Assembly: GCA_022841825.1 (NCBI GenBank)
Contig: JALHQT010000006.1
Coordinates: forward strand, 435,378 to 473,849
DNA length: 38,472 bases
Direction: 5' to 3'
Origin: Anaerolineae bacterium
GTDB taxonomy: Bacteria > Chloroflexota > Anaerolineae > Aggregatilineales > Phototrophicaceae
In this document: piece after piece, positions 1 through 38,472 of the stretch
How the letters are laid out: each line of letters begins with the position of its first letter
How positions within the stretch are numbered: position 1 is the first letter of the stretch
Made by a program: the position numbers and the translations under genes
The notes under the pieces: model-generated
The model's database searches: none
The model's input: the letters and a program-made list of their open reading frames with translations, nothing else
What the model was told of the DNA's origin: nothing

Positions 1-525
1 GACCTCGCGATTGGCTTGACAGACCTCGGCAAGATCGCTCATAACGCGATTCAACCCTATGCGCAGGCATTGGTAGACCGTCGCCTGACCCTCATCTTTG
101 ACCCGTCGGAGTTTCCCCAGCGTATGCAGGCAGACTGGGAACTCATGCAGCTTGCGCTCTCCAACCTGGTCAGCAATGCCATCAAGTACACGCCTGACGG
201 GGGCATCATCACGCTGCGCGCCTTCATATCCGGCGATAATGTGCAGATCCGCATCAAAGATACCGGCATCGGCATCGCGCCAGAGATCCAGGCGACCCTG
301 TTCGAGCGCTTTCAGACGACCAACAACGTCCAGCTCCACTCTACCAGCAAGACCGCCTTCAAAGGCGGGGGCATCGGATTAGGATTGGCGATGTGCAAAG
401 GCATCATCGAAGCGCATGGAGGGCAGCTTCATGTCGAAAGCACAGGCTATGACGAAACCACGCTTCCGGGTACCGAGTTCACCATCGACATGCCGCTGAT
501 CGCCCAGAATCGCGCCATCTTTTGA
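1..525 (+). CDS. Sensor histidine kinase, C-terminal part (partial at window start)
   Basis: The frame is open from the first base, so this is the 3' end of a longer gene. What remains is the ATP-binding (HATPase_c) domain of a two-component kinase. The N box reads NLVSNAIKYTPDGG, the G1 box DTGIGIAP, and the G2 box GGGIGLGLAMCKGIIEAHGG, followed by a typical final strand. The dimerisation and phospho-acceptor region and any sensor domain lie upstream of the window. The domain would phosphorylate a partner response regulator after autophosphorylation, but no regulator lies next to it downstream. Its stop overlaps or nearly touches the following transporter gene, so the two are probably co-transcribed. 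Family assignment is firm; the signal sensed is unknown. Confidence 0.9.
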   Translation, partial: DLAIGLTDLGKIAHNAIQPYAQALVDRRLTLIFDPSEFPQRMQADWELMQLALSNLVSNAIKYTPDGGIITLRAFISGDNVQIRIKDTGIGIAPEIQATLFERFQTTNNVQLHSTSKTAFKGGGIGLGLAMCKGIIEAHGGQLHVESTGYDETTLPGTEFTIDMPLIAQNRAIF

Positions 526-545
526 AATCGAGCGCGCCCCAAACC

Positions 546-1691
546 ATGCCGCGTAAACCCATCGCGCCAGACAGCGTCGCCGCCGCCATCGCCACCCCAA
601 TCTTTCTGGGAATGGCGCCGATCTTCGGCAAGCTGGCGATCACCGCCGGAGCAGACTCATTCAGCGTCGCAGCACTGCGCACGCTCGTCGCCGTGCTGCT
701 CCTCTGGATGATCTATGCGCTGTTCTTTCGCCGCTACCTGTATATTTATCCGGCGGGGCTGCTCGGCTGCATCGTCGTCGGTACCGTCAATGGGATTGGC
801 TCGCTGTTCTACTACGGCGGCTTGGGGATGCTGGACGCTTCGCTCTCCCAGCTCCTCAATGGCATGTACATCGTCTTCGCCGTGCTGCTGGCGCGCCTGA
901 GTGGCGAGCGCGTCACACGCCGGATCATCGTCCGTGTCGCGCTGTCGGCGCTGGCACTCTGGCTGATCACGGGGTTTGGCAGTCAGCCGATCAACTGGCT
1001 GGGCGTTGGATTGATGCTGGCGAGCGCGCTCATGTTCGCAGGCACGCTGATCCTCAGCCAGCACGTCCTCTACGAAATGCCGTCGCCCACCGCGACGCTC
1101 TACATTCTGACCACCATGGGCGTCGTGGTACTGGCGGTGTGGGCAGCCGTCAGTGGTCCCGGTGCAACACTCTCGCTTCAGGCTGCCCTGCCATCGATCA
1201 TCGTTCTCGGCGTGACAACAGCGCTTTCGCGGCTCGCGATGTTCGCCAGCGTCCAGATTTTCGGCAGCCTGCGCACAGTCGTCGTCGCCGTCGCCGAGAT
1301 CGCGGTGGCTCTGGCGCTGGCATTCTTCATCCTGGGCGAGCGCCTGACAACCGAACAATCGCTCGGCGTCCTGATCCTGCTGACCAGCCTGTTAAGCGTG
1401 CGTTCGTCCGACCTGGCTGCGCATGGCATCAACCCGAACAGCCTGATCGTGCGCGATATGGCAGGGGTGCAGTTTCAGCGCATCGCCTTTCATCGCGCCT
1501 TCGGCAAAGCCGAGCACGATAACGAGTTCGGCGTCATGGCGGAAATCAGCACGACGGAACTGCACGCCATACGTACTATGATGGGCGCGAACAGCCCCAT
1601 CGACCCCTTCCCGCTCAACACACCGGGCAAAAACACCTACCTGACGCCCGATGAACTTGACAGACTGATCAACGAATCCAAGGACAAGTAG
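546..1691 (+). CDS. EamA/DMT-family membrane transporter with C-terminal extension
   Basis: This is a polytopic membrane protein with about ten hydrophobic segments in two repeats of five, the pattern of EamA (drug/metabolite transporter) proteins. Typical stretches are APIFGKLAI near the start and a last helix around LGVLILLTSLL. The transported solute cannot be predicted. After the last helix there is a hydrophilic tail of about 90 residues (from DLAAHGINPNSL to the end) that is not part of the usual EamA fold. I chose ATG 546. A TTG at 522 in the same frame, overlapping the kinase stop as TTGA, is an alternative and would add 8 residues. Neither start has a clear Shine-Dalgarno. The gene follows the kinase gene closely, suggesting one transcript. 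Confidence 0.82.
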   Translation: MPRKPIAPDSVAAAIATPIFLGMAPIFGKLAITAGADSFSVAALRTLVAVLLLWMIYALFFRRYLYIYPAGLLGCIVVGTVNGIGSLFYYGGLGMLDASLSQLLNGMYIVFAVLLARLSGERVTRRIIVRVALSALALWLITGFGSQPINWLGVGLMLASALMFAGTLILSQHVLYEMPSPTATLYILTTMGVVVLAVWAAVSGPGATLSLQAALPSIIVLGVTTALSRLAMFASVQIFGSLRTVVVAVAEIAVALALAFFILGERLTTEQSLGVLILLTSLLSVRSSDLAAHGINPNSLIVRDMAGVQFQRIAFHRAFGKAEHDNEFGVMAEISTTELHAIRTMMGANSPIDPFPLNTPGKNTYLTPDELDRLINESKDK

Positions 1692-1714
1692 AGGCGACCC
1701 TTCGGTCGCCTCTA
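1689..1714. terminator. Hairpin between convergent genes, possible bidirectional terminator
   Basis: A perfect 11-bp stem (TAGAGGCGACC and its complement) closes a 4-nt CTTC loop. It begins on the stop codon of the EamA gene and lies just before the end of the convergent cytochrome gene. There is no T-run on either side, so intrinsic termination is plausible but not assured. Confidence 0.55.
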
Positions 1715-1725
1715 CACAACCCATA

Positions 1726-2400
1726 CTATTGCAGAGTCAGCAGATACGCCATCAGGTTGGCGAAGTCTGCTTCCGTCAACACCTCGCCATACCCTTCCGG
1801 CATCAGGTTGGGAGGGTAGGGTGCGCCCGAAGCATCCGGCGGCACGATGAACTGATTCGGATGGCGGATCGAGTTGTAGATGTAGGTCAGCGCATCTTCT
1901 CCCGGCACTCGCTCGCCCGCACGCAAGCCAAGATTCCACAGCCCAGGACCGATCAGGCGCAGTTCACCCTCAGTGTTCGAGTGACAGCTCGCGCACGCCC
2001 AGGGCTGCCCATTCGGCATCGTATAGGTTGCGTTGAAAACGGTCAGACCGGCGGCGGTATCGCCCGCTTCAATCAGTGCAGCGAACCCATCGGGCAGCGG
2101 CTCCACACCTTCCGGCATGGCGACGGCGGGGGCTTCCGGCGTGCTGGTCGGCAGCGCGGTGGCAGTCGACGGGATGGCTTCCGGCGTGAAGGTCGCGGTC
2201 GGCAGCGGCGTTTCGGTCGGGATGGGTGTGGCGGTCGGTGGGATGGGCGTCGCGCTGGGCGGGACGCGCGTGGGAATCGCCACGACTTCGCGGTCTGGCG
2301 CAACTTCGGTGATTTCCCAGACATTGGTGGCGACCGTGCCGCAGGCGGCGAGCAGCAGCGAGAGCAACGGCAGCATCGAACGGAAGAGAATTCGACTCAT
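1726..2400 (-). CDS. Lipoprotein c-type cytochrome
   Basis: This is a 224-residue exported electron carrier. The N-terminus has a lipoprotein signal with lipobox LLAAC (Cys20), so it should be anchored to the outer face of the membrane. A Pro/Thr-rich linker (about residues 45-95) follows, then a cytochrome c domain with one haem motif CASCH (Cys136, Cys139, His140). Met200 in NLMPEGYGE is the likely second haem-iron ligand. The partner redox enzyme is not nearby. I chose ATG 2400; a GTG at 2409 in frame is preceded by AAAGAG and is an alternative. A TATACT -10 box lies about 50 bases upstream. The domain call is strong; the physiological role is unknown. Confidence 0.88.
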   Translation of the reverse strand: MSRILFRSMLPLLSLLLAACGTVATNVWEITEVAPDREVVAIPTRVPPSATPIPPTATPIPTETPLPTATFTPEAIPSTATALPTSTPEAPAVAMPEGVEPLPDGFAALIEAGDTAAGLTVFNATYTMPNGQPWACASCHSNTEGELRLIGPGLWNLGLRAGERVPGEDALTYIYNSIRHPNQFIVPPDASGAPYPPNLMPEGYGEVLTEADFANLMAYLLTLQ

Positions 2401-2446
2401 CAGGATCACTCTTTGGTCGTTTGTGATGGTTTGTACAAGTCATGAC

Positions 2447-2493
2447 AGTATAGCGCACAGTCGCCAGGGGAAACAGCGGAAAAGCGGTATAAT
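2447..2493. promoter_or_regulatory. Divergent -10 boxes for the cytochrome and oxidoreductase genes
   Basis: The intergenic stretch 2401-2537 separates two divergent genes. TATACT reads toward the cytochrome gene at 2452-2447, and a perfect TATAAT reads toward the oxidoreductase at 2488-2493. Neither has a convincing -35 box at the normal distance, so these are calls from the -10 boxes only. Confidence 0.4.
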
Positions 2494-2537
2494 CCCACGC
2501 GCTTACTTCACCCTATTCTGTGTTCACGAGGTCACCT

Positions 2538-3521
2538 ATGCACATCAGCGTCGAACAGCTCAAACAGACCACCCTCAAGGCACTCGCTGCCCAGGGCTAC
2601 AACGCCGATGAATCCGCCACGATCCTCGATGTCCTCATGTATGCGCAGCTTCGCGGCAACAATCAGGGCGTCGTCAAGTTGATCGGCGCTGGGATGCCGA
2701 AAAATCCGAACGCGGGCGAAATCAAAATCGTCCACGAGACCAAACTCTCGGCGCGGCTGGATGGCGCGCAGAATCACGGCATGATCGTCCTGAATCAGGC
2801 GGTCGATATGGCGATAGAGAAGGCGTCGGCGCATGACTTCGGCATCGTCGGCACACGCAACACCAACACCTCGACCGGCGCGATTGGCTACTACGCCCGC
2901 CGCATCGCCGAGCATGGTTTGATCGGCTTCGTCTTCTCCGGCTCAAACCTGTACGTAGCAATGCACGGCTCCTACGAACCGATCTTCGGCACCAACCCGC
3001 TCGCCATCGGCATCCCCAGCGCGGGCAAGCCGATTGTGTTCGACATGGCGACTTCCGCCATCGCGCGCTTTGGTGTGATCGAGGCGAAGACGGCAGGGCG
3101 TCCGCTGCCTGCCGGGGTGGCGGTCGATGCCCAGGGCAACCCGACGACCGACGCCGCCGCCGCACTGGCAGGCGCGATTTTGACGTTCGGCGGCTATAAA
3201 GGCGCGGCGCTCTCGATGATCGTGGAAGTGCTGACGGGTCCGCTGGTCGGCGCGGCGTTTGTCGGCTTTGGCGATGTGGCGACGGACTGTGGCAACCTGG
3301 CAATCGCCATTCATCCGGGGCTGCTGACCGATGCCGGGGCGTTCGAGGCGGATGTGGCGCGGCTGACAGAGCGCGTCAAGAACGCCAAGCGACTGCCCGG
3401 CGTGGACGAGATCTTCATCCCCGGCGAGCGCGGCGACCAGTTGTGGGAGACAGCGTTAGGGAGCGGCAGCGTCGCCATCGACGATGCGTTGTACGCGGCG
3501 CTGGAGAAGGCGGCAGGGTAA
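2538..3521 (+). CDS. Ldh2-type malate/lactate dehydrogenase family oxidoreductase
   Basis: The 327-residue protein matches the Ldh2 (malate/L-lactate dehydrogenase, AllD/YbiC-like) family, which uses NAD(P)H to interconvert 2-hydroxy and 2-oxo acids. Recognisable parts are GIVGTRNTNTSTGAIGYYARR, EPIFGTNPLAIGIPS, the FDMATSAIARFGV segment and the glycine-rich GGYKGAALSMIVEVLTG stretch. ATG 2538 is preceded by GAGGT with good spacing, which favours it over GTG 2520. The usual early signature RGxxSHGxxR reads LRGNNQGVVKL here, so the conserved His and Arg are missing. The protein may therefore have altered chemistry or have lost activity. It stands alone, so its substrate cannot be inferred from context. 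Confidence 0.82.
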   Translation: MHISVEQLKQTTLKALAAQGYNADESATILDVLMYAQLRGNNQGVVKLIGAGMPKNPNAGEIKIVHETKLSARLDGAQNHGMIVLNQAVDMAIEKASAHDFGIVGTRNTNTSTGAIGYYARRIAEHGLIGFVFSGSNLYVAMHGSYEPIFGTNPLAIGIPSAGKPIVFDMATSAIARFGVIEAKTAGRPLPAGVAVDAQGNPTTDAAAALAGAILTFGGYKGAALSMIVEVLTGPLVGAAFVGFGDVATDCGNLAIAIHPGLLTDAGAFEADVARLTERVKNAKRLPGVDEIFIPGERGDQLWETALGSGSVAIDDALYAALEKAAG

Positions 3522-3580
3522 ACGCACTAAGCCGATGGTCGAAGTAAAGTAAAGCGTGGCACGGACGCTACATCCACGAT

Positions 3581-3607
3581 CCTGTAGGGACGGCATTCAT
3601 GCCGTCC
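3581..3607. repeat. Palindromic intergenic repeat, TGTAGGGACG type
   Basis: CCTGTAGGGACGGCAT is followed by TC and ATGCCGTCC, giving a perfect 9-bp stem (GGACGGCAT/ATGCCGTCC). It lies in the gene-free stretch 3522-3779, which otherwise holds only short tandem-like text (GAGTAACGG, GTAACGAG) and no supported gene. The same lead-in TGTAGGGACG recurs elsewhere in the window. Confidence 0.75.
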
Positions 3608-3665
3608 GTTGAAACAATACTGGCTTAGCGAGTGACGAGTAACGGGTAACGAGAATTGCTTAGGC

Positions 3666-3730
3666 GGACGAGGCGTGCCTCGTCCCTACGGGAAACCATC
3701 ATTCCTGTAGGGACGAGGCATGCCTCGTCC
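3666..3730. repeat. Inverted pair of palindromic repeats
   Basis: Two copies face each other. The first is GGACGAGGC-GT-GCCTCGTCC (3666-3685) followed by CTAC. The second is GTAG followed by the perfect 20-bp palindrome GGACGAGGCA/TGCCTCGTCC (3711-3730). Their outer ends form a further 9-bp inverted repeat, CGTCCCTAC/GTAGGGACG. The pair lies just downstream of rpsI, where it could also fold in the 3' end of that transcript. Confidence 0.78.
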
Positions 3731-3779
3731 GTGCATTCGTGGATTTATTTCGAGAAGCTTGAGCGCCGAAGCGAAGCGT

Positions 3780-4175
3780 TTAGCGCTTGGTGTAGGTCGG
3801 TGCCTTACGGGCGCGCTTGAGACCTGGCTTCTTACGTTCCTTGACGCGGGCGTCGCGGGTGAGCAGTTCCTTCTCACGCAGCGCGGGCTTCGCTTCAGGG
3901 TCGAGCTTGAGGATGGCGCGGGCGATGCCGAGGCGGATCGCATCACGCTGTCCCGATATGCCGCCGCCATTGACATGCACCGACACGTCGAAGCCACGTT
4001 CCTGCCCGATGACGCGCAGCGGCTCCATGATGATGTCCATATCGCCGGCGCGGGGCATATAGTCCCCGCCTTCTTTGTCATTGATGACAAACCGACCCGT
4101 GCCGCCAGGGAACAGCCGAACGCGCGCGCTGGCTTCCTTACGGCGACCAATGCCTTCGTAGTATTGTGCCGACAT
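3780..4175 (-). CDS. rpsI: 30S ribosomal protein S9
   Basis: The 131-residue protein is S9 of the small ribosomal subunit, whose basic C-terminal tail reaches toward the P-site tRNA. The start MSAQYYEGIGRRKEASARV, the VNGGGISGQRDAIRLGIARA core and the end in TYTKR are all characteristic. It is the last gene of the ribosomal block and begins one base after the rplM stop, which implies translational coupling. The length is normal for the family, allowing for a lineage-typical short N-terminus. Palindromic repeats lie just past its 3' end. Confidence 0.97.
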   Translation of the reverse strand: MSAQYYEGIGRRKEASARVRLFPGGTGRFVINDKEGGDYMPRAGDMDIIMEPLRVIGQERGFDVSVHVNGGGISGQRDAIRLGIARAILKLDPEAKPALREKELLTRDARVKERKKPGLKRARKAPTYTKR

Positions 4176-4176
4176 A

Positions 4177-4614
4177 TTAAAGCTCCAACTTCTCCGGCTG
4201 CTGTGCCTCGTGCGGGTGGGTAGACCCGGCGTAAACCTTCAACTTGCGGAACATATCACGTCCCAGCGAATTCTTCGGCAGCATCCCGCGCACCGCTTCT
4301 TCAATCGGGCGATGGGGGAAGCGCGAAATGTTGTCCTTGAGACGAATGCCCTTGATCCCACCCGGATAACGCGAGTGGCGATAGTACGTCTTGTCTTCCA
4401 TACGGTTGCCCGTCACCGTGACTTTGCCCGCATTGATGATGATGACATAGTCGCCGGTATCCAGGTTGGGTGTGTAGATCGGCTTGTGCTTGCCGCGCAG
4501 GATCAGCGCAACTTTCGAGGCGAGACGCCCCAGCACCTGCCCCTCAGCATCGACAACGAACCACTTACGGGACGCTTCGATGTCTTTCGGTATCGCGGTA
4601 TAGGTCTTATACAT
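4177..4614 (-). CDS. rplM: 50S ribosomal protein L13
   Basis: This 145-residue protein is L13, an early-assembly protein of the large subunit. The start KTYTAIPKD, then [16 protein letters not shown], the HKPIYTP motif, and [19 protein letters not shown] are family hallmarks. I chose ATG 4614, which has GGAGGG 8 bases upstream and overlaps the last codons of truA by 8 bases. A TTG at 4620 in the same frame lies only two bases from that Shine-Dalgarno and is less likely. The overlap with truA and the one-base gap to rpsI indicate tightly coupled translation. rplM-rpsI is a widely conserved pair. Confidence 0.97.
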
Positions 4615-5416
4615 CCTCAAAACCCTCCGACGGGCGTCTCCCCCGTCTCGCTTGCAATTCCTCGTCGTCTGGGTAACGGACTGACTCCAGCACCAACCCG
4701 TGTGGGGGTGCGAGCGTTACCCCGTTCACCATCACGCCGCTCCTCAACGCCCGCTGGAAGTGGTCGAGGCTCAAACGTCCTCTCCCAACTTCCACCAGAA
4801 CGCCGACGACTCGGCGCACCATATGCTGTAAAAAAGCATTCGCCTCGATACGGTAAATATGGCATTTGCCATAAGACGCCGCTTGCGTCACCCATTCGCT
4901 GCGAAGCACCTCGCGCACCGTGTTATCGCCCTGGGGCGCATGACCGAACGCGGCAAAATCGTGAACACCCACCAGGAGCGCGCACGCCTGCCACACCGCC
5001 GCCACATCCATCTCACCAAAGATATGCCATGCACGATGGCGCATCAAGGGCTGGCGCTGCTGCGTTTGCACGAGTGTATATCTGTAAATGCGCGCGACAG
5101 CATCAAACCGGGGATGAAACCCTTCATGCTGTCGAATGTCTTGCAGCGCGATGTCGTCCGGGAGCGTGGCGTTGAGCGCCTTCAAAAGCGTCTCATCGTC
5201 TCGCCGCCATTCTACATCAAACGCGATCACCTGCCCTTCGGCATGGACGCCCGTGTCCGTGCGTCCTGCACCCACGACGGTCACCTGCTGCCCGGTGACC
5301 TGGGCGATCGCGGCTTCCACCTCGCCCTGAATGGTTCGCCTACCCGCCGCCTGCCGCTGAAACCCGACGTATGCGCTTCCGTCATACGCCAGCATCGCGC
5401 GGTAGCGAACGACCAT
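4607..5416 (-). CDS. truA: tRNA pseudouridine(38-40) synthase TruA
   Basis: The 269-residue protein is TruA, which isomerises uridines 38-40 in the anticodon arm of many tRNAs. The catalytic Asp lies in the motif [13 protein letters not shown]. The N-terminal [13 protein letters not shown] and the C-terminal [17 protein letters not shown] segments are typical of the family. It begins two bases after the rplQ stop and overlaps the rplM start, so it is embedded in the ribosomal operon. The rplQ-truA-rplM-rpsI order is known from several bacterial phyla. Length is normal and I see no lesion. Confidence 0.96.
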
Positions 5417-5418
5417 GC

Positions 5419-5811
5419 TTACGCCTCAGCGCGGTCTACCAGCTCCAGCAGCACCATCGGCGCGGCGTCACCCTTGCGCACGCCCAGCTTGAGCTTGCGT
5501 GTGTAACCGCCGGGGCGGTTCTCATAACGCGGCGCGAGCGTGTCGAACAGCTTGCCGACAATCTCGCGATCGTTGTTGAGGCGGCTGGCAGCGATGCGCC
5601 GTGCATGGATCGAGCGGTTCGGGTCGGGGTGTGCCAACCCGCGCTTGGCGGTGGTGATCAACTTCTCGACATAGGCGCGGACGAAATCCGCCTTCGCCTC
5701 GGTCGTTTCGATCCGTTCGTGTGTCAGAAGCTGCATCGCCAAGCCCAGGCGCAGTGCCCTTCGCTGCTTGGTGTTGCGCCCCAGGTACTTACCTTTGTAA
5801 CGGTGTCTCAT
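5419..5811 (-). CDS. rplQ: 50S ribosomal protein L17
   Basis: This 130-residue large-subunit protein near the exit tunnel is recognised as L17. The start MRHRYKGKYLGRNTKQRRAL and the segment LLTHERIETTEAKAD are diagnostic, and PRYENRPGGYTRKLKLGVRKGD closes the conserved core. The Shine-Dalgarno GAGGAAG overlaps the TGA of rpoA, so it is coupled to the upstream gene. Its position after rpoA and before truA is as expected for a ribosomal operon end. Confidence 0.97.
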   Translation of the reverse strand: MRHRYKGKYLGRNTKQRRALRLGLAMQLLTHERIETTEAKADFVRAYVEKLITTAKRGLAHPDPNRSIHARRIAASRLNNDREIVGKLFDTLAPRYENRPGGYTRKLKLGVRKGDAAPMVLLELVDRAEA

Positions 5812-5819
5812 GGTCTTCC

Positions 5820-6812
5820 TCAGTCACCCGTGATACTGCCATATTCCGCATCTTCGCGGATATAGCCCTTTTCCTTGAGCTTTGCCACCAGCTCGTCCAG
5901 CGACTTCTCGCCGAAGTTGCGGATCGCCAACATGGCATCGGGACCGCGTTCGAGCATGTCGAGCACATCGCCAACGGTGATAATTCCCGTTCGCTTGAGC
6001 GAATTAAAGACACGGACGCTCAAGTCCAGGTCTTCGATCAGCTTATCGATATGCTGGCTTTTTTCGCTGTGTGCGCCGTAACCGACACTTTCCTGCCCAA
6101 TCCAACCCATGTCCTCGATGGCATCGACGCCGCCGATGACCTGGAGGTGACGGGTGAGGATCTGCGCGGACTGACGCAGCGCGTCCTCCGGGCGAATGGT
6201 GCCATCCGTCCAGATTTCGATAATCAGGCGGTCGTAGTTGGTACGCTGACCCACACGCGCCCGTTCGACATCAAAGTTGACGCGGCGAATCGGACTGAAG
6301 ATGGCATCGACAGGCAGCTCGCCAATCGGCAGACGTCCGCGTTCTTCAGCAGGGCTGTAGCCGCGACCCGTCTCGACGTTGAACTCCATCTCGATGTGGG
6401 CATCGTTCGAGTCGGCAGTGAAGAGGTAGAGATCGCTGTTGATGATCTCGACTTCATTGCCCGGCAGGATGATGTCCGCCGCCGTCACCGTGCCCTCGCC
6501 GCGATGTTCCAGGCGAAGACGCGGCACATTTTCCACGTCGTAGAGCTTCAGGCGAATCTGCTTGACTTGCAGCGTGAGCTGCGTCATATCCTCACGCACA
6601 TTCGGGATGGCGGAGAATTCATGATGAACGTCCGAGACGCGAATGCTGGTGATCGCTGCGCCGGGGAGCGAAGACAGCAGAACGCGGCGCAGTGCATTGC
6701 CGAGCGTCTGCCCATAACCGCTTTCGAGCGGGCTGATGACGAAGCGACCATAGTTGCGTGTGCTGGCGTCGCTTTCGACCTTGTGCGGGAGCACCATGTT
6801 ATTCGTGACCAA
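5820..6812 (-). CDS. rpoA: RNA polymerase alpha subunit (TTG start)
   Basis: The 330-residue protein is the alpha subunit of RNA polymerase. The N-terminal dimerisation domain contains the signature ESGYGQTLGNALRRVLLSS and the DVHHEFS segment. The C-terminal domain has the helix-hairpin-helix SLKRTGIITVGDVLDM and FGEKSLDELVAKL, which contacts UP-element DNA and activators. The start is TTG 6812: a perfect AGGAGG (6821-6826) sits 8 bases upstream of it. The first ATG, at 6797, lies 23 bases from that site. rpsD, which commonly lies between rpsK and rpoA, is absent; only 55 bases separate the two genes here. Confidence 0.97.
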   Translation of the reverse strand: MVTNNMVLPHKVESDASTRNYGRFVISPLESGYGQTLGNALRRVLLSSLPGAAITSIRVSDVHHEFSAIPNVREDMTQLTLQVKQIRLKLYDVENVPRLRLEHRGEGTVTAADIILPGNEVEIINSDLYLFTADSNDAHIEMEFNVETGRGYSPAEERGRLPIGELPVDAIFSPIRRVNFDVERARVGQRTNYDRLIIEIWTDGTIRPEDALRQSAQILTRHLQVIGGVDAIEDMGWIGQESVGYGAHSEKSQHIDKLIEDLDLSVRVFNSLKRTGIITVGDVLDMLERGPDAMLAIRNFGEKSLDELVAKLKEKGYIREDAEYGSITGD

Positions 6813-6867
6813 AACCGCGTCCTCCTGAACCTAAATCCGAATTCACATCAAGATGCATCATTCGTCA

Positions 6868-7278
6868 TTAGACGCGGCGGCGCTTGGGCGGACGAACGCC
6901 ATTGTGCGCAATCGGGGTCTCGTCGGTGATCGAGCGCACCTTCAACCCGCTCGATTGAATCGCACGGATGGCGGCTTCACGACCAGGACCGGGACCCTTG
7001 ATGTACACATCGACTTCCTGCATCCCGTGATCACGCGCGCTGTCGGAAGCAGTTTGTGCTGCCACACGCGCGGCGTACGGAGTGCTCTTGCGGCTGCCCT
7101 TAAACCCGCTTGTGCCTGCGCTTGCCCATGAGACGACATTGCCCGATTGGTCCGTCAGAGAAACAATCGTGTTGTTGAACGTCGCGTTGATGTGCGCCTG
7201 CCCATAGGGAATATTCTTCACCACTTTTTTAGTGGTGCGGCGGGCGCCCCCTTTTCGTGCTGCTGGTTGCCGAGCCAT
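6868..7278 (-). CDS. rpsK: 30S ribosomal protein S11
   Basis: This 136-residue platform protein of the small subunit is recognised as S11. The region [18 protein letters not shown], then [13 protein letters not shown], and the basic end [10 protein letters not shown] are characteristic. The N-terminus ([14 protein letters not shown]) is a basic extension of the usual sort. It follows rpsM after 126 bases, an unusually long gap inside a ribosomal operon, and that gap contains a GC-rich hairpin. Confidence 0.97.
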
Positions 7279-7364
7279 TCCTAAACCTCTTCACTGGCGC
7301 TTTCGGTAAGATGCGCCCTGCTATTGCGAGCCAGGGCGCACGTCATGCGGCTATACAAAATCGC

Positions 7365-7384
7365 GCTGGGGCATGCACCCCAGC
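7365..7384 (-). terminator. GC-rich hairpin between rpsM and rpsK, possible attenuator
   Basis: GCTGGGG and CCCCAGC form a perfect 7-bp stem around a 6-nt loop. On the coding (minus) strand the hairpin is followed after about four bases by a short TTTT within GCGATTTTGTATA. It lies in the 126-base gap of the operon. It could partly terminate or pause transcription, or protect RNA ends after processing; this is inference. Confidence 0.4.
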
Positions 7385-7404
7385 ACCCGTAAACTGTCGT
7401 GGCG

Positions 7405-7791
7405 CTATTTCTTGGTTGCGCCGCGACGACGCCCACGCCCTGGGACCGTCTTCTTCGGACCCTTGCGAGTACGCGCATTCGTGCGGGTTCGCTGACCGCG
7501 AACGGGGAGCGCACGGCGATGCCGCAGCCCGCGATAGCAGCCAATTTCGCTCAACCGCTTGATATTGAGCTGCACTTCACGGCGCAGATCACCCTCGACC
7601 GTCATGCCGCCGACGAGTTCGCGCAGCTTTTGCAGCTCCGCCTCCGTCAGGTCTTTGACACGAGTATCTGGGTTGACCCCTGCGCGAGCAATAATGTTAT
7701 TGCTCGTGGGGCGACCAATGCCGTAAATGTATGTCAGCGCAACTTCGATACGTTTGTCGCGTGGGATGTCCACACCTTCGATACGTGCCAT
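7405..7791 (-). CDS. rpsM: 30S ribosomal protein S13
   Basis: The 128-residue protein is S13 of the small-subunit head, which contacts the large subunit and the P-site tRNA. The start [19 protein letters not shown], the [14 protein letters not shown] segment and the end [18 protein letters not shown] with a basic [12 protein letters not shown] tail are typical. A GGAGGG lies 11 bases upstream of the ATG. It follows rpmJ by 30 bases, consistent with the common rpmJ-rpsM-rpsK order. Confidence 0.97.
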
Positions 7792-7821
7792 TGCCTTCGT
7801 GTCCCTCCAGGCGCCCTGCGC

Positions 7822-7935
7822 TTAACCCTGACGCTGCTTATGCTTGGGGTTGTCGCAGATCACCATGACGTGGCCGTTGCGCTTAATGATGCGGCACTTA
7901 GGGCAGCGCCGCTTGATAGAAGCGGTAACGCGCAT
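7822..7935 (-). CDS. rpmJ: 50S ribosomal protein L36
   Basis: This very short 37-residue protein begins [17 protein letters not shown]. It is the zinc-ribbon type of L36, with ligands Cys11, Cys14, Cys27 and His32, the last in [11 protein letters not shown]. It binds 23S rRNA in the large subunit. It is the first gene of the block and sits about 40 bases downstream of the promoter -10 box. infA, which often precedes it, is not here: the next gene upstream is divergent. Confidence 0.96.
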
Positions 7936-7975
7936 GATATCTGCTTTCTTTCACGACTGTCGTAACAAACGTGGC

Positions 7976-8003
7976 ATTATAGCAAAATGGGACGGCTTGT
8001 CTA
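7976..8003 (-). promoter_or_regulatory. Sigma70-type promoter of the ribosomal/rpoA operon
   Basis: Reading the minus strand, TAGACA (8003-7998) and a perfect TATAAT (7981-7976) are separated by 16 bases. Transcription would begin near 7969, about 35 bases before the rpmJ start. This is the only strong promoter I see for the eight-gene block. Confidence 0.72.
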
Positions 8004-8093
8004 TGGTAGACTTCGCCCAACCTTAACATCGTCACCCCAGAATGTTGCATTATTGGGTGAAAATCGCACTCTTTACAATGAAGGACAAGACTC

Positions 8094-8489
8094 GTGAGTG
8101 AGCAAGAACTTCACACCCTGATTTCGACGGCAATCGCCGCCGCCGAACGTGCTTACATTCCCTATTCGCACTATCCTGTCGGCGCGGCGCTGCGCGCGAC
8201 GGATGGGCAGGTCTTTACGGGCTGCAACATCGAAAACGCCTCCTACCCCGCCACGATCTGCGCCGAGCGCACCGCCCTGGTCAAAGCCGTCAGCGAGGGC
8301 GTGCGCGAATTCGAGTGCATCGTCGTCGCCACGCGCAACGCCGGGTCGCCCTGCGGCATCTGCCGCCAGATGATGTACGAATTCGCACCGGAGATGCGGC
8401 TGTTGATCGTCGATTTCGACGGAAACGTGCGTTGGGACGGGGCGCTGCAGGAGCTGCTGCCGCTCGGCTTCGGACCGGGAAGCCTGTGA
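8094..8489 (+). CDS. cdd: Cytidine deaminase
   Basis: The 131-residue enzyme deaminates cytidine and deoxycytidine to uridine and deoxyuridine in pyrimidine salvage. It matches the short tetrameric zinc form. The first motif is CAE (Cys56, with Glu58 as proton shuttle) and the second is PCGIC (Cys87, Cys90), giving three cysteine zinc ligands. The substrate-binding GCNIENASYP stretch is intact. It starts at GTG 8094 with AAGGA upstream. It is divergent from the ribosomal block and has no obvious nucleoside partner next to it. Confidence 0.95.
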   Translation: MSEQELHTLISTAIAAAERAYIPYSHYPVGAALRATDGQVFTGCNIENASYPATICAERTALVKAVSEGVREFECIVVATRNAGSPCGICRQMMYEFAPEMRLLIVDFDGNVRWDGALQELLPLGFGPGSL

Positions 8490-8531
8490 TGCGGTGTCAG
8501 TAAGAGGCAGAGGCGCAGGTCGAACGCGCCG

Positions 8532-8561
8532 TTGACAGCCATCTGGATGATCGACTAAAGT
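8532..8561 (+). promoter_or_regulatory. Candidate promoter of the VOC-recO pair
   Basis: TTGACA (8532-8537) is followed 18 bases later by TAAAGT (8556-8561). The initiation site would fall inside the inverted repeat at 8564-8585. Confidence 0.5.
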
Positions 8562-8563
8562 TT

Positions 8564-8585
8564 CGATAGAACACATATTCTATCG
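8564..8585. promoter_or_regulatory. Perfect inverted repeat, candidate operator
   Basis: CGATAGAA and TTCTATCG form a perfect 8-bp inverted repeat with a 6-base AT-rich spacer. It lies directly downstream of the candidate -10 box and just before the VOC gene's Shine-Dalgarno. A further TTCTATCGG half-site lies inside the first codons of the gene. This geometry fits a repressor operator, but the regulator is unknown. Confidence 0.45.
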
Positions 8586-8605
8586 CGCCATCGGAGATTT
8601 ATACT

Positions 8606-8956
8606 ATGTCCAGAATTCTATCGGTCGCTCCTGAACTACCCTCGCTTGATCTCAACCGTACCCGTGCCTTCTATGAAACGAAACTCGGTTTTGAGACGAT
8701 CTCCCAGTACCCTAACTATGCGATTTTCTCACGGGATGGGGTTTGGATGAATTATGTGTTGTGCGACGACCCGGAAATCCCTAAAAACGCCAGTTGCTAC
8801 ATTTACATTGATAATGCGCGCAGCCTCTATGACGAACTACAAGCGCAAGGGGTCATTCATCCGAACGGTGCGTTGGCGGATAAGCCATACGGGGTTCGAG
8901 AGTTCAGCGTTTTGGACGACAGTGGGTGTCTGCTCAAATTCGGGCAGCGCCTATGA
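8606..8956 (+). CDS. VOC-superfamily protein, bleomycin-resistance-like
   Basis: This is a 116-residue single-domain protein of the vicinal oxygen chelate fold. The start SVAPELPSLDLNRTRAFYETKLGFETIS and the end EFSVLDDSGCLLKFGQ match the small glyoxalase/bleomycin-binding proteins. Such proteins dimerise, and some bind drugs without metal. The true ligand here is unknown. The base composition is visibly more AT-rich than its neighbours, which could mean recent acquisition. GGAG lies 9 bases upstream of ATG 8606. The stop overlaps the recO start as ATGA, so the two are translationally coupled, with a candidate operator upstream. Confidence 0.85.
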   Translation: MSRILSVAPELPSLDLNRTRAFYETKLGFETISQYPNYAIFSRDGVWMNYVLCDDPEIPKNASCYIYIDNARSLYDELQAQGVIHPNGALADKPYGVREFSVLDDSGCLLKFGQRL

Positions 8957-9723
8957 CCGAGCCGCGTGAACGGTCGTTTCGCACACCCGCCATCATCCTT
9001 AAGCGGCGCGACTTCGGCGAAGCTGACCGCCTGCTGACGCTGCTCACGCCACATCATGGCAAGATCGACGCCATCGCCAAAGGCGCGCGCAAGCTGAACA
9101 GCACCAAGACCGGGCATGTCGAACTCTATACACGCGCCGATATGCTCATCCATCGCGGGCGCGACCTCGCCATCGTCGTCCAGGCGGAGATGACCGCGCC
9201 GTACCTGCCGCTGCGCGAAGACCTGGCGCGCGGGGCATACGCGGGCTACTGCGTCGAGCTGCTCGACCGCCTGACGGCGGAAGGCGACGTGGACAGCTAC
9301 CGCCTTTATATGCTGTTGGATGAGACGCTCGTCCGCCTCTCCATCGACCAGGATGCCCGCATGGCAGCGCGCTACTTCGAGCTGAAACTGCTCGACATGG
9401 TCGGCTACCGCCCGGAGTTGAGCGAGTGCGTCGTCGGGCACGAACCGCTCTTGCCGGAAGATCAATACTTCAGCGCGGGCGAAGGCGGCATTGTCTGCCC
9501 GCGTCATGTGGCGCAGGCGGGCAGCGTCATGCCGATCAGCATGGAGGGGCTGAAGCTGCTGCGGCATTTGCAGCGCAGTTCGTGGAAAGCGGTCGCCGCG
9601 CTCAAGGTGCCGCCCGCCGCGCACGACGACGCCGAGCGCGTCCTCCTGGGCTACATCACGCTGCTGATCGAGCGCCGCCTGCAAAGCGTCGATTTCATCC
9701 GGCAGGTGAGAAGGCTGGAATAG
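8953..9723 (+). CDS. recO: DNA repair protein RecO
   Basis: The 256-residue protein fits RecO, which helps load RecA on SSB-coated single-stranded DNA with RecF/RecR. The N-terminal OB-fold region reads TPAIILKRRDFGEADRLLTLLT, followed by GKIDAIAKGARK, both typical. A helical C-terminal domain follows. The zinc site is altered: residues 159-185 give C-x3-H and C-x2-H instead of the usual four cysteines. ATG 8953 overlaps the stop of the VOC gene. Downstream (9724-9885) there is no gene, only the leader of the ABC transporter operon. Confidence 0.9.
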   Translation: MTEPRERSFRTPAIILKRRDFGEADRLLTLLTPHHGKIDAIAKGARKLNSTKTGHVELYTRADMLIHRGRDLAIVVQAEMTAPYLPLREDLARGAYAGYCVELLDRLTAEGDVDSYRLYMLLDETLVRLSIDQDARMAARYFELKLLDMVGYRPELSECVVGHEPLLPEDQYFSAGEGGIVCPRHVAQAGSVMPISMEGLKLLRHLQRSSWKAVAALKVPPAAHDDAERVLLGYITLLIERRLQSVDFIRQVRRLE

Positions 9724-9856
9724 GAAGGGTCCGCTGCCCATCGTCCACCACGAAACCGGGCTGCCGCGGTACGCCAATCGTTTCATCACCTTCTCATCTG
9801 CCGTCATCTTCGTTAAACAGGCGTTCAACATTTCTTAGTGCGGCGCGCCTAGACTC

Positions 9857-9877
9857 CCTCCGTTCGCCAAACGGAGG
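9857..9877 (+). promoter_or_regulatory. Shine-Dalgarno-sequestering hairpin before the ABC permease
   Basis: CCTCCGTT (9857-9864) pairs perfectly with AACGGAGG (9870-9877) around a 5-base loop. The second arm contains the GGAGG ribosome-binding site of the GTG start at 9886, 8 bases away. When folded, the site would be hidden, as in RNA thermometers and translational riboswitches. The structure is seen; the regulation is inference. Confidence 0.55.
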
Positions 9878-9885
9878 TAACTCCC

Positions 9886-10812
9886 GTGCTGCGCTTTATC
9901 GCCCTGCGCATTTTCAGAATGATCCTCACCCTGCTCGGCGTCATCGTGCTGACGTTCGTGCTCGGTCGACTGACGGGCGACCCGGTCGCCCTCATGCTGC
10001 CACAGCAGGCGACTATCGAGGACTACAACCGTATGCGCGCGGCGCTCGGTCTCGATCAGCCGCTGCCAGTCCAGTTTGCACGCTATCTCGAAGGCATTGC
10101 GCGCGGCGATCTGGGACGCTCTATCGTCATGCAGCGCCCCGCCGTCGATGTCGTCGCCGAGCGCATCCCGGCGACACTGGCGCTCGGCGCACCTGCGCTC
10201 GTGCTGTCCGTCGTTCTCGGCGTCCCGCTGGGGATGTGGTCGGCATACCGCCAGAACAAGCTGCCCGACCGCCTGATCGGCGGCTTGAGCCTGGCGGGGC
10301 AGGCGCTGCCGTCGTTCGCCATTGGCATCATCCTCATCCTCGTCTTCTCCGTGACGCTGCGCTGGACGCCGACCTTTGGCAGCGACACCTGGCGACATTA
10401 CATTCTGCCCACTATCACGCTGACGCTCTACCCGCTGGCGATCATCATTCGTTTGACGCGCTCGTCACTGCTCGAAGTCCTGAACCAACCCTACATGCGC
10501 ACCGCAATGGCAAAAGGCTTGTCCGCACAGGCGCGCACGCTGCGCCATGCGCTGCCCAACGCGCTCATCCCCATCGTCACGGTCGTCGGTTTGCAGGTCG
10601 CCGCCATCATCAGTGGTGCCGCGATTGTCGAAGCGGTCTTCGCCTGGCCCGGCTTGGGCACACTGGCAGTCGCAAGCATCGGCGGGCGCGATTACCCGGT
10701 CATACAAACCATTGTGCTCCTGTCGGCGGCGGCGTTTGGTGTCGCCAACCTGCTCATTGACCTGATCTACTTTGCGATTGACCCACGTATCCAAACGGGA
10801 GCACGCGCATGA
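9886..10812 (+). CDS. Oligopeptide/nickel-type ABC transporter permease (DppB-like)
   Basis: The 308-residue inner-membrane protein is the first permease of a peptide/nickel-class importer. The N-terminus MLRFIALRIFRMILTLLGV is typical of DppB/OppB. The GLDQPLPVQFARYL and GDLGRSI segments precede the transport core. The ATPase-contacting EAA loop reads MRTAMAKGLSAQARTLRHAL. About six membrane helices are visible. It starts at GTG 9886, whose Shine-Dalgarno is enclosed in a hairpin. The stop overlaps the next permease start as ATGA. No ATP-binding subunit is encoded in the cluster. Confidence 0.92.
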   Translation: MLRFIALRIFRMILTLLGVIVLTFVLGRLTGDPVALMLPQQATIEDYNRMRAALGLDQPLPVQFARYLEGIARGDLGRSIVMQRPAVDVVAERIPATLALGAPALVLSVVLGVPLGMWSAYRQNKLPDRLIGGLSLAGQALPSFAIGIILILVFSVTLRWTPTFGSDTWRHYILPTITLTLYPLAIIIRLTRSSLLEVLNQPYMRTAMAKGLSAQARTLRHALPNALIPIVTVVGLQVAAIISGAAIVEAVFAWPGLGTLAVASIGGRDYPVIQTIVLLSAAAFGVANLLIDLIYFAIDPRIQTGARA

Positions 10813-11705
10813 CCGCCCAAAAAACACTGGTGGCGAACCTGACGCAGCGCCCTTTGCCCGTCGAGACCCCCGCATCCCACCAGCGTTGGATGATGCAGAT
10901 CAACGGTGTTGTCATCGTCGCCTTTATCGTGCTGATGTTGATCGTCCTGGCAGTGCTGTTGGCAGAAGTCATTGCCCCTGGCGACCCCACAGCCCAATCG
11001 CTGCGCGCCCGCCTGACAGCGCCTTTCGCCAACCCTGATTTTCCACTCGGCACTGACGGCACAGGGCGCGACCTGCTCATACGACTGCTGCATGGCGGGC
11101 GCGTGTCGCTGTTCATTGGGGTCGCAGCGACGTTGATTGGCACCCTCGTCGGCGTGGCGCTCGGCTTGGTCAGCGGCTACGCGCGCGGATGGCTGGACGA
11201 AGTCATCAGCTATCTGGCGGAAGTACAGCTTTCGCTGCCCTTCGTGCTGCTCGCGGTCGCCGTCGCGCTCGTGCTGGGGCGTTCCCTGGTGGTGCTGATC
11301 GGGTTGGCGGCGTTTTCGACCTGGCCCATCTACGCGCGCGTCGTACGCGGCGAGGTGCTTTCGCTGCGCGAACGCGAGTTCGTCGTCGCAGCACGGGCGC
11401 TCGGCGCGGGCACCTACCGCATCCTCAGCCACCACCTCCTGCGCAATATCGCCGCGCCGATTCTGGTGCTTGCGACGATCAACATCGGGCGAATCATCCT
11501 GCTGGAAAGCGGTCTTTCGTTCCTCGGCATCGGCATACAACCCCCCACACCGTCGTGGGGCAACATGATCAGCGATGGGCGCGAAGTCCTGCCCGTCGCC
11601 TGGTGGATATCCACCCTGCCAGCGCTCGCACTGATGGCGCTGACGCTGGCAATTGGCACCCTTGGTGATTGGCTGCGCGATGTACTCGACGTTGCCGTCG
11701 GGTAG
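10809..11705 (+). CDS. Oligopeptide/nickel-type ABC transporter permease (DppC-like)
   Basis: The 298-residue protein is the second permease of the importer. The characteristic DppC/OppC features are GTDGTGRDLLIRLLHGGRVSL, the EAA loop FVVAARALGAGTYRILSHHL and the segment LLESGLSFLGIGIQPPTPSW. A hydrophilic N-terminal arm precedes the first helix. It overlaps the DppB-like gene by four bases and is followed after 50 bases by the binding protein gene, so the three should form one operon. Confidence 0.93.
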   Translation: MTAQKTLVANLTQRPLPVETPASHQRWMMQINGVVIVAFIVLMLIVLAVLLAEVIAPGDPTAQSLRARLTAPFANPDFPLGTDGTGRDLLIRLLHGGRVSLFIGVAATLIGTLVGVALGLVSGYARGWLDEVISYLAEVQLSLPFVLLAVAVALVLGRSLVVLIGLAAFSTWPIYARVVRGEVLSLREREFVVAARALGAGTYRILSHHLLRNIAAPILVLATINIGRIILLESGLSFLGIGIQPPTPSWGNMISDGREVLPVAWWISTLPALALMALTLAIGTLGDWLRDVLDVAVG

Positions 11706-11755
11706 CGCGCGGTTTACGCACACTCTTTCGCGTTGGATGGAAAGGACGTTCGAGA

Positions 11756-13276
11756 ATGTTGAAGCCCTCGCTCCGGTTCGTGTTCCTGCTGTGCCTCGCC
11801 TTATCAATTTTCGGTATCGCCGCCGCACAGGACGCCGAGACCACGCTGACCATCGGCATCAACGCCGAAGTCGGCGCGTATGATCCGCACAGTGTCCCCG
11901 GCTCGATCATCGGCAACCGCATCTTCCACATGATCTTCGACCAGCTCACCCGCACCGACAGCCAGGGCGTCGTCCAGCCGATGCTGGCGACCGCCTGGGA
12001 ACAGACCGACGAGACCACCTGGGTCTTCACCCTGCGCGAAGGCGTGGTCTTCCACAACGGCGAGACGATGACGGCGGAAGATGCCGCGTTCAGCCTGAAT
12101 CGCCTGGTTTTCGGCGAGCAGGAAAGCGCCGCACGTTCGCTCTTCGCGCCTTTCATCGCCGCCGTGGAAGCGACCGGCGACCTCGAACTGACGATCACCA
12201 CCAACGCGCCGGACCCGCTGCTTCCGCTGCGCCTTTCGACGCCGCTGTCGGCGATTGTCCCGCAGGCATATGTGGAAGCAACCGACTTCGAAGCGCTCCA
12301 GACCGCGCCCGTCGGCGCGGGTCCCTATCGCGTCGAGGAAGTGATCGCCGGTGACCGCCTCGTCCTCGTCCGCCATGACGATTACTGGATGGGCGCGCCA
12401 GAAGTCGCACAGGTCATCGTTCGCCTGATCCCGGAAACCGCCACGCGCGTCGCCGCTCTCCAGGCAGGCGAAGTCGATTTCATCACCACCGTCAGCCCTG
12501 ACCTGGTAGATGTCTTGGATGCGGAAGAGGCGCTGCGCGTCGATACCGTCCCGGTCTACAACTTTATGTTGATCTACTTCAACACCAACATGGGTGTCAC
12601 GCAGGATGTGCGCGTGCGTCAGGCGCTCTCGCTGGCGATTGACCGTGAAGCGATTGCCGAAGCGCTCTGGGGTGGGCGCGTCCGCGTCATGAACGACTAC
12701 TTCCTGCCCGGCGAGTTCGGTTTTGACGCCGACCGCCCCATCTTCGCTTATGACCCCGAACGCGCTCAGGCGCTGCTGGCGGAAGCGGGTTATGCGGGCG
12801 AAGAACTGCCCTTCACGCCGCCGAGTGCCTACTACACCAATGGTCAGCTTGTCACCGACGCCATCGCAGAGATGTGGGAAGCGATTGGGATCACCGTCGC
12901 CTACGAGCCGCTGGACACCGCCGCCTGGGCGGATCGCTCGCTGGGTGGGCAGAACGTCGCCACACTTCAGAGCTTCGGCACGAGCGGTGACCCGGCGACC
13001 AACAGCGTCGTCCAGACATGGGCATCGTGGTTGGGGCAGTACTACACGCCGAGCGACGAATTCAACACCCTGGCAGCAGAAGCGGCGCAGTCACTCGACC
13101 CGGAAGTGCGGCTCGCCAACTACCGCGCCATCGCCGACATCGTCGATGCCGACTTGCCGTTCGCGCCGCTTTACCAGAGCGTCGAGTTCTATTCGATGCG
13201 GGACGGCATTACCTGGACACCCCACCAGGAGTTCTACATCGACCTGCGTCCCGGTGCCTTCAGCCTGGGGATGTAA
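11756..13276 (+). CDS. ABC transporter solute-binding protein, family 5
   Basis: The 506-residue exported protein belongs to the family 5 (DppA/OppA-like) binding proteins that deliver peptides or related solutes to the permeases. A cleavable signal peptide is visible (hydrophobic stretch ending AAAQDAETT). The lobe sequences GINAEVGAYDPHS, WVFTLREGVVFHNGE and VRQALSLAIDREAI are family hallmarks. ATG 11756 is preceded by AAGGA at good spacing. There is no lipobox, so retention at the surface is unclear. The solute cannot be predicted from sequence alone. Confidence 0.93.
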   Translation: MLKPSLRFVFLLCLALSIFGIAAAQDAETTLTIGINAEVGAYDPHSVPGSIIGNRIFHMIFDQLTRTDSQGVVQPMLATAWEQTDETTWVFTLREGVVFHNGETMTAEDAAFSLNRLVFGEQESAARSLFAPFIAAVEATGDLELTITTNAPDPLLPLRLSTPLSAIVPQAYVEATDFEALQTAPVGAGPYRVEEVIAGDRLVLVRHDDYWMGAPEVAQVIVRLIPETATRVAALQAGEVDFITTVSPDLVDVLDAEEALRVDTVPVYNFMLIYFNTNMGVTQDVRVRQALSLAIDREAIAEALWGGRVRVMNDYFLPGEFGFDADRPIFAYDPERAQALLAEAGYAGEELPFTPPSAYYTNGQLVTDAIAEMWEAIGITVAYEPLDTAAWADRSLGGQNVATLQSFGTSGDPATNSVVQTWASWLGQYYTPSDEFNTLAAEAAQSLDPEVRLANYRAIADIVDADLPFAPLYQSVEFYSMRDGITWTPHQEFYIDLRPGAFSLGM

Positions 13277-13293
13277 AGAACGTCCAATCGATA

Positions 13294-13311
13294 GGCAGGA
13301 TGCGTCCTGCC
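13294..13311. repeat. Short palindrome after the binding-protein gene
   Basis: GGCAGGA-TGCG-TCCTGCC forms a 7-bp stem with a 4-base loop, 18 bases after the stop codon. It lacks a T-run, so it may be an intergenic palindrome of the same style as others here or a weak terminator. Confidence 0.5.
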
Positions 13312-13328
13312 CACTAGCTTGAGTTTCC

Positions 13329-13352
13329 AGGGGCGCAATGTATTGCGCCCCT
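13329..13352. repeat. Palindromic intergenic repeat, GGGGCGCAAT type
   Basis: AGGGGCGCAAT-GT-ATTGCGCCCCT is a perfect 11-bp inverted repeat with a two-base centre. Nearly the same element recurs at 35815-35842, again just upstream of a plus-strand gene. Confidence 0.75.
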
Positions 13353-13391
13353 CCGCTATGCGCAGATATCACAAAGACAGGGAGATTGAGA

Positions 13392-14657
13392 ATGGCAAAC
13401 CTGATGGTACTCATGATCGACGGCGTCGCCGCCGATCACTACGCGCAGGACAAAGGGCGCTTTCCGCACTTCGCGGCATTGGAAGCGCGCGGCTTCCGCA
13501 TCGAACGCCTGAAGAGCGAAGTCCTGGGCACCTCGCTGCCAGGGCGCACCTCGATCCTGACCGGCGTCACCGCCGATGTGAGCGGTGTCTATGGCAACAA
13601 GATCTGGGATGGCGAGGTCTTCCGCTACGCCAACCCTGATGACATCCGCGTGATGACCCTGCCTGCGCGTGCCAAAGCCGCCGACATGAAGGTTGCGTCT
13701 ATCGGCATGGGCATGGTACGACCGGACGACACACACATCTTCCATGGACCCTGGTGGTCGGGCAACTTCATCCAGCGCGCCCGCGACGCCGAAGCCGTGC
13801 CCGCCGATGCATCGTGGCTGCGCGTCGCCATGCATGTTCCAGGCACGGAGTTTGAGCAGGTTTGCGCGGATGCCGGGCTGCCCAGCAAGCTCCCCAATAT
13901 CGATATGAGCAGTGAAGCACAGAAGGCGATGTTCGGCATCCTGGCGGACATGGCGATGTTCGACTGGGTCGGCGCGCTGGCGGCGTCGCCCAATGCGCCC
14001 GATCTGATCCTGAGCGAGTTCCTCATCCCCGACATCTTCCAGCACAACATCGGCTACCGCAGCGACCTGGCGCACTGGTCGGTCATGCAGGCGGATGCCG
14101 CGCTGGGGCGCATTCAACGGTGGCTGCGCAGCGCTGGCGTCGAGGACGAATGGAATATCGCCGTCCTCAGCGATCATGGGCACAGTCACATCGATAAAGC
14201 GCTCCAGCCGCAGGTCATCCTCCCCGGCGTCCGTACCCAGTCCGAAGGCGGCTGCCTGATGGTCGCGCCGCGCGATGCCGACGAACTGGCGATGGTGACG
14301 GAAAAGCTCGCCGCCTTCGATGTCGAACCGTATCCGCGTACCTGCGTCCCAGCCGAAATGCGCGACCAGGTGGCAATCTTCGTCTCGCCGGAGCGCATCT
14401 CGTTCGAGCAGGACAACCTCGAAGCGACCGAGCCGATCCTGCCGCCGAAAGCCGTCAGCAGCCACGGGCAGCGCCCCGGTTTGCCCGGCGATGACCGCTT
14501 CGCGCTGTTCGCGGGTCCCGCTGTGCCGCAGGGGAGTGTTGCAGTCGCGGCGGCGACACAGGTCGCGCCGACCCTGGCGATGATGCTTGGCTTGGCGCTG
14601 GATGGCTTCCCCGCGCAGCCTGTGTTTGCGCCTGAAGCGCAGGTCGCCGCGAAGTAA
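13392..14657 (+). CDS. Alkaline phosphatase superfamily / type I phosphodiesterase-like protein
   Basis: The 421-residue protein has the metal-dependent phosphodiesterase/nucleotide pyrophosphatase fold. The first metal site is MIDG (Asp10). The nucleophile region is GTSLPGRTSILTG, where Ser48 (next to Thr47) aligns with the family's catalytic Thr. The second site is DIFQH, the next SDHGHSH, and a final SHG lies near residue 358. All metal-binding positions appear present, so it is probably active. No signal peptide is visible, so it is likely cytoplasmic. ATG 13392 has GGGAGA upstream. The substrate is unknown; similar proteins act on nucleotides or phosphonoacetate-like esters. Confidence 0.85.
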   Translation: MANLMVLMIDGVAADHYAQDKGRFPHFAALEARGFRIERLKSEVLGTSLPGRTSILTGVTADVSGVYGNKIWDGEVFRYANPDDIRVMTLPARAKAADMKVASIGMGMVRPDDTHIFHGPWWSGNFIQRARDAEAVPADASWLRVAMHVPGTEFEQVCADAGLPSKLPNIDMSSEAQKAMFGILADMAMFDWVGALAASPNAPDLILSEFLIPDIFQHNIGYRSDLAHWSVMQADAALGRIQRWLRSAGVEDEWNIAVLSDHGHSHIDKALQPQVILPGVRTQSEGGCLMVAPRDADELAMVTEKLAAFDVEPYPRTCVPAEMRDQVAIFVSPERISFEQDNLEATEPILPPKAVSSHGQRPGLPGDDRFALFAGPAVPQGSVAVAAATQVAPTLAMMLGLALDGFPAQPVFAPEAQVAAK

Positions 14658-14739
14658 CACTCAAACAGCAAGGGCTGGACGCGCCGCCAGCCCGCGCTAT
14701 GATAGAGGCGGTTGCATACGATGAGGGCTGCAGATCAAT

Positions 14740-16572
14740 TTGGCAACTGTCCCGACAATCGATTTGATCGCGGCGCTCGAAGCGACCACACTGGGCAATC
14801 CGACGCGCATCGAGCTGGCAAAGCGCATCTTCGCCGACGCGCTCGACCACGCCGACCTTGACGCCGCGCTCACCCTCGCACAGATGCTCGACGCAGACCC
14901 GGCGCTCGACGCCGCGCTCATGCCCGCCTTTGACGCCGCGCTGCATACCCAGCCCGACGCCGCTTATCGTTTCGTGCGAGCGCGCCTGGCGGCAGGTGTG
15001 GACGAGCGCTGGCGCTTCCGGCTGCGCCAGGCGGCGCTGGCAGCGCTCCACATCGCCATCACCGACGCCGACCCGGAGACCATCCTGAGCTGGCTGACGC
15101 TGATCGCCCGTGAGCCGGTCAACTATGACCTGAGCGAAGTCCTCCACCATGGGCTGCTGGCGGCACAAACGCGGGCGAGCGAAGATCAACGGCTGGCGCG
15201 CGGCATCCTCCTGCTGGCGCTCAAGCGCGATCCGGAAGCCTTCAACCAGCTCATCCCCGACCCCGTCATCCGCGCAGCCCTGCCGCCAGAACTGGGCGGG
15301 CTGCTCTACGGTGACGGCGGCGACGCGCTCGAAGTGCTGGGTGCCTTCAGCTCGGATGTCTTCCTGGCGGCACTGGCGAGCGCGGGCAGCCAGCAGCGCG
15401 GCGACCTCTTCACCCCGCCCGTCATCGACCAGCTCTGGCACTTCTATGCCGGCGGCGCGGGCGGCACACTCCCGCCCCGCCTCCAGCCCGCTCACCTCAT
15501 CAACGCCTGGATGACCAATGCGACCTGGCTGCCCGGCGCGACGTTCGACCATCTGCTGGCGCGTGCCCTGCGCGACGACCGTGACGCGCTCGCCACCGCA
15601 TTGATCCGCCAGTTGGTCGTCATGCCCGATGCGCTGCCACGGCTGGCGGGTGCGCTGCGCAAATCAGCCCTCGCGCCCAATGCCATCGTCAACCTGCTGG
15701 GCAAACTGACAGCCGACACCATTCTCCCGCCCAGCGATGCATCTCGACTGCTCGAACTGCTGATCGAGCGCTTTGGTTGGGATACGAGCACACAGCCGCT
15801 CGTCCATCAGTGGGGGCGGCTGAACAAGAGCGCCGGACGCAATGGTCCCGACGAAGAGCACCTCTGGCTGATGCTGGAATTTGCGACCCACCCCGATCAC
15901 CCTGACGAAGTGGCTGCTCGCGCCGCCGTGCGCTGCCTGAGCACCCGGATGGAGCGCTCCGAAGACGACAATTTGCTGATCGAGACGCTCGACAAAGTCT
16001 GGGCACGTCTCGGATTCATGCTGCAGATCCAGAGCGAACTGCTGGCGTGGTGGCGCAAGACGATGCTGACGCAGGCGATTACGCGCCTGCACGCGCTGGA
16101 CGAACTGCTCGCGGAGCGCGTCGCGCTGAACGAGGCGCGCGCGGTGATCGAAACGATTCTCGCGGCGCGGCGGCTGTTAGGCAAGCGCACGCTGGCGCAG
16201 CTCTCGGCAGATGTCCACACGGCGCTGAACCTGCTGGAAGCGCTGACCGACGCCTTTGACGGCGAAGGCAAGCGCAGCCTGAGTTTTGACCCCTTCACCA
16301 TGCGTGCCGAAATCGACCGGCTCGATGACTCCCTGTCGGAACAGGAACACCGCATCTTTTCCAGCGATCTGAAGGCGTTAGCGCACCTGATCGGGCTTCT
16401 CGGCGACCACCGCAGCAAGCCGAACTTGATCCGCCGCGAAGAAGACATTGACCGCCAGCTCCTCCAGGGCGAGCAGGAACCGCATGGCGGCGTCGATGTC
16501 CTCAAGTGGCTGTCCGGGTATCTCGACGGGATGCAGGACAAAAGCGCAGACAAAGACGACACCATTCGATAA
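14740..16572 (+). CDS. Large alpha-helical protein of unknown function
   Basis: I do not recognise this 610-residue protein. It is rich in Ala and Leu and composed of short amphipathic helices, which suggests a helical-repeat (HEAT/TPR-like) solenoid over roughly residues 1-430. A more charged C-terminal third follows. No signal peptide or membrane segment is visible. The likely start is TTG 14740; a GAGGG lies 12 bases upstream, so the start is uncertain. The next gene begins 9 bases after its stop, which suggests an operon with the propeller and GT-C-like proteins and perhaps a role connected with them. Confidence 0.72.
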   Translation: MATVPTIDLIAALEATTLGNPTRIELAKRIFADALDHADLDAALTLAQMLDADPALDAALMPAFDAALHTQPDAAYRFVRARLAAGVDERWRFRLRQAALAALHIAITDADPETILSWLTLIAREPVNYDLSEVLHHGLLAAQTRASEDQRLARGILLLALKRDPEAFNQLIPDPVIRAALPPELGGLLYGDGGDALEVLGAFSSDVFLAALASAGSQQRGDLFTPPVIDQLWHFYAGGAGGTLPPRLQPAHLINAWMTNATWLPGATFDHLLARALRDDRDALATALIRQLVVMPDALPRLAGALRKSALAPNAIVNLLGKLTADTILPPSDASRLLELLIERFGWDTSTQPLVHQWGRLNKSAGRNGPDEEHLWLMLEFATHPDHPDEVAARAAVRCLSTRMERSEDDNLLIETLDKVWARLGFMLQIQSELLAWWRKTMLTQAITRLHALDELLAERVALNEARAVIETILAARRLLGKRTLAQLSADVHTALNLLEALTDAFDGEGKRSLSFDPFTMRAEIDRLDDSLSEQEHRIFSSDLKALAHLIGLLGDHRSKPNLIRREEDIDRQLLQGEQEPHGGVDVLKWLSGYLDGMQDKSADKDDTIR

Positions 16573-16581
16573 GGACGCTCC

Positions 16582-17595
16582 ATGTTCAAAGGACTGCGCA
16601 CGCTGCCCGTCTGGCAGCGGCGGATCATCTTCATCGCCATTTTCGGCGGCGGCATCTTCTTCCTGGTCGCCTGCACCCTCTTCCTCATCACCCAGACCGT
16701 CCTCGTCCCACGCTCGAACGGGCAGGCGCTCATCCCGGAGGTCAGCGTAATAGAATTCGCGGCACTCCCGGACGGCGATGCCTACCCGGCAGCGGTCGCC
16801 GCAGCGCCGGATGGCACGCTCTACACGGGCAGCTATGCCACAGGCGCGCTCTGGCGCATCGCGCAGGATGGCGGCGTGAGCGAAGTGCCGGGCAGCCGTG
16901 ACCAGATCGGCGCAGTCTCCGGGCTGGCGGTCAGCGCTGATGGGACTCTGTGGGTCGTCGATGTGCTCGATACCGACGCGCGCAGCGCGGGCGGCAGGCT
17001 CTGGCGTATGACGCCGGATGGAGAGATCAGCGAGTTCGGGGCGCTGGATGGCGATGTGCGCGGCTTCATCGCCCCGGATGACATCGCGCTCGACGCCGGG
17101 GGCAATGTCTACGTCTCGGATCGCGGTCGCAACGAGATCCTGCGCTTCACGCCGGATGGCGCGGGGGCGAGCTGGTGGCAGCCCACAGGCGACGACACCT
17201 CGACGCAGCGCGCCATCACCGGGCTGGCATACGATGCCGAACGCGACACGCTCCTCGTCACCGACCCGGAGATCAACGAGATCTACCGCGTCAGCCTGAG
17301 CGATGGCGCGACCGAAATCCTCTATAGTCACGGGGGGCGCGAATTCGCGCCCGGCTTCGACGGCATCACCGTCGCGCCGGATGGTGCGATCTATGTCGCG
17401 GCATTAGGGCAAAACGGCGTGGCGCGGGTGGGCGATGGCGAGCTGGATTTCATCGCGGGCTTGTTTCGCGGCGCATCGGATGTCGAGTGGAGCGGCGGGC
17501 GTTTGTTCGTGACGAACTTCGATCAGGCATCGCTGGTGCTGCCCCTGCTTCGCCCCAGCCTGCCCTTCGCCATCGACGCCATCACCCTTCCTTGA
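16582..17595 (+). CDS. Membrane-anchored beta-propeller, SMP-30/NHL-like
   Basis: The 337-residue protein begins with one membrane segment (about residues 15-38) followed by an extracytoplasmic beta-propeller. The repeated blocks AAAPDGTLYTGSY, AVSADGTLWVVD, ALDAGGNVYVSDRG and TVAPDGAIYVAALG are typical of NHL/SMP-30/gluconolactonase-like propellers. About six blades can be counted. I cannot tell whether it is an enzyme or a binding scaffold. AAGGA precedes ATG 16582. The stop overlaps the TTG start of the next gene, so the two proteins are probably made in a coupled manner. Confidence 0.82.
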   Translation: MFKGLRTLPVWQRRIIFIAIFGGGIFFLVACTLFLITQTVLVPRSNGQALIPEVSVIEFAALPDGDAYPAAVAAAPDGTLYTGSYATGALWRIAQDGGVSEVPGSRDQIGAVSGLAVSADGTLWVVDVLDTDARSAGGRLWRMTPDGEISEFGALDGDVRGFIAPDDIALDAGGNVYVSDRGRNEILRFTPDGAGASWWQPTGDDTSTQRAITGLAYDAERDTLLVTDPEINEIYRVSLSDGATEILYSHGGREFAPGFDGITVAPDGAIYVAALGQNGVARVGDGELDFIAGLFRGASDVEWSGGRLFVTNFDQASLVLPLLRPSLPFAIDAITLP

Positions 17596-19934
17596 CATTG
17601 GATACGCGAAAGCTGTCGCCGCTGGCAGCCCCTCTGCTTTACCTCGGCATCGCCGCGCTCATCACCTATCCGCTGGTGCTGCGCCTGGGCGACACATTCG
17701 CGGGCTTCCCCTATGGCGACGCTTACGAAAACGCCCGCCATATGTGGTGGATGACGCACGCACTGCGCACCGGACAGCCAATCTTCTTCCAATCCCTGCT
17801 CGCCTATCCCGACGGCATCGCCGGGCTGACTCTGCAAGCCACGCCGCTGCTCCTGTTTCCCGGCTGGCTGTTCGCCTTCGTCCTACCGCTGCCCGCCGCC
17901 TACAACCTGCAACTGCTGCTCACGCTGGCGCTGAACGGCTGGGCGATGTACGGGTTCACGCGGGTGCTGACCGGGCGGCGTGACGCGGCGCTGCTGGCGG
18001 GCATTGTCTTCATGAGCTACCCGACGCTGCAAGGGCACCTCGGCGCGAGCCATCTCAATATCCTGGCGCAGTGGGGCGTGCCGCTCTATGCCTGGGGCTT
18101 GTGGCGGTTGACGCGGATCGGCGACACGCGCCATACGGACGCGCCATGGCGCATCCCGACCACCGTCCTCGTGGCGTTGGCGTTCGTCGCCGTCGCCTGG
18201 GCGCACACCATCCAGGTCATCTACACGCTGCTGCCGATCACGGCGTTCTTCATCGTCCGCGCGCTGCTGCGCAAGGACATGCGCGCGGTTCGCCGCCTCA
18301 TCCTCGCATCTGGCACAGGCGCAGCGCTGACGCTGCTCTGGCTGCTGCCGGTATTCGGCGATGCCTTCGGCGGGGCATACGCGAGCGATGGCGGTTCGGT
18401 GCGCTACAGCGCCGACCTGCTGGCGGCGATCACGCCGTCATTCTTCCATCCGCTGTGGGGCAGCCTGCCACACACGCGCGCCGTGCTCGGCATCAATCTC
18501 GACGAGGGCGCGGGCTATATCGGGCTGATCGCCGGGGGGCTGGCGCTGCTTGGCATCTGGCGCAGTCGAGAAGCGCGCCCCTGGCTGGCGCTGGCGATTG
18601 CCACCTACATCCTGGCGCTGGGTCCGCTGCTCAAGTGGAACGATCAGCCCATCCAGTTCATCACCGACGGGGCGCTCGGCACCATCGCGCTGCCCTGGGC
18701 GCTGCTGGAGCAGTTGCCCGGCTTCGATCTGGCGCGCACACCCGGACGCTTCAACCTGACGACGGGTTTCGCCATCGCGGTCATGGCAGCATTTGGCGCG
18801 GCGTGGCTGCTGGCGCGCGTGCGGCGAGATGCCGCGCGCTGGGCGCTGGTCGCCGCGTGCGCCGGGCTGATCCTCTTCGACTATCAGACCTTCTTCCCGC
18901 TGCCGACGACGCGCGCCGACATTCCACGGCCGATCCACGAGTTGCGCCAGCGCGGCGACGTGCGCGCAGTCTTCGACATCCCCTGGGACAACTTGCTCGC
19001 CGCCAAAGATGCGCTCTATATGCAAACCGCACATCAACTGCCATTGATTGCCGGGCAGGTCACGCGGCGCACGCCTGTTGACCCGGCAAGGCTGACGCTG
19101 CTCGAAACGTCGCTCGACCCCGCGCTGCTGGACGCGGCAGGCGCGGACATCATCATCGTGCACAAGTCGTATGTCGATGATGCGGAGCGTGCCCGCCTGG
19201 TCGCCGCACTCGGCGAGCCATTCTACGAGGATGACCGTTATGCGCTGTTTGAGCCCCCGGCTGTCGTCAGCCCACGGGTTTTCACGGCGGTCACGAGCGA
19301 TGAAGCTGAGACCACCTACTTCTACGCGGCGGACGCAGGTTGGGTTATGGTTGACGCAGTGCTGACAGGCGGCAGCGGGGACGCGACCTTCGCGCTGAAT
19401 GGTGAGCGGCTCTGGACGGGAACCACCGTAGGTGATTTGTCGCTGCGTCTGCCGCTGGCGCTGCCCGCTGGCTACTCGACCCTGCGCACCACATACGAGC
19501 CGCCGTGCCCCGCACAACTGCCGTCAGGGCTGCGCTGCGATACGCCGACGCTGACCATTGGTCTGAGCGACTTCACGCCCGGCACAGGGCAAACGGCAGC
19601 GTTTGGGGAGGGAATTCGTCTCAACGCCAGCCGGGTGATGGTGAGCGGCGCTGAGGTTGAGGCATGGCTGTTGTGGTCGCTCGATCCAGCGCCTGCCCCG
19701 ACGGACATCCGCTACATCCACCTGCTTGACGCCAGCGGGCAGATTGTCGCCCAGGTGGACAGCGGGTTGGGCGCGCCGTCGCCGGGCAGTTGGGCGGAGG
19801 TCATCACGCTCCCGCTGGCAGAGGATCTACCGCCGGGCAGCTATCGCATCGTCGTCGGCTGGTATCGCCTGCCCGACGTGATGCCGATTGGCGAAAGCGT
19901 CGAGATCGGGCGTGTCGAGTCCTTGGCGAATTGA
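17592..19934 (+). CDS. Polytopic membrane protein, GT-C glycosyltransferase-like, with ectodomain
   Basis: This protein of about 780 residues has around ten or more membrane helices in its first 450 residues and a long extracytoplasmic C-terminal region rich in beta strands. The first loop has GDAYENARHMWWMTHAL, resembling the acidic motif of GT-C transferases that use lipid-linked sugars. This supports, but does not prove, a role in cell-surface glycosylation. The start is probably TTG 17592, which overlaps the previous stop as TTGA; TTG 17598 is an alternative. It is the last gene of the presumed operon. Confidence 0.72.
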   Translation: MTLDTRKLSPLAAPLLYLGIAALITYPLVLRLGDTFAGFPYGDAYENARHMWWMTHALRTGQPIFFQSLLAYPDGIAGLTLQATPLLLFPGWLFAFVLPLPAAYNLQLLLTLALNGWAMYGFTRVLTGRRDAALLAGIVFMSYPTLQGHLGASHLNILAQWGVPLYAWGLWRLTRIGDTRHTDAPWRIPTTVLVALAFVAVAWAHTIQVIYTLLPITAFFIVRALLRKDMRAVRRLILASGTGAALTLLWLLPVFGDAFGGAYASDGGSVRYSADLLAAITPSFFHPLWGSLPHTRAVLGINLDEGAGYIGLIAGGLALLGIWRSREARPWLALAIATYILALGPLLKWNDQPIQFITDGALGTIALPWALLEQLPGFDLARTPGRFNLTTGFAIAVMAAFGAAWLLARVRRDAARWALVAACAGLILFDYQTFFPLPTTRADIPRPIHELRQRGDVRAVFDIPWDNLLAAKDALYMQTAHQLPLIAGQVTRRTPVDPARLTLLETSLDPALLDAAGADIIIVHKSYVDDAERARLVAALGEPFYEDDRYALFEPPAVVSPRVFTAVTSDEAETTYFYAADAGWVMVDAVLTGGSGDATFALNGERLWTGTTVGDLSLRLPLALPAGYSTLRTTYEPPCPAQLPSGLRCDTPTLTIGLSDFTPGTGQTAAFGEGIRLNASRVMVSGAEVEAWLLWSLDPAPAPTDIRYIHLLDASGQIVAQVDSGLGAPSPGSWAEVITLPLAEDLPPGSYRIVVGWYRLPDVMPIGESVEIGRVESLAN

Positions 19935-20010
19935 ACCTCCTCAACGCCCAGGACGCGCATCACCGTTCTCACGCCTGGCGTTCCTGGCGAGATGGCGGTT
20001 CTCTTCGCCT

Positions 20011-20475
20011 TCATCCTTGCCGCGCGTAGACCGCCTCGACCGCCGGGTAATGTGTACCGTCGGGCGCGATGTTGTCCATCTTGATCGTGAAGTGCTCGGC
20101 GGTCGGCGGGTGCAGCGCGATCTGCCAGCCCCACGTCCCATAGCCTTCGACCGTATAACTGCCTTTGACGACGACGCTCCCATCGCTGCTGGCGTTCCCG
20201 TCAAAGCTCATGATCTTGTCGCCGCTGTGAAACGAATCGACCCACGACGCCTGGGCAGCGCCGCTCTCCGAATTTTGCCCGAAGACCAGCAGCCCATCGT
20301 GCAGCGCGCCCTCGTGTGACCAGGTGTATGCCAGTGTGATGAACGTACCCTGCGCAGTCGTGGCAGCAGTCAGCGCAGTCGGCGACTCGGCTGGCGGCGC
20401 GCTGGGATCGAGCCACAGGCGGTTGGTGCCCGACCACTGACCCTTAAGCGACGTGAAGGCAGATGGGATGGACAT
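20011..20475 (-). CDS. DUF1579-like small protein
   Basis: The 154-residue protein has no signal peptide. It begins with a short helix and GQWSGTNRLWLDP, followed by beta strands including FITLAYTWSHEGALHDGLLVFG and ending in YPAVEAVYARQG. This pattern fits DUF1579-type proteins, beta-barrel-like domains of unknown function. AAGGA lies 10 bases upstream of the ATG. It is downstream of the CrtI-like gene on the same strand, with a palindromic repeat in the 130-base gap, so co-transcription is uncertain. Confidence 0.75.
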   Translation of the reverse strand: MSIPSAFTSLKGQWSGTNRLWLDPSAPPAESPTALTAATTAQGTFITLAYTWSHEGALHDGLLVFGQNSESGAAQASWVDSFHSGDKIMSFDGNASSDGSVVVKGSYTVEGYGTWGWQIALHPPTAEHFTIKMDNIAPDGTHYPAVEAVYARQG

Positions 20476-20564
20476 AGCTGCGGAGTCCTTTCATAAGCGA
20501 CGTGTTCAAATACTATATGTCACATTCGCGCTGAGTGCGCCGACGCCGGGATGTCGCGGTCAAG

Positions 20565-20587
20565 TAGGGACAAGGCATGCCTTGTCC
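20565..20587. repeat. Palindromic intergenic repeat
   Basis: GTAGGGACAAGGCA and TGCCTTGTCC contain a perfect 20-bp palindrome (20568-20587). The AGTAGGGAC lead-in matches the other TGTAGGGACG elements. It lies just after the stop of the CrtI-like gene. Confidence 0.72.
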
Positions 20588-20608
20588 GAAAAGATACGAC
20601 AACCTACT

Positions 20609-22153
20609 TTATGCCTCCGACTTCATCACTTTGTCCGCCACGATGCGGCTGCCGAGCGTGCAGGCAACCGTCCCCAAGCCAGGAAACGTGCTGTCGCCCA
20701 CCAACCAGAAGCCCGGCACACCGATATCGTGCGGCAGCGCGAATTGATTGCTGTTCCAGCGTGTCTGATGCGCTCCGCCGACCGCCCCCCGTGGACGCCC
20801 GGTAAAGTGGGCATAGGTGCGCGGCGTGCCAATCTCGTAGACATGCGCGCGCTCCCCCAGGCACGGATAGACGCGGCGCGCGTAGCGGACGAGCCTTTCG
20901 CCGATCTGGCAGCGCTGCGCTTCGTAGTCGGCGTCGCTCAGGTTCTCCCAGGCTTCCAGCGCGCAGTGCGTCGAGATCATGACGGCGCGCTGTCCCGGCG
21001 GCGCGCTCTCGCGATCACCTGCGGCAGACACCGAGATGAACATATTGTTGCCATCCCCAAGCGGCGCATCGTAATCCTGTAAAAGCTGGTGATGGGTGAA
21101 TGCCTGCCCTTCGACTTCCGCATCCGGAACGCCGAGGAAGACCACCACCGCCCCGCCAAGCTGGCGACTGTCGCGCTCGATCCGGCGGCGAATGCGGCTG
21201 CCGACAACCGGGGACGCGATCCGTTCGGTCAGCCCTGCGGGGATGGCGCAGACAACGTGCTTCGCGCGCAGCATGACGAGGGAGCCGTCCGCGCGGCGCG
21301 CCTGAACGCGGAACTGCCCAAACTGCCCGGCGATCTGCTCGACGCGATGATTCAGTCGGATTTCGCCGCCTATCGCCCGGTAATGGTCTGTGAAGCGCTG
21401 CCAGAAACCGCGCATCCCTCCTTGTGCCCGTGTCAGCCCCGCGCCGCGAATAGTGACGCCAAGCGCGCAGTTGATGAGCGGTGCGTCGTCAAGCCGACCA
21501 TGTACCGTATCCTCGATCAGCATCGCCAGCAGCCCGGCAAGCGCGCTGTCATCGCGCAGACCGCAGGCGCGCAGCGCGTCGCCCATGCTCCACAGCAGAT
21601 AGCGCGCCAGCGGCAGGTTCTCCACGCCAAGGGAACGGATGTTGTGCGGCATGTCGGCAAGCGATTGCAGCGGCAGCCGGATGCCCCGGCGGCTGGCGCG
21701 CCAGAAGACCGCTGCAAGCTGGTCAATCAGCGCCCAGAAACGGCGATGCCGCGACGTGTCGCCGAAGGCGCGCAGGCGTTCGGCAGCCCACAACGTCGAG
21801 TCCTGATGCAGTGTCACCGTGCGATCGGGCAGCCATGCCATGTAACCGGGCAGCGCCTCGCCCAGGTCGCCGTCGTCATCCATGCCAATTTCCGCCAGCA
21901 AATCATGCCCGACGCCGCCCGGCTCAAAATCCACCAGCGTCGTCGCGCCGACATCAAACGAAAAGCCGCGCCTCCGAAAGTACCCCGCGCAGCCACCGAT
22001 CTTGCTGTGCGACTCGCAAACGACGGTGCGCAGCCCGCGCGCCTGCAAACGCGCCGCCGTCGCCATCCCCGCCATCCCGCCACCCACGACCACCACATCG
22101 TAGGTGACACTGCCGGGCGGGGATAAGAAAGGTTCCTCGGTCTCTCGGCGCAT
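20609..22153 (-). CDS. CrtI/CrtISO-type FAD-dependent oxidoreductase
   Basis: The 514-residue protein is a phytoene desaturase/carotene isomerase-like flavoenzyme. The N-terminal dinucleotide-binding motif is VVVGGGMAGMATA (Gly24-26) with Glu47 to hold the FAD ribose. KIGGCAGYFRRRGFSFDVGAT is typical of the family, and the C-terminal FAD motif is WLVGDSTFPGLGTVACTLGSR. I chose ATG 22153 because GGGAGG lies 5 bases upstream; the ATG at 22183 lacks a good site. No carotenoid partner gene (crtB, crtE) is nearby, so desaturation, isomerisation or an unrelated retinoid-like substrate all remain possible. Confidence 0.87.
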   Translation of the reverse strand: MRRETEEPFLSPPGSVTYDVVVVGGGMAGMATAARLQARGLRTVVCESHSKIGGCAGYFRRRGFSFDVGATTLVDFEPGGVGHDLLAEIGMDDDGDLGEALPGYMAWLPDRTVTLHQDSTLWAAERLRAFGDTSRHRRFWALIDQLAAVFWRASRRGIRLPLQSLADMPHNIRSLGVENLPLARYLLWSMGDALRACGLRDDSALAGLLAMLIEDTVHGRLDDAPLINCALGVTIRGAGLTRAQGGMRGFWQRFTDHYRAIGGEIRLNHRVEQIAGQFGQFRVQARRADGSLVMLRAKHVVCAIPAGLTERIASPVVGSRIRRRIERDSRQLGGAVVVFLGVPDAEVEGQAFTHHQLLQDYDAPLGDGNNMFISVSAAGDRESAPPGQRAVMISTHCALEAWENLSDADYEAQRCQIGERLVRYARRVYPCLGERAHVYEIGTPRTYAHFTGRPRGAVGGAHQTRWNSNQFALPHDIGVPGFWLVGDSTFPGLGTVACTLGSRIVADKVMKSEA

Positions 22154-22204
22154 GATCGCCTCCCGCTTGATTGTGAAATTCATAACTTATTGAACGTTAT
22201 AACC

Positions 22205-22232
22205 ATCTTACGCGAATTCTCATCTCCGTCAA
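22205..22232 (-). promoter_or_regulatory. Candidate promoter of the CrtI-like gene
   Basis: On the minus strand TTGACG (22232-22227) and TAAGAT (22210-22205) are 16 bases apart, about 50 bases upstream of the chosen start. The -10 box is weak. Confidence 0.4.
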
Positions 22233-22398
22233 TTGAGCTTGCGGCAACTTGCACAAGTCGAGACAACGTCGGCAGCAGTGAAATGTGCGGTTCAGGGCTG
22301 CCAGATTCACCGCTCGCCTCGGATGCAATTATGAGAGCGTGGGTGTATACTGCCGTTAACATTCGACGGCGCTAGAGGGGGCTTCTGGGCGCGACCTT

Positions 22399-24462
22399 AT
22401 GCGAAGATCGATTTCGACAGTGATTACACGCGCATCGCTCCTGTTCATGGCGCTTCTGTTCATCTACAGCACAACCCGCGCGCAGGACGCACTGAACCTC
22501 CCCGCCGATCTGTACGTACTGCTGAATACCGGCGTCGTCCAGCGCTACGGCTTGGGCGCAGCAGGCGTGGCAACGGTCACACCCGAAGATGCCTTTGTCG
22601 TCGATTTCGGCGTCGCGCCGGATGGCGACCAGATCGCCTACCGTACCGAGACGAGCATCAGCATCCTCAGCATTTCCGGCGCACGCGAAGACCGCATCAT
22701 CGAGCGACAAGCGGATGTTCCCCCCTATCGCGGACGCGGCGATACCATCGTCTGGTCGCCGGATGCCGCCGCAATCGCCTACACGACGACCTATGGCGCG
22801 CGTGTCTTCTTCAATCTCGGCGAGGTCGCCGCGTATGCCGACCTGGGCGAAGGGTTGTTCCTCGACCTCAACTGGTCGCCGGACTCGCGCTTCCTCGCCG
22901 CCCAAAGCGACGCGGGCGTCTGGTGGATCTACCGCCGCGAATCCACGACTATGACGCTCACCAGCATCATCACCGCCGCCAACGGCATCGCCTGGGTCAC
23001 AGGCAATCAGATCGTCTTTGCCCCGCCGGAAGGCGGCTTGCTCCTGATGAATCTCGACGAGGCGAACGCCCAGTCCGTCATTCTGGATCAGGAGTGGGAT
23101 TATGCCCTGCCCGCGCTGAACGTGCAGGATGAACTGCTCTTCTTCGCCCGCGACAAGGCGGACGAAGATACGCCCGCCGGATACGGACGCTTGCAGTCGA
23201 TTGCGCGCGGCGCATTCGATGTCGTCGCGCGCAGCGATACCCCTGTCCAGACCACCGGACTGCGCTGGGCACCCGGCGGCGCGCTCCTCACCGCGTTCGA
23301 TGGCGGTGTGCTCGCGCTGTTCGACCCGATCAGCGGGGCGGGGTTCACGCTGCCCGTGCGCGACGCCGTCGCGTACGCCTGGGGACGATTCAACCCAACC
23401 GCCTTCTTCGCCACGCAGCCGGCTCCGCTCGTCTCAACCGTTCTGACGCCCACGCCGGACGCAGCCGTGATTGTCCCCAACAGCATCTCGGCGGTCGCGG
23501 GCGTGGTGCTTCCCAACGACGCCTTTTTCCTGGCGTTCGGCGAATTCAATCTGCCTCAGGTCTGGCGGCTGCCCGCGGACGGCAGTGTGGCAGCGCCTGT
23601 GACCAGCGCGCGGGGCGGAGTCAGCGAGTATGCCATCGCGCCCGATCTCAGTGCCATCGCCTACGTCAGCGAAGGTCAGCTCTGGCTTTACTCACTCGTC
23701 AACGGGCGCGTGACCCCACTCACACCGCTCGTCTCGGTGGGCATCGTCAGCCCGGCATTCAGCCCGGACGCCCGACAGATCGCCTATACGGACGGCGGCA
23801 TCCGCGCCATTGACGCGGCAGGCGGGGAAGCGCGCAGCATCCTGCTGGACACCCCGGACGCCGAGCAGCCCAGCTTCTTTGGCGAGCCACAGTTTTCACC
23901 GGATGGAACGCAGCTCCTGGTCAGCGAACTGCTGCCCGGCACCAACGGCGTACATGGCGTGGTGGATCTGGCGGATGGCAGTTACACTCGCTTGGTCACC
24001 GATTACGGCGCGCGGGCGCTCTGGTTGAGCGACGGCAGCATCATCAGCTTCGGAATCACAACGCTCGGCGACCCAGGCGCGGAACAATCGATTGTCCGCT
24101 TTCCGCCGAATGACCTGAGCGCAGCAGAAATCATCTATGTACTGACCAGCACCACGCGCATCGAGACCATGACGGAAAGTGTGCGCGGCGAAATCCGGCT
24201 GGTCGTGCGCGAGGACGCCTCAACGACCCCCAGCCTGATCGATGTCGCGTTCGTCAACGGCGAACAGGCGGTCATCACACAACTCCCAGCCATCCTCGCG
24301 CCGCAGCTTTCGTTTGATGGCGGTTTCGTGGGCGGCTATCTAACCCAAAGCGATGTGGATGGCATCGTGCAGGGACCCCTGACGATCTACAACGCCAACA
24401 ACGGCGAGCAGGCTTTACTCGGCAGCCCCACCAGCGTCTGGAGTTTCCAGTGGGCACGATAA
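22399..24462 (+). CDS. Secreted TolB-like beta-propeller protein
   Basis: The 687-residue protein has a signal peptide (hydrophobic LLFMALLFIYS, likely cut before QDALN) and then two propeller-like regions. Repeats such as VWSPDAAAIAYTT, LNWSPDSRFLAAQS, IAPDLSAIAYVSEGQLWLY, FSPDARQIAYTD and FSPDGTQLLVSE are of the TolB/WD40-like PD40 type. A Thr/Pro-containing linker near residue 350 separates the halves. It probably binds proteins or polymers outside the cell; its target is unknown. A TATACT box lies about 50 bases upstream of the ATG. It precedes a two-component system on the same strand, but a promoter-like TATAGT separates them. Confidence 0.82.
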   Translation: MRRSISTVITRASLLFMALLFIYSTTRAQDALNLPADLYVLLNTGVVQRYGLGAAGVATVTPEDAFVVDFGVAPDGDQIAYRTETSISILSISGAREDRIIERQADVPPYRGRGDTIVWSPDAAAIAYTTTYGARVFFNLGEVAAYADLGEGLFLDLNWSPDSRFLAAQSDAGVWWIYRRESTTMTLTSIITAANGIAWVTGNQIVFAPPEGGLLLMNLDEANAQSVILDQEWDYALPALNVQDELLFFARDKADEDTPAGYGRLQSIARGAFDVVARSDTPVQTTGLRWAPGGALLTAFDGGVLALFDPISGAGFTLPVRDAVAYAWGRFNPTAFFATQPAPLVSTVLTPTPDAAVIVPNSISAVAGVVLPNDAFFLAFGEFNLPQVWRLPADGSVAAPVTSARGGVSEYAIAPDLSAIAYVSEGQLWLYSLVNGRVTPLTPLVSVGIVSPAFSPDARQIAYTDGGIRAIDAAGGEARSILLDTPDAEQPSFFGEPQFSPDGTQLLVSELLPGTNGVHGVVDLADGSYTRLVTDYGARALWLSDGSIISFGITTLGDPGAEQSIVRFPPNDLSAAEIIYVLTSTTRIETMTESVRGEIRLVVREDASTTPSLIDVAFVNGEQAVITQLPAILAPQLSFDGGFVGGYLTQSDVDGIVQGPLTIYNANNGEQALLGSPTSVWSFQWAR

Positions 24463-24471
24463 AGCGCTAAC

Positions 24472-24498
24472 TTGCCTCTTATTTCGAGGCGCTATAGT
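24472..24498 (+). promoter_or_regulatory. Candidate promoter of the two-component system
   Basis: TTGCCT (24472-24477) and TATAGT (24493-24498) are 15 bases apart. The spacer overlaps a small GCCTC/GAGGC hairpin. The start codon of the regulator lies 43 bases downstream of the -10 box. Confidence 0.4.
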
Positions 24499-24541
24499 GT
24501 TGTGACTTGCGGCAGGACACGCGCAGAGAGGGTCATTACCC

Positions 24542-25225
24542 ATGTCCGGAGAACGAATTCTACTGATCGAAGACGAAGCCCGTATCGCACAATTCATCGA
24601 GCGCGGGTTGATCTATGAAGGCTACCGCGTGAGTGTTGCGCGTGATGGTCAAAGCGGCTTGAGCATCGCCCGCGACAACCCACCCGACCTGGTCATCCTC
24701 GATTGGATGCTGCCCGGATTGGATGGGCTGGAAGTCTGTAAGCGGCTGCGGGCAGCCAGCGATGTGCCGATCCTGATGCTGACGGCAAAGGACGACATCC
24801 GCGACCGCGTGACGGGGCTGGATGCCGGGGCGGACGACTACCTCGTCAAGCCCTTCTCGGTCGAGGAACTGATGGCGCGTGTTCGCGCGCTCTTCCGCCG
24901 CTCGACCCCCAACTCGCGTCCGGAAATCCTGCGCTTCAGCACGCTCACGCTCGATACCGGCACCCATCGTGCCTATCGCGGCGAACGTTCCATCGATTTG
25001 ACCGCCAAAGAGTATGAACTGCTGGAACTGTTCATGCGCAATCCGCGCCAGGTGCTGACGCGCGATGTCATTTTCGACCGGGTGTGGGGCTACGACTTCG
25101 GCGGCGAAAGCAACATCATCGAGGTTTACGTCCGCTACCTGCGCCAGAAGACCGAGCAGGAAAGTGAAACGCGCCTGATCCACACCGTTCGCGGCGTTGG
25201 TTATGTTCTGCGCGAGGAAGAATAA
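24542..25225 (+). CDS. OmpR/PhoB-family response regulator
   Basis: The 227-residue transcription factor has an N-terminal receiver (phospho-acceptor Asp54 in ILDWMLPG, Thr81, Lys103 in YLVKPF). Its C-terminal winged-helix DNA-binding domain has [20 protein letters not shown] and the end [12 protein letters not shown]. Length and motifs are canonical. It would be phosphorylated by the histidine kinase encoded 9 bases downstream and then bind direct repeats in target promoters. The regulon is unknown. It may include the gene upstream or the pair itself. Confidence 0.96.
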
Positions 25226-25234
25226 GCGGCTGCC

Positions 25235-26737
25235 ATGACGCTGCGCAAGAAACTCATCTTCTGGTACACCACGCTGATCGGGGTAATCCTGATCATTTTC
25301 GGTGCTGCGCTGTTCTGGTTCATGCGCCTTGCGCTGATCAATTCCATTGATGAGTCCCTGAAAGAAACCGCCAGCGTCGTCATCCTGAACGGCGGCATCT
25401 ACACGCGCTCGGAATTTGGCGCGCCGGATGAAGTTCGTGTGCGCGTGCCGCAGCTCGACCTGTTCGAGGCGACGACGATGTTCATCCAGGTCTGGCAAGT
25501 AGGTGAATCGCCAGAGCTGGTCGGGCAATCCACCAACCTGCAAAACTACGAAATCACGCCGCTTGACGCGCCCAGTTTGCAGCATGTCGGCGATCCTGCG
25601 CAGGGTCCCGAAGGCGTCCTCACCAACACACTGATCAACGGCGTCAGCTATCGCGTGCTGACCCGCCCGTTCGTCTTCTGGGGCGGTAGTTACGCCGTGC
25701 AAACCGCGACCTCGCTGGCGACGGTGCAGCAGGCGAGCCGAGAGCTGATCATCGTCATCGCAGCGGGAATGCTGTTTGCGCTGGCAGGCTCCTCGATGAT
25801 GGCAATGGGCTTTGCCGACCGCGCGCTTAAGCCTGTCGCACGGCTGACCGAGGCTGCGCGGCGCATCGCCACGACCGACGACTTGTCGACTCGCCTGGAG
25901 TACGAGGGACCCTCCGACGAGATTGGGCAGATGAACTCAATCTTTAACCAGATGATGGCGCGCCTGGAAAACCTCTTTCATGTTCAGCAGCGCTTCGTCG
26001 CGGATGTCTCGCACGAGTTACGCACCCCACTGACCGCGATTCGCGGCAATCTCGACCTCATCAAGCGCTACGGCGCAGACCAGGAGTCGTTGGATGCCAT
26101 CCAGAGCGAAGCGGAACGTATGTCGCGTCTGGTGGCGGATCTGCTCCTGTTGGCGCGCGCCGATTATGGCGGGCTGACGCTCGACCTCGCCCCGCTTGAC
26201 CTCGACACGACCATCAGCGAGATTTACCGCGAAGCGCGGGTGCTCGCAAAAGACCGTAACCTGAACGTCGTCATTCATGATTTTGACCCCGTGCGTGTGC
26301 AGGGCGACGCCGACCGTCTGAAGCAGCTCTTTCTCAATCTCGTCAGCAATGCCATCAAGTTTACGCCGGAAGGGGGCAGCGTGACGATCAACCTGCGCCG
26401 CACCTACCAGGACGCGGTTGTCGAAGTGATCGACACAGGCATTGGGATCGCACAGGAAGACCTTGCACGGATCTTTGATCGCTTCTATCAGGCGGATCCG
26501 GCGCGCGTGCGCAAGGGCGAAGGATCGGGGCTGGGCTTATCGATTGCCCGTTGGATCACCGAAGCACATGGCGGACGCATCGAAGTCACCAGCCAGGTCG
26601 GCACAGGCACGACATTCACCGTCTTCATCCCGCATATTGAAGAAAAGCCCGTGATGCCGCACACGGAGGTGACACGCCCACGCCTGGGCGTCATCCGGCG
26701 GTCGCCCAACTCGCAGACGACACGAGTCAAGCCATGA
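25235..26737 (+). CDS. Membrane sensor histidine kinase
   Basis: The 500-residue kinase has an N-terminal membrane helix (about residues 9-32), an extracytoplasmic sensor of about 125 residues without a recognised fold, and a second helix (about 168-190). A HAMP linker, a HisKA domain with His260 in DVSHELRTPL, and an ATPase domain follow. The last has N box LFLNLVSNAIKFTPEGG, G1 DTGIGIA and G2 GEGSGLGLSIARWITEAHGG. It pairs with the regulator just upstream. A short polar tail of about 40 residues follows the last domain. The stimulus is unknown. Confidence 0.96.
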   Translation: MTLRKKLIFWYTTLIGVILIIFGAALFWFMRLALINSIDESLKETASVVILNGGIYTRSEFGAPDEVRVRVPQLDLFEATTMFIQVWQVGESPELVGQSTNLQNYEITPLDAPSLQHVGDPAQGPEGVLTNTLINGVSYRVLTRPFVFWGGSYAVQTATSLATVQQASRELIIVIAAGMLFALAGSSMMAMGFADRALKPVARLTEAARRIATTDDLSTRLEYEGPSDEIGQMNSIFNQMMARLENLFHVQQRFVADVSHELRTPLTAIRGNLDLIKRYGADQESLDAIQSEAERMSRLVADLLLLARADYGGLTLDLAPLDLDTTISEIYREARVLAKDRNLNVVIHDFDPVRVQGDADRLKQLFLNLVSNAIKFTPEGGSVTINLRRTYQDAVVEVIDTGIGIAQEDLARIFDRFYQADPARVRKGEGSGLGLSIARWITEAHGGRIEVTSQVGTGTTFTVFIPHIEEKPVMPHTEVTRPRLGVIRRSPNSQTTRVKP

Positions 26738-26747
26738 CTTGAGCGTT

Positions 26748-27077
26748 TCAGACGCCGCACTCCAGCCGGGAAATACTCAGCAGCAGCGTCTCTCGGACAT
26801 GGCTGTCCGTCAGGCTATAATAGACATGCCTGCCACTCTTATTCGAACGGACGACGCCCAGTTCGCGCAGATATTTAAGCTGGTGGGAAACGGCGGGCTG
26901 ATCCATCTTGAGCGCGTGTGTCAATTCCGATACACACCATTCGCCATCCGCCAGCGCCTTGATCATGCGAACGCGGGTAGGATCTGCAAGCACCTGGAAG
27001 AACCGTGCGACCGACCGCGCATCATCGAGGTCAAGTACAGGGATTTGAGGAATAGTCCGGCGAACCACCATCGGCAT
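26748..27077 (-). CDS. ArsR/SmtB-family transcriptional repressor
   Basis: The protein is a small winged-helix regulator of 109 residues from ATG 27077. The core RFFQVLADPTRVRMIKALADGEWCVSELTHAL is typical, and the recognition helix region reads QPAVSHQLKYLRELGVV, followed by the wing SGRHVYYSL. A Cys in EWCVSEL sits where many metal-sensing members have the ELCVCDL motif, but the second Cys is missing there. Metal sensing is therefore uncertain. A longer frame to TTG 27125 is possible, but a TTGACA -35-like box lies just upstream of that TTG (27138-27133), which argues for the shorter form. The gene converges on the kinase gene with a 10-base gap. Confidence 0.88.
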   Translation of the reverse strand: MPMVVRRTIPQIPVLDLDDARSVARFFQVLADPTRVRMIKALADGEWCVSELTHALKMDQPAVSHQLKYLRELGVVRSNKSGRHVYYSLTDSHVRETLLLSISRLECGV

Positions 27078-27267
27078 AATGCGCTCAACAATTGTGGGAT
27101 GACATCTACAGGCTACAGAATTCAAAGAGTCGTGTCAAGCACACAAAAGGACGGTCGATCCGGGCAAAATCGCGCTTTTCGTGCCAGGTTTGCCCGCATG
27201 GTATGACGCATGACATATTTTAGGGAGACGAAAACATCGTGCCGCATCGCGTTATTTGTCTGTTAGT

Positions 27268-27296
27268 TTGTCGTTATATCGTCTTTGCAATATGAT
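27268..27296 (+). promoter_or_regulatory. Promoter of the TPR protein gene
   Basis: TTGTCG (27268-27273) and TATGAT (27291-27296) are separated by exactly 17 bases. Initiation would be near 27303, leaving a 17-base leader before GTG 27320. This lies in the gap 27126-27319, where no other feature is evident. Confidence 0.55.
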
Positions 27297-27319
27297 GTTG
27301 AGCATACTGGTAGGTAGCT

Positions 27320-29263
27320 GTGATTGCTCTTGAAAGTCGCATCATGCAGCAAGACACCCAACTCGACCTGATCCGCGATGAACTGGTCAAGGCAATGCGC
27401 CTGGCTGAACAGGGCAAGCATCGCCAGTCCGTCGATGTATGCCTTCGCAGCATGAAGACTGCGGCGCAGAAATCGCTGCCCCTCCCAGAGGGTTTCGTCG
27501 CGGCACTGCTCACGCGCATGGGCTTGAGCATGGCTGCACAGTCGGAAGTGGAGCAGGCAGTCGAGCACTATCGCCTCGCGGAGGGCGTCCTGCTCCGCCG
27601 CAAGGATAGTGTGTACCAGGTCCGCGAGCGCTATGAGGTCGTCCTGTACACCACCGACGATGATCTGCGCCTGCTGCTGGCGGACATCTATCAGGCACTC
27701 GGCGCGGCATTCGAAATGCGTCAGGAACCCGACCGCGCCATCACCTACTTTCGCCAGGCATTCAAAATCGCCGATTCGATGCAGAATCCCGGCTTGGCAT
27801 GGCGCGCGCTTCACGCGATTGCCCAGAATTATCAGGCGCGCAGCCTGTGGACAGACCTCAGGGAGACCGCAAACGATCTTCTTCAGCTCAATTCACGCGA
27901 TCCACAGCCTTCGCGCGAGATCATCGCCCGCCGCTTCCTGGCGCAGACCTTTGGCAAAATGTCCGCGCTCCAGGAGATGCTGACTGAACTGACCCGGATC
28001 GTCGAAATTGGTCGGAACAGCGGTCACCCCGACCTCCAGTACGATGAACGCGCCCTGGCGCGAGCGCAGCAGGCACTGGCAACCCGCGCCAGCGAGCCTG
28101 GCAGTGCCATAGTGCCTGCACAGTCTGCCCAGACCAGCGTGGTTGAGATCGAAGGCGTGCGCAGCACCCGAACCATGGAGATCGCCGCTGCCCGTGTCGG
28201 TACCGGGGCGCTGCGCAGCACCCCCACCCCCCTGGCTGCCACTCAAGTGCCGACCGATCTGATCCACACCATCAGCCTCGAGACGGAAAATGAAAAGGGC
28301 GCGCAGGACGCGGTTTTCGTCCTGCACACGCGCCATCTTGAACACGCTGCCAATCTGTTCCGCTGGTTTCACCCGTCGGTACTGACGCTGAACATCCCCA
28401 GTCTGCGCCAGCTCCCGCACAGCGGGATTAACATTCCATCCCAAGGGCATCTTCGCGTCGAGTGGTCGTTGAGTGACCTGAAGCCGAACGCCCTCCTGAA
28501 TGCGTCGATACTTACCGAAGCACAGGTGGAAAAGATGGAAGCCGCCAACCGCGAGTCGCAGCGGCTGACCGTCTATCTTGAAGGCAAGGATGGAAAGTTT
28601 GGCAAACGCAAGCGTATACTGCTCCCCGACAAATTTGAACCGTGCCTGCTCGATTGGCGCGGGGTAACCGGGATTGTGCGTTACCTGCGCCGCGTCTATC
28701 TGGGCGAGCGCGAGCGGTTGAGCGTGCAGGAAGCACACCACCTGCTCACCCTGCTCCAGCTTCAGACCAACGACGGATTCCTCGCAACCGGTCTTCAGCA
28801 GGAGATGGGGATCATTCATCGGATGGTAGGCGACCTGAACGCGGCAATGCAATGCTTCCGTGACGAGATCGCCCTGAACATCGGCAAGGATGGCATCCCG
28901 GGGTCGCACACCTCGCAGTCCTTGCGCCAGATGGGTCTCATCCACATGCAGCGAGACGAGGATGATCTCGCCCTGGATGCGCTGGGCGTGGCGCTGGCGA
29001 TCAACCCCAACTCGTTCGACTCTTTGACCGCAATGGGTACCCTGGTCAAAGATCCCGCCGAAGCGCTGCGCCATCTCGGGCGCGCCTGGCGCATCCGCAA
29101 AGAGGACAGCAGTTGGGCGGAGGTCATCAAGACGGCAGCCGCACGCCTCAACCGGACGCCAGAACAGATCGAGCAGGCAGTAGGCATCGTCGCCGTCCAG
29201 ATCGATCTCTCAGCGCGCTTCGATTTCGACGCCGCAGCCCTCACCCGCCTCGGAATTCTCTGA
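27320..29263 (+). CDS. Large TPR protein with an unrecognised central domain
   Basis: The 647-residue cytoplasmic protein has TPR-like helices at both ends. The N-terminal block (about 15-270) includes AVEHYRLAEGVLLRR and AITYFRQAFKIADSM. The C-terminal block (about 490-600) includes AMQCFRDEIALNI and ALDALGVALAINPNSF. Between them, roughly residues 315-460, is a domain I cannot assign, with strand-rich text such as HLRVEWSLSDLKPNALL and the basic KFGKRKRILLPDKF. The start may be GTG 27320 (with AGGT upstream) or ATG 27344. It stands upstream of htpG with its own promoter and may be an adaptor protein; that is inference. Confidence 0.8.
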   Translation: MIALESRIMQQDTQLDLIRDELVKAMRLAEQGKHRQSVDVCLRSMKTAAQKSLPLPEGFVAALLTRMGLSMAAQSEVEQAVEHYRLAEGVLLRRKDSVYQVRERYEVVLYTTDDDLRLLLADIYQALGAAFEMRQEPDRAITYFRQAFKIADSMQNPGLAWRALHAIAQNYQARSLWTDLRETANDLLQLNSRDPQPSREIIARRFLAQTFGKMSALQEMLTELTRIVEIGRNSGHPDLQYDERALARAQQALATRASEPGSAIVPAQSAQTSVVEIEGVRSTRTMEIAAARVGTGALRSTPTPLAATQVPTDLIHTISLETENEKGAQDAVFVLHTRHLEHAANLFRWFHPSVLTLNIPSLRQLPHSGINIPSQGHLRVEWSLSDLKPNALLNASILTEAQVEKMEAANRESQRLTVYLEGKDGKFGKRKRILLPDKFEPCLLDWRGVTGIVRYLRRVYLGERERLSVQEAHHLLTLLQLQTNDGFLATGLQQEMGIIHRMVGDLNAAMQCFRDEIALNIGKDGIPGSHTSQSLRQMGLIHMQRDEDDLALDALGVALAINPNSFDSLTAMGTLVKDPAEALRHLGRAWRIRKEDSSWAEVIKTAAARLNRTPEQIEQAVGIVAVQIDLSARFDFDAAALTRLGIL

Positions 29264-29332
29264 GTATCGCGCCTGGTCTCCTCATTCGATACGCGGTACT
29301 CACACCTCAGCTCTGTATTCTGATAGACTTCT

Positions 29333-29365
29333 AATGCCCGCGTGCTACAACAGTGCGCGGGCATT
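29333..29365 (+). terminator. Hairpin between the TPR gene and htpG
   Basis: AATGCCCGCG and CGCGGGCATT form a perfect 10-bp stem with a 13-base loop, followed by TT and then GTA. It could terminate the TPR transcript. Because only 29 bases remain to the htpG start, it could instead lie in the htpG leader. Confidence 0.6.
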
Positions 29366-29394
29366 TTGTACTGTGGTATGAGGTGAAGCCAAAA

Positions 29395-31263
29395 ATGGCG
29401 GAGCAACACGCATTCAAAGCAGAGATCCAACAACTGCTCGATATTCTTATCCATTCGCTCTATACCGACCGCGACATTTTCCTGCGCGAACTCGTCTCGA
29501 ATGCGTCGGACGCGCTCAGCAGGCTCCAGTTTGAGCAGTTGACCAATACGGCAATTGCCGACCCCGAGGCATCGCTCTATATCGAAATCAAGGCGGACGA
29601 CGCCGCAGGAACGCTGACGATCAGCGACAGCGGGATCGGCATGACGCGCGATGAGATGATTCAGAATCTCGGTGTGATCGCCCACAGCGGCGCAAAAGCA
29701 TTCATCCAGGCGATGCGCGAGCGCAAAGAAACGAACGTTACGGACGTTATCGGGCAGTTCGGCGTCGGCTTCTACTCCGCGTTCATGGTCGCCGATAAGA
29801 TCCGTGTCGTTTCGCGCTCCTATCGCCCTGAAGAAAGCGCCTTTGCCTGGGAATCGAACGGCGGCGATACCTATACTGTCGAACCCGCCGAACGTGAAAC
29901 ACGCGGCACCGACATCATCCTGACGCTGAAAGACGACGCAAAGAACTATTTGCAGCCCTGGAAGCTGCGCGAGATCGTCCGCCGTCATTCCGATTACGTC
30001 GCGTTTCCCATTCACATCGGCGACGACGAAAAACCCGCCAACAAACAGGTTGCGCTCTGGCGGCAGGAGTCCAAAGAGATCACGGATGAGCAGTACGATG
30101 ACTTCTACAAGATGCTCACCTACGACTTTCAGCCGCCGGCGCACCGCATCCACATGCGCGCGGACGTGCCGCTCCAGTTCTACGCGCTGCTCTATGTTCC
30201 GAACACCGCCGACCGTGCAATGATCATGGGGCGTGAACCAGGACTGAAGCTGTACGCGCGCAAAGTGATGATCGAGGAGCGCAACACGGACATGCTGCCG
30301 GAATACCTGGGCTTCGTCCAGGGCGTGGTCGATAGCGAAGACCTCCCGCTCGCCGTCAGCCGGGAAAGTGTGCAATCCACCCGTATCATCGCCAACCTCA
30401 AGAAGACGCTCACCAACAAAGTCCTGAGCGAACTCAAACGGTTGATGAAGAACAAGCCGGAGATCTACCGCACGGTCTTCACCAACTTCGGGCGCTTGAT
30501 CAAGCAGGGGCTTGTCGCCAGCCCTGACGACGCGAAGGACATCCAGTCTCTGCTGATCTTCCGCAGCAGCAACACAAGCGGCGAAGACCAGGTCACGTTG
30601 GGCGAATACGCAGCACGCATGGCGCGTGGTCAGAAAGAAATCTACTACGTGCTGGCGGACGACGAAAACGGCGCAGCCCACAGCCCGCACCTCGATCCAT
30701 TCCGGCAGCGCGGGATCGAAGTCCTCTACCTGATCGACCCCGTCGATCCTCTGATGCTGATGGGTTTGAGCGAGTATGAAGGCTACAAAGTCCGCAATGT
30801 CGATGAAGCGGACATCGACCTGCAAGACGTCGGCGAGAAGAGTGAAGCAGCCGACGACGCACGCGAACCGGTTGCCGAAGTCAGCTTCTTAGCGCTGCGT
30901 CAGCGCTTCGCAGAGCGTCTGGGTGAGCGCGTCAGCGACGTGCGCGAAAGCAGCACGCTCGTCGGAAGCCCGGCGCGACTCGTCAGCAGCGATACCAACA
31001 GCGCGCGGAACATGTTCCGCGTCAATCGACTGCTGGATCGTGACTACAACCTGCCAGTGAAGATTCTGGAACTCAATCCGCGCCACCCGCTCATTCACAA
31101 TCTGAGCGACATGATTGCGGCAGAAGGCGCAAACAGTCTCATTGACCTGATCGTCGAGCAGGTGTTTGAGACTGCACTGCTGCAAGAAGGCATTCATCCC
31201 GATCCCGCGAGCATGGCGGACCGCCTGACACAAATCATGCAGGCGGCAACCCAGCGCGGGTAG
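29395..31263 (+). CDS. htpG: Chaperone HtpG (Hsp90 family)
   Basis: The 622-residue protein is bacterial Hsp90, an ATP-dependent chaperone. The GHKL ATP-binding N domain is clear: LRELVSNASDAL, DSGIGMTRDE, GVIAHSGAKAF and GQFGVGFYSAFMV. The middle domain includes LPLAVSRESVQ with the catalytic Arg region, and the C-terminal dimerisation domain ends near RLTQIMQAA. Length is normal. ATG 29395 has GAGGTG 9 bases upstream; in-frame codons further upstream lie inside the hairpin and are unlikely to be translated. It converges on the receiver gene with only two bases between the stops. Confidence 0.96.
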   Translation: MAEQHAFKAEIQQLLDILIHSLYTDRDIFLRELVSNASDALSRLQFEQLTNTAIADPEASLYIEIKADDAAGTLTISDSGIGMTRDEMIQNLGVIAHSGAKAFIQAMRERKETNVTDVIGQFGVGFYSAFMVADKIRVVSRSYRPEESAFAWESNGGDTYTVEPAERETRGTDIILTLKDDAKNYLQPWKLREIVRRHSDYVAFPIHIGDDEKPANKQVALWRQESKEITDEQYDDFYKMLTYDFQPPAHRIHMRADVPLQFYALLYVPNTADRAMIMGREPGLKLYARKVMIEERNTDMLPEYLGFVQGVVDSEDLPLAVSRESVQSTRIIANLKKTLTNKVLSELKRLMKNKPEIYRTVFTNFGRLIKQGLVASPDDAKDIQSLLIFRSSNTSGEDQVTLGEYAARMARGQKEIYYVLADDENGAAHSPHLDPFRQRGIEVLYLIDPVDPLMLMGLSEYEGYKVRNVDEADIDLQDVGEKSEAADDAREPVAEVSFLALRQRFAERLGERVSDVRESSTLVGSPARLVSSDTNSARNMFRVNRLLDRDYNLPVKILELNPRHPLIHNLSDMIAAEGANSLIDLIVEQVFETALLQEGIHPDPASMADRLTQIMQAATQRG

Positions 31264-31265
31264 GC

Positions 31266-31700
31266 TCAGGCGCGGACGCGGCGCTTGCCGTTCATCCGTT
31301 TCAGCGCGATATTCCGCAGGATGTCGCGCAGTTCGACGAACTTGGGGAGCGGCTTGTACATCAGCAGATCCGCCTCGGCACGGCTGATGACCACTTTTTC
31401 TTCGTCTGCGGTCAGATGAAACGCGGTCATCAGCACCACCGCCACGTTCTTGAGCAGCGGGCTGCTGCGCATTCGTTCGGCGACCATGACGCCATCGATA
31501 TCGCCCGGCAGCCGCAAGTCGATCAATGCGAGAGCGGGGATTTCTTCGCGGATGATGCCCGCTTCAACCTCTTCGATCCAGGTGACAGCTTCTTCCCCGG
31601 TGGCAAACGCGACCTCATTGACCTCCAGGACGCTCGACATCGCGGTCAGCATTTCGTACAGATCGGGTTCATCTTCGACGATCATATAAGTCATGGTCAT
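31266..31700 (-). CDS. Stand-alone receiver-domain protein
   Basis: The 144-residue protein is a single CheY-like receiver with no output domain. The acidic pocket is VEDE, the phospho-acceptor is Asp61 in LIDLRLPG, the switch Thr is in VLMTAF, and the conserved Lys is in LLMYKPLP. A basic tail (LKRMNGKRRVRA) ends the protein. I prefer ATG 31700, with AAGGA about 11 bases upstream, over ATG 31694. It lies 34 bases downstream of the LutC-like gene on the same strand, so the two probably share a transcript. The kinase partner is unknown. Confidence 0.92.
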   Translation of the reverse strand: MTMTYMIVEDEPDLYEMLTAMSSVLEVNEVAFATGEEAVTWIEEVEAGIIREEIPALALIDLRLPGDIDGVMVAERMRSSPLLKNVAVVLMTAFHLTADEEKVVISRAEADLLMYKPLPKFVELRDILRNIALKRMNGKRRVRA

Positions 31701-31734
31701 GAGTACTGATATCCTTCGCCCTCAAGTAGTCTGC

Positions 31735-32430
31735 TTAACCCGGTTCCTTGATGATGACATATTCGGTTCCTGGTCCGTGTACCCCCAGGATCAATTCCAT
31801 TTCGATGTCGCCCGTTCGACTGGGACCCGTCACGAAGGCGAGGTTGGCGCGCTCATAAACCGTCGCCATGCCGCGCCCACGTTCACCTGCCAGCCAGTCT
31901 TCCAGGCGCGGAACAAGCTGTTCGACGGAGACAACCGCGATCCAGATCGGGGGAAGTACGGTCGGGATGCGTCCCTTGCCCTCACCGCTGCTGAGAACAA
32001 GAGTCCCCGTCAATGCAATCGCTGCGTCAACGCCAGAGATCCCCAGAGTCGCCTTTCCGAAGTGAGCCATCCGCTCCGGTGAACGATCTTCATGAGGCAG
32101 CGGAATCGTCGCTTCCACCCCTGATTCATGCAGGAGCGCCGCCAAACCATCGACCGGGATATGACGAAAATCCCACGTCAGGGCATGGGTAACGTCATGC
32201 TGCACGATCAGCGCACGAATCTGTTCGCGCGCACCCGCATCCCCCTTCACGACGAACGACTGCCCCTTGAGCAGTGCCATCTCATGGACGAAACGCGCAA
32301 CCAATGCCGCGCGATCCATCTCGTCCGCCACCAGCGCGGGCAAATACGTACGCGGACGCGGTGCTGCGTCGTCGAACGGGCGACGAGCAGCGCGCAGCTT
32401 ATCAAGGATGATCGAGCGAGAGTCATTCAT
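31735..32430 (-). CDS. LUD-domain protein, LutC/YkgG-like
   Basis: The protein of about 231 residues matches the LutC/YkgG type of LUD domain. LutC normally works with the iron-sulfur proteins LutA and LutB in L-lactate oxidation. Recognisable stretches are GISGVDAAIALTGTLVLSS, followed by LPPIWIAVVSVEQLVP and the end LILGVHGPGTEYVIIKE. lutA and lutB are not in this window, so it is an orphan here. The start is probably ATG 32430 or ATG 32442; a TATACT -10 box at 32469-32464 rules out an earlier one. The Shine-Dalgarno is weak. Confidence 0.86.
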   Translation of the reverse strand: MNDSRSIILDKLRAARRPFDDAAPRPRTYLPALVADEMDRAALVARFVHEMALLKGQSFVVKGDAGAREQIRALIVQHDVTHALTWDFRHIPVDGLAALLHESGVEATIPLPHEDRSPERMAHFGKATLGISGVDAAIALTGTLVLSSGEGKGRIPTVLPPIWIAVVSVEQLVPRLEDWLAGERGRGMATVYERANLAFVTGPSRTGDIEMELILGVHGPGTEYVIIKEPG

Positions 32431-32463
32431 AACAAACCACATCCAGACGAAATACTGCACAAT

Positions 32464-32469
32464 AGTATA
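32464..32469 (-). promoter_or_regulatory. -10 box of the LUD-receiver operon
   Basis: TATACT reads toward the LUD gene with initiation near 32457. No good -35 box is seen at 16-18 bases. Confidence 0.45.
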
Positions 32470-32565
32470 ACGCACAATTAGTATGCATCATGAGCCGTGT
32501 GAAAAGTGTGAAGAAAAAATGAGCATCACCACGATTATTGGGGTTTCCTGACTGCTTTGCGCTGG

Positions 32566-32571
32566 TATACT
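32566..32571 (+). promoter_or_regulatory. -10 box placed for leaderless transcription
   Basis: TATACT ends 7 bases before the ATG at 32579. Initiation at the normal distance would fall on the start codon itself. No Shine-Dalgarno is visible upstream, which agrees with a leaderless message. Confidence 0.5.
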
Positions 32572-32578
32572 TACACTC

Positions 32579-33127
32579 ATGCAGACATTGACACCCAATA
32601 CCCTGCCCAACTATCACTTCCTCTTTATAGCACCTGGTCTTGGCGTAGAATGGTTCTTTGATGCTGCCCGCCACTACTTCGACCGCTTTCGCCCAACCGT
32701 CGTCACCAATCTGGATTTTGTGCGGATTATCCCCCAGGAATACAGCTTCGCCCTGACGGCGATTGTCCGGCGCGACGCCGCAGCCGATTGGGGCGTACAG
32801 CTTGCCCAGCTTCGCCCAACCGCGCTCTACGACCCCGTCGTCTACGAGACGGTCGAAGACGCAAAACGCACGCTCGACCAGCGCGCCGAATTCAGTCAGC
32901 CGTTTGGCGTTCCGCTCATAAACGAAACTCCACAGGCGGTACTGGAGGAGGGATTGCTGGACAGCATCCCTACCCCGCTCGTCCCAATGCAAAACGCAGA
33001 AGGCTGGGTGACCGTCACGCCCATCCCCACCGTGCCGACGACGCCGACGCCCCCCCCAACGCCGCTGCCGACCGGCGATCCGATCCCCCCGGTCGAGGCA
33101 ACGCCTGGGTCGCTCATCGGCGGTTGA
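32579..33127 (+). CDS. Small protein with a module shared by the next gene and a Pro/Thr-rich tail
   Basis: I do not recognise this 182-residue protein. Residues 11-110 align without gaps with the C-terminal 100 residues of the glycosidase-like protein encoded next. The pattern is YHFL at the start, then WFFDxAR, Y, D, FRP and V, with FG at the end. Residues 111-182 form a Pro/Thr-rich tail (TPIPTVPTTPTPPPTPLP) of the kind used as an extended linker. There is no signal peptide. The start codon has no Shine-Dalgarno and is probably leaderless. The next gene starts 25 bases later on the same strand. The module's function is unknown; a role in substrate or partner binding is a guess. Confidence 0.78.
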   Translation: MQTLTPNTLPNYHFLFIAPGLGVEWFFDAARHYFDRFRPTVVTNLDFVRIIPQEYSFALTAIVRRDAAADWGVQLAQLRPTALYDPVVYETVEDAKRTLDQRAEFSQPFGVPLINETPQAVLEEGLLDSIPTPLVPMQNAEGWVTVTPIPTVPTTPTPPPTPLPTGDPIPPVEATPGSLIGG

Positions 33128-33152
33128 CGCGCGTAGCTACGAAAGGATACTC

Positions 33153-34622
33153 ATGCAGCTCGACGATTACCAGTGGTCGCGCAACCCGCGCGGCATGCAT
33201 GTGATGAGCATCTTCCAGACCCCGCTGCCGATTGAGCGGTATACCGCCATGCGCGCGGGCTGGTGCAAGATTATCGCCGCGGGTTTTGAGTATGTGGACG
33301 ACTGTGCCACGCTGCTCTCACTCGGCATCACCCCGGTCGTGCGTCTGTACCTGGGGCGCTGGGGTGCCGCGCCGATGAACCTGTTCTGGCGCGATGTGAT
33401 GCTGGCATTCCGCAGTGTCGGGGTGCGCTGGTTCGAGTTTTACAACGAGCCAAATCTGGATGTTGAATGGCCCATGGGTACCGACCCGGATTGGCGCAAC
33501 TTCGACGGGATGATCAAGCCGTTGATGGACAACTGGCTGACCTGGGCGGAATTCACCGTCAGCATCGGCGGCTATCCTGGTTTCATCCCGCTGGCGGAAA
33601 GCGATAACCTACCTTATGCCGCCGTCCGCTGGATGGACGAATTCCTCAACTACCTGCACCGCGCGCACAAGGAACGCTTTCGCGCCGTCCTCGCCAACGG
33701 TGCCTACTGCGCGACGCATCCTTATATCCTGAATCACTTCTATCAGACGGTGCCCGGCGGCGGACCGTTCGCTCTGCGTCGTCCGGAAGAGCAGCGTGCG
33801 GACGAACCGGGCTGGCACTTCGAGTATCCCTACGATCCGGTCTGCCAGCGCAGCGACCCGGGACGCACGGTCTACGGCGGCACCGCGCAGACGCCGAACG
33901 GAGACCCCGTCGGTTTAATCGCGATGGGGCGCATGTTCAACGAGCGCTGCGCCATGCTCTTCGGCTCACAGGCGATCCCGGTCGTGGGGACGGAAGGCGG
34001 CATCTGGCCCTTCCGCAATGGCGTCTTCCAGCAGGATACGCGCTACCCCCCTTACACCGAACAGAATCATCCGGAAGCCACCGCCGCCATGTTCAAGTGG
34101 ATCGCGGAACAGGCACCCCCCTGGTTCTTCGGGCTGGCGCTCTGGAAAGAAGATGAGTACTACGCGCCGGACGCCGTACGCGCCATCGGGCGCATGGGGG
34201 AACTGCCCGTCGTCGCCAAAGCGGTGCCTGCGCTGGATACGATGGGCACGACAGTGGTCATCGCGGACGATGTGCGTCCGCTCGCCAGCTACGGACCCGG
34301 TCCTATCCAGGGTACCGCGACTTACCACTTCCTCCTGCTCGCGCAGGGCTTGGAGTCAAGCTGGTTCTTCGACACGGCGCGCGCATACTGGGACACCTTC
34401 CGCCCGATTGTGACGACCGACCTCAGCCTGATCGATTTCGTCTCGTTCCAGGAAAGTGTCGCCATTACGATCATTAGCCCGCCGGATTTGATGCCCACGC
34501 TCTCGCTTGCCGCCGCCATACCTTATCCCAATGCCTATCTTGACCTGATCACGGCAACCGATAGTGACGAGATCGCGCGCATCTTCAGCGAGCGCGTCGC
34601 CGTCAATCGACGCTTCGGATGA
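33153..34622 (+). CDS. Glycoside-hydrolase-like protein with C-terminal shared module
   Basis: The 489-residue protein has an N-terminal TIM-barrel-like region (about 1-350) with features of clan A glycosidases. Glu99 in RWFEFYNEPN fits the acid/base residue at the end of strand 4, and Glu281 in VVGTEGGIWP fits the nucleophile of strand 7. The two Glu residues are about 180 apart. The exact GH family is not clear. Residues 390-489 are the module also found in the preceding small protein; it ends at the last residue. No signal peptide is seen, so location is uncertain. AAGGAT precedes ATG 33153 at good spacing. Confidence 0.8.
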   Translation: MQLDDYQWSRNPRGMHVMSIFQTPLPIERYTAMRAGWCKIIAAGFEYVDDCATLLSLGITPVVRLYLGRWGAAPMNLFWRDVMLAFRSVGVRWFEFYNEPNLDVEWPMGTDPDWRNFDGMIKPLMDNWLTWAEFTVSIGGYPGFIPLAESDNLPYAAVRWMDEFLNYLHRAHKERFRAVLANGAYCATHPYILNHFYQTVPGGGPFALRRPEEQRADEPGWHFEYPYDPVCQRSDPGRTVYGGTAQTPNGDPVGLIAMGRMFNERCAMLFGSQAIPVVGTEGGIWPFRNGVFQQDTRYPPYTEQNHPEATAAMFKWIAEQAPPWFFGLALWKEDEYYAPDAVRAIGRMGELPVVAKAVPALDTMGTTVVIADDVRPLASYGPGPIQGTATYHFLLLAQGLESSWFFDTARAYWDTFRPIVTTDLSLIDFVSFQESVAITIISPPDLMPTLSLAAAIPYPNAYLDLITATDSDEIARIFSERVAVNRRFG

Positions 34623-34673
34623 CGTGACAGCGCTCGCAGGACGGTGTAAGCTAGAACAATGCCAGCGTTTACA

Positions 34674-34740
34674 ATGGACGGCTTTTATGCCGCCCCTACG
34701 CGTCCCTACTCCTGTAGGGACGCCAATTTATGGCGTCCGT
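34674..34740. repeat. Pair of palindromic intergenic repeats
   Basis: Two elements face each other. The first is GGACGGC with GCCGCCC followed by CTAC. The second is GTAGGGACGCCA followed, after 5 bases, by TGGCGTCC. Between them GTCCCTAC-TCCT-GTAGGGAC (34702-34721) is a perfect 8-bp inverted repeat. The rest of the 179-base gap (34623-34801) has no supported gene. Confidence 0.72.
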
Positions 34741-34801
34741 AGTCATAATTCGAATGACGGCATAGAACTGCGTTTTTTGTAGCGCTTTGTGAGATGACGA
34801 A

Positions 34802-35803
34802 ATGGCGACGGAAACGACGTGTGAGGTACTGATTGTCGGCGGAGGGTTAGCGGGCTTAATGGCTGCGCGGACACTGCTGCACGGCGGTCACAAGGTGATC
34901 CTCCTGGATAAGGGGCGCGGCGTGGGCGGTCGTCTGGCAACCCGCCGCGTGGGAAATGGCGTGGCGGATCACGGCGCGCAGTTCTTCACCATGCGTGATC
35001 CGGAATTCAAGACTCTGGTCGATGGCTGGGTCAAGCACGACATCGCCTACGTCTGGTCAATGGGATGGAGCGACGGCAGTCTTGCGGACACTCCGCGCGA
35101 CGGGCATCCCCGCTACGCCGTCAGCGGCGGTATGAACGCTCTGGCGAAGCTGCTCAGTCAGGGGTTGGACTGTCGGCTCGACACCCAGGTGACGGCGCTG
35201 CGCAAAGGGAACGACGAATGGGTCGTGGAGACCTCCACTGGCAGCAGCTATCGCGCCCATGCCGTCCTGATGACCGCGCCTGTCCCCCAGACACTTGCGC
35301 TGCTGCGGGCGGGCAGCGTCGTACTCCCAGAGGATGCAGCATCGGCGCTGGAAGCCATCACCTATGATCCATGCCTTTGTGGGCTGTTCCGGATCGACGG
35401 CGATGTCTACCTGCCGGAACCGGGTGCGCTCCAGCGCCCATATGCCGAAATCGCCTGGATCGCCGATAACCACCGCAAAGGCATCTCGCCCAATGCCCGC
35501 ATCCTGACTCTGCACGCCAGCCCCAGCTACAGCCGCGCCCATTACGACGACTCGGACGAGATGCTCGTCAACCGCTTCCGCGCCGAGCTTGCCTCGTTCA
35601 TGAAGACGGACGCGCATATCCTCGAAGCGGAGATCAAACGTTGGCGTTACTCACAGCCGTCGGCGCTGTATCCCGAACGCTGCCTGGTGATACGCGAGCA
35701 AAATCTGGTCTTCGCGGGGGATGCATTCGGGGGACCGCGCATCGAAGGGGCGGCGCTTTCCGGCATCGCTGCCGGGCATGCCTTACATACATTGTGGGAT
35801 TGA
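34802..35803 (+). CDS. Renalase-like FAD-dependent oxidoreductase
   Basis: The 333-residue flavoprotein resembles the renalase-like branch of the amine oxidase family. The dinucleotide-binding motif is LIVGGGLAGLMAA (Gly13-18), with Asp36 and then the GRGVGGRLATRR motif (38-49) that contacts FAD. DHGAQFFT is a typical early segment. The C-terminal FAD motif is LVFAGDAFGGPRIEGAALSG. Such enzymes oxidise amines or nicotinamide forms; the substrate here is unknown. Downstream there is a palindromic repeat and then an enoyl-CoA hydratase gene. Confidence 0.88.
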   Translation: MATETTCEVLIVGGGLAGLMAARTLLHGGHKVILLDKGRGVGGRLATRRVGNGVADHGAQFFTMRDPEFKTLVDGWVKHDIAYVWSMGWSDGSLADTPRDGHPRYAVSGGMNALAKLLSQGLDCRLDTQVTALRKGNDEWVVETSTGSSYRAHAVLMTAPVPQTLALLRAGSVVLPEDAASALEAITYDPCLCGLFRIDGDVYLPEPGALQRPYAEIAWIADNHRKGISPNARILTLHASPSYSRAHYDDSDEMLVNRFRAELASFMKTDAHILEAEIKRWRYSQPSALYPERCLVIREQNLVFAGDAFGGPRIEGAALSGIAAGHALHTLWD

Positions 35804-35814
35804 ATCGTACATTT

Positions 35815-35842
35815 GTAGGGGCGCAATACATTGCGCCCCTAC
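35815..35842. repeat. Palindromic intergenic repeat, GGGGCGCAAT type
   Basis: GTAGGGGCGCAAT-AC-ATTGCGCCCCTAC is a perfect 13-bp inverted repeat. Its inner 11 bp per arm are identical to the element at 13329-13352. It lies just upstream of the enoyl-CoA hydratase gene. Confidence 0.78.
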
Positions 35843-35869
35843 GGTGCGCCTACACAAAGGAACCCTGAT

Positions 35870-36643
35870 ATGCCCTACGAAATGATCCTTCTCGAAAACC
35901 CGGTGCCGGGGGTCGGCGTTGTCCGTCTCAATCGCCCGCAGGCGCTCAACGCGCTCAACGCCCAGGTCACGCGCGAAGTCTTCGACGCGCTGGAGGCATA
36001 CGACCGCGACGATTCAGTCGGCTGCATGATCCTGACGGGCAGCGATAAGGCATTCGCAGCAGGCGCGGACATCAAGCAGATGGCGGCGCAGACCGTCAGC
36101 GATCTGCTCACGGACGACTTCACCGACTGGTCGCGTATGATGCGTGTCCGCAAGCCGATCATCGGCGCGGTCAGCGGCTTCGCGCTCGGCGGCGGCTGCG
36201 AGGTGGCGATGCTGTGCGACATGCTGATCGCCAGCGAGACGGCGCGCTTCGGGCAGCCGGAAGTGACGATTGGCGTCATCCCCGGCGCGGGCGGCACCCA
36301 GCGCCTGACGCGCGCGGTCGGCAAAGCAGTGGCGATGGAAGTCATGCTCGGCAACCGCCAGCTTTCGGCGGCAGAGGCATTGAGTGCAGGGCTGGTCAAT
36401 CACGTCTTCCCGGTTGAAAGCTACTTTGACGAAGCAGTCAAGCTGGCGGCGAAGATCGCCGAGATGCCGCGCGTCGCCGTCCGGCTGATCAAGGACGCCG
36501 TCAGTCACGCCGAAGAACTCGGCTTGAGCGCCGGGCTGGCATACGAAAAGCAGGGCTTCCTGCTCGCCTTCGGCACGGAGGACAAGACCGAGGGCATGAC
36601 CGCCTTTGTCGAAAAGCGCAAACCCGCGTGGAAGCACCGCTGA
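35870..36643 (+). CDS. Enoyl-CoA hydratase
   Basis: The 257-residue crotonase-fold enzyme hydrates trans-2-enoyl-CoA in fatty-acid beta-oxidation. The oxyanion-hole strands are SDKAFAAGADIKQM and GFALGGGCE. Glu111 (GGGCE) and Glu131 (FGQPE) occupy the two catalytic positions of classical hydratases. The IPGAGGTQRLTRAVGK segment and the end EGMTAFVEKRKP closely match mitochondrial-type short-chain hydratases. ATG 35870 has AAAGGA 9 bases upstream. The next gene starts at a GTG inside the last codons, so the genes are coupled. Confidence 0.95.
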   Translation: MPYEMILLENPVPGVGVVRLNRPQALNALNAQVTREVFDALEAYDRDDSVGCMILTGSDKAFAAGADIKQMAAQTVSDLLTDDFTDWSRMMRVRKPIIGAVSGFALGGGCEVAMLCDMLIASETARFGQPEVTIGVIPGAGGTQRLTRAVGKAVAMEVMLGNRQLSAAEALSAGLVNHVFPVESYFDEAVKLAAKIAEMPRVAVRLIKDAVSHAEELGLSAGLAYEKQGFLLAFGTEDKTEGMTAFVEKRKPAWKHR

Positions 36644-37242
36644 CCATCCTCTATAGCCATCGACTGCGCGGCGACCTTGCGCTGCTGCCGCGCCTTTACA
36701 CGTTCATCGAGCGTCTGAAAGCGGAGCACAGCGAGCCTGGACGCGCGCTGCTGCTCGACCTGGGCGATAGCTGCGCGTCGGAGGTCTTCCCCTGCGCGCT
36801 GACGGGCGGGCGCTCGACGCTGATCGCGCTCGACGCGATGGGCTACGACGCGGCGAACGTGCGCGGCGCGCTGGCGCAGGATGACCGCGCCCGGCTTGAG
36901 GCGATGTTCCTCAATATCACGCTGATCGATGAAGCACACCACCTGGAAAAACATGGCGCTGTCGTCGGTCACCCGACGGCAAGCGCAGCGTCCGCGCTCT
37001 ATGTCGAGATCGACCCGGCGGAGACGACGACGCTGGCGAACGGGCGGCTGCGACTGGCGGGCATCGACGGCGGACAGGTCGGCATGGCGCGGCTGGACGG
37101 CGACGATGTGAGCGGCTGGCGGCTGGCAGCGCAAGGGGTCTTCACGATGCCGCCGGATGTCCGCCCGACGCCGACCATCAGCGGCATCATTGAGATGATT
37201 CTGAGCGAAGCGCGTTACGCGCAGAAACGGCAGGGGCGATGA
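36628..37242 (+). CDS. Degenerate 5'-nucleotidase/metallophosphoesterase-like protein
   Basis: The 204-residue protein recalls the N-terminal part of 5'-nucleotidase-type metallophosphoesterases. ILYSHRLRGDL stands where the family has a TNDxHG motif, LLLDLGDSCASE resembles the LLLDAGD segment, and MGYDAANVRGA stands where MGYDAVxxGNHE is usual. The first-motif His survives only in a different position, and the GNHE motif is lost, so a working two-metal site is doubtful. It overlaps the hydratase gene by 16 bases (GTG start) and the following epimerase gene by four. The product may be an inactive relative with a binding role. Confidence 0.62.
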   Translation: MEAPLTILYSHRLRGDLALLPRLYTFIERLKAEHSEPGRALLLDLGDSCASEVFPCALTGGRSTLIALDAMGYDAANVRGALAQDDRARLEAMFLNITLIDEAHHLEKHGAVVGHPTASAASALYVEIDPAETTTLANGRLRLAGIDGGQVGMARLDGDDVSGWRLAAQGVFTMPPDVRPTPTISGIIEMILSEARYAQKRQGR

Positions 37243-38261
37243 AAATCCTGATCATCGGCGGGTCACGCTTCATCGGCTTGGCGACCACGCTGGCGCTGCA
37301 CCGCCAGGGGCACGAGCTAGCGCTCTTCAATCGCGGCAAATCGCCCACCGAACTCCCCAGCGACATCCACACCCTCATGGGCGACATCAACGATCTGGCG
37401 GCATCGCGCGAGGCACTGCTGGCATTCAAGCCTGATGTCATCTGGCACAACATCGTGCTGCACGACGGGCATGTGCGCGATGTACAGGCGATCTTTGCGG
37501 GCAGCGGCGCGCGCTTCGTCATGACCAGCAGCGTGGATGTCTATCTGACATTCGGGCGCATCCTCGGCAGAGATCCCGGCGAGGTGCTGGGGGACGAGAT
37601 CGATGAAGACTCGCCACTGCGCGGGTCGCGTTATCCGTATCGCAGCGCCGAGACACCGCCGCATGACATCATGTATCGCTACGACAAAATTCCGGCGGAA
37701 CAGGCAGCGCTTGCGCATCCTGAGCTGCCCGGCTGCGTCGTCCGTCTGCCGATGGTGGTCGGCGAGCGCGACCCGCGCCGCCGCCTGCTGCCGTTCGTCC
37801 AGCCGATGCGACTCAGCCGCCCTGCCATCATCCTTGACGCCGCCTATGCGCGCTGGATTTCGACTTACGGCTACGTCGAGAATATCGCTCACGCGCTGAC
37901 GCTGGCGATCACCGACCCGCGCGCGAACGGGCGCATCTACAACGCCTGCGACGCGAGCCTGTCCACGCTCGAAATGGGCGAACAGGTCAGGACAGCGATG
38001 GGCTGGGGCGGCGAGTTCGTCGTCCTGCCAGGCGACGAGCTGCCGGAGGCGCTGCGTTTTTTCGGCGGCAATGCCGCGCAGAACTTGCGCGTCCGTGCGC
38101 AGCGCATCCGCGACGAGCTGGGTTATATGCCGCAGGTTGATCGGGTCGAGGCGATTCGTCGGACGGTCGCCTGGGAACTGGCGAACCCGCCCGCCGAGCT
38201 GCCGCCCGAACTGACGGACTTCAGTGCCGAGGACGAAGTGCTGGCGAAGCTGAAGAAGTAG
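37239..38261 (+). CDS. NAD-dependent epimerase/dehydratase (extended SDR)
   Basis: The 340-residue protein is an extended short-chain dehydrogenase. The coenzyme motif is KILIIGGSRFIG, with FNRGK at the ribose-binding position. The catalytic triad is suggested by SSVDVY and the YxxxK motif in YRYDK. It resembles the CSP41-like RNA-binding and sugar-epimerase branch that shares the GGSRFIG start, but the sugar substrate is not known. ATG 37239 overlaps the previous stop as ATGA. No sugar-biosynthesis gene lies next to it. Confidence 0.87.
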   Translation: MKILIIGGSRFIGLATTLALHRQGHELALFNRGKSPTELPSDIHTLMGDINDLAASREALLAFKPDVIWHNIVLHDGHVRDVQAIFAGSGARFVMTSSVDVYLTFGRILGRDPGEVLGDEIDEDSPLRGSRYPYRSAETPPHDIMYRYDKIPAEQAALAHPELPGCVVRLPMVVGERDPRRRLLPFVQPMRLSRPAIILDAAYARWISTYGYVENIAHALTLAITDPRANGRIYNACDASLSTLEMGEQVRTAMGWGGEFVVLPGDELPEALRFFGGNAAQNLRVRAQRIRDELGYMPQVDRVEAIRRTVAWELANPPAELPPELTDFSAEDEVLAKLKK

Positions 38262-38353
38262 GGAGGAGGGATGCCTCGTCCGCGCAGTCTACCGTCGCCT
38301 AGCTGACCAGGGCTTTTGCAAAGTCGTTGAGCGTGTCAGCCCTCATCCCCCAG

Positions 38354-38435
38354 CCCCTTCTCCCGAACGCGGAGTACCGCTGGGAGAAGGGGAGCAAAGT
38401 CCCTCTCCCAGGCGTACTCGCCGTTCGGGAGAGGG
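38354..38435. repeat. Long imperfect inverted repeat at the window end
   Basis: CCCCTTCTCCC and GGGAGAAGGGG (38354-38364, 38382-38392) and then CCCTCTCCC and GGGAGAGGG (38401-38409, 38427-38435) form nested hairpins. The inner stretches CGAACGCGGAGTACCGCT and AGGCGTACTCGCCGTTCG are also near-complements of each other, so the whole unit is one large imperfect inverted repeat. The rest of 38262-38472 holds a degenerate GTAGGGAGG...CCTCGTCC remnant and no gene. Confidence 0.72.
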
Positions 38436-38472
38436 ATTTAAGGCTTGTCCGATAGTGAAAGAGGAGAAGAAG

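Follow-up and report, generated by a model that had tools for sequence, protein, structure and literature searches.

Hydrolases whose working partner is a free copy of their own accessory domain have, to our knowledge, been described mainly among phage endolysins, in which one gene makes both forms. In CTP1L, a free C-terminal domain is produced from an internal start, complexes with the full enzyme and modulates it (PMC4777826), and LysP7951 is an endolysin active as a complex of both polypeptides (PMC9430671). Can a similar arrangement exist on a bacterial chromosome, with the two forms encoded by two genes? Here, we describe a pair of adjacent genes in a stretch of 38,472 nucleotides from an Anaerolineae bacterium (GCA_022841825.1, contig JALHQT010000006.1, positions 435,378 to 473,849; hereafter the window), in which a real and so far unnamed domain family shows an unusual split arrangement: one copy of the module is borne by a small protein with a Pro/Thr-rich tail, and the other is fused behind a glycosidase-like barrel (Table 1).

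Table 1. Features of the gene pair, with the remote third module protein of the same genome in the last line.
Feature	Position	Strand	Basis
Gene for free-module protein, 182 aa (module and Pro/Thr-rich tail)	32579..33127	+	ORF
Free (trans) module copy, residues 11-110	32609..32908	+	Alignment and AlphaFold2 model
Pro/Thr-rich tail, residues 112-182	32912..33124	+	Low-confidence part of model
C-terminal peptide TPGSLIGG	33101..33124	+	Member of PG[PSA][IVLA]..G end motif
Gene for 489-aa glycosidase-like protein with C-terminal module	33153..34622	+	ORF
Predicted clan GH-A-type TIM barrel, about residues 4-365	33162..34247	+	AlphaFold2 model; VIA-align matches
Glu99, NEP motif after strand 4, putative acid/base	33447..33449	+	Conservation, strand positions
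Glu281, TEGG, strand 7, putative nucleophile	33993..33995	+	Conservation, strand positions
Linker peptide GPGPIQG, residues 381-387, directly before module	34293..34313	+	Motif GPG[PS][IVLAM]xG
Enzyme-fused (cis) module copy, residues 390-489, up to stop	34320..34619	+	Alignment and AlphaFold2 model
Third module protein, L168, 641 aa (module, M23, SH3_3, Cellulase)	G000:C6:3713-5635		

The gene for the 489-residue protein starts 25 bases downstream of the free-module gene, both being on the plus strand. The initial annotation had aligned residues 11-110 of the smaller protein with residues 390-489 of the larger one without any gap, and had counted 34 identities in 100 positions, 21 of which are concentrated in the N-terminal 35. 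These counts are right and far beyond chance: the local alignment scores 154, compared with a maximum of 60 and a mean of 35.8 (sd 5.1) in 1000 shuffles. The sharing of a domain by the two adjacent genes is also borne out by blastp between the two proteins (E = 7e-16), and by hhalign between profiles of 49 free and 67 fused copies, which gives a probability of 100 (E 5e-45, 101 columns). As had likewise been described, the module is followed by a Pro/Thr tail in the 182-residue protein, where the model has low confidence, and ends at the stop codon in the 489-residue protein. At the DNA level, 138 of 300 positions are identical between the two module stretches, and identity is lowest at third codon positions (32 of 100, versus 51 and 55 at the other two). 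Because third codon positions have diverged most, the two copies in the window are to be read as an old homology of proteins and not as a recent duplication of DNA. The genome of the window contains exactly two close copies of the module, namely this pair, and one remote copy, which is found at E 0.003 with a profile built without it.

How old, then, is the split between free and fused copies? Module trees, built on about 100 columns and leaving many forks unresolved, set the free copies apart from the fused ones, and one supported set of 44 rows contains 43 of the free copies together with a single fused copy of the long form. The AU test does not speak against one origin for the whole set of 49 free copies (p = 0.436), and the free form needs 3 changes, compared with a mean of 40 after shuffling; it needs 4 if two rows left out after the first tree are included, namely L140, a barrel gene cut at its 5' end and miscalled free, and the fused copy of L103, which has a long branch. 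The split is probably older than the families of the order and not a local event in the window, and the free and enzyme-fused copies are, to judge from these trees, two old paralogous lineages that one order of Chloroflexota has maintained side by side. Thus, the notion of a duplicated domain used in trans and in cis is right in that free and fused copies are both real, but a local duplication has to be replaced by two old paralogous lineages; a recent one is ruled out by the module tree together with the third-position divergence.

An AlphaFold2 model of the free module, made from an alignment of relatives, has a pLDDT of 94-98 in each ten-residue block of residues 11-110, with the predicted order b-a-a-b-a-b-a-b-a (E12-17, H24-29, H31-37, E40-42, H45-50, E57-63, H65-78, E83-88 and H92-104). 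The C-terminal module of the 489-residue protein was modelled with its helices and strands in the succession seen in the free copy, shifted by about 379 residues, and it is in this sense of matching elements, not of a superposition, that the structure prediction suggested in the initial annotation gives the same fold for both copies. The module is predicted to be a small Rossmann-like fold. A structure search with the free copy gave generic Rossmann-like matches, the best of which (Z 7.7) is a designed protein, and no family is prominent among them. The C-terminal domain of CTP1L (5a6s) is one of these structural matches, at Z 5.9 and 2.7 A over 78 residues with 10% identity, where a Z under 8 may reflect merely a common arrangement. 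In a viral structure library, nothing came below E 0.029 with the free module.

By sequence, no NCBIfam or PHROGs family is matched by the window proteins, even with E allowed up to 1, and their sole Pfam match is DEC-1_N at E 0.53, on the Pro/Thr tail. For 24 module sequences collected with a wider profile (A7, see below), the best Pfam match is APP_N at 0.003 in one member, the rest being 0.057 or worse. Neither the module nor the barrel received a name in searches of Pfam, NCBIfam, PHROGs, PADLOC and PDB sequences, solved structures gave no usable match to the module by sequence, and no earlier description of the module was found in the open-access literature, which is weak evidence for novelty. 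A shared domain outside the known families is supported by the profile searches, in which no Pfam, NCBIfam or PHROGs family was matched; the structure database search gave generic Rossmann-like matches, and no named binding module was matched.

Clan GH-A (4/7) is defined by the positions of the acid/base and the nucleophile on strands 4 and 7 of the barrel. In the 489-residue protein we find a TIM-barrel fold, modelled by AlphaFold2 with a pLDDT of 92.6, as well as the positions of an Asn-Glu acid/base and a Glu nucleophile: strand 93-95 comes before Glu99, and strand 277-283 holds Glu281. N98-E99 and E281 are invariant in 58 of 58 aligned barrel proteins (A4), and in a wider set of 69 barrel proteins E99 is kept in all 69, and N98 and E281 in 66 each. 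The 50 rows shown by VIA-align place the barrel with GH39, GH5, GH128 and GH1 at Z 16.6-18.1 over about 225-277 residues, in agreement with the clan A-like barrel that had been noticed in front of the module. The host protein is thus predicted, from its model and the conservation of its residues, to be a clan GH-A (4/7)-type barrel with a conserved catalytic glutamate pair. It is similar to members of GH5, GH39, GH128 and GH1 in the NEP Glu after strand 4 and the Glu on strand 7. It is unlike them in that none of the 58 aligned members of its family has a Pfam match better than E 0.023, and in the weak E-values that Foldseek itself assigns, the best of which (8e-4) goes to methylenetetrahydrofolate reductase, an unrelated TIM barrel.

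The nucleophile is gone, according to the alignment, in 3 of the 69 barrel proteins (it is intact in L130:6306 and L124:6001), so that catalysis seems dispensable in some of them. Four long barrel relatives of 742-903 residues (L118:4269-6494, L121:7609-9966, L130:3709-6306 and L136:4263-6971) have a long acidic linker before the module, and three of the four have lost both the nucleophile, reading TAGG or TTGG, and the Asn of the NEP motif. In relatives at the level of the phylum (L175, L176 and L178), the NEP position reads SEP, GEP or PEP by eye, and these barrels are possibly inactive.

A pattern-based scan of one genome per species gave 67 loci. Names within Chloroflexota (Chloroflexi, Anaerolineae, Anaerolinea, Aggregatilineales, Ardenticatenia etc.) are attached to 65 of them, and the other two are labeled Pleurocapsa, probably wrongly, the contig apparently coming from a genome of the window's own genus, and Bacteroidetes; in L135 of this set no module is seen because the locus ends there. 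The 67 loci partly overlap with a second set, 101 genomes related to that of the window, so that counts from the two are not independent. In the latter set the module is present in 58 genomes, 52 of which have two or more copies, and the six single-copy genomes are all under 90% complete. If only the 64 genomes of good quality are considered (at least 90% complete and at most 5% contaminated), all 33 with the module were seen by eye to combine a short form (open frame of less than 300 aa) with a barrel form (more than 440 aa), and the remaining 31 give no module match. Eleven genomes have two barrel proteins beside a single short copy.

In nine genomes the short and barrel genes do not share a contig. 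For six of these nine (G003, G012, G071, G072, G095 and G099; G077 and G091 were left out, and G065 may be a contig break), the DNA flanking the free gene shows no module-barrel gene beside it. In the 45 linked pairs examined, including that of the window, the short gene precedes the barrel gene on the same strand; the gap is 18 bases or less, overlaps included, in 31 of the 45, and 2308 bases in one pair (ORFs cut by a contig end are excluded from these gap counts and from the tail and linker counts below). The expected recurrence of the module in linkage to glycosidase-type domains is seen in many genomes. When ORFs around the 67 loci were clustered, no neighbour family was found at more than 13 loci, antisense frames over the pair aside, and an operon with other genes was rejected on this ground. 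The recurring neighbours, named by a Pfam scan of one representative per cluster, are a TauE/SafE-type ORF upstream (13 loci) and a CinA-type ORF downstream (12 loci), both at a roughly fixed place, an ABC-transporter ATPase (10 loci) and a proline dehydrogenase (9 loci). In the window, the upstream slot where relatives at 13 of 67 loci have the TauE/SafE-type ORF is taken by a LUD-domain gene (31735-32475, minus strand). No RNA feature reached gathering cut-offs in 31200-35000, and the barrel protein had no plasmid match.

Why should a free and an enzyme-fused copy of one domain be kept together? The reading we prefer, with a probability of about 0.4, is that the module is a pairing domain, by which the free subunit and the GH-A-type enzyme form a heteromeric glycosidase. 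A retaining glycosidase of GH-A type, without a recognisable signal peptide, would bear one C-terminal module, and a second gene would supply the same module as a separate subunit in many members of the order. The two modules would then pair to give a heteromer of free subunit and enzyme, possibly 1:1 or higher, and the free subunit would set assembly, stability or activity of the enzyme, as the free cell-wall-binding domains do in two-polypeptide endolysins. Pairing fits the data because the two forms are present or absent jointly, are retained even when their genes are apart, include one free form beside two barrels, and have relatives with tandem modules (two at the N-terminus of L160, and two at the C-terminal end of the DNA examined in L179). 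Module-module binding, peptide docking and enzyme activity are inferred. A role in protein pairing would also fit the co-occurrence better than binding of a glycan or a surface does.

The co-occurrence could alternatively reflect two independent roles of genes that are inherited together. If the free form were a paralogue with a different job, having only ancestry and inheritance in common with the fused one, it would be natural that the two lineages stand apart in the tree with 34% identity in the window, and that the genes lie apart in at least six genomes. Against this, the two forms are present or absent together in the 64 good-quality genomes, 33 with both and 31 with no match, and we take separate roles to be quite unlikely.

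In a part of the order, the pairing of modules may be supplemented by a peptide. The Pro/Thr tail is present in the family of the window and is short or absent in most sequences of the order's other families. Of 35 tails of 40 residues or more, 32 contain the motif PG[PSA][IVLA]..G, one dot being optional, in their last 14 residues (e.g., PTPGPITGG), whereas 2000 shuffling rounds gave 0.16 on average and never more than 2; the sequences are related and thus are not independent events, and Pro/Gly-rich stretches ease such resemblance. The enzyme side has a similar peptide: GPG[PS][IVLAM]xG stands directly before the module in 54 of 69 barrel proteins, the other 15 being without the strict motif. 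At L076:7134-8567, linker and module look as if they moved as one unit: a GPGPIH stretch and a module follow a barrel to which the window family's barrel profile gives no match. The recurrence of a PGP[I/V]xG-like peptide, closing the free tail and standing in the enzyme linker, suggests a docking peptide: the end peptide of the tail (core PG[PS][I/V/L]), resembling the enzyme linker, may dock in the same place. Docking is not a general solution, since in 13 of the 48 free proteins examined the tail is shorter than 40 residues, and just 2 of these 13 contain the core PG[PSA][IVL].

The presence of a similar motif in the free tail and the enzyme linker could also mean that the two compete for one site. 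The free module would then be a competitive regulator or inhibitor, which turns the enzyme off by taking the site of the enzyme's own module, whether on the barrel or within a multimer. That the genes are closely linked in most of the pairs examined is in favor of this. The direction of such an effect is not indicated by the data, however, and the free form is kept both when the genes are apart and when it has no tail; an inhibitor is, to our mind, distinctly improbable.

The module is not confined to the order of the window. The profile of free and fused copies (A5) has weaker matches in other Anaerolineae as well: with E 0.01 as the limit it hits 49 of 396 genomes of the class, a count that takes in the window's order. 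A wider profile (A7) matches in 78 of the 101 relatives and in 10 of 301 genomes across the phylum; as A7 includes the third copy of the window's genome and other members of the wider family, these match by construction. By hhalign, the wider family is related to the free and the fused copies with probabilities of 99.4 and 99.6, the members compared having themselves been chosen through A5. Most matching genomes outside the order show, within the limited sensitivity of the search, one module and no free partner, and pairing is therefore not universal.

Reading of twenty loci of the wider family revealed two arrangements: the module is C-terminal to barrel-like regions in L149-L154, L161 and L163-L165, and N-terminal to an M23-like region, in some cases with SH3-like and/or GH-like regions, in L155-L160, L162 and L166-L168. 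A Pfam scan of thirteen of these proteins found Peptidase_M23 in L155, L156, L159, L160, L162, L166 (below the curated cut-off), L167 and L168, SH3_3 in L156, L159 and L168 above the cut-off and in L166 and L167 below it, and a Cellulase domain in L166, L167 and L168. L168 is encoded by the window's own genome, and its M23 motif looks degenerate by pattern. The five scanned proteins with a C-terminal module (L149, L153, L161, L164 and L165) had nothing above a Pfam cut-off. The barrels of L149, L153, L161 and L164 are read from motifs, and that of L165 matches the window family's barrel profile at E 2e-82, which links the C-terminal-module group to the window family. RadC genes are seen upstream of module-M23 genes in two families (L160:3068-3784, directly in front; L162:4681-5394, one ORF away). 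In one other genus, the module gene is located directly behind a sulfatase gene (PF00884; L149:6714-8327 and L152:3133-4836), a hint of a sulfated glycan. As for the substrate, the M23/SH3 fusions, together with the sulfatase gene in that genus, point to a glycan that is sulfated or part of the cell envelope.

Is it then the module that binds a glycan or peptidoglycan and thereby targets the attached hydrolases, the free protein being a separate lectin-like or anchoring protein? Fusion to Peptidase_M23, SH3_3 and Cellulase-type domains is typical of envelope hydrolases, the two relatives behind a sulfatase gene are in line with such a function, and the module has conserved aromatics, Y24 being invariant and W16 and F18 conserved at 90% or more in the alignment of free and fused modules (A5). 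On the other hand, the fold matches are generic Rossmann ones without a named binding module, and a hydropathy scan of residues 1-45, a crude one with an arbitrary cut-off of 1.8 and no positive control, picked out a signal-peptide-like stretch in none of 68 barrel proteins and in 3 of 47 short ones; thirteen proteins of the wider family were all below 1.5. Since such stretches are missing, as far as this crude scan can tell, surface glycan binding is unsupported, and so is the initial annotation's proposal of a glycan or a surface partner, for which no named binding module was matched either. Glycan binding is possible, but we think it on balance unlikely.

Hydrolase-type domains without recognisable signal peptides would also be explained if the proteins were cargo of a contractile injection system or a phage-like particle, with the module as a loading tag, and sheath genes are indeed found in 41 of the 101 relatives. 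However, 25 of the 58 module-bearing genomes have a sheath match, as do 16 of the 43 that lack the module, which by eye is no clear association, and the genome of the window has the pair and no sheath match. Viral sequences gave no relative in the scans made: the profile of free and fused copies (A5) found none in a single pattern-based scan of viral contigs, and neither did the search of phage records with the third module protein of the window's genome nor that of the viral structure library with the free module. A cargo role, with a sheath family not associated with the module, is not supported and appears to us hardly credible.

Returning to pairing, a more far-reaching version can be imagined, in which this Chloroflexota domain family would serve GH-A and M23 hydrolases without signal peptides quite generally, as a module for pairing. 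In one order the pair would be split over two genes, and the tail peptide would imitate the linker and dock across the complex, making a two-gene heteromeric glycosidase of a new GH family. Taken as a whole, this extension is unlikely.

What does the gene pair tell us when placed beside known systems? The module offers an entry point to a set of hydrolase-like proteins in which no signal peptide is recognisable, from a lineage that is mostly uncultured, and to a family of GH-A type that looks unclassified. Like the envelope hydrolases that combine Peptidase_M23 with SH3_3, the module relatives that precede M23 and SH3_3 domains, one of which is in the window's genome, have these two domains; unlike in those hydrolases, these relatives show no signal-peptide-like stretch, and the module itself belongs to neither family. 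The two-polypeptide endolysins are the closest parallel. In CTP1L and LysP7951, the free domain forms an assembly with the full-length enzyme and influences its activity, whereas for the window such assembly is proposed. The free endolysin domain comes from an in-frame internal start, whereas the free form in the window has a separate, old paralogous gene on the chromosome, its module being 34% identical to the fused one. The pair is not a member of the endolysin group, because its two forms are separate genes and no viral or phage match appeared in the searches made. What it has in common with CTP1L and LysP7951 is a hydrolase-type protein whose C-terminal domain also exists free, and, if pairing is true, a chromosomal two-gene version, long retained by many members of one order, would show that ordinary bacterial enzymes, too, use a principle of the endolysin type.
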